NCBI GenBank assembly: GCA_005880695.1
Contig: VBGR01000044.1
Span: 1-64,000, forward strand
Reading direction: 5' to 3'
From: Chloroflexota bacterium
GTDB lineage: Bacteria; Chloroflexota; Dormibacteria; Dormibacterales; Dormibacteraceae
DNA length: 64,000 nt
The notes beneath the pieces are model-generated. The model was given only the letters and a program-made list of their open reading frames with translations, did no database searches and was not told where the DNA came from. A program made the position numbers and the translations under genes. Shown here piece by piece: positions 1 to 64,000 of this stretch (its first letter is position 1; each line of letters begins with the position of its first letter).

Positions 1-1
1 G

Positions 2-1000
2 AGCCCGGGCGCCGCCACCGACGAGCAGAAGCAAGCCTTGCTCCAGGACCTGAAGCAAGCCGAGCAGAACGTCCGCAACGCCAAAGACACGCAGAGCGCG
101 ATCGCCGCCGTCAGCCAGGCCCAAGCGGACATCTCCAAGCTGCAGGACCCGACGCTCCCCTCCAAGAACGCGGCCAGCGCGGCTGCCGGCAAGGAGCTGC
201 AGGGCAATCCCAACTCGGTCAAGGCCGGACAGGCTCTGGCGCAGGGGAACAACGCGGCGGGAGCGGCCGAGCTGCAGAAGCTCGGCTCCAACGTGTCGAA
301 GCTGAGCCCGCAGGAGCAGCAGCAGCTCGCCCAGTCACTCAGCAACGCGGCCCAGGCCTCCAAGGACGGCAGTCCCGAACTTTCGAAGAACCTGCAGCAG
401 GCCTCCGACGCCCTCCAAAAGGGCGATGCGGCGGGAGCGCAGCAAGCCCTGAACGCAGCTTCTCAGCAGCTGCAGCAGCAGGCCGGGGCCGACGATTTCA
501 CCGGAACCTCTTCGCAGGCCGTGAACGGGCTGCAGCAGGCGAAGCAGGGCCTGGCCCAGGGCCAGCCGGGCCAGGGAACCGGCAGCCAGGGCGGCCAGGG
601 CAACGGGTCTGGTCAAGGCGCCGGCCAGGGCGGCCAGGGACAGGGGTCCGGCCAGGGCACCGGCTCCGGCAGTGGCTCCGGGACCGGAACGGGGTCAGGT
701 TCCGGGTCGGGTACTGGGAGCGGCGGTGGCAGCGGTGCCGGCTCCAGCCCGGGCGGGACCAAACCAACCGGCACGAGCGAGAAGGTCTACGTGCCCGGGA
801 CGGACACGACACCGACCGGCAATGGGCTCCCAACCGGCGACCCCACGAGCGGCACCGACACCGGCTTGACGCCCTACCAGGACGTGCTCGGCACCTACCA
901 GCGGTACGAGACGAGCGAGGTCGACCGCCAGCTCATCCCCGAGCAAGAACGCGACCTCGTCCGAGCTTACTTCCAGAACCTGAGCCAGCCGGGACCGTAG
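2..1000 (+). CDS. Partial Gln/Gly/Ser-rich coiled-coil protein upstream of the MoxR operon
   Basis: The frame is already open at base 2 (SPGAATDEQKQALLQDL...), so the N-terminus lies outside the window. The visible part is first an Ala/Gln-rich helical stretch, probably coiled coil. It is followed by a low-complexity GQG/GSGTG region at about 540-760. The C-terminal segment is more ordinary and ends ERDLVRAYFQNL, a type of ending I associate with large envelope proteins encoded just before MoxR/DUF58 genes in Chloroflexota-like genomes. That association is from memory. It lies 10 bp before the MoxR gene on the same strand, so it is likely co-transcribed and may be a substrate or envelope partner of the MoxR/VWA system. 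No enzymatic domain is visible. A TTG at 38 could be an internal start, but nothing favours it. Confidence 0.7.
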   Translation, partial: SPGAATDEQKQALLQDLKQAEQNVRNAKDTQSAIAAVSQAQADISKLQDPTLPSKNAASAAAGKELQGNPNSVKAGQALAQGNNAAGAAELQKLGSNVSKLSPQEQQQLAQSLSNAAQASKDGSPELSKNLQQASDALQKGDAAGAQQALNAASQQLQQQAGADDFTGTSSQAVNGLQQAKQGLAQGQPGQGTGSQGGQGNGSGQGAGQGGQGQGSGQGTGSGSGSGTGTGSGSGSGTGSGGGSGAGSSPGGTKPTGTSEKVYVPGTDTTPTGNGLPTGDPTSGTDTGLTPYQDVLGTYQRYETSEVDRQLIPEQERDLVRAYFQNLSQPGP

Positions 1001-1010
1001 TCTCGCATCC

Positions 1011-2009
1011 ATGACAGCGGTCCAAAAAGCTCCCGAGGAGATGACGCCTGAGCGCTTCAGCGAGATCACGCTCGCCATCGAGAAGGAGCTCGGCCGCTTC
1101 ATGGTTGGACAGGCGGAGCTGATCCGCCTCACGCTGATCGCCCTGATCGGCGGCGGCCACGTCCTCCTGGAGGGCGTGCCTGGTCTCGGCAAGACCGTGC
1201 TCGTGCGGTCGCTCGCGTCGGTTCTCGACCTCGACTTCGCGCGGGTCCAGTTCACCCCCGACCTGATGCCGGCGGACATCACCGGGACGCACATCGTCAC
1301 CGAGGACGACGAGGGCCGCCGGCGCTTCGAGTTCCAGCCCGGGCCGCTCTTCACCAACCTGCTGCTCGCCGACGAGATCAACCGGGCGACGCCGAAGACG
1401 CAGAGCGCGCTGCTCGAAGCGATGCAGGAGCGGCAGGTCACGGTCGGCGACAAGACTCGCCCGCTGCCGGCTCCGTTCTTCGTGCTGGCGACGCAGAACC
1501 CGATCGAGCTGGAAGGCACCTACCCGCTGCCGGAGGCGCAGCTGGACCGCTTCTTCTTCAAGCTCCTGGTTCCCTTCCCAGACGCCGAGCAGCTCGCGGA
1601 GATCGCCAAGCGCACGACCGGGTCGACCACTGTCGAGCTGAATTCCGTGGCGGGCCGGGCTGACCTGACGGGGATGACCGAGCTCGCCCGGGAAGTCCCG
1701 ATCGCCAGCCACGTCATGGACCGAGCTGTGCAGATCGTGCTGGCTACGCACCCGGACCGGGAGGCCGCCCCGCCAGAGGTGAAGAAGTACGTGCGCTGGG
1801 GAGCCAGTCCGCGGGGGCTGCAATCGCTGGTGCTTGCGTCGCGGATCCGAGCGCTCCTGGACGGCCGCTTCAACGTGGCGCTCGAGGACCTGGCCGCGGT
1901 GGCGCCCTCTTCGCTCCGGCACCGCATCTTCTTGAACTTCGAAGCCGACGCCGCGGGAGTGGAACCGGACACTGTCGTCACCGCGGTACTCGGTGTTAAG
2001 TCCAGCTGA
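1011..2009 (+). CDS. MoxR family AAA+ ATPase
   Basis: A 332-residue AAA+ ATPase of the MoxR family, which are chaperone-like ATPases working with VWA-domain proteins. The Walker A motif GVPGLGKT sits at about residues 55-62, and the Walker B region LLADEINRATPKTQSALLEAMQE follows with the usual MoxR sensor motif ATQNPIE. The length is normal for the family. Its 3' end overlaps the DUF58 gene by 17 bp, and VWA genes follow, which is the standard MoxR-DUF58-VWA (Bat-like) arrangement. ATG at 1011 is 10 bp after the upstream stop. Family assignment is secure. The physiological client is unknown; the VWA proteins next door are the obvious candidates. Confidence 0.95.
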   Translation: MTAVQKAPEEMTPERFSEITLAIEKELGRFMVGQAELIRLTLIALIGGGHVLLEGVPGLGKTVLVRSLASVLDLDFARVQFTPDLMPADITGTHIVTEDDEGRRRFEFQPGPLFTNLLLADEINRATPKTQSALLEAMQERQVTVGDKTRPLPAPFFVLATQNPIELEGTYPLPEAQLDRFFFKLLVPFPDAEQLAEIAKRTTGSTTVELNSVAGRADLTGMTELAREVPIASHVMDRAVQIVLATHPDREAAPPEVKKYVRWGASPRGLQSLVLASRIRALLDGRFNVALEDLAAVAPSSLRHRIFLNFEADAAGVEPDTVVTAVLGVKSS

Positions 2010-2850
2010 GCTGAGCCTGCTCAGCCGGCTGGACCTGGCCTACCGGCGGCCGGTCAGCGGTCTCTACTCGGGCGAGCGGCGCTCGCCCAGGGCGGCCCGG
2101 TCGCCGGAATTCGCCGACTTCCGGCCGTATGTGCCGGGCGACGACTTCCGCCAGATCGACTGGCGCGCCTTCGCACGCCTGGAGCGATTGATGCTGCGGC
2201 TCTACGTGGCCGAAGAGGAATCCTCGCTCAACATCGTGCTCGACTCGAGCGCTTCGATGGAGCTCGGCACGCCACCCAAGTGGGGGTCAGCACGGCGGCT
2301 GGCGGCGGCTCTCGCGCTTCTCGGCCTGGCCGGCATGGACCGAGTCGCCGTCGGGACTCTCGCCGACCGCAGCCGGCGGACACAGTTCCTCCGCGGGAAG
2401 GACGGCGCGGCGAGGATCTGGGCCTTCCTCGAGAAGCTCGAGCCGGCAGGAGAGGCGAGCGCGCCTCAGCTCTCGCAGCTGGACTGGCTGCGGCCAGGCA
2501 TGACCGTCGTGATCTCCGACTTCCTGACTGAGGATTCCTGGGCAACTCCCGTTGCGGGGCTGCGGCGCCGCCGGCAGGAGCCCCTCCTCTGGCAGGTGCT
2601 GGCGCCGGACGAGGAGAACCCGACCCTGGCCGGCGACTGGAAGCTGGTCGAAGCCGAGTCGGAGCGCATCAGGGAGCTGACAATCACCCCGACGCTCGTC
2701 GACCACTACCTGGCCGCGCTGGCCGAGCATCGAGCCGGGATACGCCGGGCGGCTGAAGGAGCGGGAGGCCGGATGCTGCACACGCTCAGCTCGGACGACC
2801 TCGAACATCTGATGCTGGCGGGCATGCAAACCGGAGTGATCCGGAGGTGA
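1993..2850 (+). CDS. DUF58 domain protein
   Basis: A 285-residue DUF58 protein. The signature PEFADFRPYVPGDDFRQIDW is present near residues 35-55, followed by a VWA-like strand with LDSSASM (a MIDAS-type DxSxS). DUF58 proteins usually accompany MoxR ATPases and are thought to form part of a MoxR/VWA complex at the membrane; the biochemical role is not established. The GTG start at 1993 lies inside the moxR 3' end, so the two are translationally coupled. The next gene starts 4 bp after its stop. No membrane segment is evident, unlike some DUF58 proteins that carry an N-terminal pair. Confidence 0.93.
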   Translation: MLSPAELSLLSRLDLAYRRPVSGLYSGERRSPRAARSPEFADFRPYVPGDDFRQIDWRAFARLERLMLRLYVAEEESSLNIVLDSSASMELGTPPKWGSARRLAAALALLGLAGMDRVAVGTLADRSRRTQFLRGKDGAARIWAFLEKLEPAGEASAPQLSQLDWLRPGMTVVISDFLTEDSWATPVAGLRRRRQEPLLWQVLAPDEENPTLAGDWKLVEAESERIRELTITPTLVDHYLAALAEHRAGIRRAAEGAGGRMLHTLSSDDLEHLMLAGMQTGVIRR

Positions 2851-2854
2851 CCGG

Positions 2855-4660
2855 ATGACCTGGCTGGCCCCGCTCGGCGCCGCCGCGTTGCTCGCCGTCC
2901 CCGCCATCCTGCTGCTCTACTTCCTGAAGGTGAAGCGCCCGGAGACGCGGGTCGCTTCGCTCCTCTTCTGGCGGCCGTTTGTCGCCGACCGCCAGGCCAA
3001 CGCACCCTGGCAGCGCCTACGCTCCTCCTGGCTCCTCGTACTCCAGCTGCTGGCCGCGCTGGCGATTGCGCTGGCACTCCTGCGCCCGGGCGTGACCGGC
3101 GCCGCAGGGATCGCCGACACCACGATCGTGATCCTTGACGGGTCGGCAAGCATGCAGGCGACCGACGTCGGTCCGACCCGCTTCGGGGCCGCGGTCGATC
3201 AGGCCCGCGGCCTCGTCTCGCAGCTGCCGGCCGGTAAGCAGATGGCGATCGTCTTGCTTGGCCAGCACGCCCAGCTGCTGTCCGCTCCGAGTGGTGACCC
3301 CGCGGTGTTGATGGGCGCCCTCGATCGGGCGCGGCCGACGGCAGGCGAAGTCGACCTCGGGGAAGGCCTTTCGCTTGCGAACGCCGTCCTCACCGGGCAC
3401 CCGAACGGATCCATCCTGCTGCTCGGCGACGGCCACGCCCGGGCGCCGGCGGCGCCACCCAAGCTGCTGGCCCCGCTCACCTACGAGCAGGTCGGCAGCA
3501 CAGGTGAGAACGTCGGCATCGAGGCGATCGCACGGACCGCGGGCGGCACCGTTTTCGTGCGGGTGGCCGACTACGGCAAGCGCGACCGCGACCTCCGGCT
3601 CGAGCTCCGGGCCGATGGCCGGCTGGTGGACGTGCTGCCTGTTCGTGTCACGGGCGGCTCGACCGCGGACGTCACCTGGTCCGGCCTGCCGAATGGCGCC
3701 CAGGTGCTCGAGGCCCGGCTCACCCCTGGCGACTCCTTTGCCCTCGACGACACGGCCTGGTTGGTCACCGGGGCGCCCTCGGTCCGTCAGGTCGAGCTGG
3801 TCACCGCCGAGAACGGGTTCCTGCAGCGGGCGCTGGAGCTCCGGCCAGGCATCAAGGTGACCGTCGTGAAGCCGGCCGACTACAAGCCGAGCAAGGCCTA
3901 CGACCTCTTCGTCTTCGACGGCTTCGTGCCGCCCGGGACTCTGCCCAGCCCGGCGCTCCTGGTCGGCCCACCGCAGGGGCAGGGCCCCGCCCCGCTCGGA
4001 CCGGGCATCGCGCCCGGCATCGTCCTGCCGGGGACTCGCGGCGATCCGCTGCTGCAGGACGTGGTCCTGAAGGACGTTCATGTTCAAGTCGCCGGTCGAG
4101 CCACGCCGCCCCCGGGCTGGCGGGTGGTGTTCGGGGGAGCCGACGACCCGCTGCTTCTCGCCAGCGTCGGGGAGCCACGGCTGGCGGAGCTGACATTCGA
4201 CATCCATCACTCCGACCTCCCGCTGCGAGCGGCTTTCCCGATCCTCATCCAGAACCTGCTCTCCTACCTGATGCCCGGCGGCTTTGAGAACCAGGTCTAC
4301 GCGCCCGGCCGGCCGGTCACTCTCGCCGCCGAGACCGGGGCCAAGTCGGTGGACGTTATCGACCCGGGCGGCCGCTCGACGCGGCTGCTGCCTCCGTTCC
4401 CGCCCTACTCGCCGGCCACGCCCGGCGTGTACACGGTCCGCCAGCAGCTCCCGGACAGCGTGCGGGTGAGCCGCTTCGTGGTGGATTTCGCCGACCAGGC
4501 GCTCTCCCGGATACTCCCCGGTCCGAAGCCGGCGGTCCAGGTCGTCGACCGCCCGGCGAACCGGGCTTCCCGCGGCGTGCTGGAGCTCTGGCCCTGGCTG
4601 GCGGCAGCCGCGCTCCTGCTCCTGGCGGCCGAGTGGTTCGTCTTCCACCGAGGTCCGTGA
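2855..4660 (+). CDS. BatA-type VWA membrane protein
   Basis: A 601-residue protein. It starts with the aerotolerance-regulator N-terminal segment (MTWLAPLGAAALLAVPAILL, then LKVKRP) and a second membrane helix near residues 55-75. A von Willebrand A domain follows, with VILDGSASM as the metal-site motif at about residues 90-100. The middle is beta-rich and the C-terminus has a membrane helix followed by a short RGP tail. This is the BatA layout: a VWA domain held at the membrane by flanking helices. ATG at 2855 is preceded by GGAGG about 6 bases upstream. It belongs to the MoxR/DUF58 operon and is presumably a MoxR client. The substrate or cellular role is not known. Confidence 0.88.
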   Translation: MTWLAPLGAAALLAVPAILLLYFLKVKRPETRVASLLFWRPFVADRQANAPWQRLRSSWLLVLQLLAALAIALALLRPGVTGAAGIADTTIVILDGSASMQATDVGPTRFGAAVDQARGLVSQLPAGKQMAIVLLGQHAQLLSAPSGDPAVLMGALDRARPTAGEVDLGEGLSLANAVLTGHPNGSILLLGDGHARAPAAPPKLLAPLTYEQVGSTGENVGIEAIARTAGGTVFVRVADYGKRDRDLRLELRADGRLVDVLPVRVTGGSTADVTWSGLPNGAQVLEARLTPGDSFALDDTAWLVTGAPSVRQVELVTAENGFLQRALELRPGIKVTVVKPADYKPSKAYDLFVFDGFVPPGTLPSPALLVGPPQGQGPAPLGPGIAPGIVLPGTRGDPLLQDVVLKDVHVQVAGRATPPPGWRVVFGGADDPLLLASVGEPRLAELTFDIHHSDLPLRAAFPILIQNLLSYLMPGGFENQVYAPGRPVTLAAETGAKSVDVIDPGGRSTRLLPPFPPYSPATPGVYTVRQQLPDSVRVSRFVVDFADQALSRILPGPKPAVQVVDRPANRASRGVLELWPWLAAAALLLLAAEWFVFHRGP

Positions 4661-4864
4661 CCTAGTGCCCCGAGCCAGAAATTCGGAGGCATCTCATCGG
4701 CTCTGGACGCCGCTGCCGGTGTTAGGGGCCCCGGCCCGAGTGCTCAGGCATCTCTTCGATGCATTCCGCCTCGGGCCACCCCTGCCTTGGCAGCGACGCC
4801 CAGACCGGCGCCCTAGCGGTCGCCTGCCGCGATCTGCAGTCCGAACCTCTGGCTCGGGACACTG

Positions 4865-7684
4865 ATGGGCGGTTTCGGCCTGGCGGTGCTGCGTCCGGAG
4901 TGGCTCTGGGGCCTGGTCCTGGTCCCGCTCCTCTACGTGCTCTGGCGCCTCTGGCCGCCGCCGCTCTCACGCCGACGCGCCCAAATTTCGCTCGGGCTGC
5001 GCGTCCTCCTGATCGCCCTGCTGGTCTTTGCGCTGGCCGGACTCCGGGTCACGATCCAGCCTCACCAGCGGGCAATCATCGCAGTGGTCGACCTCTCGGC
5101 GAGCACGCGTCACAGCCTCGACGCCGAATCCGCGACGGTCCGCAACCTGGCGGGGGGGAAGGGGGCTGACGATCTCTTCGGGGTGGTCACCTTCGGCCAC
5201 GATGCCCAGGTCGAGCTGAGCCCCACGAAGACGCCAAACTTCGAGATTTTCCAGACCCAGCCGGACCCGAGCTACACGGACGTCGCCGGCGCTCTACGCC
5301 TGGCGGCGGGCATCATCCCGGACGGCTACGGGCGCCAACTGGTGCTGATCTCCGATGGGCGCCAGAATCTCGGTGACGCGGCGGCCACGATCACTGCCCT
5401 GCGCGCGGAGGGAGTGCGGGTCGACGTCTACGGCGTGGGCACAGCGCCTTCCTCCGAGGTGCTCGTCCTGGCGGTGGACGCGCCTTCCGAGATGCGGGTG
5501 GGCCAGCAGGCCCAGGCCACGGTCCGTATGCAGTCGACAGGGCCCGCCAAGAGCCAGATCGTGCTGCTAGTGGACGGGCAGGAGCAGGCGGTTCGCGACC
5601 TCGAGATCCCGGCCGGCATCTCGACCCAGGCCTTCGACCTGCCGGCTCTCACTGCCGGCCTGCACACCGTCCGGGCCGAGCTGGTCAACGCGCAGCCCGA
5701 CACCTACGCGGAGAACAACGAGGGCGAGGCCGCCATCCGCGTCCTCGGCCAGCCGTCGGTGCTGGTCCTGGAGGGCGCGCCGGGCGCCGGCGACAACCTG
5801 ATGGCGTCGCTCGCGGCCGGTGGCATGAGGGTCGACCGCCTGCCCGCCGCGCGGGCGCCGGTGGACACGAAGGTGCTCGGCGGCTACGACTCGGTGGTCG
5901 TCGTCAACGCCGCGGCCGACACCTTTCCGACCGGTTCCCTTGCCGCCATCGCGGCCTCGGTCAAGGATCTCGGCCACGGGCTGGTGACGATCGGCGGCAC
6001 CAGCGCCTACGGCCCCGGCGGGTGGCAGGGGACCCCGCTGGAAGACGCGTCACCCGTGCGCATGGACCTGCCGCCGCGCAAAGAGAAGCCGAAGGTCGCT
6101 GTCGTGCTGGCCATGGAAAGCATGGAGAACGCCAGCATGGACCAGGTCGCGATCGGCGCCGCAGAGGGAGTCATCGACAAGCTGACTCCTGAGGACACGG
6201 TGGCCGTGACCGACGACGCCGGCCAGTTCGTCGTTCCTCCAACACCGGTCAAGGACAAAAAGGCGATCGACCACCTGCTGGAGAACGCCCGCCTCAACGA
6301 CGGGCCCTACCTGCCCTCGCTGAAGCTGGCAGGCGATGCCCTGCTGAAGAGCGACGCTCCGCTCAAGCACATCATCATGCTGGGCGACGGCGACGAGATC
6401 TTCGCGTCGAACGCCTCCCAGCACCAGTCACTCCTCGAAGGCTATCGGGCGAAGGGCATCACGACCTCCGCGATCGGCGTCAACACGCACGGCTCGCCGC
6501 AGTTCATGGCCAACATGCAGGACCTGGCCCGGTGGGGCGGCGGGCGCTTCTACGAGTCGGACGATCCCACCCAGGTGCCGCAGCTCTTCCTGAAGGAGAG
6601 CCTGGTCTCGCTGCGGCCCTGGTTCGAGCAGCAGAACTTCTTCCCGAAGGTGACCTCGGCGGGCGACCTCCTCGCCGGGGTCCCGCTCAACGCATTTCCG
6701 CAGCTCGGCGGCTACGTCGTGACCACGCCCAAGCCGAATTCCGAGATCTACTTCACGAGCACGAAGGAGGACCCCGTGCTGGCCGCCTGGCAGTACGGGC
6801 TCGGCCGCTCGGTGGCCTGGACCAGCGACTCCCAGGGCCAGTGGACCGCAGGGCTCCTGCGCTCGCCCGTCGCCGGGAAGCTGTTCGCGCGGATGGTTGC
6901 CTGGACGCTGCCCAGCTACGCCGGCACGCGCTTGCAGACGGAGGCCTCGATCACCGGGGACAGCCTCGAAGTCACGGTCACCGGCGCCGCGGACGCGACT
7001 GGCACCCTGAGCGTCGGAGTCCTGGCGCCCGACCTCTCCAGCTCGGTCACGCAGATCCCGGCGCAGGGGCCGGGCAAGTGGCACGGCCGGATCGAGGTTG
7101 GCGCCACCGGGACCTACCTGCTCCACGTGGTCCTGGCGCGGGGCGGCGCGACGATTGCCACCTCGGACACGCAGGTGGTTGTGCCCTACCCGCCCGAGTA
7201 CCTGCAGCTGGGTCGCGACGACGCGGCGCTCCGCGACTACGCGAACCTGGACGGCAAGCTGCTGGCCAACCCGGCGCAGGCCTGGACGCTGGCGACACCC
7301 GCGGTGCCCACCAGCTCCGAGGTCTTCTGGTTCCTGCTCGCTCTGGTGGCCCTGCTCTGGCCGCTTGACGTCGCACTGCGCCGGCTTACGCTGACGCCCG
7401 GTCAGGTGCTTGCGGTGGCTCGCGCGCTGGCCAGCTTCCGGCGTCCGCGCGAGGTCGTCTTGGAGGCGCCGCCGGAGCTGGTCCGGTTGCGGACCCGCGT
7501 CGCCAGCTACCGTCGCCGTCCGGGGGAAGCGGCGCCGCCGCCGGTCATCTCGACACCTCAGTCCGGCCCCCCGTCTGCCAGTGCTAGTGGCGTGGAAGCA
7601 AAGAAGAAGGAAGAGGAGGCCGAGGCGCTTTCGGCCCGGCTCCTGGAAGCGCGAAGGAAACGCCGGAGCGGCTCAGGCGAGTGA
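4865..7684 (+). CDS. Large double-VWA membrane protein of the MoxR operon
   Basis: A 939-residue membrane protein. Two N-terminal helices span about residues 5-60. The first VWA domain has VVDLSAST and LISDGRQN motifs at about residues 75-200. A beta-sandwich follows, then a glutamine-amidotransferase-like fold (VLVLEGAPGAGDN). A second VWA-like region (KVAVVLAMESMENAS...IIMLGDGDE) covers about 405-560. A membrane helix lies near 820-842, and the tail is charged and coiled-coil prone (EAKKKEEEAEAL). The second VWA lacks a clean DxSxS and may not bind metal. The layout resembles large BatA/BatB-like proteins with a class I GATase-like domain. The 204 bp before it (4661-4864) contain no gene or clear hairpin I can support, and no strong Shine-Dalgarno precedes ATG 4865. 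Confidence 0.85.
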   Translation: MGGFGLAVLRPEWLWGLVLVPLLYVLWRLWPPPLSRRRAQISLGLRVLLIALLVFALAGLRVTIQPHQRAIIAVVDLSASTRHSLDAESATVRNLAGGKGADDLFGVVTFGHDAQVELSPTKTPNFEIFQTQPDPSYTDVAGALRLAAGIIPDGYGRQLVLISDGRQNLGDAAATITALRAEGVRVDVYGVGTAPSSEVLVLAVDAPSEMRVGQQAQATVRMQSTGPAKSQIVLLVDGQEQAVRDLEIPAGISTQAFDLPALTAGLHTVRAELVNAQPDTYAENNEGEAAIRVLGQPSVLVLEGAPGAGDNLMASLAAGGMRVDRLPAARAPVDTKVLGGYDSVVVVNAAADTFPTGSLAAIAASVKDLGHGLVTIGGTSAYGPGGWQGTPLEDASPVRMDLPPRKEKPKVAVVLAMESMENASMDQVAIGAAEGVIDKLTPEDTVAVTDDAGQFVVPPTPVKDKKAIDHLLENARLNDGPYLPSLKLAGDALLKSDAPLKHIIMLGDGDEIFASNASQHQSLLEGYRAKGITTSAIGVNTHGSPQFMANMQDLARWGGGRFYESDDPTQVPQLFLKESLVSLRPWFEQQNFFPKVTSAGDLLAGVPLNAFPQLGGYVVTTPKPNSEIYFTSTKEDPVLAAWQYGLGRSVAWTSDSQGQWTAGLLRSPVAGKLFARMVAWTLPSYAGTRLQTEASITGDSLEVTVTGAADATGTLSVGVLAPDLSSSVTQIPAQGPGKWHGRIEVGATGTYLLHVVLARGGATIATSDTQVVVPYPPEYLQLGRDDAALRDYANLDGKLLANPAQAWTLATPAVPTSSEVFWFLLALVALLWPLDVALRRLTLTPGQVLAVARALASFRRPREVVLEAPPELVRLRTRVASYRRRPGEAAPPPVISTPQSGPPSASASGVEAKKKEEEAEALSARLLEARRKRRSGSGE

Positions 7685-7717
7685 CGCTGCCCGGGTAGAA
7701 TCCGGAGTCGGCTTCGA

Positions 7718-7793
7718 GCCTACGTAGCTCAGGCGGCAGAGCACTTCCTTGGTAAGGAAGAGGTCCCGAGTTCGAATCTCGGCGTAGGCTCCA
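7718..7793 (+). tRNA. tRNA-Thr (anticodon GGT)
   Basis: A complete cloverleaf can be read. The acceptor arm is GCCTACG paired with CGTAGGC, the D stem is GCTC/GAGC, the anticodon arm is CTTCC-TTGGTAA-GGAAG with anticodon GGT, and the T arm is CCGAG-TTCGAAT-CTCGG. The discriminator is T, and CCA is encoded (7791-7793). It lies between the MoxR operon and a convergent membrane-protein gene. There is no integrase nearby, so no sign that it serves as an attachment site. Confidence 0.97.
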
Positions 7794-7808
7794 CACCCGC
7801 TGCGGCCT

Positions 7809-9200
7809 TCAGACCTCCTTGGTTACCGGCTGGGCCAGAATCCAGAGGCTGGTGATCGTGTAGAGCACCATCAAAGCCAGCATCGGGTACTGGCTCTGGA
7901 GCACCTGGACCGCACGCTTGAAGCGCTCGCCCGCCCGCAGGTGGGCGAGGTAGACCGCGATCACGTGGCCGAGCACGATCAGGACCACTTGCGCATACCA
8001 GACGATCACCGGGCTGGCGATTGCGAAGTTCGGCCTGTAGCCAGCGGCAGGCGGCAGGGGCAGGAGGTGCCAGCCTTTCTGGAGAGGATCGGCCAGCAAG
8101 GGAATCAAGAGCTGCGCCTGGATCGTGATGTAGGTGTAGTTGTGGGCGGCGTTGTAGACCAGCGCGATCGGCACCAGCGTGAAGGCGAAAGCCCCCATCG
8201 TGCGCAGAACCGGCTGCCGATCCAGGCCTTCGGGCCAGCCCAACAACATCACAAGTCGCATGACCAGCACGAATGCCAGGAGAAAGGTTCCCGTCAGAGC
8301 GATCAGGGCGATGGTCCGGCCGGCTGCCTGGCCGCCGAGCTGATAGAAGAACGGCTGGATCGCTCGCCAAAACGGTGTGGCCAGCAGACCGTCGAAGGCG
8401 AGCGTGCTGAGCATCAGGATGACGAACACGATCCAGTCCCAGCTGGCGGGCTCATCGCGAAGCAGCCCGACCCCCCAGGGCCGCATGTACACGGCCTGCT
8501 GGCGCGACCGGCGGTCCGTGTCCGTCTCGATCGGTGCGAACCGGCCGACGATGCCGAAGAGAAGCGTGAACGGCTCGGCGTGCGAGAGCCATGGGTCGCG
8601 ACCGAAGACCAGCATCCCGGCAACCGTCAGGACGCTGTAGGCCAGCGCGACCGCGGCGATCGCCGCCGGAAACGCCGCAACTCCCGAGGCGAGCTCCAGG
8701 TAAGCGAAGAGGAAATAGAGGGCGACTGCCGGCCAGATACCCAGGCGCTTTGGCAGCGGCCGCGGTTTCAAAGGTGATGGTGAGAGACGGTCCAGGGCAG
8801 CATGGAGCGGGATCCACGGATTGACCCAGTCCCAGAGGTTACCGACGGCGCCGCTGAGCACCACCAGCAGCGCCCAGAAGTACACCCAGACCAGGTACTC
8901 CGCCGGGTTGTAGTACGCGGTTGGAGAGCCGAAGAAGCCGGTCACGATCACGGCCAGCAGCCAGACCAGTCCGAGCGCCCGCCCGGCGATTCGGACGGCT
9001 CGCGAGTTGACCAGCGGGTCGAGGAGCCGGGCGCGCCGCCGCGGGTAGCGGACGGCCCGCTCGCCCAGGCGATCGCCCGCGAACAGCGCGACCAGGACGA
9101 AGGAGACGACGACGACAAAGCCGCCTACGAAGAGGTAGAGCACGAGCGGGGCCGGCAGGTCGTAGCGGGTGCCGAACCCGTGCAGGAAGAGCTGCGTCAT
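7809..9200 (-). CDS. Polytopic membrane protein paired with a cupredoxin
   Basis: A 463-residue protein with about ten or more predicted membrane helices and no soluble domain of note. It overlaps the upstream cupredoxin-like gene by 4 bp (ATGA), so the two are translationally coupled. I recall similar actinobacterial membrane proteins being auto-named fenitrothion hydrolase (FedB-like) in annotations, but that name is not evidence of function. Coupling to a secreted cupredoxin suggests a copper- or electron-transfer-related envelope role, which is inference. The ATG at 9200 is fixed by the overlap. Its 3' end faces the tRNA-Thr gene 15 bp away, leaving little room for a terminator. Confidence 0.75.
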   Translation of the reverse strand: MTQLFLHGFGTRYDLPAPLVLYLFVGGFVVVVSFVLVALFAGDRLGERAVRYPRRRARLLDPLVNSRAVRIAGRALGLVWLLAVIVTGFFGSPTAYYNPAEYLVWVYFWALLVVLSGAVGNLWDWVNPWIPLHAALDRLSPSPLKPRPLPKRLGIWPAVALYFLFAYLELASGVAAFPAAIAAVALAYSVLTVAGMLVFGRDPWLSHAEPFTLLFGIVGRFAPIETDTDRRSRQQAVYMRPWGVGLLRDEPASWDWIVFVILMLSTLAFDGLLATPFWRAIQPFFYQLGGQAAGRTIALIALTGTFLLAFVLVMRLVMLLGWPEGLDRQPVLRTMGAFAFTLVPIALVYNAAHNYTYITIQAQLLIPLLADPLQKGWHLLPLPPAAGYRPNFAIASPVIVWYAQVVLIVLGHVIAVYLAHLRAGERFKRAVQVLQSQYPMLALMVLYTITSLWILAQPVTKEV

Positions 9201-9562
9201 GGACTCACCACCAGGCTGCCGATTTCAGTCGACGTGTCCTCGATCTCGATGACGCAGGTGCAGGCGGTATCGGCGGTGAAAGTGTGGCTGACTGTCTTGC
9301 CGGGCTCACCGGCGAACTTGATGTCATAGCCGTGAAGGTGGATCTCCTCGGCCTTGTCGGTCGTGACGTTGACTGTCAGGTGGTCGCCCTTCTTGGCCGT
9401 GATCGGGTCGGGTGACATGCTGTTGCCGGTCACGGTCAGGCTGATGGTGCGGCTGGCGCCGCCACCGCCCGTGGTGATGTAAATGATCAGACCCGCGCCG
9501 ACGCCAAAGAAGATGACCAGGACGGCCACGGCCAAGAGCCTCGATCGGCTCATTGGGGCCAC
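9197..9562 (-). CDS. Membrane-anchored cupredoxin-like protein
   Basis: A 121-residue protein. One N-terminal membrane helix or uncleaved signal (about residues 8-30) is followed by a single beta-sandwich of cupredoxin type. Recognisable segments are DPITAKKGDHLTVNVT, an EEIHLHGYD strand, and a C-terminal half ending in a short ESTEIGSLVV-like strand (DTSTEIGSLVV). The EIHLHGYD strand resembles the metal-ligand strand of EfeO-type cupredoxins. The C-terminal copper site is not canonical: cysteines occur as ACTCVIE. It may therefore bind copper differently or not at all. GTG at 9562 or ATG at 9553 are both possible starts; the latter begins MSRSRLLAV. The gene is coupled to the polytopic protein downstream. 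Confidence 0.75.
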   Translation of the reverse strand: MAPMSRSRLLAVAVLVIFFGVGAGLIIYITTGGGGASRTISLTVTGNSMSPDPITAKKGDHLTVNVTTDKAEEIHLHGYDIKFAGEPGKTVSHTFTADTACTCVIEIEDTSTEIGSLVVSP

Positions 9563-9615
9563 TGAAAGGTCCGGCGCAGGCCCTCTATGCAGCCCCTCTC
9601 ACGATGGTCCGGCGG

Positions 9616-9747
9616 TTAGCCTCGGGCGCCGCTGGATCGGGCGGTTTTGGAGAGTGCGGGCTTGTCCTTGCCTGCCTTCGCCTGTTTCTCCGCCCGCTTC
9701 TCTTTCAGGCTCTTGGCCGGGGCCTTCTTGACCTTGCTCTTGCCCAT
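9616..9747 (-). CDS. 43-residue Lys/Ala-rich basic peptide
   Basis: A short frame encodes 43 residues beginning MGKSKVKKAPAKSLKEKRAE and ending SGARG. About one quarter of the residues are lysine, giving a strongly positive, probably helical or disordered peptide. A good Shine-Dalgarno (GGAGG) lies 9 bases before the ATG at 9747, which is unusual for this window and supports real translation. I do not recognise a family. The composition resembles small nucleic-acid-binding or ribosome-associated peptides, but that is only a compositional guess. It sits alone between the cupredoxin gene and the GH18 gene. Confidence 0.6.
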   Translation of the reverse strand: MGKSKVKKAPAKSLKEKRAEKQAKAGKDKPALSKTARSSGARG

Positions 9748-9829
9748 TTGACGAATCCTCCAGTCAGGTGTGCCGCTATCTCTGCTGCTGCGACGGCCGA
9801 GGAGATTTTAGTGGACGAAATACCGCGGC

Positions 9830-11266
9830 TCAGTGGATAGGTGGCAAGGGGGGTGAGGGGAGCGGCGGTACGACCGGGGTCGGTGATGGCGATGGACGGG
9901 GGGTCGGGCTGGAGGTGGGAGCCGGGGTCGGGTTGGAGGTGGGAGTGGGGGTTGCAGACCCGGCAGCTCCACTCGGGGTGGCGCCCGGCTGGCCCGGGCT
10001 TCCCGGGCTTCCCGCGCTTCCCGCGCTTCCCGAGATCGCGGCCGCCGCTGGTCCGCTGGCGGCGCTGAAAGGCGTCGCGCTGCCCAGGACCGCCGCCATC
10101 ATCCGGGGGTCGTTGCCGTCCATCCCGAGTGCCCAGATGCCAACGCCTCGGAGGCCGTAGCGCGCGACGAGCTGGGCCTTCAAGGCCACCGATTGTGGGT
10201 TGTCGTAGTACGCCTCATGCCACTGGGCCGACTGCTGATAGGCGGTCCAGGGCACCCTCGCGTTGGGGTCCCAGTACACGGTGTGCCCGGCGGAGGCCAG
10301 CTCACCGTAGCTTCTGGGCTGCGGCGGGCCGGCGGCATCCGAGTTCGGTTGGTTCGACTTGGTGGGCCAGTCGTAGCCGTAGAAGGGGACGCCGAGCAGC
10401 AGCTTCTCCGGGGGCGCCACGTTGAGGTAGGACCGCACGGCGCCCTCGTCGGCCGGCAGCGGTGCGTTGGGCGAGGCGACCCCGTTGCGATGCATGTCAT
10501 AGGCCATGACGAACATGGCGTCGACGCCGGGGGCCAGCGCCCCGATGTCGAAGAACCCGCCCTGGTCGCCCGCGGCGCCAGCGTACGTGTCCACCGTGAC
10601 CTGCCAGTGCGGATTGGTCGCGTGGAGCTGCTTCGACACGCCCGTGACGAGGTTGGCGATACCGCTCCGGTCCGCCGGTCCTTGGCCCTCGAAGTCGAGA
10701 TTGACCCCGTCCAGGTTCTTGGCTTTCAGCAGGTCGGTCAGCTCCGCGGCCAACCGGCCGGCCGCGTTCGGATCGTTGGCTAAGGCGTCGAGCGTGGGCT
10801 GGTCGAAGGCCTTCGCGGTGAGCACGAGCCGGGCGTTGCCGGCGTGCGCCCGGTCGATCAGCGCCGCCAGGGCCTGGCTCTCGTAGCCTGTCCAACCGTT
10901 GCCGCTCTTCACGACCGAGCCGTCCCCGGCGATGTCGACCCCGAAGTAGGCGAGCGTGGTGAGCGACTGGACGTCGAAACCCTCGGACACGTTCAGCGTC
11001 CAGTAGGGAGCGAAGCCGAAGACCTCATGCGCCTTGAGCGGGTCCGTGTCCTCGGCCGCCAGCGGTTGGGGCTGGTCGGTCGCGGCGGGGAGATCGAGCT
11101 GCGATTGCGCCATCTGCTGGTCGAGTCGGGCGAGGCCGCTCTGGAGGTTGGGTGGAGGGCCGGGGCGCCGCGCACCAGCCAGGCCCGGGCTGTCGGCCTG
11201 GGCCACCAGAACCAGGAGCAGGGCGGGGACAAGCGCCAGCAACTGGCGACTTCCGGCCAGGTGCAC
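9830..11266 (-). CDS. Secreted GH18-like glycoside hydrolase
   Basis: A 478-residue protein with a signal peptide (hydrophobic core about residues 8-24). A GH18 barrel begins at about residue 80 (EVFGFAPYW). The catalytic strand DGVNLDFE is at residues 186-193, with the putative acid Glu193; Asn189 takes the place of one Asp of the DxxDxDxE motif, as in YaaH/SleL-like spore-type GH18 proteins. The last 60 residues are a Thr/Pro/Ser-rich tail (TPTPTSNPTP type), perhaps a wall-spanning linker. The likely target is chitin-like or peptidoglycan glycan; the substrate is not known. The GTG start at 11266 follows a TAAGCT hexamer by 6 bp. Confidence 0.85.
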   Translation of the reverse strand: MHLAGSRQLLALVPALLLVLVAQADSPGLAGARRPGPPPNLQSGLARLDQQMAQSQLDLPAATDQPQPLAAEDTDPLKAHEVFGFAPYWTLNVSEGFDVQSLTTLAYFGVDIAGDGSVVKSGNGWTGYESQALAALIDRAHAGNARLVLTAKAFDQPTLDALANDPNAAGRLAAELTDLLKAKNLDGVNLDFEGQGPADRSGIANLVTGVSKQLHATNPHWQVTVDTYAGAAGDQGGFFDIGALAPGVDAMFVMAYDMHRNGVASPNAPLPADEGAVRSYLNVAPPEKLLLGVPFYGYDWPTKSNQPNSDAAGPPQPRSYGELASAGHTVYWDPNARVPWTAYQQSAQWHEAYYDNPQSVALKAQLVARYGLRGVGIWALGMDGNDPRMMAAVLGSATPFSAASGPAAAAISGSAGSAGSPGSPGQPGATPSGAAGSATPTPTSNPTPAPTSSPTPRPSPSPTPVVPPLPSPPLPPIH

Positions 11267-11272
11267 AGCCCC

Positions 11273-11278
11273 AGCTTA
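11273..11278 (-). promoter_or_regulatory. Candidate -10 element for leaderless GH18 gene
   Basis: On the minus strand TAAGCT fits TAnnnT and lies 6 bp upstream of the GTG start. This spacing would place the transcription start at or next to the start codon. No Shine-Dalgarno is visible before the GTG. Assigned from spacing and consensus only. Confidence 0.45.
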
Positions 11279-11305
11279 CCGGAAGGTGATATCGCAGGTA
11301 TAACC

Positions 11306-12151
11306 TTAGTCGCCCGCCCAGTGCGGGATGGAGGCGCCCGTGAGCCCTTCGCTGAGATCCCAGAGGCGCTCGCGGAGGTCAACCGCGAGCGAGTCCGGGG
11401 CGGTTCGAGCAGGCCGCCGGCCGCTGAAGAACACTCCCGAGACGTCTGCCAGCGCCGGGTCTGTGGCGGCCTGGACGATGTGTTCGGCGGCCGCCTCGGC
11501 TGAGGCTGCCCGGAGGCCGCCGAGCCAGCGGATCAGCGGCGGTGCGGCATCCATCAAGCCGCTCTTGAAAACTCCCGGAAAGACCGCGTTGGCCGTCACG
11601 CCGCTGCCTGCCAGGCGGCTCGCCAGCTCGTAGGTGAACATCAGGTTGGCCATCTTTGTGGCGCCGAAGCGCGAGAGCGACCCGAAGCGGCGCTCGCCCT
11701 GGATGTCGTCGAAGTCGATCCGGGTCGTCGAGGGCGCGGTCACGACGATCACGCGCGAAGGTTTCGCGGCGAGAAGGGCCCCTCGGAGCAGGGCCGTCAG
11801 CAAGAAGGGGCCGAGGTGGTTGGTCGCCAGCATCGTCTCCAGGCCTTCGCCAGTCAGGGTGCGTCTCGGCGTGTAGATGGCCGCGTTGTGGATGAGGACG
11901 TCAAGCCGGCGGTGGGCGCCCAACACCTCAGCGGCCGCCCGCCGGACCGAGGCCCGGCTGGAGAGGTCGGCCTGGAGGACGTCGGCCGAACCGCCCTGGC
12001 GGAGAATCGTGCCGCGAACCTCATCACCCCGGGACCGGTCCCGGACCAGGAGCACGACTCTGGCGCCGAGTCGCGCCAGCGCGATCGCGCTGGCCCGCCC
12101 GAGACCCGAGCTGGCGCCGGTCACGAGGTGCGTCTGGCCGGTCATCGACAT
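11306..12151 (-). CDS. Short-chain dehydrogenase/reductase with Phe in place of catalytic Tyr
   Basis: A 281-residue Rossmann protein of the classical/extended SDR type, resembling retinol-dehydrogenase/WW-oxidoreductase-like SDRs. The cofactor motif TGASSGLG is at about residues 11-18, and an NNAG-equivalent HNAA motif is present. The active-site segment reads SRFGATKMAN: the lysine is present, but the position of the catalytic tyrosine (YxxxK) is phenylalanine (codon TTC). Either activity is altered or lost, or a nearby residue substitutes. The ATG at 12151 follows a TAGAGT hexamer by 6 bp. It diverges from the alpha/beta hydrolase gene with only 27 bp between start codons. Confidence 0.88.
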   Translation of the reverse strand: MSMTGQTHLVTGASSGLGRASAIALARLGARVVLLVRDRSRGDEVRGTILRQGGSADVLQADLSSRASVRRAAAEVLGAHRRLDVLIHNAAIYTPRRTLTGEGLETMLATNHLGPFLLTALLRGALLAAKPSRVIVVTAPSTTRIDFDDIQGERRFGSLSRFGATKMANLMFTYELASRLAGSGVTANAVFPGVFKSGLMDAAPPLIRWLGGLRAASAEAAAEHIVQAATDPALADVSGVFFSGRRPARTAPDSLAVDLRERLWDLSEGLTGASIPHWAGD

Positions 12152-12178
12152 GGCACGACTCTAAGATCGAGCGTTGTC
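12152..12178. promoter_or_regulatory. 27-bp divergent promoter with overlapping -10 elements
   Basis: The whole gap between the SDR start (minus, 12151) and the hydrolase start (plus, 12179) is 27 bp. It contains ACTCTAAGAT. Read on the minus strand, TAGAGT (12163-12158) is 6 bp from the SDR ATG. On the plus strand, TAAGAT (12162-12167) is 11 bp from the hydrolase ATG. The two hexamers share two bases, so the two transcripts probably compete for polymerase binding. Confidence 0.45.
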
Positions 12179-12895
12179 ATGCGAAAGCTGGCGGAGCCGG
12201 ATTACCGGCCGCGGATGTGGCGCGAGGGCCGTGCCTGGCGGGAATACGTCGGGCTCCTCAACGACCCGGTCTTCCAGGGCGTGGGCGTCCAGCGCGGCCA
12301 GGGCCGGCCGGTGCTCCTGGTGCCGGGCTTCATGGCCGGCGACCGGTCACTCCGAGTACTGGGCGCCTGGCTCAAGCGGATGGGTTACCGGACCGCGAGG
12401 GCCGGGATCCGCTTCAACTTCCTCTACTCCGAGGAGCTGGTCGAGCGGCTGGCCAGGCGGCTGGAGGACCTTGTGGAGGCCAGCGGCGGTAAGGCCGCGA
12501 TCATCGGCCACAGCCGGGGCGGACTCCTGGCCAAGGTCGTCTCCCAGCGCCACCCGGAGCTGGTCGCCCAGGTGATCGCGCTCGGATCGCCGCTCCGTGA
12601 TCCCTATGACATCCACCCGGCCACGATGGCCGGCGTCCGCCTGGCGCGCGTCTTCAACGTCTTCCGTTCCCGCTCCACCCACCTGGTCGAGCTGCCCTTC
12701 CTGGAGGACCTCGCGGCCCGCCCGCTGGTGCCTACCGCCTCCATTTACACGCGCACCGACGGGGTCGTCAGCTGGCACGCCTGCCTCCGCGGCGACCTCG
12801 ATTGCTTCGAGGTGAAGGGCACCCACGTCGGCCTGGCTGTAAACCCGGGGGTATACCGGTTGATCGCCCGACGCCTGGCCGAGGTGGGACGTTAG
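12179..12895 (+). CDS. Alpha/beta hydrolase (lipase/PGAP1-like)
   Basis: A 238-residue alpha/beta hydrolase. PVLLVPGFMAGD is the oxyanion-loop strand, GHSRGG holds the nucleophile serine at about residue 118, and a late TRTDGVVSW plus GTHVGLAVNP segment probably supplies Asp and His. The nucleophile elbow GHSRGG and the overall order resemble esterase/lipase-type proteins acting on acyl esters; the substrate is unknown. The frame stays open upstream into the SDR gene, but ATG 12179 gives an N-terminus of normal length and lies just outside the SDR. No ribosome-binding site is seen, consistent with a very short leader. Confidence 0.85.
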   Translation: MRKLAEPDYRPRMWREGRAWREYVGLLNDPVFQGVGVQRGQGRPVLLVPGFMAGDRSLRVLGAWLKRMGYRTARAGIRFNFLYSEELVERLARRLEDLVEASGGKAAIIGHSRGGLLAKVVSQRHPELVAQVIALGSPLRDPYDIHPATMAGVRLARVFNVFRSRSTHLVELPFLEDLAARPLVPTASIYTRTDGVVSWHACLRGDLDCFEVKGTHVGLAVNPGVYRLIARRLAEVGR

Positions 12896-12983
12896 CGTTT
12901 GCAGCGTTACGGCTCGGGAAATACTTGGAGTCACGACTTGATTTACCCCAAGCGAAGTAACCCAGGGAGCATCCTCTAACCAA

Positions 12984-15320
12984 ATGTCAGACCAGAAGAA
13001 CCGGCTGCCAGTCCTGCCGCTCACAGCGGGAGTCGTGCTGCCGCACATGAACGTCACGATCCAGATCGACTCCGAGGAGGCGCGGGCCGCCGTGGCCGCC
13101 GCCCAGATCGGCGCCAACCGGCTGATCGTTCTCCCCAAAGTGGGCTCGCGCTACGCGGGCGTGGGCACTTACGCCAAGGTGGAAGACGTCGGCCAGCTGC
13201 CCGGCGGCGAGGACTTCGTCCAGATCCAGGGCCAGGGCCGCGTCGAGATCGGCATGGTCGAGGCTGAGGCCGGCGGCACCCTGCTCGCCGAGTACTCGGA
13301 GGCCCCGGACCGCAACGCCAGCACCCAGCGCGCCCAGGAGCTCATGCGTGAGTACCGGGCGCTGATCGAGAACATCCTCGAGCTCCGTGGAGCCCGCGCC
13401 ATCGCGATGATGCTGCGCGGCATCAACGAGCCCGGCCACCTCGCGGACATGGCGGGCTACTCGCCCGACCTCTCGGTTGAGCAGAAGGTCGAGCTCCTGG
13501 AGGAGCGCGACGTGGAGGCGCGCCTGGAGCGCGTGATCGCCTGGCAGCGGGATGTCCTGGCTGAGATCACGCTCAAGGACAAGATCCGCTCCGACGTCCA
13601 GGAAGGCATGGAGAAGAGCCAGCGCGAGTTCCTGCTCCGCCAGCAGATGCAGGCGATCAAGAAGGAGCTCGGCGACGATGGTGACGCCACCTCCGAGTAC
13701 CGCAAGCGCGTGGAGGAGGCGAAGATGCCCGCCTCGGTTCGCAAGGAGGTCGAGCGCGAGCTGGACCGGCTGGAGCGGACCAGCGAGCAGAACCCGGAGT
13801 ACGGGTGGATTCGCAACTACCTGGACTGGATGCTGGAGCTGCCCTGGGACAAGCGGTCGGAAGATCGTTTCGACCTGGTCGAGGCCCGCCGGATACTGGA
13901 CGAGGACCACACCGGGCTGGACGACGTCAAGGACCGCATCATCGAGTTCCTGGCAGTTCGCAAGCGCCGCCACGGGAAGGGCCTGCCGTCCGAAGGCGGC
14001 CGTGGCTCGGGCGCGATCATCACCCTGGTCGGCCCCCCTGGCGTTGGCAAGACCTCGCTCGGTGAGTCGGTGGCGCGCGCCCTTGGCCGCAAATTCGCCC
14101 GTGTGTCGCTGGGCGGCATCCACGACGAAGCGGAGATTCGCGGTCACCGCCGCACATACGTCGGGGCTCTCCCCGGCCGCATCGTGCGGGCGCTGAAAGA
14201 GGCCGGGACGATGAACCCGGTTGTGATGCTCGACGAGATCGACAAGGTCGGCAGCGACTGGCGGGGCGACCCGTCGTCGGCGCTGCTGGAGGTGCTCGAC
14301 CCGGCCCAGAACCACACCTTCCGGGACCACTACCTGGAGGTCGACCTGGATCTCTCCGAGGTGCTCTTCATTCCGACGGCGAACGTGGCCGACACCATCC
14401 CCGGCCCGCTCCTGGACCGCATGGAACTGGTCCGCCTGGATGGCTACACCGACGAGGAGAAGCTCGCCATCGCCCGCGACCACCTGCTCCGCCGCCAGCT
14501 GGCACGGAACGGGCTGGAGCCGGCTGAAGCCGACGTGACCGACGGCGGCATCGACCGCATCATCGCCGAGCACACCCGCGAGGCGGGCGTCCGAAGCCTC
14601 GAGCGGGAGCTTGGCAAGGTCCTTCGCAAGGTGGCCACCAAGATCGACTCCGGCAAGGCCGAGATCCCAGTCAAGATCGACGCCGACGACATCCGCGAGT
14701 ACCTCGGGAAGCCGCGCTTCCAGTACGAGGTGGCTGAGCGCACCTCGGTTCCCGGCGTGGCCACCGGCCTCGCCGTGACCGGCGCCGGCGGCGACGTGCT
14801 GTTCGTGGAGGCGTCTGCGATGGACGGCGAGAAGGGCGCCCTGACATTGACCGGGCAGCTCGGCGACGTCATGAAAGAGTCGGCCCAGATCGCGCTCAGC
14901 TACGTCCGTTCCCACGCCGAGATGCTGGGCGCCGACAAGGGCTTGCTCGACAAGCGAATTCACGTCCACGTGCCGGCGGGGGCCATCCCCAAGGACGGCC
15001 CATCAGCGGGCGTGACCATGGTCACCGCGATCGCCAGCCTGCTCAGCGGGCGCTCCGTCCGCTCGGAGGTCGGCATGACCGGTGAGGTCACCCTGCAGGG
15101 CAAGGTGCTCCCGATCGGTGGGGTGAAGCAGAAGGTGCTGGCGGCCCGGCGGTCGCGGTTGAAGGAGGTCATCCTTCCCAAGCGCAACGAGCCCGACCTG
15201 GACGACCTGCCCAAGGACGTTCGCGACGAGATGACGTTCCACCTCGTGGGCGACGTGCGTGAGGTCCTCGACATCGCGCTCGAACCGGCCGCGCAGCCGG
15301 TCACCGTTCAGGTCCTCTAA
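12984..15320 (+). CDS. lon: ATP-dependent Lon protease (LonA)
   Basis: A full-length LonA of 778 residues. It has an N-terminal substrate-binding LAN domain (about 1-200), a coiled-coil linker with the conserved REFLLRQQMQAIKKELG, and an AAA+ domain with Walker A GPPGVGKT (about 350) and Walker B VVMLDEIDKV. The C-terminal protease domain has the Ser-Lys dyad: Ser674 in KDGPSAG and a lysine near 716 in GGVKQK. It degrades misfolded and regulatory proteins in the cytosol. ATG 12984 gives the usual N-terminus (LPVLPLTAGVVLPHM). I looked for CIRCE or HAIR heat-shock operators upstream and found none convincing. Confidence 0.98.
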   Translation: MSDQKNRLPVLPLTAGVVLPHMNVTIQIDSEEARAAVAAAQIGANRLIVLPKVGSRYAGVGTYAKVEDVGQLPGGEDFVQIQGQGRVEIGMVEAEAGGTLLAEYSEAPDRNASTQRAQELMREYRALIENILELRGARAIAMMLRGINEPGHLADMAGYSPDLSVEQKVELLEERDVEARLERVIAWQRDVLAEITLKDKIRSDVQEGMEKSQREFLLRQQMQAIKKELGDDGDATSEYRKRVEEAKMPASVRKEVERELDRLERTSEQNPEYGWIRNYLDWMLELPWDKRSEDRFDLVEARRILDEDHTGLDDVKDRIIEFLAVRKRRHGKGLPSEGGRGSGAIITLVGPPGVGKTSLGESVARALGRKFARVSLGGIHDEAEIRGHRRTYVGALPGRIVRALKEAGTMNPVVMLDEIDKVGSDWRGDPSSALLEVLDPAQNHTFRDHYLEVDLDLSEVLFIPTANVADTIPGPLLDRMELVRLDGYTDEEKLAIARDHLLRRQLARNGLEPAEADVTDGGIDRIIAEHTREAGVRSLERELGKVLRKVATKIDSGKAEIPVKIDADDIREYLGKPRFQYEVAERTSVPGVATGLAVTGAGGDVLFVEASAMDGEKGALTLTGQLGDVMKESAQIALSYVRSHAEMLGADKGLLDKRIHVHVPAGAIPKDGPSAGVTMVTAIASLLSGRSVRSEVGMTGEVTLQGKVLPIGGVKQKVLAARRSRLKEVILPKRNEPDLDDLPKDVRDEMTFHLVGDVREVLDIALEPAAQPVTVQVL

Positions 15321-15353
15321 GGAGGGCCGTCCGCGGTTAGGATTTCCGGCGAG

Positions 15354-15929
15354 GTGCCCGCCCGCCGGAAACCCCCCGCGATCCTCGCATCAGACGCCGA
15401 GCGCGACCACGCCCTGGTGGTCCTCCGGGAGGCCGCGGCGGAAGGCCGGCTGACGCTGGAGGAGTTCGCCAGCCGGTCCGGCCTGGCGCTGGAGGCGCGG
15501 ACCCGCAATGACCTGGTGGGCGTCACCGCTGATCTGCCAGCCCCCGCCGCCCAGGTGACGACCCCGCCCCATGAGCTCTACGCAGTCTTCACATCCGTCC
15601 GCCGAGCCGGCCGCTGGCGGGTGGGCCAGGTGATCGCCGCCTACGCGATCATGGGCAGCGTCCACCTCGACCTCCGCCAGGCGGTCATCGAGTCACCCGT
15701 GCTGGTCATCCACGCCTACGCGCTGCTGGGCAACGTCCGGATCCTGGTCCCGGAGGGAGTCAGCGTCGAGATGGAGGGCTTCGGGGGCGAGGCCCGGCTG
15801 AGCGAGACGGCGATGATCAGGCCCGGAGCGCCGGTGGTGAGAATCGCTGCTTACTCGTTCTTCGGAACCGTCCAGGTGCGCGACCGGCCGGGCGTCTTCA
15901 CCCAGCTCTGGAAGCGGATCAGCGGCTGA
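15354..15929 (+). CDS. DUF1707 / LiaF-like C-terminal domain protein
   Basis: A 191-residue protein. The N-terminal DUF1707 (SHOCT-like) segment reads ASDAERDHALVVLREAAAEG with RLTLEEFASR, roughly residues 10-60. The C-terminal half has the repeated beta strands of the cell-wall-active-antibiotic response (LiaF-like) domain, with AYAIMGSVHLDL and AYALLGNVRILVPEGV motifs. Such proteins are linked to envelope-stress signalling, although no LiaRS-like pair is present here. There are no membrane helices. The GTG start at 15354 lies 33 bp after lon. The gene runs directly into the next membrane protein (4-bp gap), suggesting one transcript. Confidence 0.8.
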   Translation: MPARRKPPAILASDAERDHALVVLREAAAEGRLTLEEFASRSGLALEARTRNDLVGVTADLPAPAAQVTTPPHELYAVFTSVRRAGRWRVGQVIAAYAIMGSVHLDLRQAVIESPVLVIHAYALLGNVRILVPEGVSVEMEGFGGEARLSETAMIRPGAPVVRIAAYSFFGTVQVRDRPGVFTQLWKRISG

Positions 15930-15933
15930 CGCG

Positions 15934-16479
15934 ATGCGATTCAAGCCCTACTACCCGAAGCGCGAGCTGATCAAGACGGACCTTACCCTCGACGCGGCCC
16001 GCCGCCTGGTCGAGTCCATAGCCGCGCGGCCTGACGTAACCGGCAGCGTCGAAGGGGATCGTTTCTGGCTCCGACCGCGGGGCTCGGTTGCGGCCTGGTA
16101 CCCGGCTCTCGCCGGCGAGGTGAGCGAGCATTCCGAAGGCGCCTGGATCGAACTCTCACGGGGCCTGAACCCGGTGCTTTTCGCGGTCCTGGTCCTCCTC
16201 GGCAGCTTGCTCCTCGTCTGGGAGCTGGGCGCCATCGTGACTCTCCAGCTGGAGGCGTCAGGCCTGGTGCAGGGCGCGAACCGCACGCTGCCGTTCGTCG
16301 GAGGCGCCTTGCTGGTCGGCCTGGCGGGCCTGATCTACTACCTCCGCCGGGAGGGCCGGAAGGAGAGTCGCCGCCTGCTCAGCCTGCTGGAACAGTCCGG
16401 CGTCGAGGCCACGCAGCCGCCCGCCGAACCTCCGGCCGAAAGTCCCGTCGAGAGTCCCTCCGAACCCCGCGCGGACTGA
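15934..16479 (+). CDS. Two-helix membrane protein of unknown function
   Basis: A 181-residue protein I do not recognise. The N-terminal 75 residues are soluble (a beta/alpha segment with an AARRLVESIAARPDV helix). Two membrane helices follow at about residues 78-104 and 115-135. The C-terminal tail is cytosolic or external, Pro/Glu-rich, and ends in a repeated PAEPPAESPVESP-type stretch. It starts 4 bp after the DUF1707 gene and is probably its partner in an envelope function. ATG 15934 is the only reasonable start. Confidence 0.7.
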   Translation: MRFKPYYPKRELIKTDLTLDAARRLVESIAARPDVTGSVEGDRFWLRPRGSVAAWYPALAGEVSEHSEGAWIELSRGLNPVLFAVLVLLGSLLLVWELGAIVTLQLEASGLVQGANRTLPFVGGALLVGLAGLIYYLRREGRKESRRLLSLLEQSGVEATQPPAEPPAESPVESPSEPRAD

Positions 16480-16561
16480 GCCGGCGCCTCGGGCCCAACG
16501 CTGGGCGCGTATCCTTACCCGCACAGTCGAAAGCAGGCAGACCGTCTATTGCCAGAAGGAA

Positions 16562-16744
16562 GTGGTCCTCAAGTTGAAGGTCGTGGTCAAGGATCCGGAG
16601 GAGTTTGAGTCGGCGCTCCGGGAGTTCCGGCGCAAGGTGCAAGAGCAAGGTCTCGTGCGGGAGGTCCGGCGCCGCGCGCATTACGTGCCGCCTGCGGAAG
16701 CTCGCAAGATCAAAAGCCTGAGGGCGCGGCGCCGGCGCCGCTGA
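16562..16744 (+). CDS. rpsU: Small ribosomal subunit protein bS21
   Basis: A 60-residue basic protein matching bS21: a VVVKDPEEFESALREFRRK N-terminus, the core EVRRRAHYVPPAEARK, and an Arg-rich tail. bS21 binds the 30S platform near the anti-Shine-Dalgarno region and is needed for initiation in many bacteria. The start is uncertain. GTG 16562 leaves only 1 base after the AGAAGGA ribosome-binding site, whereas TTG 16574 (MKVVVKDPEEF) gives the usual bS21 N-terminus with a spacing of 13. I favour TTG 16574 biologically but give the longer frame. It precedes the 5S rRNA gene. Confidence 0.9.
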   Translation: MVLKLKVVVKDPEEFESALREFRRKVQEQGLVREVRRRAHYVPPAEARKIKSLRARRRRR

Positions 16745-16780
16745 GTCAGGTGGGGGTCTGGGAGGGCCGTCCGAGCCGGG

Positions 16781-16786
16781 TATAAT
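16781..16786 (+). promoter_or_regulatory. -10 element for the solitary 5S rRNA gene
   Basis: A perfect TATAAT lies about 10 bp before the mature 5S 5' end. No clear TTGACA is visible at 17-18 bp upstream; the region is G-rich. Position and perfect consensus make it the likely promoter of the 5S gene. Confidence 0.7.
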
Positions 16787-16793
16787 TCGCCTC

Positions 16794-16911
16794 GTTCGGT
16801 GACCATTGCGGAGGGGAAACACCCGTTCCCATTCCGAACACGGTAGTTAAGCCCTCCAGCGCCGATGGTACTGCCGGGGCGACCCGGTGGGAGAGTAGGT
16901 CGTTGCCGAGC
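16794..16911 (+). rRNA. 5S ribosomal RNA
   Basis: The typical 5S sequence can be read, including the conserved CCCATTCCGAACACGG block and the GGGAGAGTAGGTC block near the 3' end. The terminal helix pairs TCGGTGAC (16796-16803) with GTTGCCGA (16902-16909). End positions are approximate by 2-3 bases. No 16S or 23S gene is in the window, so this is an unlinked 5S gene with its own promoter and terminator. Confidence 0.95.
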
Positions 16912-16916
16912 ATTCT

Positions 16917-16954
16917 TTAAGTCCCGCGCCTCCGGCAGAGGTCGCGGGACTTAA
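16917..16954. terminator. Intrinsic terminator after 5S rRNA, probably bidirectional
   Basis: TTAAGTCCCGCG (16917-16928) is perfectly complementary to CGCGGGACTTAA (16943-16954), and the stem extends with CTC/GAG around a short loop. On the plus strand a T-rich run (TTAATTGTTAAGTTTT) follows. It separates the 5S gene from a convergent lipoprotein gene that stops at 16958, so it may serve both directions. Confidence 0.85.
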
Positions 16955-16957
16955 TTG

Positions 16958-18106
16958 TTAAGTTTTCCCGGCGAAGATTCCGTTCAGCCCGAGGTCACGG
17001 AGCTTCTTGCCTCCGGCGGCTTCGTAGAGCGAGAGGTCCCCGGCCGCTGTCGACTCGACGATCGTCGAATTGTCGAGCCAGCCGAGGGGAATCGCCGCCG
17101 CTGCAGCCGGTGCCGCTCCGCGCGCCGTCACGGTGAGACCCTGCAGCGCGATCGTGCTGCCGTCCGGCGAGAGCCAGGGACTCGCGGAGCTGGCTCCGGC
17201 CGGGAGGGAGGCTTGCCAGAAGACGGCGCCGCTTGAGCTCTTCACTCTGAGCTGCGGCGAGGTGTCCGCTGCGCAGACCACGGTGCCATTGGGAATCTCG
17301 TCGACCGCCACGCAGCCGGGTCCGCCGAGCTGCTCCGCATGCGAGCCGTCGGAAGCCAGGTGAACGATGGAGTCGCCGAAGAAGCGTGTCGAAGCTGGTA
17401 CCGATTGAGCGCCAAGCGCCGAGTTCAGCGAGGCGACGGGCCCCCGCTCGTCCCAGCCGGCGATCAGCGTCGGCCGCGGGAAGGCGGTGCCAAGGTCGCG
17501 CTCCAGGGTCGTTGCGGTAGGACCGCCCGCCTCCGCTGTCTCGAGCCGGAGCTTCCAGTGGGCTCCTTCCTGGTAGAGGGGGTCAGCCAGTGACTGCGGC
17601 GGCGGGTCGTGCAGGGGCGGCGTGCTCAACACGATGGCGATCAGGTGGCCCCCGTCGGGGCTGACCGCATAGGTCAGCTCCTGCTGCGGGTTCGTGAGTG
17701 GGAACTTCGCCACTGGCGAGACCGTCCCGTCGGGGGTCAGCTTCCGCACCGACCCGGACTTGTCGGCGTAGTAGGCGGCGCCGGCGGCAGCTCGCACCGG
17801 GGATTGCAGCAGCGCCCCGGCGTTGCCGATCCGGGGCGCCGGCGGCGGCTCGAACATGGCCCGAGCGCGCACCTGGCCCTCCGCATCCACGATCGAGACC
17901 ATGGCCTGGCCGGTCGGCGGGTTGCTGACCTGCTGGATGCCCGGCAGGCCGCTGGCGATGACGAGGAGACCGGCAGTCGGCGAGGGAGCGGAGACCGCGC
18001 TCGCTGTTGGGCTCGGTCGTGGGTAGGTGGCACTGCGCGGCTGGCCCGCGACCCCGCAGGCGGCGAGCGCCACGGCCGCGGCAGGCAGCAGCCATTTGAT
18101 CCCCAT
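16958..18106 (-). CDS. Lipoprotein with beta-propeller-like domain
   Basis: About 382 residues. The N-terminus MGIKWLLPAAAVALAAC is a clear lipoprotein signal, with cysteine after LAA (lipobox). A short Ser/Thr/Pro-rich linker follows. The rest is beta-rich with TolB/WD40-like repeats such as SPDGGHLIAI and SPDGSTIALQGL, suggesting a surface-exposed propeller. No enzyme motif is seen. Start choices are TTG 18112, GTG 18109 and ATG 18106; the ATG gives the most compact signal peptide. The gene is convergent with the 5S gene across a shared terminator. Confidence 0.75.
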   Translation of the reverse strand: MGIKWLLPAAAVALAACGVAGQPRSATYPRPSPTASAVSAPSPTAGLLVIASGLPGIQQVSNPPTGQAMVSIVDAEGQVRARAMFEPPPAPRIGNAGALLQSPVRAAAGAAYYADKSGSVRKLTPDGTVSPVAKFPLTNPQQELTYAVSPDGGHLIAIVLSTPPLHDPPPQSLADPLYQEGAHWKLRLETAEAGGPTATTLERDLGTAFPRPTLIAGWDERGPVASLNSALGAQSVPASTRFFGDSIVHLASDGSHAEQLGGPGCVAVDEIPNGTVVCAADTSPQLRVKSSSGAVFWQASLPAGASSASPWLSPDGSTIALQGLTVTARGAAPAAAAAIPLGWLDNSTIVESTAAGDLSLYEAAGGKKLRDLGLNGIFAGKT

Positions 18107-18186
18107 CACCAAGGTCTTAGAACGAACGGGCCGGGCCGCCCGTTACTTCCAAGTTTGACCTTCTCGGCGGTGCGTCTGCCGGGCGG

Positions 18187-19422
18187 CTAAAGGGCGGCGG
18201 CGTCCTCCTCCACGACCATGTCGGGGCGCAGCTTGGGCATCAGCAGGACCGCCCGCACCATCAGCAGGCAGAAGAGCGCGAAGATCGCGACCATGACGTC
18301 CAGCACGACCGCCGCAACCGTGGGGTGGCGGACCACGATGAGGACCGCCTCGACCAGACAGCCCGCGGCCAGGAGCGGGATGAAGAGCCGGTCGTGGACC
18401 GCCATGAAGAACTGCACCAGGAGGTTCACCAGCGAGAGCCCGAGGCCGATGAAGCCCATGGCCAGGATCAGCGGCTGGTCGTCCAGGAACTGAGGCCCGA
18501 AGAGCACCAGAACGATCAGGCGCGAGGCCAAAGCGAAGACGACGATCGCACAAGCCCCGAGGAAGGCGGTGATCGCGCCGGAGAGGAGCAACAGGCGGCC
18601 CGGGTGCCGGTTGGTCGAGACCGCCTCGACCACTCGCGGGAAGAGGACCTGGCTGACGGAGAGAGTCCCGAAATAGAGGATTGTCCCGACCTTGTTGAGG
18701 CTGCCGTAGAGGCCGCCCTCATCCACGTTCAGGTAGTGCTTCGCGAGCACCACGTCGAGGTTGTAGAGGAGCAGGACGCCGATGGTTCCCGCGGCGGCGG
18801 TGAGGGAGAAGCTGAACATCGCCCGCAGCCGGGCGCGCTCAGGAACCATCGCGCGGTAGTCGCGGAGCGACCACATGCCGGCCACATAAGCGACCGTGCA
18901 GCCGAGCAGGATTGCGATCATCGACCCGTTGACGGCGAGGCCGAAGAGCAGGAGAGGGACGAGCGTCCCAGTGCGGACGATGATCTCGAGCCCGAGGTTG
19001 GTCGAGAGCGCGGGGAAGTGCTGCGTCCCCTGCAGAGTGCCCCGCGGGATCGCCACAAACCAGATCGCGGCGATGGCCAGCCCAAGCCAGATCACCGGGA
19101 TCGGTGAATCCAGCTTCAGGAACTGCTGGATCGGCACCGAGAGGGCGGCCATCAGCCCCACAAACACAAGGGCGGGGACAGCCACCACCGCATGCGTGCG
19201 GACGATCAGGTAGCGGATTCCGCCCGGGCTCCCCCGCGTCAGCAGCGTCGAAGCGTAGCGGGCGAGGACCAGGATCAGGATCAGGTTTACGGCCGTGCCG
19301 ACCGCGTAGACCGCGACCAGGACTGCCACCTCGCCATAGAGCGCCCGTCCCAGGAGGTGAGCAGCAACGGCGTGATAGACAAAGCCGCCGACGCCGGCCG
19401 TGATCCCGCCGACGAAGAGCAC
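18187..19422 (-). CDS. Polysaccharide (Wzx/MATE-type) flippase
   Basis: A 411-residue membrane protein with about twelve helices of the oligosaccharide flippase family (segments HLLGRALYGEVAVLVAVYAV and GFIGLGLSLVNLLVQFF are characteristic). It would move lipid-linked sugars across the membrane. GTG 19422 starts inside the first helix. The same frame remains open for about 50 further codons upstream (RLAGLGSSRLVRQNL...) up to a TAG near 19572, but contains no ATG, GTG or TTG. The real start may be non-canonical, or the 5' end may carry a frameshift. It diverges from the glycosyltransferase gene, consistent with a glycan function. Confidence 0.82.
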   Translation of the reverse strand: MLFVGGITAGVGGFVYHAVAAHLLGRALYGEVAVLVAVYAVGTAVNLILILVLARYASTLLTRGSPGGIRYLIVRTHAVVAVPALVFVGLMAALSVPIQQFLKLDSPIPVIWLGLAIAAIWFVAIPRGTLQGTQHFPALSTNLGLEIIVRTGTLVPLLLFGLAVNGSMIAILLGCTVAYVAGMWSLRDYRAMVPERARLRAMFSFSLTAAAGTIGVLLLYNLDVVLAKHYLNVDEGGLYGSLNKVGTILYFGTLSVSQVLFPRVVEAVSTNRHPGRLLLLSGAITAFLGACAIVVFALASRLIVLVLFGPQFLDDQPLILAMGFIGLGLSLVNLLVQFFMAVHDRLFIPLLAAGCLVEAVLIVVRHPTVAAVVLDVMVAIFALFCLLMVRAVLLMPKLRPDMVVEEDAAAL

Positions 19423-19612
19423 GAGGTTCTGCCGGACGAGCCGGCTCGAGCCGAGGCCCGCGAGGCGCGACCGGGCCCCCGTCGGCGGGGCGCTAGCGTC
19501 CTGGGTCAGCGGTTCGCACTGCAGGTCGCGGCGGGCGACCGGCTCAGGACACTTGGCACTTGTGAAGCGATTCTAGCGGGGCTCTGAGCACGGACCTCTA
19601 TGCTGTCAACCG

Positions 19613-20512
19613 ATGTCCACCGAGCCGCCAAAACCGCCTCTCGTGTCGGCCATCATCGTCAGCTACAACGTCAAGGACTACCTCCTGGAGTCGCTCCGTG
19701 CGCTCTACTCGAGCACTGACATCCCGGTCGAGGCGATCGTGGTGGACAACGCATCCAGGGACGGCTCGCTGGAGGCGGTCCGCGAGGAGTTCCCACAGGC
19801 CAAGCTCCACCGGATGAAGAAGAACGTGGGCTTCGGCCGCGCCAACAACGTCGGGCTGGAGATGGCCGAGGGACGCTTCGCCCTGCTCCTGAACCCTGAT
19901 GTGATGGTGGCTCCGGACTGCGTCGGCAAGCTGGCCGATTTCCTCCTCGTGCGCCCGGACGTCGGCGGCGTCGGGCCTCGCCTGCTGCGGCCTGACGGCA
20001 CCCAGGACCTCGCCGCCCGGCGTGCCTTCCCGACGCCGGCCATCGCCTTCTACCGCGTCTCCGGGTTGAGCAGGGTGTTTCCCAAGAGCGCGCGTTTTGG
20101 GCGCTACAACATGGGCCACCAGCCGGTCAACAAGCCGCACGAGATCGACGCCGGCACGGCCGCCTGCCTGATGGTGCGTCGCGCCGCGATCGAGCAGGTC
20201 GGCTTCTTCGACCCGGCCTACTTCATGTACGGCGAGGACCTGGACCTCTGCTTCCGGCTGAAGCAGGGCGGCTGGAAGATCTTCTACCTGCCCACCGCCG
20301 AGGCGATCCACGTCAAAGGCGCTTCCTCGCGGCAGGAGACCAATCGCATGCTTTACGAGTTCCACAGCGCGATGTGGACTTTCCATCACAAGCACTTCGC
20401 CGACGACATGCCGGCTTTCGGGAACGGGCTCGTCTGGGCGGCGATCTGGTCGCGCTGGGCCGTGCTGACCGGCTGGGCCAACCTGACGAAGAACCCGAAC
20501 GTCTCGCCTTAG
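19613..20512 (+). CDS. Family 2 glycosyltransferase (rhamnosyltransferase-like)
   Basis: A 299-residue GT2 enzyme. The N-terminal GT-A fold has VSAIIVSYNVKDYL, VDNASRDGS and LLLNPDVMV; the last is the DxD-equivalent. Further signatures are GVGPRLLRPDG and YGEDLDLCFRLKQGGW, where the ED is the probable catalytic-base motif. It is similar to WbbL-type rhamnosyl transferases, probably adding a sugar to an envelope glycan. ATG 19613 is preceded by TATGCT 8 bp upstream. A GCTCCC/GGGAGC hairpin without a T-run (20513-20529) follows its stop. Confidence 0.9.
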   Translation: MSTEPPKPPLVSAIIVSYNVKDYLLESLRALYSSTDIPVEAIVVDNASRDGSLEAVREEFPQAKLHRMKKNVGFGRANNVGLEMAEGRFALLLNPDVMVAPDCVGKLADFLLVRPDVGGVGPRLLRPDGTQDLAARRAFPTPAIAFYRVSGLSRVFPKSARFGRYNMGHQPVNKPHEIDAGTAACLMVRRAAIEQVGFFDPAYFMYGEDLDLCFRLKQGGWKIFYLPTAEAIHVKGASSRQETNRMLYEFHSAMWTFHHKHFADDMPAFGNGLVWAAIWSRWAVLTGWANLTKNPNVSP

Positions 20513-20542
20513 GCTCCCGCGCTGGGAGCTGAAAACTGACCC

Positions 20543-20548
20543 CATAAT
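20543..20548 (+). promoter_or_regulatory. Candidate -10 element, leaderless translocase-like gene
   Basis: CATAAT ends 7 bp before the GTG start at 20556, and no Shine-Dalgarno is seen. The transcript would begin at or beside the start codon. Confidence 0.5.
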
Positions 20549-20555
20549 TCCGCGC

Positions 20556-23500
20556 GTGATCGGACGGCTCGGGCGCGGCAGGGGGCTTCTCCCGCAACGC
20601 TGGCGGGACCGGCTGCTGCTGGCGCTCGGCCGCGACCTCCACGTGCGGCGGTCCGAGCTCGACCGCACCCTGCGAACCGCGGGTCTTGCCTGCCTCCTGG
20701 GGTGCGCCCTCTACACGGCTTTCAGCGGCGCCCAGGCGATCTTCCTGGAGCACGCCGGAGCCAGCCGCTACCCGCTCTTCTTCGTAATCCTGGCGCTCAC
20801 CGTCTGGCCCGGCGTGGCGCTCACGGTGGCCGCCAACCGCCGCTGGGGGATCGGCCGCGCCTTCCGCTACAACCTGCTGCTGAACGCGCTGGCGGGGGTG
20901 GCGATTTACGTCAGCTATCGCGTCGCCGAGAACGCCGTCGTCTCCTTCATCGACTACGTCGCCTACTCGGTCCTCTTCGAACTCGTGATGCTGCAGTTCT
21001 GGGCGTTCGTGTCGCAGTACTTCAACATCCTGGAGGCGAAGCGGATCTTCCCCGTCATCGCCGCGGGCTCCGGTCTCGGCTACATCTTCTCAGGCGCTCT
21101 GACGACGCTGATCGCGACGCGCCTCGGCGCCGAGCCGCTGGTGTTCGTCTGGTCCGCCGGCTGCGCGCTCAGCGTGCTCTTCGTCTACTGGACCGACCGC
21201 CGTCTCTATCGGCCCCACGTCATCGACGACGCCGACGAGCTGGAGGCGGAGGCGACCCATGAGCAGCGCCGGTTGGGCCTGCTGCGCTCGGTCGGGGCCG
21301 CGTTCGCCTACTTGCGCAAGAGCCGGCTCGTACTCGCCCTGGTCTTGCTGGCGACGGTCCTCCTGATCGCGATGCGCGTCTCCGATTACCTGGTCGCGAC
21401 CGTGTTCGTGCGCGCGACCAACGGCCAGACCGAGCTGGCGGTACTCCTGGGCTGGTCCTGGATGCTGAGCTACGTGGTCCAGCTCGCCCTCGGCCTCTGG
21501 ATCACCCCGGTGGTGCTGGGCCGGCTGGGCGTGCGCAACGCGATCCTGGTCCTGCCCGCGGCGACGCTCCTCGGTTTCGTGCTGGTTGCCGCGCTGCCGG
21601 GCCTGCCGGCGGCGCTCTTCCTCTTTGTCGTCCGAAACGGAATTCAGACCGGGCTCGACGACCCCGCCGAGAACGTTCTCGGCGGCGCCCTGCCGAACCA
21701 GGTCGCGCCGAAGCTGAAGCTGATCATCGACAACCTGGTCCTGCCGGGCTCGGCCGTCATCGCGGGCCTCGGCCTGCTTCTCGCGGAAGCCCTCTTCGGC
21801 GCCAGCTCCATCCGCTTCCTGGCCGGCGTCGGCGTGGTGGCCTGCCTCGGGTTTCTGGCTGCCGCGCTCTGGGTGCGGAGCCTCTATGTGAGCGCCATCT
21901 ACTCGCGGCTCCGCTCACACACCCTTTCCCTGAGCGATCTGGAGTTGGCGCTGGGCCGCCCCGGCGCCAAGGCGGTCGAGGAGCTCAAAGCCGGGGCCCG
22001 TGGCGACGACCCGAACCTGCGTGAGTTCGCCGCCCGGGCGCTGGCGCGGGTGGCACCGGAGTCCTTCCTGGGATTGGTCGAGGAACTGGCGGTCTCAACC
22101 GAGCCGGCGCTCCGCCGGCTGGCCTACGAGCTGCCCCCGCCCGGCTCCCTGAGCCTCGACCAGCTGGAAAAGGCGGCAGGGGACGGGGACCCCTGGGTCG
22201 AGGCGGCCGCAGCGGTCGCGGGCGCTCACCTGCAGCCTCCCTGGAGCCGAAGCCCAGAGATCCTGGCCCGCCTGGATTCCAACGGCGCTGAGATTGCCCG
22301 GGCTGCCTCGGTTTGGGCGGCGGCCGAAATCGGCGACCACCACGAGGTGGCGGAAGCCCTGGCCGATCTGCGTCCCGGCGTTCGGCTGGAGGCTGTCAGG
22401 AGCTTCGCCCGCTTGAAGGGAGCCGTCCCTGGCTCGACCGCCGCCCTCATCGCGTGCCTGCAGGACACGAGCCCGGACGTCCGCCGTGAGGCGCTCCGCC
22501 AGGCGGCACGCTGGAAACCGCCGCCCGAAGCCGCGGCCGCCTACGAGGAGGCGCTGGTGGCCGGCCTGACCAGCGCCGACCCGCTCAGCCGGCGGTTGGC
22601 GGGCCAGGCGATCGCGGTCCAGTCGCCGGGCGGCCTGGAGAAGGCGTTGGGCCTGCTGGCGGCGGAGACTTCGGTGGCGGTCGCGGCGATGGAGGCGGTG
22701 ACGCGGAGCGGGCGGGCCGACCTCGTGCGCAGAGCCCAGGGTCACCTGGAGACGCTTCTCAAGGTCGGAACGGACACGGCGGAAACGGCCGCCCGGCTGC
22801 GCAGCCTCCAGAGGCTGGCCGGACCGGCGGGCGAGGATTCTCGGCTCGCCATGCTCCGGATCTCGCTGGAGGATTACGTCGGGCACGTGGTCGAGATGGT
22901 CCTCGCCGGCCTCCGCTCGCTCCACGACAAGAAGGGTTTCGGGAGGGTGGAGCGGGCGCTCCGTTCGACCGGCGAGACGGCCAGGGTGGAGGCCGTAGAA
23001 ACGCTGCTAAACTTCGGCCCGGCCCGGCTGGTGGAGCCGCTGGTCCGGCTTCTCGAACCCGACGCCTTCGAGAGCGGCGTGGCGCGGCCGCTCTCGGAAA
23101 CCGAAGTGGCGATGCTCACACGGCATCCCGACGGATGGGTCCGGAAGGCGGCGGAGGCGGTGCAGCAGAGGTCTGGCGAAAGCATGAATGACCTGATCGC
23201 GCTGAAGAAGGTGCCGCTCTTCGCCACGCTGACCTTGGAGCAGCTGGCGGCCATCGACCGCTTGATGGTCACTCGCCACTACCTCGCCGGCGAGGCCATC
23301 TTCAAGTGGGGGGAGCTCTCCGATGAGCTCTACGTGATCACCGCGGGCGAGGTCCGCATCCATCGCGACGACGTCTCCGGAGAGGTCACCCTGGCGCGAC
23401 TTGGCGAGCACGAGACCATTGGCGAGATGGCGCCCTTCACGCACCAGCCCCGCTCAGCGGGCGCGGACGCGATCAGCGAGGTCACCGTGCGGGTGCTGCG

Positions 23501-23672
23501 CAGGGAGCGCCTGGAGGCCATCCTCCACGAGCATCCGGAGGTGCTGCTGGAGGTGATCAAGAACCTCAGCCAGCGGCTCGTCGTCGCCAACGAGCAGCTG
23601 GAGGCGGCGGCGCGAGCCCGTCGCGAGCCGGAGGCGCCGGCCCGCAAGCCGCGACACCGCCAGCCGGCATAG
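20556..23672 (+). CDS. Nucleotide-translocase-like transporter fused to HEAT repeats and a cNMP-binding domain
   Basis: A 1038-residue three-part protein. Residues about 40-450 form roughly twelve membrane helices of the MFS/ATP-ADP translocase-like (Npt1/Npt2) type. Residues about 460-870 are HEAT/armadillo-like helical repeats (AAVAGAHLQPPW, RREALRQAAR and similar). Residues about 876-1010 are a cyclic-nucleotide-binding domain (LFATLTLEQLAAIDRLM, LYVITAGEVRI, GEMAPFTHQPRSA). The layout suggests transport or sensing gated by a cyclic nucleotide; the substrate is unknown. The phosphate-binding cassette is only partly conserved, so ligand binding is uncertain. The start is GTG 20556. The C-terminal tail is Arg/Pro-rich. 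Confidence 0.83.
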   Translation: MIGRLGRGRGLLPQRWRDRLLLALGRDLHVRRSELDRTLRTAGLACLLGCALYTAFSGAQAIFLEHAGASRYPLFFVILALTVWPGVALTVAANRRWGIGRAFRYNLLLNALAGVAIYVSYRVAENAVVSFIDYVAYSVLFELVMLQFWAFVSQYFNILEAKRIFPVIAAGSGLGYIFSGALTTLIATRLGAEPLVFVWSAGCALSVLFVYWTDRRLYRPHVIDDADELEAEATHEQRRLGLLRSVGAAFAYLRKSRLVLALVLLATVLLIAMRVSDYLVATVFVRATNGQTELAVLLGWSWMLSYVVQLALGLWITPVVLGRLGVRNAILVLPAATLLGFVLVAALPGLPAALFLFVVRNGIQTGLDDPAENVLGGALPNQVAPKLKLIIDNLVLPGSAVIAGLGLLLAEALFGASSIRFLAGVGVVACLGFLAAALWVRSLYVSAIYSRLRSHTLSLSDLELALGRPGAKAVEELKAGARGDDPNLREFAARALARVAPESFLGLVEELAVSTEPALRRLAYELPPPGSLSLDQLEKAAGDGDPWVEAAAAVAGAHLQPPWSRSPEILARLDSNGAEIARAASVWAAAEIGDHHEVAEALADLRPGVRLEAVRSFARLKGAVPGSTAALIACLQDTSPDVRREALRQAARWKPPPEAAAAYEEALVAGLTSADPLSRRLAGQAIAVQSPGGLEKALGLLAAETSVAVAAMEAVTRSGRADLVRRAQGHLETLLKVGTDTAETAARLRSLQRLAGPAGEDSRLAMLRISLEDYVGHVVEMVLAGLRSLHDKKGFGRVERALRSTGETARVEAVETLLNFGPARLVEPLVRLLEPDAFESGVARPLSETEVAMLTRHPDGWVRKAAEAVQQRSGESMNDLIALKKVPLFATLTLEQLAAIDRLMVTRHYLAGEAIFKWGELSDELYVITAGEVRIHRDDVSGEVTLARLGEHETIGEMAPFTHQPRSAGADAISEVTVRVLRRERLEAILHEHPEVLLEVIKNLSQRLVVANEQLEAAARARREPEAPARKPRHRQPA

Positions 23673-23737
23673 CCACGAGTGTCGGAAATGGAGGCTATCG
23701 GCAGGCTGTGGATGCCACTGTTGCCGACACCCGTGGC
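23672..23737. terminator. Large imperfect hairpin between convergent genes
   Basis: GCCACGAGTGTCGG (from 23672) is complementary, with one mismatch, to CCGACACCCGTGGC (ending 23737). The intervening loop is about 37 bases. It starts at the stop codon of the translocase-like gene and ends just before the convergent PRC-barrel gene. There is no T-run, so it may be a factor-dependent or bidirectional terminator, or a structured RNA end. Confidence 0.5.
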
Positions 23738-23750
23738 AGACCCTGCTTAC

Positions 23751-24323
23751 TTAGCCCTCGTAAGGTTCGAGCAGCTCGACCTCGGTTTCGTTGAGGTCGA
23801 CCTGGACATTGGGACCGACAACCTCGATCACTTTCTGAACAGGGATCAGCACCTTCTCGCCGCGCAGGCCAGCCCGCGCCATCACGATGTCGCGGGTCCG
23901 GCCGCGCTCGTCGGTCAGCACTTCGACGACGTGGCCGATCTGCCGGTCCTCGACCCAGACAGGGCTGCCCGAGGTGATCTCGTGGCCGCTCTCGCCGGGC
24001 TTCAGCTCGGCCTCGACCGGCGGCTGATAGGGGGCGTTCCCGAGCAGGGCGCCGGCGACCGCCAGGAAGTTGTGGATTGCCCAGCCTTCGGGCGGCTGCC
24101 AGTGCTCGCCGGGCGGTCCGAACTGCTCGTCCGCATGGGAGGGGAACCGTTCCAGGTCGGCCTCGCCCCCCAGGTCGGTGGCGAGGCCGTCCGGACCGGC
24201 GTCGCGAAACTCGCGCAGCGGCAGCGCCCGCTGGCCGACCACCAGGTGGGTGACCTGATGGGCGCCCTCGTCCACCACCAGCCCTTCCACGTGGCCGATC
24301 CGGCGGCCGTCGCGGCCGAGCAC
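23751..24323 (-). CDS. Double PRC-barrel domain protein
   Basis: About 190 residues with two PRC-barrel domains. The first is near the N-terminus (LGRDGRRIGHVEGLVVDEG) and the second in the C-terminal half (VEDRQIGHVVEVLTDERGRT, ending LNETEVELLEPYEG). PRC barrels are small beta barrels that bind RNA or protein partners, and they occur in RimM and in stand-alone stress proteins. The frame continues upstream without ATG or TTG. GTG 24323, preceded by GAGG, is the first normal start, although CTG codons at 24350 or 24341 would retain residues LRELRVGED that look like part of the fold. It is probably translated from the xseAB transcript. Confidence 0.75.
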   Translation of the reverse strand: MLGRDGRRIGHVEGLVVDEGAHQVTHLVVGQRALPLREFRDAGPDGLATDLGGEADLERFPSHADEQFGPPGEHWQPPEGWAIHNFLAVAGALLGNAPYQPPVEAELKPGESGHEITSGSPVWVEDRQIGHVVEVLTDERGRTRDIVMARAGLRGEKVLIPVQKVIEVVGPNVQVDLNETEVELLEPYEG

Positions 24324-24346
24324 GTCCTCGCCGACGCGCAGCTCCC

Positions 24347-24601
24347 TCAGAAGAGCTTGCCCTCCGCCGGCGCGGGTTCCGTTCCAGCCTCCGTGTCCGC
24401 TTCCGGCGCGGAGGCGCCGGCTGCTCGCGTCTCGATCTTGCCCCGCGCCGCTTCCAGCTTGGCTTCGCAGATCTTCAGGTACTTGCGGGCCTCGCCGACC
24501 GCCTTCAGCGTGTCCTCCAGGCTGAGCTTGCCGTCCTCGAGCTGGCGCAGCCTCTCGTCGAATGCCTCCAGGGCCTGCTCGTAAGTCAGTTCCTCGCTCA
24601 T
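24347..24601 (-). CDS. xseB: Exodeoxyribonuclease VII small subunit
   Basis: 84 residues with the XseB core: YEQALEAFDERLRQLEDGKLSLED and an amphipathic second helix (LKAVGEARKYLKICEAKLE). XseB forms long helical dimers around XseA in ExoVII, which degrades single-stranded DNA. The C-terminal tail is Ala/Glu-rich and unconserved. Its ATG overlaps the xseA stop by 4 bp, and its 3' end abuts the PRC-barrel gene. Confidence 0.95.
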   Translation of the reverse strand: MSEELTYEQALEAFDERLRQLEDGKLSLEDTLKAVGEARKYLKICEAKLEAARGKIETRAAGASAPEADTEAGTEPAPAEGKLF

Positions 24602-25872
24602 TCAGCCTGGTCCACGGTGGCGGCGAGGCGGCCTGCGGCGAGCCGGACGCGGACCTTGCGCCCCGGCCCTGTCTGGCTGGCGGCGGTGAGGACGGCGCCC
24701 GAATCGGCGTCTTGCGTGATGCTGTAGCCACGGGCCAGCACTGCATCGGGGCTCAGGGCGCCCAGGCGCCGGCGCCGGTGGTCGAGGTCGGGCAGACGGC
24801 CGGTGAGCGCTCGCAAGGCAGCTGCCTCGCAGCGACGGCGTCGCTCGGCCAGCTCGGCTTGTCGCCGCACCAACTGCTGGGCCGGGCTCAAGCGCGCCAG
24901 GTCGGCGCGGCAGCGCTCCAGCCTCTGCAAACGTCGAGTGAAAACCGCGCGCAGGACCGCGCCAAGCCGGTCCCCGCGATGGGTCAGGCCCTGGCGGCCG
25001 GTCTCGAGGCGTCGCATACCCTCCCGCTCCAGCCGCCTGCCTCGCTCCGAGAGCCGCGCCAGCAGGTCGGACTTCCGCGGGACGACGCGGGCCCCGGCTT
25101 CCGTCGGCGTCCGGCACTCGGAGTCCGCGGCCAGGTCGGACAGGGTCCGGTCCGAGGTGTGCCCGAGAGCGGTCACGACAGGCAGCCGAGAGGCCAGGAT
25201 CGCGCGCACCACCGGCTCCAGGTTGAAGGCGTAGAGCTCCTCGAAGCTGCCCCCGCCGCGGGCGATGACGATCACGTCAGCCAGCCCTTCGCGGTTGGCC
25301 TGCCGCACCGCGGCCGCCACGCTGCCCGGCGCGGTGGCGCCCTGGACCAGGGCGGGATAGACGTACATGTCCATGTTCGGGAAGCGGTCCAGGATCGTCT
25401 GCTGGAGGTCGTGGATGACCGCGCCCGCCGGTGAGGTGACCAGGGCCACGGCCCTGGGCAGGAACGGCAGCCGCCGCTTGCGTGACGGGTCGAATGCGCC
25501 CTCTTGCTCCAGCCGGTGCTTCAGCTGCTCATAGCGGGCTCTGAGCTTGCCCGCGTCGTCGAACTCGACGAAGTCGACCACCAGCCGGACCCGGCCGGCC
25601 TGCGCCCAGAAGTCGACCTTCCCGCGGAAGATGAAGGCCTGGCCGTCCTCGGGCAGCATCGCCAGCCGGCGGGCGTCGGACTGGAAGATGAACGCCTCGA
25701 CGACCGACTGGCCGTCCTTGATGGTGAATCCGTAGTGGCCCTTGGCGGACATCTTCATGCCGCTCACCTCGCCCTTCACGAAAACCTGCGCGAGCGGCCG
25801 GAGCTCGAGCTGGATCTGGCGGGCCAGCTCGGTCACGGACCAGGGGCGTCGAGCCTCCTCCGGCTTCAGCAT
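24598..25872 (-). CDS. xseA: Exodeoxyribonuclease VII large subunit
   Basis: 424 residues. An N-terminal OB fold (SVTELARQIQLELRPLAQVFVKGEVSG) precedes the catalytic domain with signature segments ALVTSPAGAVIHDLQQTILDRFP, VIARGGGSFEELYAFN and ALGHTSDRTLSDLAAD. A coiled-coil region and a C-terminal segment (LARGYSITQD) follow. ATG 25872 gives the normal family N-terminus; the frame is open for 34 more codons upstream but these are not conserved in type. A TAGACT hexamer 7 bp upstream suggests a leaderless transcript. It forms an operon with xseB. Confidence 0.96.
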   Translation of the reverse strand: MLKPEEARRPWSVTELARQIQLELRPLAQVFVKGEVSGMKMSAKGHYGFTIKDGQSVVEAFIFQSDARRLAMLPEDGQAFIFRGKVDFWAQAGRVRLVVDFVEFDDAGKLRARYEQLKHRLEQEGAFDPSRKRRLPFLPRAVALVTSPAGAVIHDLQQTILDRFPNMDMYVYPALVQGATAPGSVAAAVRQANREGLADVIVIARGGGSFEELYAFNLEPVVRAILASRLPVVTALGHTSDRTLSDLAADSECRTPTEAGARVVPRKSDLLARLSERGRRLEREGMRRLETGRQGLTHRGDRLGAVLRAVFTRRLQRLERCRADLARLSPAQQLVRRQAELAERRRRCEAAALRALTGRLPDLDHRRRRLGALSPDAVLARGYSITQDADSGAVLTAASQTGPGRKVRVRLAAGRLAATVDQAE

Positions 25873-25879
25873 CGAGGCC

Positions 25880-25885
25880 AGTCTA
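25880..25885 (-). promoter_or_regulatory. Candidate -10 element for xseAB, overlapping upstream stop codon
   Basis: TAGACT on the minus strand lies 7 bp from the xseA ATG. Its first three bases are the TAG stop of the DUF2254 gene. The same hexamer at the same spacing precedes the MBL-hydrolase gene at 53270. Confidence 0.5.
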
Positions 25886-27421
25886 CGGTTGTCGCGAAAT
25901 GGCCCGTTGAGGCGAGCCGTCGCCCGCCGCGGCCAGCTCGGCGCGCAGCCCGGCAATGTCGCCCCGGAGCTCATCGGGCACCCAGTCGAAGGCGACGAGT
26001 CGCTCGTTGACCTCCCGGAAGACGCCGTCCTCGGTGCTCTGCAGGCGGTCGAGGCAGTCGGTCAGCACAGGTAGTGGCACTCTGCTCAGCGCTCCGCTCA
26101 GCAGCTTGCCGGTCTCGACATGGCCGCCGTGCCGCGCCCAGAGGGCCAGCCGGAGCACGGGTTTCACGAGGCTCGGGCGGGCGTCGGTTCCCAACTGGCT
26201 CGCCACCAGCGCCGCCAGCCGGCGGCTGACCTCCGGAGCCAGGGGTTCGGCCGCAACAGCGAGCTCGGAAACGTCCTCGACCGCAGCGCCCCGCACCTGC
26301 GTCATCCTCTCCTCCTCGAAGAAGCGGCCGTAGTCGAGCAGGTGGCCGGCGATCTCGACGGCCAGCTCCGGGCGGCTATCCAGGCAGGCCCGCGCCAGGT
26401 GGCGGTATTCGTTCATCGAGGAGTAGGCAAAGGCCGGGACGTGCTGGTTGAGGGCAGCCCGCAGGTAGGTGTTGAAGTAGCGGACGACCAGGTCCTGGAT
26501 CTCCTTGTCACGGCTCTTGAGCGCCGCCTGACCGATCTGGCAGGTGGCCGTCGCGATGGCGTGCACGACCTCCTTCTGGTAGACGGGGGTCATGCCGATC
26601 ATGTCCAGGAAGGTGCTCAGGACCAGGTGCTCGAGCCAGGTCCGGTTGCGCACCATGTGCTCGACGACCTGGTCGGAGTGGCCGAGCAGGTCCTGGCGGC
26701 CAACCTCGAACCAGGCCTCCGGCAGCCTGGCCTTGCCGGGTAGGTACTCCCAGACCAGCAGCTCGCTGAGGGAGTCGATGGCGGCCATCGAGACCGGCAC
26801 GTCTGCCTGCCGGACCGATCCGGCCGCGATGTCGGCGATCTGCGCGACGCTCGTCAGGAAGCGCTGCCGGCGCACGACCGGAGACCGGCCGCGAATTGCC
26901 TTGTGGAGGTTCGATCGGGCGCTGCGGCGGATGCTCACGACCAGCGTCTCCGCGCGCATGACGTCGAAGATGTAAGCGACGTAGGGCAGCAGGATCACGA
27001 AGTCGACGAAGGCCAGCACGACGGCTGCGATGACGCCGAGCGTGGGGACGAAGTCGGTCTTGAGCTCGGCGCGGACCAGGAAGGTGAAGAGGATCGAGCC
27101 GAGGAAGAGGCCGAGCACGAGCCCGTTCACCGGGTCGCCGACGAAGACGTCGATGATGCGCGGCGAGTAGCGGCTGGCCGTCATGGTGATCCCGAGGACG
27201 ACCACCACAAGCACGATCCCGATTGCCGCGCCTTCGGCGCCGCCCGCCAGCCCGAGCGTGCCAGCTGCGGCGACCGGATCGGGAGTCAGCAGCTGGGCAA
27301 TTGAGCGGAAGCGGCCGCTGATGATGAGGTCGAGGAACCCGAAGATCACAACCAGGGCGACCGTGGCCAGACCAAGGGCCGCGCCCGGAAGGAAGAAGTT
27401 CAGCCAGCGAGGCCCTCGCAT
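25883..27421 (-). CDS. DUF2254 family membrane protein
   Basis: 512 residues. Four membrane helices lie in the N-terminal 155 residues. The DUF2254 signature ASRYSPRIIDVFVGDPVNGLV, followed by LGLFLGSILFTFLV, is clear. A large cytosolic C-terminal region is helical. Function of the family is unknown; members are widespread integral membrane proteins. It is followed 10 bp later by xseA. A TAAGAT hexamer lies 10 bp before ATG 27421. The 3' end of moaA is 21 bp upstream on the same strand, so read-through is possible. Confidence 0.85.
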   Translation of the reverse strand: MRGPRWLNFFLPGAALGLATVALVVIFGFLDLIISGRFRSIAQLLTPDPVAAAGTLGLAGGAEGAAIGIVLVVVVLGITMTASRYSPRIIDVFVGDPVNGLVLGLFLGSILFTFLVRAELKTDFVPTLGVIAAVVLAFVDFVILLPYVAYIFDVMRAETLVVSIRRSARSNLHKAIRGRSPVVRRQRFLTSVAQIADIAAGSVRQADVPVSMAAIDSLSELLVWEYLPGKARLPEAWFEVGRQDLLGHSDQVVEHMVRNRTWLEHLVLSTFLDMIGMTPVYQKEVVHAIATATCQIGQAALKSRDKEIQDLVVRYFNTYLRAALNQHVPAFAYSSMNEYRHLARACLDSRPELAVEIAGHLLDYGRFFEEERMTQVRGAAVEDVSELAVAAEPLAPEVSRRLAALVASQLGTDARPSLVKPVLRLALWARHGGHVETGKLLSGALSRVPLPVLTDCLDRLQSTEDGVFREVNERLVAFDWVPDELRGDIAGLRAELAAAGDGSPQRAISRQP

Positions 27422-27442
27422 GAGGGCTCGAATCTTAGTTTG

Positions 27443-28450
27443 CTAGCCGCCGATCTGCGACATGTTCTTAACCGGCTTGACGAAGCCAGCCTGGCCGATC
27501 AGGTGGCCTTCCTCCTTGCGCCAGATCGCCGCTTCGATGACCCGTCCTAGATGGTCATCCGAAGCGCCTGAGCGGAGGAGGTCGCGCAGCGGGGTCTCCT
27601 GGAGCGAGAAAAGGCAGGTGCGGAGGCCGCCCTCAGCGGTCAGCCGGACGCGGTTGCAGGTCGCGCAAAAGGCCTGAGAGACGGAGGAGATGAACCCGAC
27701 CCCACCCGGCGAGCCGTCCGCGAATTTGAACTTGGTGGCCGGCGCCGGCCGGTCCTCGGAGATGGCGACGAGGGGGAAGAGGTCTTCGATCTGCTCCTGG
27801 ATGCGCTGCGAAGGCACCACCAGGTCCTCCTTCCAGATCCCGTCGGCGTCCAGTGGCATGAACTCGATGAACCGGACGTCATAAGCTTTCTCGCGCGCCA
27901 GCCGGGCGAACTCGACGACCTCGCCGTCGTTGTAGCCCTTCATCACGACCACGTTGAGCTTGATCGGACTCAGCCCAACTTCCTCGGCCGCCGCCAGGCC
28001 TTCGATGACGCGCTCGAAAGCGTCCCGCCGCGCCATCTCCTTGAAGCGGTCGAGGGAGAGCGTGTCGAGCGAGACGTTGACGCGTTTCAGGCCGGCGTCT
28101 CTCAGCGCCTGCGCCTTCTGCGCCAGCAGCACGCCGTTGGTAGTCATCGTGATGTCGAGCGTCGGATCGAGGGAGTTGATCATTCCGACCAGCTCTTCGA
28201 CCTTCACCCGGACCAGCGGCTCGCCGCCGGTGATCCGGATTGTGCGCACGCCATAGCGCTCGACGAAGATGCGCGCGAGGCGGTGGATCTCCTCGAAGCG
28301 GAGGATGTCGTCGCGCGCCAGCCACTTCAAACCCTCCGCCGGCATGCAGTAGATGCAGCGGAAGTTGCAGCGGTCGGTCACCGAGATCCGGAGGTCGTCG
28401 GCGAGGCGGCCGTAGGAGTCCCGCAGCGCCTTCTTCACATGGCCGATCAT
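27443..28450 (-). CDS. moaA: GTP 3',8-cyclase MoaA (molybdenum cofactor biosynthesis)
   Basis: 335 residues. A radical-SAM enzyme with the N-terminal cluster motif CNFRCIYC, the ITGGEPL motif, and the C-terminal [4Fe-4S] cysteines in CATCNRVR and RTC. The C-terminus ends in GG, needed for activity in characterised MoaA. It converts GTP to 3',8-cyclo-7,8-dihydro-GTP, the first step of molybdopterin synthesis. This fits with the molybdenum hydroxylase encoded at 39-43 kb. ATG 28450 gives the normal start; the frame runs on upstream only as antisense of the enoyl-CoA hydratase. Its start is 6 bp from the divergent hydratase start. Confidence 0.97.
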   Translation of the reverse strand: MIGHVKKALRDSYGRLADDLRISVTDRCNFRCIYCMPAEGLKWLARDDILRFEEIHRLARIFVERYGVRTIRITGGEPLVRVKVEELVGMINSLDPTLDITMTTNGVLLAQKAQALRDAGLKRVNVSLDTLSLDRFKEMARRDAFERVIEGLAAAEEVGLSPIKLNVVVMKGYNDGEVVEFARLAREKAYDVRFIEFMPLDADGIWKEDLVVPSQRIQEQIEDLFPLVAISEDRPAPATKFKFADGSPGGVGFISSVSQAFCATCNRVRLTAEGGLRTCLFSLQETPLRDLLRSGASDDHLGRVIEAAIWRKEEGHLIGQAGFVKPVKNMSQIGG

Positions 28451-28456
28451 AGCCGC

Positions 28457-29230
28457 ATGCCCTACGAGCTCATCCTCCTGGAGGTCGAGCCTCCGGTCGG
28501 GGTGATCACGCTCAACCGGCCCGCCGTCCTCAATGCCCTGAGCCCCGCGGTCATCGCGGAGGTGACGGCGGCGCTCGGCGAGCTGGAGCGCGACGACTCG
28601 GTGCGGGCCGTGGTCCTGACAGGCGGCCCGAAGGTCTTCGCGGCGGGCGCCGACATCGGCGACATGGCCGAGCGCGGCCCGGTCGAGCAGCTGGCCCGTG
28701 ACCAGACCGGCCGCTGGGCGGGCATCACCGCCTTCACCAAGCCGCTGATCGCGGCGGTCAACGGCTACGCCTTGGGAGGCGGCTGCGAGATGGCGCTGAT
28801 GTGTGACCTCGTGATCGCCGGCGACAGCGCGCGCTTCGGCCAGCCCGAGATCAATCTGGGCATCATCGCGGGCGCCGGCGGCACCCAGCGCTGGCCGCGC
28901 ACCGCCGGCAAATACGTGGCGATGGAGGTGAACCTCGGCGGGCAGCCGGTGGCGGCCCAGCGCGCGTACCAGCTCGGCGTCGTCAACAAGGTCGTGCCGG
29001 CCGAGATGACGATCGAGGCTGCCAAGCGGGTGGCCAGGCAGCTGGCGACCAAGCCCCCGGTGGCGCTCCGCCTCGCCAAGGAAGCGGTCAATCTCGCCCT
29101 TGAGCTTCCGCTCCAGCAGGGGCTCCTCGCCGAACGCAAGAACTTCTACTTCCTGTTCGCGACCGAGGACCAGAAGGAAGGCATGCACGCCTTCCTCGAG
29201 AAGCGGCGCGCCCAGTTCCAGGGGCGGTAA
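28457..29230 (+). CDS. Enoyl-CoA hydratase (crotonase family)
   Basis: 257 residues. The crotonase fold has the oxyanion-hole segment AAGADIGDM and both catalytic glutamates, in GGGCEMALMCD and FGQPEINLG, aligned with the two Glu of mitochondrial crotonase. It should hydrate trans-2-enoyl-CoA. ATG 28457 fits the family start (YELILLEVEPPVGVITLNRP). It is the first gene of a four-gene forward operon with a PaaG-like isomerase, a thiolase and menG, and diverges from moaA with only 6 bp between start codons. Confidence 0.93.
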   Translation: MPYELILLEVEPPVGVITLNRPAVLNALSPAVIAEVTAALGELERDDSVRAVVLTGGPKVFAAGADIGDMAERGPVEQLARDQTGRWAGITAFTKPLIAAVNGYALGGGCEMALMCDLVIAGDSARFGQPEINLGIIAGAGGTQRWPRTAGKYVAMEVNLGGQPVAAQRAYQLGVVNKVVPAEMTIEAAKRVARQLATKPPVALRLAKEAVNLALELPLQQGLLAERKNFYFLFATEDQKEGMHAFLEKRRAQFQGR

Positions 29231-29231
29231 C

Positions 29232-30037
29232 GTGGCGGAGCAGCCCGAGGAGCGCCACGTCACCCTGGAGAGGGAGGCGGGCGTGGCCTGGATCAGGTTC
29301 AACCGCCCTGAGAAGCTGAACCCGATCGGCGTCCTCGCCCGCCAGCAGCTCGACGCGGCCTTGAAAGAGGTCGAGCGGGATGAGTCGGTCCGCTGCGTCG
29401 TGCTGATCGGCTCGGGCCGTGGCTTCTCGGCCGGCGCCGACGTCCGCGAGATGGGCTCAGCCGAGGGTGGCATGCGGTCGTCCGAGGACGTCGGCCGGGT
29501 GCTCCGTGAGCAGTACGCGCCGATGCTGCAGCGGATCAGGTCGATGCCCAAGCCAGTGATCTGCGGCCTGAACGGGGTGGCGGCCGGCATCGGCGCCAGC
29601 TTCGCCATGGCCTGTGACATCCGGATCGCCGCCGATGACGCCTACTTCTCGGAGGCCTTCGTCGGCATCGGGCTGGCCCCCGACGGTGGCGCCACCTGGA
29701 TGCTGCCGCGCTTTGTCGGTCGAGGCAAGGCGCTCGAGATGTTCTTCACCGGCAAGCCGCTGGCCGCTGCCGACGCGGAACGGCTCGGACTGGTCAACCG
29801 GGTGGTGCCAAAGGCCGAGGTGGAGTCCAGCTGCCGCGAGCTCGCGACCGCGCTGGCCGCTGGCGCCACCAAGGCGATGGCTGCGGGCAAGCGAGCGGTC
29901 AACTTCGCCGAAACCGCCAGCTTCGAAGAGGCGCTCGAGTTCGAGGCCTGGATGCAGGAAGCGCAGGCGTCCAGCGAGGACTTCCTGGAGGGCGTGCGGG
30001 CGTTCCTGGAGAAAAGAAAGCCGGAGTTCAGCGGACG

Positions 30038-30041
<4 letters not shown>
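29232..30041 (+). CDS. PaaG-like enoyl-CoA isomerase/hydratase
   Basis: 269 residues, crotonase family. The segment FSEAFVGIGLAPDGGATW resembles PaaG (1,2-epoxyphenylacetyl-CoA isomerase) and related isomerases, with an Asp in the APDGG loop where PaaG has its catalytic Asp. The two hydratase glutamates are replaced (Ser/Ala region at GIGASFAMACD), so an isomerase or another crotonase reaction is more likely than hydration. GTG 29232 begins immediately after the hydratase stop (1 bp gap). The 3' end overlaps the thiolase start by 4 bp (GTGA). Confidence 0.85.
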
Positions 30042-31252
<1,211 letters not shown>

Positions 31253-31258
31253 GGCGCG

Positions 31259-31939
31259 TTGGCAGACCGCGACCCGGCGGCCGTGCAGTCGATGTTCGAC
31301 CGCATCGCAAACCGCTACGACCTCGTCAACACGGTGCTCTCCGGCGGAGCGGACGCGCGCTGGCGGCGCCGCGCTGCCGCCGCCACCGAGCTGCGGCCCG
31401 GCGGCTCTGCCCTGGACGTCGCCTGCGGCTCCGGGAAGCTGACCGCCGAGCTGGCCAGCCTCGCGGTTCCTCCCCGCGGCCGGGTTGTCGGGCTCGACTT
31501 CAGCGCCGGCATGCTGGCGCGGGCCCGGCTCGACCACCCGGCCCTGCTGTTCGTGGAAGGCGATGCCTTGAACCTGCCCTTCGCCGACGCGGAGTTCGAC
31601 GCCGCGACGATGGCCTTCGGCCTCCGCAACCTGGCCGACCCCGAGCGGGGGCTGCAGGAGATGCGGCGGGTGGCGAGGCGGCTGGTCGTCCTCGAGTTCG
31701 TCAAGCCGCCACAAGGTCCGTTCGGGACCGTCTACCGCCTTTACCTGCGGACCCTGCTGCCCGCCATCGGGGGTTGGTTGAGCGGCGCGCCCGCCGCCTA
31801 CCGGTATTTGAGCGACACGGTTGACTCCTACCGAACTCCCGCCGAGCTGGTCGCGATGGCGAGCGCCGCCGGCTGGCGGGAGGTCACGTTTCTCGGTCTG
31901 ATGCAGGGGACGGTGGGCCTCCTCGCCGGCGACGCCTGA
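31259..31939 (+). CDS. menG: Demethylmenaquinone methyltransferase (MenG/UbiE)
   Basis: 226 residues, the UbiE/MenG fold. Motifs seen are [30 protein letters not shown] (SAM motif I), [11 protein letters not shown], and [21 protein letters not shown]. It methylates demethylmenaquinone to menaquinone, the final step. The start is TTG 31259, 6 bp after the thiolase stop, so menG is expressed as the last gene of a catabolic operon. The convergent reverse operon carries the polyprenyl synthase and UbiA domains of the same pathway; the two operons overlap at their 3' ends by 56 bp. Confidence 0.93.
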
Positions 31940-32258
31940 TCTCCAGGATCACCACGATCGCGACCAAAACCGAGCCGGCGAGCGTCACCAGTGCGTATCC
32001 CCAGGCCGCCGCGTACGTCGCGTAGGCGTACTGCACTCCCTCTCCCGGTCTGACGGCCGGACCGATGATGCTCAGTCCGACGATGCCCGCTCCGACGAGA
32101 TAGGCGCCGACGGGGAGGAGGTCGGCCGCCTTGCGCACGGTGACCGCCAGGATGATCAGCACCAGCAGCGCCAGGAAGATGCCCGGATACTCGAGGAAGA
32201 CAGAGCCGAACCCGCAAACCCCGCCGACAAGGACGTAGACGAGGAACCGCTGCGTCAT
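31884..32258 (-). CDS. Small four-helix membrane protein ending the menaquinone operon
   Basis: 124 residues starting MTQRFLVYVLVGGVCGFGSV, with about four membrane helices and a basic C-terminal tail ([14 protein letters not shown]). No family is recognised. Its ATG overlaps the CPBP protease stop by 4 bp, so it belongs to the reverse operon. Its 3' end overlaps the 3' end of menG on the opposite strand by 56 bp. The frame is open upstream only as antisense or shadow of the CPBP gene. Confidence 0.75.
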   Translation of the reverse strand: MTQRFLVYVLVGGVCGFGSVFLEYPGIFLALLVLIILAVTVRKAADLLPVGAYLVGAGIVGLSIIGPAVRPGEGVQYAYATYAAAWGYALVTLAGSVLVAIVVILEIRRRRRGGPPSPASDRET

Positions 32259-32875
32259 GCGGGCGGCGGGACGGTCGGCTGGACGAGAAAGATCCAGAGG
32301 TCCCAGACGATGTGGCTGACGATCAGGGACGGCAGCCGGCCTTCGACCAGGTACTGCGCGCTCCAAAAGGCGCCCGCCACCGACGCCGCGCCGGTCAAGG
32401 TCAGGTTGCCGGTGACCAGGTGGATCCCGCCGTAAATCAGTGCGCCGATCGCCGCACCGGCTCCGCGGCCCAGCCGCTGCATCAGGTAAGCGTTGACGAG
32501 GCCACGCCAGAAGAGCTCCTCGCCCGGCGCGATGGCAAGCGCCAGGACGCCGGCGATGAACCAGCGCGGTGCCTCCTGGCGTCTGGCATAGACCTCGTCG
32601 ATGTCGGCCGCGCCGGCCGGCATCACCCGGCGCGCGAAAACGTCGCCGGCGCGAAAGATTCCGTAGAGGGCCGCGGCCGTCGCGAGGCCCACGCCGAGGT
32701 CACGGGGTCGGGGCCGCTGCCGGCGCAGCTCGGGGTTCGCGGCCACGGCCAGCGCTCCGAGCGCCCCGACGCCGGCGGCCATCTTCGGCCAGAAGTGGGA
32801 CCGTCCTCTGAACGCGACCGTCCAGGTCAGGCCGGCCAGGGCCAGGCCGGCCGCGAAGTGGCGGCCGCGGATCAA
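32255..32875 (-). CDS. CPBP family intramembrane metalloprotease
   Basis: 206 residues, several membrane helices. The CPBP (Abi) motif 1 EELFWRG, motif 2 YGGIH and a third histidine motif (SLIVSHIVWD) are present, as in Rce1-like CAAX proteases. Such proteins cleave or act on prenylated or other membrane substrates; a link to the adjoining polyprenyl genes is tempting but unproven. The TTG start at 32875 overlaps the UbiA-fusion stop (TTGA). TTG is the only start near the beginning of the conserved region. Confidence 0.85.
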   Translation of the reverse strand: MIRGRHFAAGLALAGLTWTVAFRGRSHFWPKMAAGVGALGALAVAANPELRRQRPRPRDLGVGLATAAALYGIFRAGDVFARRVMPAGAADIDEVYARRQEAPRWFIAGVLALAIAPGEELFWRGLVNAYLMQRLGRGAGAAIGALIYGGIHLVTGNLTLTGAASVAGAFWSAQYLVEGRLPSLIVSHIVWDLWIFLVQPTVPPPA

Positions 32876-34842
32876 TGAACCAGGCGGCTCAGGACCAGGC
32901 CCGCCAGGAGGAGCACGCCGAAGAAGGTGTGCAGGCGGGCCGTGTGGAGGTCGATGTATGCGATCGAGCGGAGGCTGCCGGCGCCGCCCTTTTCCGCTTC
33001 GTGCAGCAGCCAGACCACCGCTGGCAGGCTGAGCATCGTGAGCAGGGTCAGCGTGGGGAGGAGTCCCGTCATCACGGCCAGAGCCACAGCGACGTAGGCG
33101 CCGACGAGAAGACCGACGTAAAGCCATTGCGCGAACCGGCGGCCGAGCTCGGCGGAGAGGGTCGTGAAGCCGAGGCGCTTGTCTTCGCCCATGTCGCGCC
33201 ACTCGTTGCCGTGGAGGATTGCCGTCACCAGCAGCCCGACCGGCACAGAGAGCGCGACGGTTCGCCAGTCGAACCCGCCGGAGGCCGCGAAGTACCCCCC
33301 GACGACCATCAGCGGACCCATCATCAGGAACACCAGCGGGACTCCGAGGGCGCGGTACTTGTAGTGCAGCGGCGGCGCCGTGTAGAAGTAGCCGCCGAGC
33401 AGCCCGAGGGCGCCGAGCAGGACCATCCAGGGGCCGCGTACGACGGTCAGGTAGAGACCGATGAGGATGGTCACCGCGAAGAAGACGTAGGCCAGGTTGA
33501 GCGCCGCCTGCTCGCTGATGCGTCCTTTCACGATGGCCAGGCTGGCGCGGGGCGAGGTGATCGAGTCGATCCCATGCCGGACGTCGTAGACCTCGTTCAC
33601 GACGTTGGTCCCGGCGTGCAGGAAAAGTCCGCCCAGGACGGCCAGCAGCCAGGGCAGCAGCTCGATCCGTCCCTGCGTCCAGGCCAGGACGCCGCCGGCG
33701 GTGACCGGCAGCACCGAAGCCGTGAAGCTGAAGGGGCGGGCCAGCTCGTAGACCGCGCCGAGCCCGCGCCGGAACCGCTTTGAGGCCGGCTCGCGCTCGG
33801 CCGCCGCGGTCGTGGGCAAGGGCGATCCCGCCCCAACCCGACCCGCTGACGCGTAGGTCACCGCCGCGCCGAGGATGGCCTGGACCTGAGCCTCTTCCTG
33901 GACCACCGGCTGCAGCAGTGGCACGTCCATCCCCGCCTGGTGGTAGGCGTACGCCCGCTCGGCAACGTCGTCCGTCGTCCCGACCGCGACGTAGGCGTCC
34001 AGCAGCTCGTCCGGGATGGCCTGGGCCGCGCCGTGGTAATCCTCGGCGCGCCAGAGCTGGTTGACGCGGTCGCGCAGCTCGGCCGGGAAACCGGCCCGCT
34101 TGAGTGAGATGTCCGAGAGGATCGAGATCATGTAGATCACGAAGGGGTCCCGCTTGGCCCGGTTGCGCGCTTCCGCCCGGGAGCTGTCGACCAGGCAGAA
34201 GAGGTAGCCGCGGAAGTCGAGGTCGCTCTCAGGACGGCCGTGGCGCGCGGCCGACTCCAGGACGCGCTGGCGCATCAGCTCAAAGGCTGGGAGGGACTCC
34301 AGGGGGCGAGACAGGTAGCCGTCCGCCTTCTCGCCGGCCAGCTCCAGGTAGGGACGCGTGTAAGCCGCGACGTAGATCGGGATCTTGTGTGGCGGCTGGA
34401 ACATCGGGACCAGCGGCGGAACCTTGTCGTTGAGGACGAGGCGGTGGCCCTGCCAGAGCTCCCGGACCTGGTCGATCGCCTCGCTGACGCGGCCTACGGC
34501 GTCCTCGTGCGCGATCCCCATCTGGCTCAAGCGGAGCGGCAGGCCGCTGCCGAGAGCGAGCGAGATGCGCTCGGGGGCGAGGTCGTCCAGGGAGGCCAGC
34601 GTTTGGGCCAGCACCAGGGGATGGCGGGTGTACGGGTTGAGCGAGCCGGCGCCGATCCGGATCTCGCGCGTCTCGTGGGCGATCGTGGCGAGCAGGCTGA
34701 CCGGCTCGCGTTCGAAATAGCTGTCGTGGACCCAGACCGACTCCAGGCCCGCCGCTTCGGCCTGCTTCGCCCATTCGACCGTCTCCCGGAGGTCGCCGCG
34801 CGAGGCGAGGCCGAGGCCGACCGGGATCGCGAGCTCAGGCAT
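32872..34842 (-). CDS. Fusion of luciferase-like oxidoreductase and UbiA prenyltransferase (MenA-like)
   Basis: 656 residues in two parts. Residues 1 to about 335 are a luciferase-like (LLM) flavin/F420-dependent oxidoreductase: LGLASRGDLRETVEWAKQAE, VWVHDSYF, GSLNPYTRHPLVLAQTLAS, then FDSS and VAVGTTDDVAERA segments. A short Ala/Ser linker follows. Residues about 359-656 are a UbiA-type prenyltransferase with eight or nine helices, motif 1 NEVYDVRHGID (416-426) and motif 2 WRDMGEDKRLGFTTL, closest to MenA (1,4-dihydroxy-2-naphthoate octaprenyltransferase). ATG 34842 gives the normal LLM start. The first Asp of NDxxD is Glu here. I do not recall this fusion elsewhere; the two domains may act in sequence on a prenyl acceptor. 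Confidence 0.85.
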   Translation of the reverse strand: MPELAIPVGLGLASRGDLRETVEWAKQAEAAGLESVWVHDSYFEREPVSLLATIAHETREIRIGAGSLNPYTRHPLVLAQTLASLDDLAPERISLALGSGLPLRLSQMGIAHEDAVGRVSEAIDQVRELWQGHRLVLNDKVPPLVPMFQPPHKIPIYVAAYTRPYLELAGEKADGYLSRPLESLPAFELMRQRVLESAARHGRPESDLDFRGYLFCLVDSSRAEARNRAKRDPFVIYMISILSDISLKRAGFPAELRDRVNQLWRAEDYHGAAQAIPDELLDAYVAVGTTDDVAERAYAYHQAGMDVPLLQPVVQEEAQVQAILGAAVTYASAGRVGAGSPLPTTAAAEREPASKRFRRGLGAVYELARPFSFTASVLPVTAGGVLAWTQGRIELLPWLLAVLGGLFLHAGTNVVNEVYDVRHGIDSITSPRASLAIVKGRISEQAALNLAYVFFAVTILIGLYLTVVRGPWMVLLGALGLLGGYFYTAPPLHYKYRALGVPLVFLMMGPLMVVGGYFAASGGFDWRTVALSVPVGLLVTAILHGNEWRDMGEDKRLGFTTLSAELGRRFAQWLYVGLLVGAYVAVALAVMTGLLPTLTLLTMLSLPAVVWLLHEAEKGGAGSLRSIAYIDLHTARLHTFFGVLLLAGLVLSRLVH

Positions 34843-36217
34843 CGCGGCCCACCACTGCCTGCGCGATCTCGACCAGCTCGTCGCGGACGCCGTCGAGGTC
34901 GGCACCGTCCAGCTCCCGTACGGCGGCCTCGACCAGGTCGCGCGCCTCGCCGTTGACGCGCTCCAGGGCCCCGCTCACCGCGACCAGCTCGACCACCTTC
35001 TTCAAGTCCTCGTCGGGCAGGGGGCCGGCCAGAAGTCGCCGTATCTCCGGCCCGGAGGCGCTGTCCTCGGTGGCGTAGATCAGCGGCAGCGAGAGGACTC
35101 GCTCGCGCACGTCCTGCCCGAGCGGCTTGCCCGAGCTCTCGCTGAAATCAACCACGTCGTCGGCCATCTGGAAGGCGACGCCCATCAGCTCCCCATAGCG
35201 GCGGAGCCGCTCGATCTTTTCGGCTGGAGCGCCGGCGAGCTGAGCGCCGGCCGTGCAGGCGGCGGCCATCAGGGCAGCCGTCTTGCCGCGAACCACCCGG
35301 AGGTAGGAATCCTCATCGCCCGGGTAGCCGCCGCGCAGCTCGACGTCGTCGATCTGGGAGCGGCAGATCGCTTCCAGCGCGGCCGCGATCGTGCGCGTGA
35401 CGGCAGGCTCGTCCAGCTCGGCGATGAGCCTGGTCGCCTTGGCGAAGTAGAAGTCGCCGACGGCGATGGCCCGCTCCGGTCCCTCTTCCGCGGCGACGGT
35501 CGCGGCGCCCCGGCGGCGGGGACTCTCGTCGACGTAGTCGTCGTGGACGAGCGTGGCGGTATGGATGAGCTCCACGGCGGCCGCCAGGGTGGCGGAGCGG
35601 AGTGGATCGCTCTTCGGTCCCAGCTGGGCGGTCAGGAGGACGAGAAGCGGGCGGACGCGTTTGCCGCCTGCCGCGACGAGCCTGCCCATGGGCAGGCTGA
35701 CCGGCTCCGGGTCGGCGAGCAGCTGCCGCTCCAGCTCGAGCTCGAGGAGCCGGCGAATGCCCGTCGGCGCGGCGCTGGAGAAGTCGCCCTCGAGCTGGAG
35801 GGCGACCTCGCGTGCACGAGGTCCGTCGAGCTCGACGGCGAAGACCGACTGCCAGCGTCCGAGAACCGGCCGGCCGTCCTCCACCAGGATCGTGAGCGCC
35901 GGCTGAAGCAGGACAGTGCGGCAGTGGGCGTGGCCGTTGACAGGCTCGTCCTCGCGGATCCCGGTCCGGACTGTGAAATCGTCGTGGAGGAAAGGCCCAT
36001 CGCCGGGCACGAGGCGCTTCAGCATCGCCTCCAGGTCGGCGAGCAGGAGCGGCTCGTTCTCATTCACGGCCAGCCCGAGGGTCGTGTGGAGCGACTGCAG
36101 GTGGATGCGCCCTGTCCGGAGGCCTGCCTCCGCAACCGCCTCGCGCAGCTGTGGCGTGACGTCGATGAACTCGGTGGGCCGCTTGCTGGTGAGCTGGAGC
36201 CGTTGCCCGCTGTTCAC
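34835..36217 (-). CDS. Fusion of YjbQ domain and polyprenyl diphosphate synthase
   Basis: 460 residues. Residues 1 to about 145 match the YjbQ (UPF0047, secondary thiamine-phosphate synthase) fold, with HTTLGLAVNENEPLLLADLE, NGHAHCRTVLLQPALTILV and LGRWQSVFAVELDGPR. Residues about 150-460 are a trans-polyprenyl synthase: GGKRVRP (184-190), first Asp-rich motif DDYVDE (226-231), second DDVVD (353-357). Small residues before the first motif (A221, T222) suggest a long product, suitable for a menaquinone side chain. GTG 36217 overlaps the preceding 118-aa gene (GTGA). Its 3' end overlaps the LLM-UbiA start by 8 bp. The role of the YjbQ domain here is unknown. Confidence 0.88.
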   Translation of the reverse strand: MNSGQRLQLTSKRPTEFIDVTPQLREAVAEAGLRTGRIHLQSLHTTLGLAVNENEPLLLADLEAMLKRLVPGDGPFLHDDFTVRTGIREDEPVNGHAHCRTVLLQPALTILVEDGRPVLGRWQSVFAVELDGPRAREVALQLEGDFSSAAPTGIRRLLELELERQLLADPEPVSLPMGRLVAAGGKRVRPLLVLLTAQLGPKSDPLRSATLAAAVELIHTATLVHDDYVDESPRRRGAATVAAEEGPERAIAVGDFYFAKATRLIAELDEPAVTRTIAAALEAICRSQIDDVELRGGYPGDEDSYLRVVRGKTAALMAAACTAGAQLAGAPAEKIERLRRYGELMGVAFQMADDVVDFSESSGKPLGQDVRERVLSLPLIYATEDSASGPEIRRLLAGPLPDEDLKKVVELVAVSGALERVNGEARDLVEAAVRELDGADLDGVRDELVEIAQAVVGRDA

Positions 36218-36570
36218 GCCGCCAGCGCCTCCAGCAGCCGCTCCCTCACCGGAGGCAGAGGCCGGCCGGCCGCTGCGGCCGCCGCGGCGTCCTCGATCGT
36301 TCGGGCGAAAGCGACCTGCTGGGTGAGGCCGGCGTTCTGGGCGAGCAGCCGAGAGGCGCGCGCCAGGCAGAGGTCACCGCGCAGGAGATCGGGCGGAGAG
36401 GCGGCTGCACCGCCCAGGCCCTGCAGCCGTACCGCCACCTCGACCAGCGCCGCGGCTAGGGCGGTCTCCGGGCGTCCGCCACCCGCCAGGTACGCGCCAT
36501 AGGCCTCGCCCAGGCCGGACTCCCAAAGCCCGTCCAGCGCTTCCAGCTCCGTTTCCACGATGCGGGTCAT
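36214..36570 (-). CDS. 118-residue orphan protein of the menaquinone operon
   Basis: 118 residues, all-helical in appearance, no family recognised. It begins MTRIVETELEALDGLWES and contains the segment DLLRGDLCLARASRLLAQNAG. That segment resembles, loosely, the LVGDYLFARAFxLL helix of polyprenyl synthases and of the small subunit of heterodimeric prenyl synthases. It could therefore be a helper subunit of the adjacent synthase; this is speculation from one segment. It overlaps tetR (ATGA) and the YjbQ-synthase gene (GTGA) by 4 bp each, so it is translated from the same message. Confidence 0.7.
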   Translation of the reverse strand: MTRIVETELEALDGLWESGLGEAYGAYLAGGGRPETALAAALVEVAVRLQGLGGAAASPPDLLRGDLCLARASRLLAQNAGLTQQVAFARTIEDAAAAAAAGRPLPPVRERLLEALAA

Positions 36571-37190
36571 ACCGGGACCGGCTCCACCACACTGCCGGCC
36601 AGCTCACGCCAGGCGCTCAGAGCCCGGAGGCAAGACTCCTCGTCCCGCGTGACCACGTAGTAGAGGCCGAAGCCGAGCACGGTGTTGAGGACCAGCGGCA
36701 CCAGGACCTCGCGTTCGATCTTGAGCCGGACCCGGCCGTCCTGCTCGAGCCGGTCGAGCTGTTCCTCGACGACGTCTCGGTAGCGGGCGAAGAGCTCGGG
36801 CAGGAACGCCTGGAGGCTCTCCTGCTTGGGCGCCTGGACCAACAGGTCGAAGGCCGCGAGCTGGATGTCGCCTAGCCGCCGCAGGCTGTCCCAGATGCTG
36901 ACGATGCCGTGCTCGATGACCCAGAGCGGGTCGCTGAGCTGGTTCAAGCTGCCCCGCAGCTCCTCGACCGAGCGATCGGTGAGCTCGCGCCAGGCCTCGA
37001 TCAGCAGCGCCGACTTGGTGGGGAAGTAGTACTGCAGGTTGCCGATCGCGACTCCGGCCCGCGACGCGATCGAGCGCACACTGGTACCTGCGTAGCCGTT
37101 CTCGAGCAGCGAATCGGCGGCCGCCTGGACGATCAGGTCGCGCGGTGCGCCCTTCGCTTTGCCGAGCCCCTGTCTGACCCCCTGAGTCAT
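36567..37190 (-). CDS. TetR family transcriptional regulator, first gene of the reverse operon
   Basis: 207 residues. The N-terminal HTH is typical TetR: IVQAAADSLLENGYAGTSVRSIASRAGVAIGNLQYYFPTK, with the C-terminal ligand domain all-helical. It overlaps the 118-aa gene by 4 bp and so is the promoter-proximal gene of the six-gene operon, suggesting autoregulation. The palindrome CATACGTATG (37188-37197) spans its start codon and is a candidate operator. A TTGACA (minus strand, 37227-37232) lies upstream. The ligand may be an isoprenoid or quinone-related molecule, which is inference from operon content. Confidence 0.92.
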   Translation of the reverse strand: MTQGVRQGLGKAKGAPRDLIVQAAADSLLENGYAGTSVRSIASRAGVAIGNLQYYFPTKSALLIEAWRELTDRSVEELRGSLNQLSDPLWVIEHGIVSIWDSLRRLGDIQLAAFDLLVQAPKQESLQAFLPELFARYRDVVEEQLDRLEQDGRVRLKIEREVLVPLVLNTVLGFGLYYVVTRDEESCLRALSAWRELAGSVVEPVPV

Positions 37191-37197
37191 ACGTATG
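37188..37197. promoter_or_regulatory. Palindrome over the tetR start, candidate operator; -35 at 37227-37232
   Basis: CATACGTATG is a perfect 10-bp palindrome overlapping the ATG of tetR. It lies within a longer AT-rich stretch (ATACATACGTATG) in an otherwise G+C-rich region. On the minus strand TTGACA (37227-37232) and a TAACCT- or TAATAC-like hexamer lie upstream. The divergent cyclase-family gene begins within 60 bp, so one operator could affect both. Confidence 0.5.
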
Positions 37198-37247
37198 TAT
37201 TAGGTTAGTCCTCTCGGGCAGACGGATGTCAACCGCGGCCTCCGATA

Positions 37248-37898
37248 GTGTTTCCGACGGTGGAGGTCTTCGACGTCTCGCTGCCCCTCTCCGAGCGGCT
37301 CGCGATCTGGCCGGGCGACCCCAAGCTGAGCCGGACGCTGGCCAGCTCGATTGCTCGGGGCGACATTGCCAACGTGTCGCACCTGGACCTGGGAGCCCAT
37401 ACCGGCACCCACGTGGACGCGCCCTTCCACTTCGTCGACTCGATGTCCGGCATAGACCAGCTGCCGCTGGACGCTCTGATCGGCCCTTGCCTGGTGGTCG
37501 AGGCCAACCCGCCGGGCACTGAGCTGCGTCCACAAGACCTGCCCGAGACCGAGCACCGCCGGATCCTCTTCAAGACCCGCAACTCGGCTCGCTGGGCGAG
37601 CTCGCCTTCCGAGTTCGATCGCGACTTCGTGGGCGTCGGGCTCGAACTCGCGGTCCGCCTCGTCCAGCGCCAGGTGCTGCTGGTGGGCGTCGACTACCTC
37701 TCGGTCGAGCCCTTCGATGCGCCGCGGCCCCACCCCGTCCACGTGACTCTGCTGGAGGCGCGAATTGTGGTCGTGGAAGGGCTCGACCTGAGCCGCGTCG
37801 AGCCGGGCGAGTACGAGCTTTTTTGCTTGCCTCTGAAGCTGGTCGGCAGCGACGGTGCGCCCGCCCGGACAGTCCTGGTCCGCCGCTCTACGCCGTGA
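37248..37898 (+). CDS. Cyclase family protein (arylformamidase-like)
   Basis: 216 residues. The metal-binding motif HTGTHVDAPFHF is the hallmark of the cyclase/kynurenine-formamidase family, followed by LVGVDYLSVEP and a C-terminal catalytic segment ending LFCLPLKLVGSDGAPARTVL. Members hydrolyse N-formylkynurenine or related amides and lactones; the substrate here is not predictable. GTG 37248 is the long start. GTG 37260 (MEVFDVSLPL) lies about 10 bp after a GATAGT hexamer and may be the real one. It is divergent from tetR. Confidence 0.85.
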   Translation: MFPTVEVFDVSLPLSERLAIWPGDPKLSRTLASSIARGDIANVSHLDLGAHTGTHVDAPFHFVDSMSGIDQLPLDALIGPCLVVEANPPGTELRPQDLPETEHRRILFKTRNSARWASSPSEFDRDFVGVGLELAVRLVQRQVLLVGVDYLSVEPFDAPRPHPVHVTLLEARIVVVEGLDLSRVEPGEYELFCLPLKLVGSDGAPARTVLVRRSTP

Positions 37899-37964
37899 GA
37901 TCTCGAAATTTCAGGGCGCCCTTCCTATGAGCCGTTCCACGCGCTGAGCGATAATCCAGAGGGG

Positions 37965-38597
37965 ATGCGGAGCGCCGAGGACGTTTTTCCCAATCGGATC
38001 GTCGGTGTGATCCGAAGCGGCGACAGCAGCGCCGCTTTTCGGGCCTGTCTGGCCGCCATCGAAGGCGGCGTGGGCTCGCTCGAGGTCACGACGGGTGTGC
38101 CCGAGTGGCCGGACCTGGTTCGCGGCTTGCGCGCGTCGACGGGTCGCCCGGTGGGGGCCGGGACGGTTCTGACCGTCGAGCACGTCCTCCAGGCCGCCCG
38201 AGCGGGCGCCGCCTTCGTCGTGACTCCGGTCGTGATCCCGGAAGTGGCCAGAGCGGCTCGCGAGCAGGACATCCTCTGCGTGATGGGCGCGCTGACGCCC
38301 ACCGAGATCTACCAGGCGCTGCAGGTTGCCAAGGCCGACGTGGTCAAGCTCTTCCCGATCGCGGCCGTCGGCGGCCCGGCTTACCTGAAGTACCTGGCGG
38401 GGCCGATGCCGGACATCCCGATCTGGGTCTCCGGCGGCGTCGAGATCGACCAGGTGACCGACTACCTGAAGCTGGGAGTCACCGCGATCGGGCTCACCAC
38501 CGCGCTCTTCCCGCCGGACGCCGTGGCTCGCGGCGAGTTCGACGTGATCAAGCGATTGGCTCGGGAAGCCGCTTCGGCCCTGGCCGGCGTCGCCTAG
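37965..38597 (+). CDS. eda: KDPG/KHG aldolase (2-dehydro-3-deoxy-phosphogluconate aldolase)
   Basis: 210 residues with the class I Eda fold: VVGVIRSGD, EVTTG (catalytic Glu), PVGAGTVLT, TPVVIPEV and the Schiff-base lysine in DVVKLFPIAAVGG, then WVSGGVEIDQV. Eda cleaves KDPG to pyruvate and glyceraldehyde-3-phosphate in the Entner-Doudoroff pathway, or acts on 4-hydroxy-2-oxoglutarate. No edd gene is nearby, so the 2-keto-acid substrate is not fixed by context. GATAAT lies 9 bp before ATG 37965. Its 3' end faces the pilin genes across a CCGGTCT-AG-AGACCGG palindrome (38613-38628). Confidence 0.92.
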   Translation: MRSAEDVFPNRIVGVIRSGDSSAAFRACLAAIEGGVGSLEVTTGVPEWPDLVRGLRASTGRPVGAGTVLTVEHVLQAARAGAAFVVTPVVIPEVARAAREQDILCVMGALTPTEIYQALQVAKADVVKLFPIAAVGGPAYLKYLAGPMPDIPIWVSGGVEIDQVTDYLKLGVTAIGLTTALFPPDAVARGEFDVIKRLAREAASALAGVA

Positions 38598-38617
38598 CCG
38601 GCGACGCGCCGACCGGT

Positions 38618-38785
38618 CTAGAGACCGGCCTGGTTGTGGAGGGTGAAGGTGATGTCCGAGAACAGGTTCTTGATCTGCCCGCCGGTGCTCATCAGCATCA
38701 CGATCACGACGAGCGAGATCAGGACCAGGATGAACGCGTACTCGACCATGCCCTGTCCACGCTGGTCACGAAGCAGTCGCTTCAT
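38618..38785 (-). CDS. Flp family type IVb pilin (second of tandem pair)
   Basis: 55 residues: MKRLLRDQRGQGMVEYAFIL then a hydrophobic helix and a short C-terminal part ending LHNQAGL. The Flp prepilin motif (Gly before the cleaved site, then xxxVEY with the conserved Glu-Tyr) is intact. The mature protein would be about 46 residues, the usual Flp size. Its start overlaps the upstream pilin stop (ATGA). No tad/cpa assembly genes are in the window. Confidence 0.9.
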   Translation of the reverse strand: MKRLLRDQRGQGMVEYAFILVLISLVVIVMLMSTGGQIKNLFSDITFTLHNQAGL

Positions 38786-38934
38786 GAGAACGCTCCGATG
38801 ACATTGACGAACATGCTTCGAATCTGGCCGCCCATTGTAGTCAGGACGACGATCATCAACACGGCCACGATCACCAGGATGAGCAGGTATTCAACCAGCC
38901 CCTGGCCAGACTGAAACGAGGCCCGCGCGCCCAT
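38782..38934 (-). CDS. Flp family type IVb pilin (first of tandem pair)
   Basis: 50 residues: a short basic leader MGARASFQSG, then QGLVEYLLIL with the Glu-Tyr pair of Flp prepilins, a hydrophobic helix, and the C-terminal MGGQIRSMFVNVIGAFS. It closely resembles the next gene in the GGQI segment, so the pair probably arose by duplication. It lies 20 bp after the hcrB stop; a TAAGGT hexamer (9 bp before the ATG) could give it a separate promoter. Confidence 0.9.
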   Translation of the reverse strand: MGARASFQSGQGLVEYLLILVIVAVLMIVVLTTMGGQIRSMFVNVIGAFS

Positions 38935-38954
38935 GTCGGTGAAACCTTAACCGC

Positions 38955-39935
38955 TCAGGTCGTGCTTGGGGTCGCCGCCTGGCGAATCGCGCGCTCGACT
39001 ATCACCCGCACCATCTTCTTGCGCCAGAAGTGCGTGAGGTCGGCGTTGTCGAGCGGCCGGGCAGGCTTGGCTGCCAGTTCGGCAGCCGCGGAGATGGTCT
39101 CGTCGGTGAGGCGCTTGCCCGCCAAGAAGGCGCCTGCTTCGGGAACCTCGAGCGGGTGGGACGCCACGGCGGCGAGGGCGATCCGGCATCCCGTGACGAT
39201 CGGGCCGTCGAGCGTCAGTGCCACCGCGGCGCCGGCCAACGGGAAGTCGATCGAGCCGCGCCGGCGGAGCTTGACGTAGGCGGTCAGGAGCCCCTCGGGC
39301 GCCGGCAGCCGGATGGCGGTGACGACCTCGTGGGGCTGCTTGGCCAGGTACTCGATGCCGTCGTCCCGGTAGAGCTCGGCGACCGGGAGCTCCCGCTCCC
39401 CGTCGGGACCGACCAGGACGACGCTGGCGCCGAGCACCATCGCGGCGGGCGCGGTGTCGGAGGAGGAGACCGCCCAGCAGCGCGGGCTGGAGGGCGCGAC
39501 GAGGCAGATGTCGCCGTCCTTCTTCAGGCAGAAGCCGATCGACTTCCGCCACTCGTAGGTCATGTTGTAGTAGTTGCAGCGGGTGTCGACGCAGAGGTTG
39601 CCGCCCACGGTGCCCGCGTTGCGCAGGGGAGGCGACGAGACCAGGCCGGCCGCCTCCGCAAACCCAGGCAGGGCGGCCCGGAGGCCTGGGTCGGCCGCAG
39701 CCTCCGCGAGCGTGACCGTGGCGCCGATCTCGAAGTGGCCGTCGACGCGCCGGACGCCCTTGAGCGGCGGCACCTGGACCAGCGTGTCCGGCTCGAACTG
39801 GCGGCGCTTCAAGTTCGGGAAGAGGTCGGTGCCTCCCGCGACGAACATGGCGCGGCTGCCCAGCTTGCTCAGGCTGGCGGCGGCTTCGCCGGCCGTGGCC
39901 GGCCGGAGGTAGCGGAGGCGGGGCAGGCGCAGCAC
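38955..39935 (-). CDS. hcrB: FAD subunit of a molybdenum hydroxylase with extra [4Fe-4S] cluster (4-hydroxybenzoyl-CoA reductase beta-like)
   Basis: 326 residues. FAD motifs are FVAGGTDLFPNLK (31-43) and NAGTVGGNL. In the insertion after it four cysteines occur at 120, 136, 144 and 153, spaced CX15CX7CX8C. This is the spacing I recall for the additional [4Fe-4S] cluster of HcrB from Thauera aromatica, a feature absent from ordinary xanthine dehydrogenase or CO dehydrogenase FAD subunits. The surrounding text (DTRCNYYN...C...GDIC...RCWAV..DTAPAAMVLG) also matches in type. GTG 39935 is 5 bp after the alpha-subunit stop. It would pass electrons from ferredoxin to the molybdenum centre. Confidence 0.85.
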   Translation of the reverse strand: MLRLPRLRYLRPATAGEAAASLSKLGSRAMFVAGGTDLFPNLKRRQFEPDTLVQVPPLKGVRRVDGHFEIGATVTLAEAAADPGLRAALPGFAEAAGLVSSPPLRNAGTVGGNLCVDTRCNYYNMTYEWRKSIGFCLKKDGDICLVAPSSPRCWAVSSSDTAPAAMVLGASVVLVGPDGERELPVAELYRDDGIEYLAKQPHEVVTAIRLPAPEGLLTAYVKLRRRGSIDFPLAGAAVALTLDGPIVTGCRIALAAVASHPLEVPEAGAFLAGKRLTDETISAAAELAAKPARPLDNADLTHFWRKKMVRVIVERAIRQAATPSTT

Positions 39936-39940
39936 CGCGG

Positions 39941-42454
39941 TCAGCGCACCCGCGGGGCGCGGGGGGGACCCGGGGGGGAAGGGCTTCGCCCGGCCCCGGC
40001 GGAGGGGGGACCTCCCCCCTTCATGGGGAATGCTAATTCGAGCTCATCGCCGACCCGCAGGTCCGCGGGATCCGGCGGCTCGACCAGGATCGGCTCTGGG
40101 TAAGGCACGGATGGAAAGCCGCGTGGCCCGAACCGCGGCGGCTCGCCCTTGGCTTTCGCTTCCAGCGCCCGCAGCACCTTCTCGGGTGTGACCGGGATCT
40201 CGTCGATCCAGACGCCGAGCGCATCCTGCAGGGCCAGGTTCACGGCCGGGATCACCGGCAGCAGCGGGCCCTGCCCGGCTTCCTTGGCCCCGTAGGGACC
40301 CTCCGGGTCGTCGGTCTCGACGAGGAAGGTGTGCATCTCCGGCGTCTCCAGGAAGGTGGGCGACTTGTACTCCAGCATGGAAGGCCACTTGTGGAGGCCC
40401 TGGCGATAGACCTGTTCCTCCATGAGCGCCTCGCCGAGGGCCATGTAGACCGAGCCCTCGACCTGGCCTTCGACCAGGAGCGGGTTGATCGCCCGGCCGA
40501 TGTCGTGCGCGATCCAGACTCGCTCCACGGTCACGATCCCGGTTCGAGCGTCCGCGGCCACCTGGACCACACACGCGCTGTAGCTGTAAGCGGGGCTAGG
40601 TCCGACCCCGGAACCCTTGAAGGGACCGCCGATCCGGGGCGGCTTGTAGCTGCCGGCGCTGGCGAGCGCGCCGAATTTCTCCTCTGCCAGCACGCTTGCG
40701 TCCTCGAAACTGAACTCGCCGACCCGTCCGTCGGCGACGTCGATCTCCTCGAGATCGGTGACGCCCATCCTCTCCGCCACCGCCGCGACCAGTAGGGCCC
40801 GCATCTTGCGGGCGGCCTCGACCGCCGCGTTGCCTGCCATGAAAGTGACGCGCGAGGAGTAGGACCCGAGGTCGATCGGTGTTGTATCCGTGTCGGCGGT
40901 GACGAGGTGGATGTCCCGCGCCTCGAGCCCCAGCTCCTCGGCCGCGATCTGGGCGAGCACTGAGTCGGAGCCCTGGCCGATGTCCATCGCCCCGCAGAAC
41001 AGGGTGACGCCGGTCCGGTCGACCTTCAGCTGGACCTCCGAGTGGGGCATGTCGTTCCAGTAGATGGCCGTGCCGGCACCGCTCATGTAAGTCGAGATCG
41101 CGAATCCCATCCCCCGACCTGGCTGGCGTTTCCGGTTCGCGTACCCCGAGGCGGTGAGCACCTTCTCGGTGCATTCCTCCAGGCCGCAGGAGGTGATGCG
41201 CAGCCAGTTGACCGCGCGGCTGAACGGCTTGACGAAGTTGCGCCGCTTCAGCTCGACCGGCTCGAGGCCGATCTCGCGCGCGATCTTCTCCAGGTGCATC
41301 TCCACGGCAAACCGCGGCTGCGGCGTGCCGTGGCCGCGCTTGGGCCCGCAGGGCGCCTTATTCGTGAAGACGCGGGCGCCTTCGAACTTGTAAGCGGGGA
41401 TGTCGTAGGTGACCGTCTGCAGCGTCCCCGTGTAGAAGATCGAGGCGGCGCCATAAGACCCATAGGCCCCACCGTCGAGCGCGCTCCGGAAGTGCATCGC
41501 CGTGACGCGCCCGTCGCGCGTCACGCCGGTCTTCACCCACATCAGCACGGGGTGGCGGCCGCGGTGAGCGTAGAAGACCTCTTCGCGCGTCAGAGTGCAT
41601 TTCACCGGGCGGCCGGTGAGCATCGCCAGCTTGGCGACGACGATCTCGTGCGCGAAGGGATCGGTCTTGCCGCCGAAGCCACCGCCGTGAGCAGCGCCGA
41701 TCACGCGGATCCTGCTCATCGGGAGCTCGAGGACCTTGCTCAGCGCTCGGTGCACGTAGTGGACGACCTGCGTCGACGACCAGAGCGTGACGCGGCCGCC
41801 GGCGTAGGTGGCGACTGCCGAGTGCTGCTCCATGGGCAGGTGGGTCGAGCCCTGGAAGAAGAACACGTCCTCGCGGACGTGGTCGGCGCGAGCGAAGCCG
41901 GCGGCCACGTCCCCGAACTCGTAGGAGACCATCCGGTGGATGTTGTCGGAGCGCTTCGGGTAAGACTGGATGGGCTCGTCAGCGGCCTCCTTCAGGGCCG
42001 CTTCGATGGACATGACCGGCTTCAGCTCCTGGTACTCGACCTTGATCGCGTCGCAGGCCGCCGCGGCGGTCTCCTCGTCGATGGCGGCGACCGCGGCGAG
42101 CGGGTCGCCGACGTAGCGGACCTTCTCGCCCTCCAGCGCGGCCTCGTCCTGGGTCACCGGGAGGATGCCGAAGCGGATCGGCAGGTCCTGGCCGGTGATG
42201 ACCGCCTTCACGCCCGGGATCCGGCGTGCGGCGGAGGTGTCGACACTGAGGATGCGGGCGTGGGGGAGCTGGGCGCGGAGAATCTTGCAGTGCAGCATTC
42301 GAGGCAAGTCGATGTCGTCCGCGTAGACGGCCTGGCCGGTGACCTTGCCCGCGCCATCCACCTTCGGGACCGGCTTCCCAACCACGCGCAGTTCGCGGCC
42401 ATTGCGGGGTCCCCTTACCTGGGGGGCTTCGCCCCCCCGATGCGCCGGCGTCAA
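39941..42454 (-). CDS. hcrA: Molybdopterin-binding large subunit of xanthine-dehydrogenase family (HcrA-like)
   Basis: 837 residues. Molybdenum cofactor domains are complete: GGGFGGKTD, the HRGRHP segment, RGHGTPQPRFA, GQGSDSVLAQIAAEEL, and GAKEAGQGPLLPV with the presumed catalytic Glu. The HcrA-like PCG..RGHGT region and gene order (small, large, FAD subunit) support 4-hydroxybenzoyl-CoA reductase or a related acyl-CoA dehydroxylase/hydroxylase rather than CO dehydrogenase. The substrate is inferred. The start is uncertain: TTG 42454 lies in a G/C repeat, while GTG 42385 (VVGKPVPKVDG) gives the normal family start. The last 28 residues are a repeat-derived Pro/Gly/Arg tail. Confidence 0.83.
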   Translation of the reverse strand: MTPAHRGGEAPQVRGPRNGRELRVVGKPVPKVDGAGKVTGQAVYADDIDLPRMLHCKILRAQLPHARILSVDTSAARRIPGVKAVITGQDLPIRFGILPVTQDEAALEGEKVRYVGDPLAAVAAIDEETAAAACDAIKVEYQELKPVMSIEAALKEAADEPIQSYPKRSDNIHRMVSYEFGDVAAGFARADHVREDVFFFQGSTHLPMEQHSAVATYAGGRVTLWSSTQVVHYVHRALSKVLELPMSRIRVIGAAHGGGFGGKTDPFAHEIVVAKLAMLTGRPVKCTLTREEVFYAHRGRHPVLMWVKTGVTRDGRVTAMHFRSALDGGAYGSYGAASIFYTGTLQTVTYDIPAYKFEGARVFTNKAPCGPKRGHGTPQPRFAVEMHLEKIAREIGLEPVELKRRNFVKPFSRAVNWLRITSCGLEECTEKVLTASGYANRKRQPGRGMGFAISTYMSGAGTAIYWNDMPHSEVQLKVDRTGVTLFCGAMDIGQGSDSVLAQIAAEELGLEARDIHLVTADTDTTPIDLGSYSSRVTFMAGNAAVEAARKMRALLVAAVAERMGVTDLEEIDVADGRVGEFSFEDASVLAEEKFGALASAGSYKPPRIGGPFKGSGVGPSPAYSYSACVVQVAADARTGIVTVERVWIAHDIGRAINPLLVEGQVEGSVYMALGEALMEEQVYRQGLHKWPSMLEYKSPTFLETPEMHTFLVETDDPEGPYGAKEAGQGPLLPVIPAVNLALQDALGVWIDEIPVTPEKVLRALEAKAKGEPPRFGPRGFPSVPYPEPILVEPPDPADLRVGDELELAFPMKGGGPPSAGAGRSPSPPGPPRAPRVR
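39955..40022. repeat. G/C palindromic repeat at the 3' end of the large-subunit gene
   Basis: The stretch is nearly pure G runs and C runs. It includes GGGCTTCGCCC and the palindrome AGGGGGGACCTCCCCCCT (40003-40020). It encodes the odd C-terminal tail of the large subunit. A related element containing GGGCTTCGCCC lies at the other end of the same gene. Confidence 0.6.
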
Positions 42455-42640
42455 GGCTCCATCTCGCCTGCGCTCGACCGCCTACGGCGGCACGGGGGAC
42501 CCCATCCGGGTTGGGGTCCCGGATGGGGACGGCACCGGCGGCGGGCCGCGCTCCGCACGGCCCTGCCCCCCTTCGGCCGCACTCGCGGCCGCCCCTGGCC
42601 TTGCGCCGGGGCCCCAAACCTTGCCTCCACCACGGGTCGC
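42410..42640. repeat. G/C palindromic repeat cluster between small- and large-subunit genes
   Basis: About 230 bp containing several strong palindromes: GGGGGGC-TTC-GCCCCCC (42421-42437), and GGGACCCCA (42496-42504) paired with TGGGGTCCC (42512-42520). There is an alternative pairing of CCCCATCC with GGATGGGG. It holds no credible gene apart from the possible extended N-terminus of the large subunit. The core GGGCTTCGCCC is shared with the element at 39955-40022. Confidence 0.6.
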
Positions 42641-42644
42641 CTGC

Positions 42645-43139
42645 TCAACTCATCCTCTCCGCGGCTAGCTCGACGGCTTCGATGATCTTCACGTAGCCGG
42701 TGCACCGGCAGAGGTTGCCCGCCAGAGCCTCCTTGATCCCATCGCGCGACGGCCGGGGATCGCGCACCAGCAGAGCTTTCGCCGCCAGCAGGATCCCTGG
42801 AGTGCAGTACCCACACTGCGCCGCACCGAGCTCCGCGAAGGCGACCTGCAGCGGGTGCGGGGCCGCCCCCTCCGCCAGACCCTCGACGGTCGTCAGCTCC
42901 CGACCCTCCGCCTGGAGTGGCAGGAGCAGGCAGCTCAGCTGCGGCTCGCCGTCCACCAGCACCGTGCAGGTCCCGCACTCGCCCAGCTCGCAGCCGTGCT
43001 TGGTGCCGGTCAGCTTCAGGTCTTCGCGGAGCACCTCGAGCAGCGTCTTGTGAACCGGCAGGTAGAGCTCCAAGTCCTCGCCGTTCACACGGAGCCGGGT
43101 GAGCTCACGTTGGACCGGCCGGTCCAGCTCGCTCCTCAT
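42645..43139 (-). CDS. hcrC: [2Fe-2S] small subunit of the molybdenum hydroxylase (HcrC-like)
   Basis: 164 residues from ATG 43139. The plant-type [2Fe-2S] motif GCELGECGTC plus a fourth cysteine (LSCLLL) forms the first cluster. The second cluster has CGYCTPG and LCRCTGY. This is the standard two-cluster subunit of xanthine-dehydrogenase-type enzymes. It is the first subunit in the usual small-large-FAD order, transcribed leftwards. A longer open frame (to 43187) is not needed. The gene lies 11 bp after the stop of a membrane-protein gene on the same strand, so that gene may be part of the operon. Confidence 0.92.
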   Translation of the reverse strand: MRSELDRPVQRELTRLRVNGEDLELYLPVHKTLLEVLREDLKLTGTKHGCELGECGTCTVLVDGEPQLSCLLLPLQAEGRELTTVEGLAEGAAPHPLQVAFAELGAAQCGYCTPGILLAAKALLVRDPRPSRDGIKEALAGNLCRCTGYVKIIEAVELAAERMS

Positions 43140-43150
43140 CGGGCTCAACT

Positions 43151-44038
43151 CTACGTCCCGACCGCGGGCTCTCCGGAATGCCTCCACTGCCAGCCACCGA
43201 ACCAGAGCGCCCAGGCCGCGGTGAGCACCAGCGCCGCCGCCGGAACCAGCGCCAGGCCCATGCCGCTGGCCCCGAGCAGGAGCATTCCGATCCCGGTTCC
43301 CATCACGGCCGCCCCCGCGGCCAGCCCCAGCGGGTTCCAGCCGGGCGGCGTCGTCCGGGAGCGCAGCCGGAGGAAGCTCGTGAGAAGGATCCAGGTGCCG
43401 GCCAGCGTCAGCGGCCAGGCGGCCAGGGAGCGGAGCTGGTCAAGGGTCCAGCCCTGCGCCAGGCCGAGCAGGGCCAGGACTCCGAGCCAGGCCAGCGCCA
43501 CCACGCCGAGAGCCGTCAGCGTCAAACCGAACCCGGGCGCCAGGCAGGGCTGCCAGAGCAAGCGCACCGCGACCGCCATGAGGAACGCGCTGGCCGTGAG
43601 CAGCGCCAGCTCGCCGAGCCCGCTCCCGCCGACAACCGAAGCGACCAGGCAGGCCGCCAGGAGGACGCCGGCCAGGATCCCACCCAGGGCGCCGAACCGG
43701 CTGCCGGTCACCGTCCAGAGACCGCCGATCGTGGCCAGCAGGCCGCCGGCCAGCAGCAGGACGGCCCAGCCGCGAAGGTCGCCGAAGAAGAGGTCGACCA
43801 CGATCTCGCTCAGGCCGAAGGCGAGCACGAGCCCGCCAGCGGCCCGCCGCCGGCTGCCCATCCACCAGACGCCGATGAGGACGGCGGCACCGGCCAACGA
43901 GCGCCAGGCTCCGAGCCAGGCCACCTGGGCCGAGCCGCCTGGCGCCGTCAGGACCTGCGTCAAGCCGAGCAGCCCGGCCAGGAGCAGGACCAATCCGCCC
44001 GCGGTCGAAACCCAGCGCCAGACGCGGGGTGCGTCCAT
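43151..44038 (-). CDS. Polytopic membrane protein upstream of the molybdenum hydroxylase
   Basis: 295 residues with about nine or ten hydrophobic helices, Leu/Ala/Gly-rich, no recognised domain. It starts MDAPRVWRWVSTAGGL (ATG 44038). The open frame continues upstream but only as antisense of the CoA-transferase gene. It lies 11 bp before hcrC and is probably co-transcribed with hcrCAB, hence a candidate transporter or membrane anchor for the pathway; this is positional inference. It is divergent from the CoA-transferase genes with 19 bp between starts. Confidence 0.72.
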   Translation of the reverse strand: MDAPRVWRWVSTAGGLVLLLAGLLGLTQVLTAPGGSAQVAWLGAWRSLAGAAVLIGVWWMGSRRRAAGGLVLAFGLSEIVVDLFFGDLRGWAVLLLAGGLLATIGGLWTVTGSRFGALGGILAGVLLAACLVASVVGGSGLGELALLTASAFLMAVAVRLLWQPCLAPGFGLTLTALGVVALAWLGVLALLGLAQGWTLDQLRSLAAWPLTLAGTWILLTSFLRLRSRTTPPGWNPLGLAAGAAVMGTGIGMLLLGASGMGLALVPAAALVLTAAWALWFGGWQWRHSGEPAVGT

Positions 44039-44057
44039 CGGATACCAATATTCGGGG

Positions 44058-44957
44058 ATGGAGACCGGCAAGGTGATGACGATGAGCGATGCGGTCGCGA
44101 GGTTCGTCCCCGACGGCTCCGCTGTGGCGATCGGCTGCTGCCTCGAGCCGCTGGTCCCGTTTGCGGCAGGCCACGAGCTGATCAGGCAGGGCCGGACCGG
44201 CCTGAACCTGATCGGGCCGATCTCGGATTCACTCTTCGACCAGCTGATCGGCGCGGGCTGCGCCGCCCGCGTGACGGCCGCCTGGGTCGGTAACGTCAGC
44301 GAGGGCCTCGGCCACAACTACCGGCGGGCCGCCGAGTCCGGGCAGCCCAAGCCGCTGGAGATTCGCGACCACTCGAACTTTTCGATCGCACTCGCGCTCT
44401 GGGCCGCCGCCTGGGCCACGCCCTACCTGCCCACCAGGACGCTCCTCGGGAGCGACATCATCGAGTCGAATCCGGACCTGGTGGTCGCCGACGGGCTGGT
44501 CCGGGTCGCTGCCCTGAAGCCGGACGTCACGATCCTCCACGTGCAGCGGGCCGACGCGGCGGGCCGCGCCCACGCCTGGGGTCCACTGGGCGTCGCCGAA
44601 GAGGCGGCCCTGGCGGCCGGGCGGGTGATCCTCTCCTGTGAGGAGCTCGTGGATCCGGAGGTCATCCTTTCGGACCCGAACCGGGTGCTGGTTGCCGAGG
44701 CGAAGGTCGTGGCCGTCGTGCCCGAACCTGGCGGCGCTCATCCGGCGCCGGTGCAGGGCTACTGGCGGCGTGACCACGGTTTCGTGCGCGACTACGCTGA
44801 GCGCTCTCGAACCCGCGAGGGCTTCCTCGAGTGGCTCCAGGAATGGGTGCTGGCACCGCCCGACCGGGCCGCTTACCTGGCCCGGCTCAGCGACACCGAG
44901 CCACTCCGCATCCGCCGGCACCGGCTCTCCGCACCTGTCGACTACGGCGATGAGTGA
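44058..44957 (+). CDS. CoA-transferase alpha subunit (GctA/IpdA-like)
   Basis: 299 residues of the family I CoA-transferase alpha type, with segments MSDAVARFVPDGSAVAIGCC, GPISDSLFDQLIGAG, DVTILHVQRADAAGRAHAWG and LSCEELVDP. It resembles the glutaconate CoA-transferase alpha subunit or IpdA of the steroid ring-degradation pathway; the substrate is not known. It overlaps the beta gene by 8 bp. CAATAT lies 6 bp before ATG 44058, so the transcript may be leaderless. An AATATT palindrome lies between the two divergent starts. Confidence 0.85.
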   Translation: METGKVMTMSDAVARFVPDGSAVAIGCCLEPLVPFAAGHELIRQGRTGLNLIGPISDSLFDQLIGAGCAARVTAAWVGNVSEGLGHNYRRAAESGQPKPLEIRDHSNFSIALALWAAAWATPYLPTRTLLGSDIIESNPDLVVADGLVRVAALKPDVTILHVQRADAAGRAHAWGPLGVAEEAALAAGRVILSCEELVDPEVILSDPNRVLVAEAKVVAVVPEPGGAHPAPVQGYWRRDHGFVRDYAERSRTREGFLEWLQEWVLAPPDRAAYLARLSDTEPLRIRRHRLSAPVDYGDE

Positions 44958-45729
44958 CCGCTACACGCCGCAGGAGCTGATGGTCGCGGCGGCGGCGCGG
45001 GAGATCGCCGACGGCGACCTGGTCTTCGTCGGCATGCGGCTCCCGATCCTGGCCTACGCGGTCGCGCGCAGCACGCACGCGCCGCGTGCTCGCGCCCTTT
45101 ACGAGCTGGGTCTGCTGCGAGACTGGCCGGCGGAAGCCTTCCTCGGTACCATGGGCGACCCACCTAACGTGGTGGGCGCCCTCTGGTCGACGCGCCTGAG
45201 CAACGTGATGGGGGTGCTCGCCCAGGGACTGGCCGACCTCGGCTTCATCGGCGGCGCCGAGGTCGATCGCTTCGGAAACCTCAATACCAGCTATATCGGC
45301 GACTTCAGGCAGCCGAAGGTGAAGCTGCCGGGCAGCGGCGGCGGCGCTGACATCGCCATCCTGAGCCGCCGCTGGGTCACCCTTCTGAGCCATGAGCGGC
45401 GGCGCCTGGTCGACCGCGTTTCCTACGTGACGTCTCCCGGATATGGCGACGGCAGCCCCGGCTGGCGGGGCCGGCAGGGCTTACCGGGCGGCGGTCCGGC
45501 GGCGATCGTGACCACGCTCGCGGTTCTCCGTTTTCCCCCGGAGGGAGGCGAGGCGCACCTCGATTCCGTGCACCCAGGACACAGCGTCGAGGAGGTCCGC
45601 GCCGAGACCGGGTGGGATCTCCAGGTGAGACCTGGCGCGGGCGAAACGCCCGGACCGAGCAAGCGGGAGCTGGAACAGATCCGGAGGTTCGACCCCGACG
45701 GATTCTGGACCCGCCGGTCGGAAGCCTGA
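44950..45729 (+). CDS. CoA-transferase beta subunit (GctB/IpdB-like)
   Basis: 259 residues, the partner of the preceding gene. Motifs are ARALYELGLL (with the Glu expected to be acylated), GDPPNVVGALWSTRLSNVMG, and the typical GGAEVDRFGNLNTSYIGDF and KLPGSGGGADIA. Together the alpha and beta subunits form a CoA-transferase or a CoA-dependent ring-opening hydrolase. ATG 44950 overlaps the alpha stop by 8 bp. Given the molybdenum hydroxylase and thiolase nearby, a role in CoA activation or ring cleavage of a cyclic acid fits, but is inference. Confidence 0.85.
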   Translation: MSDRYTPQELMVAAAAREIADGDLVFVGMRLPILAYAVARSTHAPRARALYELGLLRDWPAEAFLGTMGDPPNVVGALWSTRLSNVMGVLAQGLADLGFIGGAEVDRFGNLNTSYIGDFRQPKVKLPGSGGGADIAILSRRWVTLLSHERRRLVDRVSYVTSPGYGDGSPGWRGRQGLPGGGPAAIVTTLAVLRFPPEGGEAHLDSVHPGHSVEEVRAETGWDLQVRPGAGETPGPSKRELEQIRRFDPDGFWTRRSEA

Positions 45730-45801
45730 CGCAGAGCGGAAATCAGGAGGCGCCGGCCGAAGCGGAAATTAAGGCGTCATAAATGCGCATTTCCGGCGTT
45801 T

Positions 45802-45820
45802 GTCAAGTAAATTGGTTGAC
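45802..45820. promoter_or_regulatory. Inverted repeat upstream of the HD-GYP regulator
   Basis: GTCAA (45802-45806) and TTGAC (45816-45820) form a perfect inverted repeat with a 9-bp AT-rich centre, in a short gap after the CoA-transferase genes. It is a candidate operator or promoter element for the response regulator whose ATG is at 45836. Confidence 0.35.
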
Positions 45821-45835
45821 TGCCAAGACCCCGAG

Positions 45836-46846
45836 ATGAACTCAGAAGACGATTCAGCCCAGTCCGGGGGGGTCAGGGCGGTGAGCACTCAGCGCGTTCT
45901 GCTCGTCGACGACGTGCCCGCGAACAACCAGCTGCTGCGCGCCTACCTGCAGTCCCTCGACTGCGACGTTTCGTCTGCGGGCAGCGGTGAAGAGGCCCTC
46001 GAGGCCGCCTTCCAGTCGCCGCCGGACCTCGTCTTGCTCGACGCACAAATGCCGGGAATGGACGGGTTCGAAGTCTGCCGCCGCTTGAAGGCCAGCGCGG
46101 TCTGCCGGCTGACACCGGTTGTCATGGTCACTTCCCTCACGGCGGTGGAGGACCGCGTCAAGGCACTCGAGGCCGGGGCGGATGACTTCCTCAGCAAGCC
46201 CGTCGACCGCGTCGAGCTGGTGACTCGCGCGCAGACGCTGCTGCGGCTGAAGGCGACCTACGACCGGCTCGAAGACAGCCAGCAGGTGATCCTGACGCTG
46301 GCCCGCACCGTGGAGGCCAAGGACAAGTACACCGAAGCCCACACCGCCCGCGTGGCGGCGAGCTCGGAGGCTCTCGCGCGCTGCGCCGGGCTCAAGGGGG
46401 CCGACCTGGAGTCGATCGCGTTCGGCGCCGCCGTGCACGACATCGGCAAGCTCGGCATCCCTGACGCGGTCCTGCTCAAGCCGGGCCCACTGAACGTGGA
46501 CGAGTGGCTGATCATGCGCCAGCACCCGCTGATCGGCGCCGAGATCGTGCGTCCGCTGCGCAACGCGGGAGCGCTCTCGGCGATCATCCGGCATCACCAC
46601 GAGCGCGTCGACGGGACCGGTTACCCGGACCGCCTGCGCGGCAAGGAAATCCCGCTCACGGCCCGCATCGTCGCCATCTGCGACGGCTATGACGCGATGG
46701 TGAGCGACCGGCCCTACCGGCGCGGCCGTTCGCGGCAGGAGGCGGTGGACGTGCTGCGCGACGGGGCCGGCACGCATTGGGATGCCGACCTGGTCGACGA
46801 GTTCATCGGCTCGGTGCTCGACCGCCGGAGGCTGCGCGCCGTATGA
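45836..46846 (+). CDS. Response regulator with HD-GYP domain
   Basis: 336 residues. The receiver domain has the acidic pair in [10 protein letters not shown], the phosphoacceptor Asp69 (LLLDAQMPG) and lysine in LSKPV. The HD-GYP domain has [29 protein letters not shown] and [11 protein letters not shown], the residues for c-di-GMP phosphodiesterase activity. It should hydrolyse c-di-GMP when phosphorylated. ATG 45836 is preferred over an upstream TTG at 45800. The stop overlaps the kinase start (ATGA), so it is first of a phosphorelay operon. Confidence 0.93.
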
Positions 46847-49596
46847 GGCTGTCGCTGCGCTCGCGGGCGGTGGTCATCGTCGTCGTGATGGCGCTGGTCT
46901 TCGTCATCGGCGTGCTGACGATCGTCGGCGCTGCCTACCGCTCCGGCCAGAACCAGATGCAGGAGTCGAGCGCGCGGCAGGCGGAGATCGATGCGCGCCG
47001 GCTGGAGACAGGCATGGTCGACCAGCAGAGCGGCCTGCGCGGCTACGTCAGCACCGGCCTCTCGCAGTTCCTGCAGCCTTATGCGCTCGGGCGAACCGAG
47101 GTTGCCGATGCCGAAGGACGCCTCGATCAGGAGGTAGGCGGCGCGCAGGCGAGACCGCTGCTGGGCACTGTCAAAAGCCGGGTTCGGGAGTGGCAGTCGT
47201 GGGCGGCCGGACAGGTGGCGCTGGTGCAGGCGGGCGGAGCCCGCTCGGACGTTCAGGCGAGCCTCCAGGGCAAGTCACTTTTCGACGCCTTCCAGAAGGA
47301 TTTCGACAGGCTGCTGGCGATCGAGCAGACGGCAGCCGCGGACACCCAGGCCAGGGCGGCGTCGCAGCTGGCGATCCTGATCTGGGTCGCGCTCGCCGTG
47401 GGCCTGCTCGGTCTGGCCGTGCTCACCTTGCTGGCGGTGGTGATCTTTCCGGGCACGCTGGCCCCGATGGAACGCCTGATGGCCATGGCCATCGCGCTCT
47501 CCAAGGGTGCCAGCGTGAACATCCCGTATCGCGAGCGAAAGGACGAAGTCGGCCGGCTGGCCGAGGCCCTGGCCGCCTGGGAGCGCTCCAGCGGAGACCG
47601 GCTCAAGCTTTCCCGCGCCATGCTGGAAGTCAGCAGCGAGGTCGAGCGCGACCGGGTCATCGAACTCGGGATGGCGCGGCTCCGCGAGGTGTTGGACGCC
47701 GCCGAGGTGGTGATAACGCTGCGAACGCCGGCGGGCGACCAGCTGCTGGCCGCGCCGCATCCCTTCCCGCCAGGCAAGATCTTCGACTCGTCGCCCGCGG
47801 CGCAGGCGATGGCGGGCCGGGCCACGATCCGGACCGACCTCCGCCTGCAGGACTGGGACCCGGCCGTGCGCGAGTGGGCCGCTGAGCACAGCTTCGGGCC
47901 CGCGATCGCGGTTCCGATGCTGAGCGCCGGCGAGGTGATCGGTGTGGGTTCCGCGGTGCGGTCCGTGTTCCAGCCGCCTTTCAACGCCGGCGACGTCCAG
48001 AAAGCGGAGGTGGTGGTGACCGCCCTGGCGGCGGGCGTGCACGTCAGCCAGCTCTTCGATGCCTTGCGCGAGGCAAACCGCCAGGCCGACCGGGCGAGCC
48101 GCGTCAAGAGCGAGTTCCTGGCCAACATGAGCCACGAGCTGCGCACCCCTCTGAACGCCATCCTCGGCTTCTCGGAGCTGCTCCTCGACGAATCGAACGG
48201 CGAGTACGACAGCGCCACGCGCCGGAGCTTCATCGAGACCATCAACAGCAGCGGCCACCACCTGCTCGCGCTGATCAACGACCTGCTCGACCTGGCCAAG
48301 ATCGAGGCAGGCCGGATGGAGCTGCAGGTCGAGACCTTCGACGTCGCCGAGGCGGTTCGGCAGGTGGTGCACTCGGTTGAGGCGATGGCCATCGCCAAAA
48401 AACTGACGCTGACGGAGCACACCACCGCCGCGGGCGAGATCAGCGCCGACGCCAGGCTCTTCCGGCAGGTCCTCCTGAACCTGCTCTCCAACGCGATCAA
48501 GTTCACGCCTGACGGCGGCAATGTCGGCGTCGTGGCCGGGGGAACCGCGACCGACCTCGAGCTGGCCGTGACCGACAGCGGCATCGGTATCGCCCGGGAA
48601 GACCAGGACCGGATCTTCGACGAGTTCGAGCAGGTCAGCTCAGGCCACAACCGCAGCCAGCCTGGGACTGGTCTGGGCCTGGCCCTCTGCCGGCGCATGG
48701 TCGAGCTCCATCACGGCCGCATCTGGGTCGAGAGCGTGAAAGGAGAGGGCGCCACCTTCCGGGTCCACCTGCCAAGACGCGTGCTCCCAGAGCCCTCCGC
48801 CATCGAGGTGCCGGCTGTCGCCAAAGATGGGAAGCAGCCACTGGTGCTGGTCATCGAGGACGACCCCGCCGCGGCGAGGCTGCTCACGCACTACCTTGCC
48901 TCGGGCGGCTTCAGGGCGGCGGTGGCCTGGAACGGGCGCGAGGCGCTCGAGATGGCGCGCTCGCTGCGACCGGTCGCGATCACGCTCGATATCGTGCTGC
49001 CCGAGCTGGACGGCTGGGAGGTCCTGCGCACGCTGAAGGTCGACGCCGCGACGCGAGACATCCCGGTGGTCGTGGTGTCGATCATCGACAACCAAGTCAC
49101 CGGACGCGCCCTGGGCGCAGTCGACTACTTCGTTAAGCCGATCGACTCCCAGGCGCTGCTCTCGCGGCTGGGCGTTCTCAATCTCGGGAACGGCGCGAAG
49201 GCAGAAAAAACGGTGCGGGTGCTGGCCGTGGACGACGACCCCAGCGCGCTCGATTTGCTCGACCGGATCCTCGGTCCGGCGGGTTACACCATGCTGAGAG
49301 CGGAGACCGGCGAGGAAGCGGTCAAGATCGCCCGGACGAGCCCGCCCGACGTGCTCCTGCTCGACCTGGTGATGCCTGGCATGTCCGGCTTCGAAGTGGT
49401 CTCGGCGCTGCAGGACGAGCCGGCAACGGCCAGGATCCCGATCCTGATCGTGACCTCCAAAGACCTCACCGTCGCCGAGAAGGAGGAGCTGAACGGCCGC
49501 GTGGAAGCTGTGCTCCACAAGGGCTCCCTGGCCCGGGTCGACATCCTGACCTGGCTGAAAGAGCTGGAGGGCAGGACCGCTCAACCGGTCAAGTGA
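46843..49596 (+). CDS. Hybrid sensor histidine kinase with two receivers
   Basis: 917 residues. Two membrane helices flank a periplasmic helical sensor resembling CHASE3 (about 30-180). Then come a HAMP-like linker, a GAF domain (about 275-410), HisKA with His431 in [10 protein letters not shown], a HATPase domain ([29 protein letters not shown]), and two receivers with Asp716 (LDIVLP) and Asp841 (LDLVMPG). The second receiver ends in a Lys-containing HKGSL segment. Signals unknown. ATG 46843 overlaps the HD-GYP regulator stop. Its stop overlaps the next receiver gene. Confidence 0.93.
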
Positions 49597-49964
49597 TGCT
49601 TTTCACATTGATCGTTGAAGACAACCCCGCCAACCTGGCGCTCGCCTCTCGCGTGCTGGAGCGGGCCGGACATCGCGTCGCCGGCGTTGCCACCGCCGCC
49701 CAGGCCGTCGACTTCCTGACGCGCGAGCGGCCCGATCTGGTCCTGATGGACATCGGCCTGCCCGACATCGACGGGCTGGAATTGACGCGGCGCCTGCGGG
49801 CTGATCCAGCGACCTCCGGCCTGACCATCGTGGCGCTCACCGCGCACGCGAGGCGCGAGGACGAGGCTGCCGCGCGGGATGCCGGTTGCGACGGCTTCAT
49901 CACCAAGCCGATCGACACCCGGCTGCTGGCCGGCGAGCTAGACAGGATCCTCGCCTCGAAGTAG
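49596..49964 (+). CDS. Stand-alone receiver domain (CheY/DivK-like)
   Basis: 122 residues, a single receiver: LIVEDNPANL, phosphoacceptor Asp52 in LMDIGLPD, the switch Thr in VALTA, and lysine in ITKPID. There is no output domain, so it probably passes phosphate within the relay or binds a partner, as CheY and DivK do. The start is ATG 49596 (overlapping the kinase stop by 1 bp) or GTG 49593. Confidence 0.92.
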   Translation: MLFTLIVEDNPANLALASRVLERAGHRVAGVATAAQAVDFLTRERPDLVLMDIGLPDIDGLELTRRLRADPATSGLTIVALTAHARREDEAAARDAGCDGFITKPIDTRLLAGELDRILASK

Positions 49965-49975
49965 GCCGGAGGCCG

Positions 49976-50755
49976 CTAGGTGCCTTTGAAGTCCGGTTTG
50001 CGCTTCTCGAAGAAGGCGGCGATGCCTTCCGCCGCGTCGTCCGAAGTGAAGATCCGGTTGATCGCCTCCCGCTCCAGCGCGTTGCCGAGGTCGAGCGGCG
50101 CGTCAAAGCCGAGCGTGGTTGTGATCTTGGCCCGGCCGATCGCCTCGCGCGGCCCCGCCGCCAGCTCGGCCGCGTAGTCCAGCGTCTTCTCACGGCACTC
50201 GGCCGCATTCTCGAAGAGCCGGTCGACGACGCCCAGCTTCTCGGCCCCTTCGGAACTGAAGGTGCGGGCCTTGATGATCAGCTCCAGGCCCTTCGACTTC
50301 CCGACCAGGCGCGGCAGCCGCTGGGTGCCGCCGTTGGCGGGAAAGAGGCCCAGGTTGACCTCGGGGAGCCCCAGCTTGTACTCGCCTTTGGAGGCGAACC
50401 GGAGGTCGCAGGCGAGGGCGATCTCGAGCCCGCCTCCCGTGGCGTGCCCGTTGATGCAGGCGATGAAGATCAGGGGTGTCGACTCCATCTTCCGGAGGGT
50501 CTCGTGCATGATCAGCACGGTCATCCAGCGCTGGCGTGGAGTGCCCTTGCGGAATGCCCCGACGTCGGCTCCGGCGGAGAAGAACTTCTCACTCGCGCTG
50601 GTCAGGACGACGGCGCCGATCCCGTCGTCCACGCGCGCGTCATCGATGGTCGCTGCCAGCTCCCGCGCGAACTCCACGTCGTAGGCGTTGGCCGGTGGCC
50701 GGTCGAGCGTGATGATTCCGACCCCGCGGTCCTTCTCCAGCCGGACGACAGGCAT
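49976..50755 (-). CDS. Enoyl-CoA hydratase (crotonase family)
   Basis: 259 residues. Both catalytic glutamates are kept, in GGGLEIALACD and LPEVNLG, with the oxyanion segment SAGADVG. It should hydrate trans-2-enoyl-CoA. GATAAT on the minus strand (50764-50769) lies 8 bp before ATG 50755, so it probably has its own leaderless promoter. It diverges from the aldehyde dehydrogenase gene with 49 bp between starts, and its 3' end lies 12 bp from the receiver gene. Confidence 0.93.
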   Translation of the reverse strand: MPVVRLEKDRGVGIITLDRPPANAYDVEFARELAATIDDARVDDGIGAVVLTSASEKFFSAGADVGAFRKGTPRQRWMTVLIMHETLRKMESTPLIFIACINGHATGGGLEIALACDLRFASKGEYKLGLPEVNLGLFPANGGTQRLPRLVGKSKGLELIIKARTFSSEGAEKLGVVDRLFENAAECREKTLDYAAELAAGPREAIGRAKITTTLGFDAPLDLGNALEREAINRIFTSDDAAEGIAAFFEKRKPDFKGT

Positions 50756-50804
50756 AGCGTTTAATTATCGGGAAGCTTCGAACTCAAGTTTTGGGGGTGC
50801 CGGA

Positions 50805-52238
50805 ATGGCGACGATGATCATCGAGGGGAAGGGGGTCCAGGCGGCCTCGGGCGAGACCTACGAGGTGCGCAACCCGGCCACCGGCGAGGTCGTCGACAAG
50901 GTGCCAGCCGGCGGCGCCGAGGACGTCGACCGCGCCGCCAGAGCGGCGGCCAAGGCCCAGCTCACCTGGGGGAAGCTGGCGCCGGCGGAGCGGGCCAAGA
51001 TCCTGCACAAGGCAGCTGCCAGCGCCCGCGAGAAGGTAGACGTGATCGGACCCCTTTTGACCCTCGAGCAGGGCAAGACGCTCCTCGAGTCGAAGCTGGA
51101 GGCGGAGAGGTTCGCGGACAACATCGCCTGGTTCGCCGACCTTGCCGACAAGGTCCACGGCCAGCACGTGAACCTGGCCAGCACCAAGCTGACGGGGCTC
51201 GTCGTGCGCCGGCCGATCGGCGTGACGGGCGCCATCGTGCCCTGGAACTTCCCGCTCACGCTGGCGGCCAACAAGATCGCGCCGAGCATCGCGGCCGGCA
51301 ATTGCGTGGTGCTCAAGCCCTCGACGACCACGCCGCTGGCGACGCTGGCCGCCGTTCAGGCCCTGATCGACGGCGGGCTGCCGGAGGGCGTCGTGAACGT
51401 GGTGCTCGGCCGGGAGACGGGCGAGGCGATCGTCATGCACCCGCTGATTCGCAAGATCGGGCTCACCGGCTCGACGCCGACCGGCAAGGAGGTCATGGCC
51501 AAAGCGGCCAGGCACCTGAAGAAGCTGACCCTGGAGCTGGGCGGCAGCGATCCCTGTCTGATCATGGAAGACGCCGACCTCGACGCCGCCGCGGCGGGCG
51601 TGCGGGTCGGCCGGTTCTTCAACGCCGGCCAGCAATGCCTTTCGACCAAGCGGGTCTTCGTTCATGAGGCCGTCTTCGACGAGTTCCTCGAGAAGATGAC
51701 CGCCCAGGCCCAGCGCCTCAAGGTCGGCAACGGGATGGAGAAGGAGACCCGGATGGGCCCGATGCACACCGACACCCAGCGCGGGGAGGTCGAGGCCCAG
51801 GTGAAGGACGCCCTCGACGCGGGCGCTCGGATCGTCTATGGAGGCGGGCGGCCGGAGGGAGACGGGTTCGACAAGGGCAACTTCATGAACCCGGTGATCC
51901 TGACCGACGTCCCGGCCGGGAGCCGGATGCTGAGCGAGGAAGTGTTCGGTCCAGCCTTGCCAATCGTCAAGATCTCGGATCTCGATGAAGGCATCCGGCT
52001 GGCCAACGATTCACCCTATGGCCTCGGATCTTCGATCTGGACCCGCAACATGGCCTACGCTTTCCGCGCCATAAACGAGATTGAGGCCGGCTACACCTGG
52101 GTCAACTCCGTGCAGATCGCCTACGACGAGCTGCCCTTCGGAGGGACCAAACAGTCCGGCTTTGGCAAGGAGCACGGAGTGGAAGCGTTTCACGAGTACA
52201 CGGAGATGAAATCCGTGGTGATCGGCGGTCTCGGCTAG
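50805..52238 (+). CDS. NAD(P)-dependent aldehyde dehydrogenase (succinate-semialdehyde dehydrogenase-like)
   Basis: 477 residues. Motifs include PWNFPLTLAANKIAPSIAAGN, GSTPTGKEV, the catalytic Glu in LELGGSDP, the nucleophile Cys in NAGQQCLSTKR, and a C-terminal PFGGTKQSGFGKEHG. The similarity is to succinate-semialdehyde dehydrogenase-type enzymes, but the substrate cannot be read from sequence. ATG 50805 gives the family start; the longer frame upstream is antisense of the hydratase promoter region. It may act with the divergent hydratase in catabolism. Confidence 0.93.
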   Translation: MATMIIEGKGVQAASGETYEVRNPATGEVVDKVPAGGAEDVDRAARAAAKAQLTWGKLAPAERAKILHKAAASAREKVDVIGPLLTLEQGKTLLESKLEAERFADNIAWFADLADKVHGQHVNLASTKLTGLVVRRPIGVTGAIVPWNFPLTLAANKIAPSIAAGNCVVLKPSTTTPLATLAAVQALIDGGLPEGVVNVVLGRETGEAIVMHPLIRKIGLTGSTPTGKEVMAKAARHLKKLTLELGGSDPCLIMEDADLDAAAAGVRVGRFFNAGQQCLSTKRVFVHEAVFDEFLEKMTAQAQRLKVGNGMEKETRMGPMHTDTQRGEVEAQVKDALDAGARIVYGGGRPEGDGFDKGNFMNPVILTDVPAGSRMLSEEVFGPALPIVKISDLDEGIRLANDSPYGLGSSIWTRNMAYAFRAINEIEAGYTWVNSVQIAYDELPFGGTKQSGFGKEHGVEAFHEYTEMKSVVIGGLG

Positions 52239-52248
52239 CAGAAGGCGT

Positions 52249-52782
52249 CTGCTCGCCGTCCTGGGAGCCCTCGCGGTCGGCGCCGCCTGCCAGCTCGGCA
52301 GCTCGCCCCAGCCTCACCCCACGCCCTCGGTCCGCACCGAAGGCCAGGGGGTCAAGTGCTCCACGGGCGACCACGGCATCGACGAAGCGACCTTCGGCTG
52401 GTCGTTCTGCTATCCCGCCACCTGGCGGCTTCGAGAGCGGCTCCAGCCCTCGAAAACCCCGCCGGGGGTGGACGTGACCTTCGACGTGATCAACGACACC
52501 CCCGCCGGCCAGCCGGGCAGCGGGGCCTTCGGCTTCATGATCATCGGGACCTACGACCGCGGTGGGTCCGCGAGCCTGCAGGACTGGCTGAAAGCGAATC
52601 TACCGGCGGACAGCGGCGCGTTGAAGCCGATCACCTGGGCCAACTCGGCCGAGGCGGGCACCGACTCGAACGGCCACCGGTTCGCGCTGACCCCTCACCA
52701 CGTGGTGGAGGTCGACGTGCGCGGCGACGCGATCGCTGCCGACATGTGGCAGCGCCTCGACAGCTGGAGGTTCACCAGCTAA
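52249..52782 (+). CDS. Putative lipoprotein without a canonical start codon
   Basis: The frame encodes LLAVLGALAVGAAC, a clear lipobox signal, then a Pro/Ser linker and a globular domain with cysteines (GVKC, WSFCYPATWR) and TYDRGGSASLQDWLKANL. Reading back, there is no ATG, GTG or TTG between the stop at 52219 and the lipobox; the first normal start is GTG 52468, which would remove the signal. I therefore give CTG 52249 as a nominal start. A non-canonical start or a sequence error is the likely explanation. It lies 10 bp after the aldehyde dehydrogenase. Confidence 0.6.
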   Translation: MLAVLGALAVGAACQLGSSPQPHPTPSVRTEGQGVKCSTGDHGIDEATFGWSFCYPATWRLRERLQPSKTPPGVDVTFDVINDTPAGQPGSGAFGFMIIGTYDRGGSASLQDWLKANLPADSGALKPITWANSAEAGTDSNGHRFALTPHHVVEVDVRGDAIAADMWQRLDSWRFTS

Positions 52783-52807
52783 GCGCGTTACCGCGTGTGA
52801 ACGACTT

Positions 52808-53158
52808 CTAGGAGGGGCGCTTGAAGAGGGACTGCATCTTGATTGCCAGCCCCATGTCGCCCTTGATCTTGAGCTTGCCCTGCATGAAGGCGGCCGTGCC
52901 ATCGATCTGCCCGAGCATGATCTTGACGAAGTCGCCGGACTCGGCCATCAGCGTCAGGTTCGGGTTCTCGGCCTCGCCCTTACCGGCCTCGGCGGAGCCG
53001 TCGTGAATTCGCACCCAGTACTTGCCGGCGTTGTCGCCGCTGATGTCGAACTGGATGGTCGCGCTCGTGCTGCCAGCCTTGGCGGGGTCTAGGAACTGCG
53101 GCATCTGCTCGACGATCTGCTCCGGCGTGACCTGCTCGGCCGACATCTCCTGGCTCAA
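52808..53158 (-). CDS. SCP2 sterol-binding domain protein
   Basis: 116 residues with the SCP2 fold: a first helix (EQIVEQMPQFL), strands (TIQFDISG, KYWVRIHDG), NPNLTLMAESGDFVKIMLGQID and the final KLKIKGDMGLAIKMQSLF. It binds lipids or acyl-CoA in a small cavity. TTG 53158 is preceded by GGAGG 7 bases upstream, so it is the likely start despite being TTG; ATG 53146 is the alternative. It converges with the lipoprotein gene. Confidence 0.93.
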   Translation of the reverse strand: MSQEMSAEQVTPEQIVEQMPQFLDPAKAGSTSATIQFDISGDNAGKYWVRIHDGSAEAGKGEAENPNLTLMAESGDFVKIMLGQIDGTAAFMQGKLKIKGDMGLAIKMQSLFKRPS

Positions 53159-53269
53159 TTCAAAACCTCCGTGATCCGCGAACGTTCATGGCGCCATGCG
53201 TCATGGCACCGAATTCAATCTTAGCCCGCCCGCCCCTCGGGCCAGCTGGCCGCTCTTAGACTCAACCAG

Positions 53270-54271
53270 ATGGCCACCAGGGTCGAGAATCTGACCGAGG
53301 TCGCGACGGGCGTCTTCGAGCTGCGCCTGCCGATCCCGTGGGAGGACGAGTTCGTCAACGTCTTCCTGCTGGCGGGCGGCGGCCACGTCGACCTGATCGA
53401 CTGCGGGATGAACTCAGCCGCATCGATCGACACGATTCGTCGCGCGGTCCGCTCCGTCGGCGGCGAGGGCGCCCGGGTCCGCCGACTGCTCATCACCCAC
53501 ATCCACCCGGATCACTACGGCGCCGCCGGCATCCTGACCGCGGAGGACGGCGCCGAGCTCTGCCTGCACCGCCTGGAGGTGCCGCTCGTGCATCCGCGCT
53601 ACCTGGATCTCGAGCAGCTGATCCAGGAGGTTGGCGACTATCTGACACGGAACGGAGTGCCGGACGCGGTCGCCGAGGAGCTCAGCAACTCGTCGCGCGG
53701 CCTGCGCGACTTCGTGACCCCGGCCGAGCCGGCGCTGCAGCTAGACGGTGCCGAGACGCTCGAGCTCGGCGGGCGGGAGCTCCGGGTGGAGTGGACCCCT
53801 GGCCATTCGCCTGGCCACGTCTGCCTCTACGATGCCGGGCAGCGCGTCCTTTTCGCCGGGGACACTCTGCTGCCCAAGATCAGCCCCAACATCGGTCTCC
53901 ATCCCCAGAGCACGCCCAACCCCCTGGACGAGTTCCTGGAATCGCTCGACCGGCTCCTCGCGCTCGGGCCGGGCCTGGTCCTACCGGCCCACGGCCGGCC
54001 CTTCGAGGACGCTCAGGGCCGGGTGGCCGAGCTGCGCCGGCACCACCTCCGCCGCAAGGATCAGATCGTCGAGCTGGTGGGCGAGGGCGAGGTCACGGCC
54101 TGGGCGCTGGCCATCGAGCTCTGGGGAGATCGGCCGCACTTCTTCGAGAAGCGGCTGGCGCTGCAGGAGGCGCTGGCCCATCTCCAGTCGCTGGCGGTCG
54201 AGAACCGCCTTCAGAAGCTGGCGGAACGGGACCTCGTCACCTGGCGGCGCCCACGCCCCCGGCCAGCTTGA
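53270..54271 (+). CDS. MBL-fold metallo-hydrolase
   Basis: 333 residues. The metallo-beta-lactamase signature THIHPDHYGAAG supplies HxHxDH, with a further His in TPGHSPGHV and Asp in FAGDTLLP. C-terminal helices resemble the winged-helix tail of LACTB2-type hydrolases. The substrate is unknown. TAGACT lies 7 bp before ATG 53270. The 3' end overlaps the end of the DegV gene by 35 bp on the other strand. Confidence 0.93.
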   Translation: MATRVENLTEVATGVFELRLPIPWEDEFVNVFLLAGGGHVDLIDCGMNSAASIDTIRRAVRSVGGEGARVRRLLITHIHPDHYGAAGILTAEDGAELCLHRLEVPLVHPRYLDLEQLIQEVGDYLTRNGVPDAVAEELSNSSRGLRDFVTPAEPALQLDGAETLELGGRELRVEWTPGHSPGHVCLYDAGQRVLFAGDTLLPKISPNIGLHPQSTPNPLDEFLESLDRLLALGPGLVLPAHGRPFEDAQGRVAELRRHHLRRKDQIVELVGEGEVTAWALAIELWGDRPHFFEKRLALQEALAHLQSLAVENRLQKLAERDLVTWRRPRPRPA

Positions 54272-55130
54272 GCCCCAGCGGGAAGAGCTCGGCCGGGTAG
54301 CAGGCGATGCCGACGGTGCCGGGCCCGGCGTGGGCCCCGACGACAGGCCCCAGCGGCTGCACCACGAGCGACTCGGCAACGTCTTCCAGCCGGCGGGCGA
54401 TCCCGAACGCCGCCGCCTCCGCGGCGGCGTGGCCGACCGACACGCAAAGGCCCTTGCCGCGGTCGTTGTCGCGGGCCAGCTCGATGATCCGGCCCGTCGC
54501 CCGCTCGAGCGTGCGCACGCGTTCCAGCGGCGTCACCTCGCCGTCCCTGATGCAGAGGACAGGTTTGATCTGGAGGACGGATCCGAGCAGGGCGCTGGCC
54601 CGGCCGATGCGGCCGCCGCGGTGGAGGAACTCGAGCGTGGAGACGGTGAAGTAGCAGACCGTCTGCCGGCTGACGCGCTGCACCGTCTCGACTACCTCGA
54701 CCGCATCGCCGCCCCGCTTCGCCACGTCACCCGCGGCCAGCGCCAGGAGCGCAAGCCACATCGAGACCGCTTCCGAGTCGACCACCCGGATACGCTCCCG
54801 GTCGACCAGCTGGGCGCCCTGGACCGCCGCCGCGTACGTGCCGCTGAGCTTGGCCGAGATGTGGAGGGAGACGACCTCGTCGTAGTCCTGCAGCAACGCC
54901 TTGTAGGCCTCGGCGAAGCGCCCCGGCGAGGGTTGCGAGGTGCTCGGAAAGCCGCTCGCCCCGGCCAGTTTCAAGTAGAACTCGTCGGCCCCGATCTCTT
55001 CGCCGTCGAGGTAGCTGCGGCCGTCGAGGCGGACGGTCAGCGGGACCACGGTGATGCCTCGCTCACGAGCCAGGTCGACGGGCAGGTCGGCGGTCGAATC
55101 GGTGACGATGGCGACGCGCTGGCTCGACAT
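54237..55130 (-). CDS. DegV family fatty-acid-binding protein
   Basis: 297 residues. DegV motifs are VTDSTADLP, VPLTVRLDG, TSQPSPGRFAEAY, ISAKLSGTY and RGGRIGRASA. DegV proteins bind a fatty acid and, as FakB, present it for phosphorylation by FakA; no fakA gene is in the window. ATG 55130 shares its A with the stop of the HTH gene, so the two are coupled. It converges with the MBL-fold gene. Confidence 0.93.
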   Translation of the reverse strand: MSSQRVAIVTDSTADLPVDLARERGITVVPLTVRLDGRSYLDGEEIGADEFYLKLAGASGFPSTSQPSPGRFAEAYKALLQDYDEVVSLHISAKLSGTYAAAVQGAQLVDRERIRVVDSEAVSMWLALLALAAGDVAKRGGDAVEVVETVQRVSRQTVCYFTVSTLEFLHRGGRIGRASALLGSVLQIKPVLCIRDGEVTPLERVRTLERATGRIIELARDNDRGKGLCVSVGHAAAEAAAFGIARRLEDVAESLVVQPLGPVVGAHAGPGTVGIACYPAELFPLGLKLAGGVGAAR

Positions 55131-55765
55131 CAGGTCACCTCCAGGCGGCGGCTCGCCTCGATCAGGTCGGCGACGCGCTCCCCTGACTCTTCGAGCAGCG
55201 CCGAGAAGCGATTCCCGGCCGCGGTCACGCGGCTCGTGAGGCGGGTCGTGCCGAGCCGGGCGAGCGCCGCGCCGAGCCCCATCGCGGCCAGGGTCTGCGC
55301 CTTCTGGAGAGGGGCCGCGCCGCCCTCCAGCACCGTCCCCGCCGCCTCCGCACCCTGCCGGCCGGCCACGATCAGGCGGCTCAGCCAGAACCCCATGTGG
55401 AAAGCCAGGTCCGAAGTCTGGTCGGCGACGTAGTCGCGGGCGGCCGCCACATCACTCATGGCCGAGAAGCGCTCGAAGGCCAGGCGCAGCGCCGAGGTCG
55501 ATTCCTCGCTCGAAAGCAGCACCTCGGCAGCCGGTGCGAAGAGGATCCGAGACCGGCCCCCCGCCCGCTCGCGACCCGCCTGCACATACCTGCGGACGAC
55601 GAGGCCGAGATTCTCCAGCTCCCGCAGCAGGTCGTACGCGGTCCAGGCCGAGATCCGCATCTGGGCGGCGACCGCCGAATAGTGGACGGCGGATCCCGCC
55701 TCGGTCGTGAGTCCCTTCAAGGTCCGGAGCGTCTCCAGCCGCCGGGGTGTCAGCGCGAAGAACAT
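55130..55765 (-). CDS. Winged-helix regulator coupled to DegV
   Basis: 211 residues from ATG 55765, which has GGGAG 5 bases upstream (TTG 55777 is a longer alternative). The N-terminal winged helix reads LKGLTTEAGSAVHYSAVAAQMRISAWTAYDLLRELENLGLVVRRYV; the C-terminal part is helical and unrecognised. It probably regulates degV or lipid use, judged from the 1-bp overlap with degV. The family name is unknown to me beyond a LexA/MarR-like DNA-binding domain. Confidence 0.78.
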   Translation of the reverse strand: MFFALTPRRLETLRTLKGLTTEAGSAVHYSAVAAQMRISAWTAYDLLRELENLGLVVRRYVQAGRERAGGRSRILFAPAAEVLLSSEESTSALRLAFERFSAMSDVAAARDYVADQTSDLAFHMGFWLSRLIVAGRQGAEAAGTVLEGGAAPLQKAQTLAAMGLGAALARLGTTRLTSRVTAAGNRFSALLEESGERVADLIEASRRLEVT

Positions 55766-55841
55766 GGCGTCTCCCAAAAAGCCAAAAAGCCGGGGTTGAC
55801 CATCATAAGTCGCAGCGCTCGGCGCTGACCGGCGTACCGGC

Positions 55842-56312
55842 TTAGCCGGTCTCGTCCCGGTCGGAACGCCGCCGCAGCAGCGCCACGTCCGACTTGAACA
55901 GGCGATCTTCCAGGGGGCGCACCCCGATCAGACCCAGCATCACGATCAGGGCGCCCACGACGGCGAGGACGTAGGCGCCGAAGCCGACCGCCATGCCGAG
56001 CGCGGCCACGACCCAGACGGTCGCCGCGGTGGTCAGCCCTTTGACGCGGTCCTCGGTGCGAAAGATCGCGCCGGCTCCGAGGAAGCCGATCCCCGTCACG
56101 ACCTGCGCCGCGATGCGGGTGGGATCGACTATGTGATTGCCCGGGAAGAAGAGCCCTGCGGACGTGAAAAGGCAGGAGCCTGCGCCGACCATCGCCATGG
56201 TCCGGATGCCCGCGTCCCGACCCCGGATCTCACGCTCGATCCCGATGACAAGGCCGATCCCGAGGGCCAGGAGGAGCCGGAGCGCGAGCTGGAGCTGGAG
56301 ATCGAGCGGCAC
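55842..56312 (-). CDS. MgtC/SapB family membrane protein
   Basis: 156 residues with the MgtC signature: LALGIGLVIGIEREIRGRDAG, RTMAMVGAGSCLF, GIGFLGAGAIF and VKGLTTAATVWVVAALGMAVG; about four or five helices. MgtC-like proteins are linked to magnesium stress and virulence in some bacteria; the role here is not known. The GTG start at 56312 lies 6 bp after the downstream-facing stop of the bifunctional-nuclease gene on the same strand. Confidence 0.92.
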   Translation of the reverse strand: MPLDLQLQLALRLLLALGIGLVIGIEREIRGRDAGIRTMAMVGAGSCLFTSAGLFFPGNHIVDPTRIAAQVVTGIGFLGAGAIFRTEDRVKGLTTAATVWVVAALGMAVGFGAYVLAVVGALIVMLGLIGVRPLEDRLFKSDVALLRRRSDRDETG

Positions 56313-56318
56313 GGCGCT

Positions 56319-56873
56319 TTAGTTGGAGCCGCCCCCCTCGCCTTCTCCCTTGGGCTCGTCGGGCAGCTCCGGCAGATCGAGCGAGTTGACCAGGTCGCGG
56401 AAGACCGCCAGGCGGTCCTCCTCGGCCTTGGAGTCGTCCTCCTCCTCGCCCTTCTCCGGGAGCACGCCCGCCTTCTCCAGGACCTCCGGTGCCACGAAGA
56501 TCGGGCATTCGAGCCTGACCGCGAGCGCGATGGCGTCGCTGGGACGGGCGTCGATGTCCACCTCGCGGCCGTCCTGGCGCAGGTAGAGCCGGGCGAAGAA
56601 GACGTCGTTGGCGAGCGAGGTCACCACGATGCGGGAGAGGCGGACGTCCAGCTGGCCGAGAGTGGAGGCCATCAGGTCGTGAGTGATCGGGCGGTCCGGC
56701 GTGATGCCCGTGATCTTGAGCGCGATGGCGTTCGCTTCGTAGACCCCGATCCAGATCGGAAGGTACCGGTCCGCGCCCTTCTCCTTGAGGATGACCACGT
56801 GCTGTCCGGTCGGCATGTGGACCCGGATGCTGTCCACCGCCACTTCGATCAGGCCTTCGATGGGGTCAATCAT
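56319..56873 (-). CDS. Bifunctional nuclease (DUF151/BFN) domain protein
   Basis: 184 residues. The BFN domain (about 10-135) has VVILKEKGADRYLPIWIGVYEANAIA, TRPLTHDLMASTL-type (RPITHDLMAST) and DARPSDAIALAVR. The C-terminal tail is acidic (EKGEEEDDSKAEEDR). The family's nuclease activity is reported for some homologues; its cellular role is unclear. ATG 56873. It diverges from polA with 54 bp between starts. Confidence 0.92.
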   Translation of the reverse strand: MIDPIEGLIEVAVDSIRVHMPTGQHVVILKEKGADRYLPIWIGVYEANAIALKITGITPDRPITHDLMASTLGQLDVRLSRIVVTSLANDVFFARLYLRQDGREVDIDARPSDAIALAVRLECPIFVAPEVLEKAGVLPEKGEEEDDSKAEEDRLAVFRDLVNSLDLPELPDEPKGEGEGGGSN

Positions 56874-56927
56874 ACGGGCGCATCCTGGAGCCTCCCGTGG
56901 CGGCCGCTGGGCCCTCCCTAAAATCGG

Positions 56928-59639
56928 ATGGTGGCGAAGGGTTCGAGGCGCGGACGGCTGATCCTGATCGACGCCCACAGCCTCATTTACCGGGCCTTCT
57001 TTGCGCTGCCGCCGATGAGCACCTCGGGCGGGGAGGTGACCAACGCCGCCTACGGCTTCACCTCGATGCTGGCCATCGTGCTGGCCACCCGGCCGGAGTA
57101 CGCGGCGGCTGCCTTCGACCTGGGCGCTCCCACCGTCCGTTCGCAGGAGTACGCCGAGTACAAGGCCGGCCGGCGCGCGATGCCCGACGACCTCCGGCCC
57201 CAGATCGAGCGGGTGCGTCAGATCCTGGCCACGTTCAACATCCCGATCTACGGAGTCGAAGGCTGGGAGGCCGACGACGTCGTCGGCACGCTCGCCCGGC
57301 AGGCCGCCGAGCAGGGACTCCAGGTCACGATCGTCAGCGGCGACCTGGACTGCTTGCAGCTGGTGGGCGAGTCGGTCGAGGCGCTGGTACCCCGGCGTGG
57401 CATCACCGACACGACGGTGTACGGCCCCGACCAGGTCCGGCAGCGCTACAACCTGGAGCCACGACAGCTGATCGACTTCAAGGCGCTCCGGGGGGACACC
57501 TCCGACAACATTCCCGGCGTCCCCGGTGTGGGGGAGAAGACAGCCGCCAAGCTGGTGGCTGATTTCGGCTCGGTGGAAGCACTCCTCGAGCGGCTGGAGG
57601 AGCTGCCCGAGGGTCGCGTCAAAACCGCCCTCACGGAGCACCGGGACGACATCATGCTCGGCAAGCGACTGGTGACGATCAAGCAGGATCTTCCAGTTGA
57701 GCTCGACCTCGAGGGAAGTCGCTGGACGCGTTACGACGGTCAGGGTGTGCGCAAGCTCTTCGACGAGCTCGAGTTCCGCCAGCTCCTGAGCCGCTTTCCG
57801 CTGCCCGACGCGGTCGCGATCCCGACGCAAGCGACGCTGGCGTTCGAGCCCGTCCGGGAAGACGGCGGACCGCTCATCGTGTCCGACGACGCCAGCGCGA
57901 CGCCGCTGCTCGGCCAGCTCGAGGGGACCGAGGAAGCCGCCGTTTTCGGCCTCTGGGACGGCAGCGCGCGGGGGGGCGACCTGCTCGGCGTGGCCGTTGC
58001 TGCTGGGGAGGGCTCCTACTACGTCCCTGCCGGCCCGGCCCTGGATAGGGTGGTCGATGCGCTGCGCGGTCCCGCCCTCCTGGGACACGACGTGAAGGAG
58101 ATGGACCTCGCGCTGGCCACGGTCCATCCCCACCGCTTCCAGTGGGCCTTCAGCACCTCGCTCGCCGCCTACCTGCTTGGAGCCGGCGCGCGCGACCCCC
58201 GGCTCGAAGACCTGGCTCGCGACTTTTTGAGCCTGGACCTGATGCCGGTCGACCAGCTGCTCGGGACCGGTCGCAACGCGCGACTCGCCTCGGCCAACCC
58301 GGTCGAAGACCAGGCCCGGTTCGCGGCCGGCCGGGCGCGCGCCGTCTTCGAGCTCCGGCCGCGGCTCTCAGCGGAGATGCGCAACCTGGGCGTGGACTAC
58401 CTCTTCCACGAGATCGAGCTCCCGCTGGCGGGCGTCCTGGCCGCGATGGAGTCCGAGGGCGTCGCCGTCGACGTCGCCTACCTGCGCGAGATGCAGGCCG
58501 AGCTGGACCGGCAGCTGGCCGCGATCGAAACCGACGTCGCCCACGCGGCGGGCGAGCAGAGCATCAACCTCAATGCGCCTCAGCAGCTGGCCAAGTTCCT
58601 CTTCGAGGACCTGAAGCTTCCGGTCGGAAAGAAGATCAAGACCGGCTACTCCACCGACGCCGAGACCCTGGAGGGCTTGCGAGACAAGCACCCGGTCGTG
58701 CCGATGATCCTGGAGCACCGCCAGCTCTCCAAGCTCAAGTCGACGTATGTCGATGCCCTTCCCGACCTGGTCGACCCGCGCGACGGCCGCGTCCACACCT
58801 CGCTCAACCAGGCTGCCACCGCAACCGGCCGCTTGAGCTCCTCCAACCCCAACCTGATGAACATCCCGATCCGGACCGAGCTCGGCCAGCGTATCCGCCG
58901 CGCCTTCGTGGCGGGCCGCCCCGGCACGGTCCTCTTCACAGCCGACTACTCGCAGATCGAGCTCCGCATCGCGGCGCATCTGAGCGAGGATCCTCAGCTC
59001 CTGGCCGCTTTCGAGGCCGGCCAGGACATCCACACGGCCACCGCCGCCAAGGTTTTCAAAGTCCCGATCGAGTCGGTGGACCCGGCTCAGCGCCGGCTGG
59101 CCAAGATCGCCAACTTTGGCTCCATCTACGGACAGGGCGAGTACGGCCTCTCCCTGCAGATGGGCATCCCGGGCGAGGACGCGCGCGACTTCTTGAAGAC
59201 CTACTGGGAGACCTACGCCCACCTGCGGGAATGGCTGGACGCGATCCGAACACGAGCCCGCGAGGACGGGGTGGTCGTCAGCGTGACCGGCCGGCGGCGG
59301 GCGATCCCCGATCTCCGCTCGCCGAACTGGCAGCTCCGCCAGGCGGCCGAGCGGATGGCCATCAACTTCCCTTTCCAGTCGCTGGCGGCGGACATCATCA
59401 AGATCGCGATGGTCCGCCTGCACCGCGAGCTGGAAGAGGCTCGCCTGAGCGGGAAGATGATCCTGCAGGTCCACGACGAGCTGGTCTTCGAGATCCCGGA
59501 GAGCGAGGAGGGAGCCTTCGCGGAGATCGTGCCGCGCGTCATGGCCAGCGCCTACGAGCTGCAGGGTGGACTCGAGGTGGAGGCCAAGGCAGGCCCGAAC
59601 TGGGCGGACCTGAGGAAGCTCGCACAAGTGCGCGCCTGA
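56928..59639 (+). CDS. polA: DNA polymerase I
   Basis: 903 residues. An N-terminal 5'-3' exonuclease (LIDAHSLIYRAFFALPP, VSGDLDCLQL, GVPGVGEKTAAKL) is followed by a 3'-5' exonuclease domain that lacks the DxE metal-binding motif (VFGLWDGS replaces it), so proofreading is probably lost. The polymerase domain has motif A DYSQIELR (about 672), motif B RRLAKIANFGSIYG (about 722) and motif C QVHDELVFE (about 846). The start is ATG 56928 or GTG 56931; TAAAAT is 6 bp before the GTG, fitting a leaderless start there. It is followed 4 bp later by mutM. Confidence 0.97.
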   Translation: MVAKGSRRGRLILIDAHSLIYRAFFALPPMSTSGGEVTNAAYGFTSMLAIVLATRPEYAAAAFDLGAPTVRSQEYAEYKAGRRAMPDDLRPQIERVRQILATFNIPIYGVEGWEADDVVGTLARQAAEQGLQVTIVSGDLDCLQLVGESVEALVPRRGITDTTVYGPDQVRQRYNLEPRQLIDFKALRGDTSDNIPGVPGVGEKTAAKLVADFGSVEALLERLEELPEGRVKTALTEHRDDIMLGKRLVTIKQDLPVELDLEGSRWTRYDGQGVRKLFDELEFRQLLSRFPLPDAVAIPTQATLAFEPVREDGGPLIVSDDASATPLLGQLEGTEEAAVFGLWDGSARGGDLLGVAVAAGEGSYYVPAGPALDRVVDALRGPALLGHDVKEMDLALATVHPHRFQWAFSTSLAAYLLGAGARDPRLEDLARDFLSLDLMPVDQLLGTGRNARLASANPVEDQARFAAGRARAVFELRPRLSAEMRNLGVDYLFHEIELPLAGVLAAMESEGVAVDVAYLREMQAELDRQLAAIETDVAHAAGEQSINLNAPQQLAKFLFEDLKLPVGKKIKTGYSTDAETLEGLRDKHPVVPMILEHRQLSKLKSTYVDALPDLVDPRDGRVHTSLNQAATATGRLSSSNPNLMNIPIRTELGQRIRRAFVAGRPGTVLFTADYSQIELRIAAHLSEDPQLLAAFEAGQDIHTATAAKVFKVPIESVDPAQRRLAKIANFGSIYGQGEYGLSLQMGIPGEDARDFLKTYWETYAHLREWLDAIRTRAREDGVVVSVTGRRRAIPDLRSPNWQLRQAAERMAINFPFQSLAADIIKIAMVRLHRELEEARLSGKMILQVHDELVFEIPESEEGAFAEIVPRVMASAYELQGGLEVEAKAGPNWADLRKLAQVRA

Positions 59640-59643
59640 GCGG

Positions 59644-60468
59644 TTGCCCGAGCTCCCGGAAGTCGAGACTATCGTGCAGGACCTGCGACCCCTCCTCCAG
59701 GGCCGCCGCGTCGACCGCGTCGACCTGCGCTTCCCGGCTATCGTCCGCCATCCCGAACCCGAGGCGTTCGTGCGGGAGCTGCGTGGCCGCCGGCTCGGGC
59801 CCCTGACGAGGCGGGGGAAGTACATGCTCCTGGAGCTGGACGCGCCACTGCTTCTGGTCGTCCACCTCGGCATGACGGGCCAGCTGCTCCACGTCGTGCC
59901 GGAGGAGCCGTTGCGCGCGCACACGCACGCGATCCTCTCGCTCGACGACGGCACCGAGCTCCGCTATCGCGACGTACGCCGGTTCGGCCGGCTCCTGCTC
60001 GGCAGCGAGGCCGAGCTGGTCGGCTCCCGCAAGCTGCCGAAGCTCGGGCCCGAACCCATCGACCCGGACTTCAAGGCGGTGGATCTCTACCACCGCTTGC
60101 AGGGAAGAAAGGCGCCGCTCAAGCTGCTCCTGTTGGACCAGGCCGTCGTCGCCGGCGTGGGCAACATCTACGCGGACGAGTCCTGCTTTAGGGCCCGGGT
60201 CCGGCCCGATCGCCCGGCCGGCCGCCTCTCCCGGCCGCGGACCGCGCGGCTGCACGCCGCGCTCCGCGACTCGCTCCTGGAAGGCATTCTGAACCGGGGC
60301 TCCTCGGTGGCCGACTACGTCGACGCGCGTGGCGAGAAGGGTCGCCAGCAGGAGGTGCTCCTGGTCTACGGCCGGGGCGGCGAGCCCTGCTTCAAGTGCG
60401 GCAGGCCGCTGGCGGCCATCCGCCTCGGCGGCCGGATGACGGTCTTCTGCCGCACATGCCAGCGATAG
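59644..60468 (+). CDS. mutM: Formamidopyrimidine-DNA glycosylase
   Basis: 274 residues. The catalytic N-terminus PELPEVETI follows the start Met (TTG 59644; Pro2 is the nucleophile). The H2TH region has LLLDQAVVAGVGNIYADE, and the C-terminal zinc finger reads CFKCG...VFCRTC. It removes oxidised purines such as 8-oxoguanine. It lies 4 bp after polA, so the two repair genes share an operon. Its 3' end overlaps the PAP2 gene start by 13 bp. Confidence 0.96.
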   Translation: MPELPEVETIVQDLRPLLQGRRVDRVDLRFPAIVRHPEPEAFVRELRGRRLGPLTRRGKYMLLELDAPLLLVVHLGMTGQLLHVVPEEPLRAHTHAILSLDDGTELRYRDVRRFGRLLLGSEAELVGSRKLPKLGPEPIDPDFKAVDLYHRLQGRKAPLKLLLLDQAVVAGVGNIYADESCFRARVRPDRPAGRLSRPRTARLHAALRDSLLEGILNRGSSVADYVDARGEKGRQQEVLLVYGRGGEPCFKCGRPLAAIRLGGRMTVFCRTCQR

Positions 60469-61124
60469 CTTTCAGAAATCACCTGCTGGCGATCGGAGCC
60501 CTGGCGCTGGCGTTCATCGCGGTCACCGGCGCGGTGGCCGGCGGCCTCTTCCACGCCCTCGACCGCGAGGTCGCCGCGGCCCTGGCTGCGCTCTGGGTGC
60601 CGTCGCTGCTGATCCTCTTCCAGGCCATCGCCCTGCTCGGCGGACTCGAGCTGACCGGCTTGCTGGCGGTCGGGATTTTCAGCTACCTCTGGCGCGACGG
60701 GTACCGCCTGGGTGCGTTCGCGGCCGCCGCCATTCCGCTGGCGACTGTCCTCGAGGTTCTCTACAAGCGGCTCCTGGAAGAGCCGGGACCGCCGCGGAGC
60801 CAGACGCACCCCGACGGCCCCAGCCTGACCTCGCTGCTCGACCAGGGCTCGACCTTCGCCTCCAGTTTCCCGAGCGGCCACATGACGCGGACCGTCGTCA
60901 CCTGGGGCTTGCTGGCGTTCATCGTCTATCGCCTCGCTGCCCGGCGGTCGCTGCGCCGCTTTGCGATCCTCGCGGCAGCCGCCATCATTTCTTTGATGGC
61001 GTTCGACCGCATCTACCTCGAAGTCCACTGGGAGTCGGACGTCATCGGCGGCCTGCTCCTGGGTGGCACCATCCTCGCCGTGGCGATCACCTGGCTCGAC
61101 TGGAGCGCCCAGCATGCAGCCTGA
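60456..61124 (+). CDS. PAP2-family membrane phosphatase
   Basis: 222 residues, about six helices. The PAP2 signature is KRLLEEPGPPR (motif 1, an unusual version of KxxxxxxRP), PSGHM (motif 2) and FDRIYLEVHWESDV (motif 3). It probably dephosphorylates lipid phosphates, such as undecaprenyl diphosphate or phosphatidic acid. ATG 60456 overlaps mutM by 13 bp. Its 3' end overlaps cutA by 11 bp. Confidence 0.88.
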   Translation: MPAIAFRNHLLAIGALALAFIAVTGAVAGGLFHALDREVAAALAALWVPSLLILFQAIALLGGLELTGLLAVGIFSYLWRDGYRLGAFAAAAIPLATVLEVLYKRLLEEPGPPRSQTHPDGPSLTSLLDQGSTFASSFPSGHMTRTVVTWGLLAFIVYRLAARRSLRRFAILAAAAIISLMAFDRIYLEVHWESDVIGGLLLGGTILAVAITWLDWSAQHAA

Positions 61125-61395
61125 GACCTACGTGATCCTGCTGGTCACCCTCGGGACGAGAGACGAGGCGGAGCGGATGGGGGAAGGGCTGGTCGACGCG
61201 GGCCTTGCCGCCCGGGGCTCGGTCATACCGACGATTCATTCCTTCTATCGAGAGGACGGCCGGCTCCAGCGCGACCGCGAGTCTTTGCTCATCGTGACTA
61301 CTCTGCCTGGCAAAGTGGGGGAGGCGCGAGCTTTCATCCGCGAGCACCACAGCTTCGAGGAGCCGCACATAGTGACGCTCGGCACCGAGGAGTGA
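61114..61395 (+). CDS. cutA: CutA-like divalent-ion tolerance protein
   Basis: 93 residues with the CutA1 fold: VILLVTLGTRDEAERMGEGLVDAGLAA, IPTIHSFYREDGRLQRDRESLLIVTT and the closing EEPHIVTL. CutA1 forms stable trimers and is linked to metal tolerance in some bacteria; the exact role is debated. ATG 61114 overlaps the PAP2 gene, and its stop overlaps the next gene (GTGA). Confidence 0.85.
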   Translation: MQPETYVILLVTLGTRDEAERMGEGLVDAGLAARGSVIPTIHSFYREDGRLQRDRESLLIVTTLPGKVGEARAFIREHHSFEEPHIVTLGTEE

Positions 61396-62354
61396 GGCTC
61401 CCGTCGAGGGTCCCCTTAGGCGTCTTTCCGACGCCGCTCGATCCGCTGCCGAACCTCTCGCGTCATCTCGGCCGCGAGGTCCTGGCCAAGCGTGACGACC
61501 TGACCGGCCTGGCCCTGGGTGGGAACAAGATCCGGAAGCTGGAGATGCTGATGGCGGTGGCGCAGCAGGAGGGCGCCGACGTCGTCCTGACGAGTGGCGC
61601 GGCTCAGTCCAACCACTGCCGGTCCACGGCCGCCGCGGCGCGACGGCTGGGGATGGACGTCGTCCTGCTTCTCTTTGAAGACCGGCACACCGACGTCCAG
61701 GGCAACCTTTTGCTCGATCACCTGCTGGGTGCGGAAGTCCGTCTCCAGCCGCGGGCGGAGTGGCCCCCCGCCCAGTCTCGGCTGGATGACGCGGCGGCGG
61801 ATCTGCGCAAGGTCGGACGGAAGCCCTATGTCGTCCCTTACGGGGGATCCGGGCCGCTGGGGGCGGCCGCCTACGCCTGGGGTTACCTGGAGCTGCTGGA
61901 CCAGCTCCGGGGCCGAGCGCCCGGGTGCGTCGTCTGCGTGACCTCGAGCGGCGGCATGCACGCGGGGCTGGTTGCAGGTGCGGTGGCGCGGGGCCGGCCG
62001 GCGCCGGTTGTCGGGGTGAGCGTTGCGGACCCGGCGACCGATTGCGAAGCCAGGGTGCTGAAACTCGCGGTCGAGACCGCGGGCCTGATCGAAGCGCCCC
62101 CCGCCGAGGCGGCCGACGCGAAAGTCCTGGACGGCTGGCAGGGGGATGGCTACGGCGTGCCTTCGGCTGCCGGCCGCGAGGCGATCGAGCTGGTGGCCCG
62201 GCTGGAGGGCATCTTCCTCGACCCGGTCTACACCGGGAAGGCGATGGCCGCCCTGCTGGCCTCAGCCGCTGAGCTGCCGGAGCCGATCGTGTTCGTGCAC
62301 AGCGGCGGCGCGCCGGCGCTGTTCGCGTACGCCCAGGAGCTGGTGCGCCACTAG
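61392..62354 (+). CDS. PLP enzyme of the D-cysteine desulfhydrase / ACC deaminase family
   Basis: 320 residues. The PLP lysine is in GGNKIRKLE, with the substrate-binding TSGAAQSNHCR and VTSSGGMHAGLVAG segments and a C-terminal HSGGAPALFAY. It resembles D-cysteine desulfhydrase (DcyD) more than ACC deaminase; the specificity is not certain. GTG 61392 overlaps cutA by 4 bp. Its last 93 bp overlap the convergent PAP2 gene. Confidence 0.9.
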   Translation: MRLPSRVPLGVFPTPLDPLPNLSRHLGREVLAKRDDLTGLALGGNKIRKLEMLMAVAQQEGADVVLTSGAAQSNHCRSTAAAARRLGMDVVLLLFEDRHTDVQGNLLLDHLLGAEVRLQPRAEWPPAQSRLDDAAADLRKVGRKPYVVPYGGSGPLGAAAYAWGYLELLDQLRGRAPGCVVCVTSSGGMHAGLVAGAVARGRPAPVVGVSVADPATDCEARVLKLAVETAGLIEAPPAEAADAKVLDGWQGDGYGVPSAAGREAIELVARLEGIFLDPVYTGKAMAALLASAAELPEPIVFVHSGGAPALFAYAQELVRH

Positions 62355-62921
62355 CGTCCAGGCCGCGCCGAGCAAAACTCCGCCGGCGACGTCGCTCGGC
62401 CAGTGCTCGCCTTCGTAAATCCGGCCGATGGCGATGACGGCGAGGAGGACTCCGCTCACGGCCCAGGCTGCTGCTCGCAGCCGCCGCGGGAGGAAGGCTA
62501 CGACCAGGACCGCCGCCACCCAGGTGAAAAAGGTCAGGTGCCCGCTTGGGAAGCTGTGTCCGGACGCGTGCCTGACGACGTGGACCAGGCTCGCCGGCGG
62601 CCGGGGGCGGGCGACCAGCAGCTGGACCACGTAGTAGGCTCCTCCGCTCAAGAAGCTGGCGAACGCCCAGAGCGCGGCCCGCCGTTTGAAGAGGAAGACG
62701 GCCGTGACGACCGCGACTCCGAGAATGGCCTGCCGCACTCCCTCGGTCCAGTCGACCCCCAGGAAAGCGGCAACCAGTGCACCCCAGGGGATGGCCTGAA
62801 CTGTGCGGGTGATCTCCAGGTCCAGCGGGAGGCGCGTCCAGACGGTGGCCGCGACTGCGTCGGCCGCGAAGAGCAGCGCCAGGACCAGGCCCAGCGCGAG
62901 CAGCCGGACCTCGCTTTTCAA
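62262..62921 (-). CDS. PAP2-family membrane phosphatase
   Basis: 219 residues, about six helices. The three PAP2 motifs are ARPRPPA, SFPSGHL and GRIYEGEHWPSDV, all well conserved. The C-terminal 30 residues (LGVREQRRRAAAVHEHDRLRQLSG) are basic and are encoded antisense to the PLP-enzyme gene; they may not be essential. Its ATG overlaps the DUF1206 stop (ATGA), so it follows it in one operon. Confidence 0.88.
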   Translation of the reverse strand: MKSEVRLLALGLVLALLFAADAVAATVWTRLPLDLEITRTVQAIPWGALVAAFLGVDWTEGVRQAILGVAVVTAVFLFKRRAALWAFASFLSGGAYYVVQLLVARPRPPASLVHVVRHASGHSFPSGHLTFFTWVAAVLVVAFLPRRLRAAAWAVSGVLLAVIAIGRIYEGEHWPSDVAGGVLLGAAWTLVAHQLLGVREQRRRAAAVHEHDRLRQLSG

Positions 62922-63727
62922 GACTCGTCGCCCTCCAGCTTCGCCCAGAGAGCGGAGCCGGCCGAGTGCAGCCCGAGGGCGATGAAACCGAGCGAGACCA
63001 CGCCGAGCAGGAGGCGGCCGAACGGAACTCCCGCCAGGAAGGCAAGCGCACCGCCGAAGCCGCGCACGCGGCCAGGCTGCCCGGCGAGCCCGGCACTCAG
63101 AAGGAACCAGCCGACCAGGCCGAACGTGACGGCCCGCGCCAGCATCCCGTAGCGGCCGAGAGTGTCCACGGCTTCGCGCTCCGCCTTGGTCATGCGGCCG
63201 CGCTTCAAGTAGCGCCGGAAATCGGCCCGGTAGACCTCCACCAGCTGGGCGGCGCCGGCCCCGAGGCCGATCAGACCCCCGATCGCGGCGGCGAGCCGGC
63301 CCGGCGGGCTGGCCAGGAAGGCGGCGGCCGGTCCCGAGAGTCCACTGCCGCCGGTCCCCGAGTGGCCGGAGAGGACCTGGACACCGAAGACGGCCAGCGC
63401 GCCGTACGTCAGGCCGCTCCAGAGGAACCCGGCGCGCTCGGCCAGGCCGACCGGTCCGCTGCCGGCATGCAGCGGGTCGTATAGAGCCCTGGTCAGACCC
63501 CAGAGCGAGTATGCCGCCAGGCCCGTGACCGCCAGCGCCAGGAAGACCGCACCGAGGGGCAGGCCGCCCAGGACCAGGAGGCTGCCGCGCTGGTCGGTCC
63601 CCTGCCCGCCGATCCCGAGAGCCAGGCCAAAGGCGAGAACGCCCATCGTTCCGTAGAGCAGGCCGCGGACGACATAGCCGAGCCGCTCAGCCAGCCGGAG
63701 CCAGCGGTTCGAGGCTGCGTCGCGCAC
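62918..63727 (-). CDS. DUF1206 family membrane protein
   Basis: About 269 residues from GTG 63727; six helices arranged as three repeats of two, the DUF1206 pattern (LGYVVRGLLYGTMGVLAFGLAL, RAGFLWSGLTYGALAVFGVQVL, YGMLARAVTFGLVGWFLLSAGL). Function unknown. A longer frame starts at TTG 63829 but includes 34 basic residues that overlap the promoter and start of the forward gene, so I prefer 63727. It is coupled to the PAP2 gene downstream. Confidence 0.8.
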   Translation of the reverse strand: MRDAASNRWLRLAERLGYVVRGLLYGTMGVLAFGLALGIGGQGTDQRGSLLVLGGLPLGAVFLALAVTGLAAYSLWGLTRALYDPLHAGSGPVGLAERAGFLWSGLTYGALAVFGVQVLSGHSGTGGSGLSGPAAAFLASPPGRLAAAIGGLIGLGAGAAQLVEVYRADFRRYLKRGRMTKAEREAVDTLGRYGMLARAVTFGLVGWFLLSAGLAGQPGRVRGFGGALAFLAGVPFGRLLLGVVSLGFIALGLHSAGSALWAKLEGDES

Positions 63728-63770
63728 CTCGCGGGAGGCCTTCCGCGCCCGTTTTCGCGGCCCCCCAATC

Positions 63771-63801
63771 CTGACAGCGAGTCTAGCGATTTTCTTATAG
63801 T
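63771..63801 (+). promoter_or_regulatory. Promoter of the final partial gene
   Basis: CTGACA (63771-63776) and TATAGT (63796-63801) are 19 bp apart. The -10 ends 17 bp before the TTG start at 63819. The AT-rich stretch stands out against the local G+C. Confidence 0.45.
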
Positions 63802-63818
63802 ACGCATGGTGGTTTTGT

Positions 63819-64000
63819 TTGGCTAGCAACTCCGCTCCGACCGGCGGCGCCGAGCGCTACGGGCCCGGTGACGAAGCCATTGGGCTGGAGCCGGGCGATT
63901 TCGTGCTCACCCACCGCGAGCACCTGATCGGCAAGTTCATCAGCGTCGCCCAGAAGCGCCGGTTTCGCGGCCCCGAGCGGGTCTTCGCACATTGGAGTCA
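63819..64000 (+). CDS. Partial N-terminus of a possible permuted papain-like hydrolase
   Basis: The TTG start gives MASNSAPTGGAERYGPGDEA then GLEPGDFVLTHREHLIGKFISVAQ and ERVFAHWSH, cut by the window end. The GDFVLTHRE...KFISVAQ...HWSH pattern resembles YiiX/NlpC-like permuted papain proteins, where a conserved His lies early in the fold. Only 60 residues are visible, so this is tentative. It diverges from the DUF1206 gene. Confidence 0.45.
   Translation, partial: MASNSAPTGGAERYGPGDEAIGLEPGDFVLTHREHLIGKFISVAQKRRFRGPERVFAHWS

Follow-up and report, generated by a model that had tools for sequence, protein, structure and literature searches.

The 64,000-nucleotide stretch of DNA analysed here (the window) carries on its minus strand, from an ATG at 34842 to a stop at 32872, one stop-free frame of 656 amino acids in which a luciferase-like (LLM) domain is followed by a UbiA prenyltransferase domain. 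The plus strand across 32872-34842 is not open. The frame, its two parts and its neighbours are as follows.

31259..31939, plus strand: UbiE/MenG-type quinone C-methyltransferase (TIGR01934, 199.3 bits, cut-off 158.35), convergent with the fusion operon.
32255..32875, minus strand: CPBP / CAAX-like intramembrane protease family gene (PF02517, 46.8 bits), directly downstream of the fusion.
32872..34842, minus strand: fused open reading frame of 656 amino acids, with the LLM domain at residues ~8-320, a variable linker at ~321-355 and the UbiA domain at ~356-656.
32875..33789, minus strand: UbiA membrane prenyltransferase part of the frame, with motifs NEVYDVRHGIDSITSPR and HGNEWRDMGEDKRLGFTTLS (PF01040; phylogenetic tree and motif table; nearest structure 8djk).
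33780..34842, minus strand: LLM part of the frame (luciferase-like, F420-type TIM barrel) with the linker (PF00296, 205.7 bits; closest solved structures F420-dependent Mer).
34835..36217, minus strand: YjbQ/UPF0047 domain fused to a long-chain polyprenyl diphosphate synthase (PF01894, 105 bits; PF00348, 189.5 bits).

The original prediction described a single frame joining the two domains without a stop or frameshift, and the profile searches bore this out. Residues 14-306 match Bac_luciferase (PF00296) with 205.7 bits against a Pfam cut-off of 27.9, which together with the TIM-barrel fold places this half in the LLM superfamily, and residues 378-614 match UbiA (PF01040) with 114 bits against a cut-off of 34.2. 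The second half shows the features of the UbiA superfamily, namely predicted helices across residues 353-655 and two Asp-rich motifs, and both of the motifs quoted beforehand, NEVYDVRHGID and WRDMGEDKRLGFTTL, are present. An alternative GTG start lies 21 codons upstream of the ATG, but relatives favour the ATG. Structure prediction of the 656-residue chain, one of the checks suggested at the outset, agreed with the domain assignment: an AlphaFold2 model built from 43 relatives (mean pLDDT 86.4) consists of a TIM-barrel half, a disordered linker (residues 335-350 below 50 pLDDT) and a helical membrane half, with a pTM of 0.65 that leaves the mutual placement of the two halves uncertain. While the fused frame itself had been recognised correctly, the earlier description overlooked that it lies on the minus strand, that a conserved CPBP gene follows it and that the host lacks Men and Mqn genes.

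The fusion is real and not an artefact. When one genome per species (GTDB 220) was scanned, 80 related loci emerged, matched over nearly the full length with 46-96% identity. In all 80, which come from other genomes, both domains lie in one open frame with no stop, while linker lengths differ by tens of residues; both domains also pass Pfam in each of the 43 members that were aligned. These open frames rule out an assembly error at the junction, which the original prediction had named as a possible refutation, and a two-gene ancestor. Among 61 close genomes, the fusion is intact in 15 and truncated by a contig end in one (G056). In the close relative G006 the domains lie in different frames and ~25 residues are gone at the start of UbiA, which looks like a local deletion or an assembly fault and not a two-gene ancestor, because its near relative G013 is intact. 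Across 400 evenly sampled Chloroflexota genomes, all LLM matches at E≤1e-40 were joined to UbiA, and no stand-alone LLM orthologue was found at that threshold. All 80 loci apparently derive from uncultured genome assemblies, chiefly Chloroflexota/Dormibacterota with some Anaerolineae and Limnocylindria; two (L064 and L087) carry Actinomycetota record labels, which are unchecked. Within the sample the fusion spans at least 11 Chloroflexota families, soil and groundwater lineages included. The architecture had been called unfamiliar, and it is indeed rare. Searches of open-licence papers found no LLM-UbiA fusion, and nothing on point about Dormibacter quinones or a link between CPBP proteins and quinone synthesis.

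The most constant neighbour is the CPBP gene; its TTG start and the TGA stop of the fusion overlap in the sequence TTGA. In 75 of the 80 loci a co-directional homologue lies directly downstream, and three of the other five loci end at a contig edge. The partner keeps the EExxWR and two His motifs and has a shared N-terminal motif, FRGxxxxFWxxM; no NCBIfam model covers the gene. This near-constant partner is a candidate for a second step of the pathway. The UbiE/MenG-type gene, which had been predicted to be encoded nearby, was found at 31259-31939 on the opposite strand, and UbiE adjoins the fusion in about 20 loci. On the other side, the YjbQ-polyprenyl synthase gene shares 8 bases with the start of the LLM-UbiA gene, an arrangement restricted to the nearest relatives. 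The joining of YjbQ/UPF0047 to a polyprenyl diphosphate synthase gives the operon another fused gene, present in the window and also in L034, L035 and L120. In L112, NrfD-type respiratory genes lie upstream of the fusion.

Phylogenetic analysis separated the UbiA domain from MenA, the 1,4-dihydroxy-2-naphthoate (DHNA) prenyltransferase. In a tree of 50 domains, including 14 fusion rows, 16 Chloroflexota MenA encoded beside MenB/MenD, E. coli MenA and E. coli UbiA, all verified MenA and E. coli MenA form one clade (100/99) that excludes all 14 fusion rows, and the fusion rows form a clade of their own (98/97). The two groups belong to the same superfamily and have similar paired Asp motifs, but they differ at the acceptor side, where the fusions read NE[IV]YDVRxGxDxI.SPR and NEWRDxxEDxRxG and MenA reads NDYxDxxxGADxxxRxGP and NNLRDxxTDxxAGKRTLA. 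The lysine of GKRTLA and the NN/ND motif residues are altered in all fusions checked. The best NCBIfam matches are DHNA prenyltransferases (PRK06080.1-1, 175 bits), with all MenA models below their cut-offs. The closest solved UbiA structure by sequence is UBIAD1 (PDB 8djk, MK-4-forming; 3.6e-22), an animal enzyme without an LLM domain; UBIAD1 prenylates a reduced naphthoquinone acceptor. The group nearest to the LLM-UbiA fusions in the tree, with weak support (93/76), consists of fusions of UbiA to a PNPOx-like split-barrel domain in the Men-less genomes G312 and G397 (L148 and L149). These too have an N-terminal flavin/F420-type fold, lack MenD, MenB and MqnA in the genome and have lost the GK lysine, although their redox fold is unrelated to LLM and their PNPOx_N match is weak (E 5e-4 and 1e-3, below the Pfam cut-off).

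We compared gene content in 35 Chloroflexota genomes with the fusion and 35 without it, all drafts or MAGs scored by profile cut-offs. MenD and MenB exceeded their cut-offs in exactly the same 25 genomes, 2/35 with the fusion and 23/35 without it (Fisher p=1.6e-7, uncorrected for kinship). In the family to which the window belongs, both were present in 0/3 genomes with the fusion compared to 13/13 without it, and neither was found in the window's genome (G000). The two exceptions, G268 and G338, have a full MenB/MenD/MenA set plus the fusion. The MqnA/MqnD family (PF02621) was found in 0/70 genomes while control genomes were positive, which rules out assignment as MqnP, the prenyltransferase of the futalosine pathway. 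A UbiD-based route of the ubiquinone/plastoquinone type was rejected, with UbiD in 7/35 fusion-bearing genomes and missing in 28/35, as was a plant-type plastoquinone route from homogentisate, with HPPD in 15/35; G000 has neither UbiD nor HPPD. NuoH was detected in 34/35 and UbiE in 33/35 of the fusion-bearing genomes. Since the fused UbiA lies outside the MenA clade and 33/35 hosts lack MenD and MenB, the ordinary route to menaquinone, from DHNA of the host's own making, does not operate here. The domain is MenA-like, as had been predicted, but tree placement, changed motifs and hosts mostly without MenD/MenB do not support a true MenA. In six fusion-bearing genomes (G001, G127, G141, G169, G281 and G389), the only UbiA protein besides the fusion scores like heme O synthases, and the high-scoring UbiA of G000, G038 and G044, when checked, passed heme O synthase cut-offs. 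Two fusion-bearing genomes, G085 and G279, have an extra UbiA gene near UbiE; the G085 copy, the one placed in the tree, groups with MenA, so these genomes may have a quinone prenyltransferase besides the fusion. The window's genome also has a third, very divergent UbiA (L114, G000:C105:1508-2581) beside a TPP-dependent enzyme.

The LLM domain is closest by sequence to Mer, the F420-dependent 5,10-methylene-H4MPT reductase (PDB 1f07, 1z69 and 8qpl), among solved structures (8qpl, 5.7e-43 with the A3 profile). A Foldseek comparison with LLM structures gave TM scores of 0.86-0.90 normalised to Mer compared to ~0.65-0.75 for most FMN monooxygenases, and the closest F420-dependent LLM structures were Mer and FGD. 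The fusion retains two features of Mer, the NPYxR region and the glycine in its cis-peptide loop. However, it is joined to a membrane domain, Mer models stay below their cut-offs (171 of 276 bits and 145 of 348.7 bits), and two functional residues of Mer (PMC11094777), the catalytic Glu6 and the pterin-contacting Asp96, are replaced by an invariant Gly11 and by Leu101, respectively. With both residues replaced, the domain is therefore Mer-like in build but not Mer, and the loss of the catalytic Glu rules out Mer activity. One Anaerolineales operon (L093) reads npdG, cofE, an F420-type split-barrel gene, an FbiB-like nitroreductase gene, cofD, cofC, a Mer-like LLM gene, the fusion, CPBP and UbiE, with npdG, cofE, cofD and cofC all passing NCBIfam cut-offs. 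This is the one locus in which F420 genes directly adjoin the fusion; in G127 and G285, cofD lies ~10 kb away. Across the compared genomes, cofD was found in 32/35 with the fusion and 30/35 without it, and since it is equally common in the latter, the availability of F420 is permissive and not diagnostic. The original prediction had left the cofactor as F420 or FMN. Mer as the nearest relative by both sequence and fold, and the F420 genes of L093, favour the former, and judging from these comparisons F420 is the likely cofactor, though FMN could be used instead.

Taken together, we give a probability of about 0.5 to the reading that the fusion is a bifunctional, F420H2-linked prenyltransferase and serves an undescribed pathway to isoprenoid quinones in those Chloroflexota from which the known ones are missing. 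More tentatively, it may be the signature enzyme of a third, F420-dependent route to isoprenoid quinones, possibly with a new head group, in many uncultured respiring Chloroflexota without Men, futalosine or UbiD pathways. The product is likely a quinone; of the earlier proposal that both domains act on the same quinone or prenyl intermediate, quinone-type chemistry thus stands as likely. Reduction of the prenyl chain, one of the steps it suggested, gained no specific support, and a redox step on the head group is just as conjectural. UbiA active sites open to the cytoplasmic side, and the N-terminal LLM domain, also cytoplasmic, would probably use F420/F420H2 to transfer a hydride to or from the head group of the quinone. 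In the simplest version, the LLM domain would reduce a quinoid acceptor to the hydroquinone, which a UBIAD1-like UbiA site would then prenylate; alternatively, it may reduce or oxidise the ring of the prenylated product. The polyprenyl chain that the UbiA domain transfers would come from the polyprenyl diphosphate synthase encoded next to the fusion, and UbiE would then methylate the ring. Enzymes such as Ddn reduce finished menaquinone, but we know of no earlier link of F420 chemistry to quinone assembly, and the fusion would be the first. In a 2026 survey covering 26,264 bacterial genomes, Bacillota and Chloroflexota made up most of the lineages without any known quinone pathway, and its authors suggested that undiscovered quinones may exist in them (PMC13386864). 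The fusion offers a named, testable gene for the Chloroflexota part of this gap: it tracks the absence of Men genes, often lies close to UbiE and, a putative heme O synthase aside, is the sole UbiA of some genomes.

The chief rival is that these organisms scavenge DHNA or a similar naphthoate from their neighbours, keep a prenyl synthase, UbiA and UbiE to finish menaquinone, and use the LLM domain to hold DHNA or demethylmenaquinone reduced. Lactic acid bacteria and streptococci include users of outside quinones or DHNA. Lactiplantibacillus plantarum is a reported example (PMC10746273). The retained gene set, with a prenyl synthase, UbiA and UbiE but no MenD, MenB or Mqn, is what would be expected of a scavenger, and some Men-less genomes (G085 and G348) carry a MenA-clade UbiA near UbiE. 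However, scavenging demands auxotrophy for an essential redox carrier across the at least 11 families that carry the fusion, from soil and groundwater among other settings. It is further weakened because the fused UbiA lies outside the MenA clade with its motifs changed, and because G268 and G338 keep the fusion despite having MenA and the full MenB/MenD set. We regard scavenging as unlikely, while taking it as the most serious alternative to an F420H2-linked quinone prenyltransferase.

An ordinary MenA joined to a quinone reductase, supplied with DHNA by an unrecognised or divergent Men-type route so that only the architecture is new, is improbable. The best-scoring NCBIfam models and the largely kept Asp-rich motifs speak for it, but every MenA model falls short of its cut-off, tree and motifs set the fused UbiA apart, and MenD and MenB vanish together, which one divergent gene would not explain. 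It is also quite improbable that the product is some other prenylated aromatic, such as a methanophenazine-like carrier, a pigment or a secondary metabolite, with the quinone obtained elsewhere. UbiA enzymes take many aromatic acceptors, F420-dependent LLM enzymes also serve secondary metabolism, and the position of the UbiA domain outside the MenA clade would fit such a role. Against this stand the adjoining UbiE genes, the polyprenyl synthase in the window's lineage, the NrfD-type genes of L112 and the several genomes with no other UbiA except a putative heme O synthase. Least probable is that the LLM domain hydroxylates the ring as an FMN- and oxygen-dependent monooxygenase, a type of step known from ubiquinone or plastoquinone synthesis: LLM enzymes do include FMN monooxygenases and one member weakly matches the FMN-dependent model TIGR04020 (seco_metab_LLM, 53 bits), but all the nearest structures, whether by sequence or by fold, are F420-dependent, L093 ties the gene to F420 genes, and the gene also occurs in Anaerolineae, many lineages of which are anaerobic.

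Several other UbiA arrangements were observed. First, UbiA genes lie next to or near UbiE in genomes without MenD, MenB and MqnA (G348:C3, G330:C88, G194:C40, G085:C60 and G279:C75), and the two of these included in the tree (G348 and G085) belong to the MenA clade. Such Men-less genomes give a second hint of an unknown or scavenged naphthoate supply in Chloroflexota. Second, one UbiA in G040 (L159) has an unassigned N-terminal part, different from the split-barrel domain of G312 and G397. Lastly, in other Chloroflexota (L142, L143, L144, L145, L146 and L147), UbiA shares one frame with an ABC-transporter permease (PF00528).
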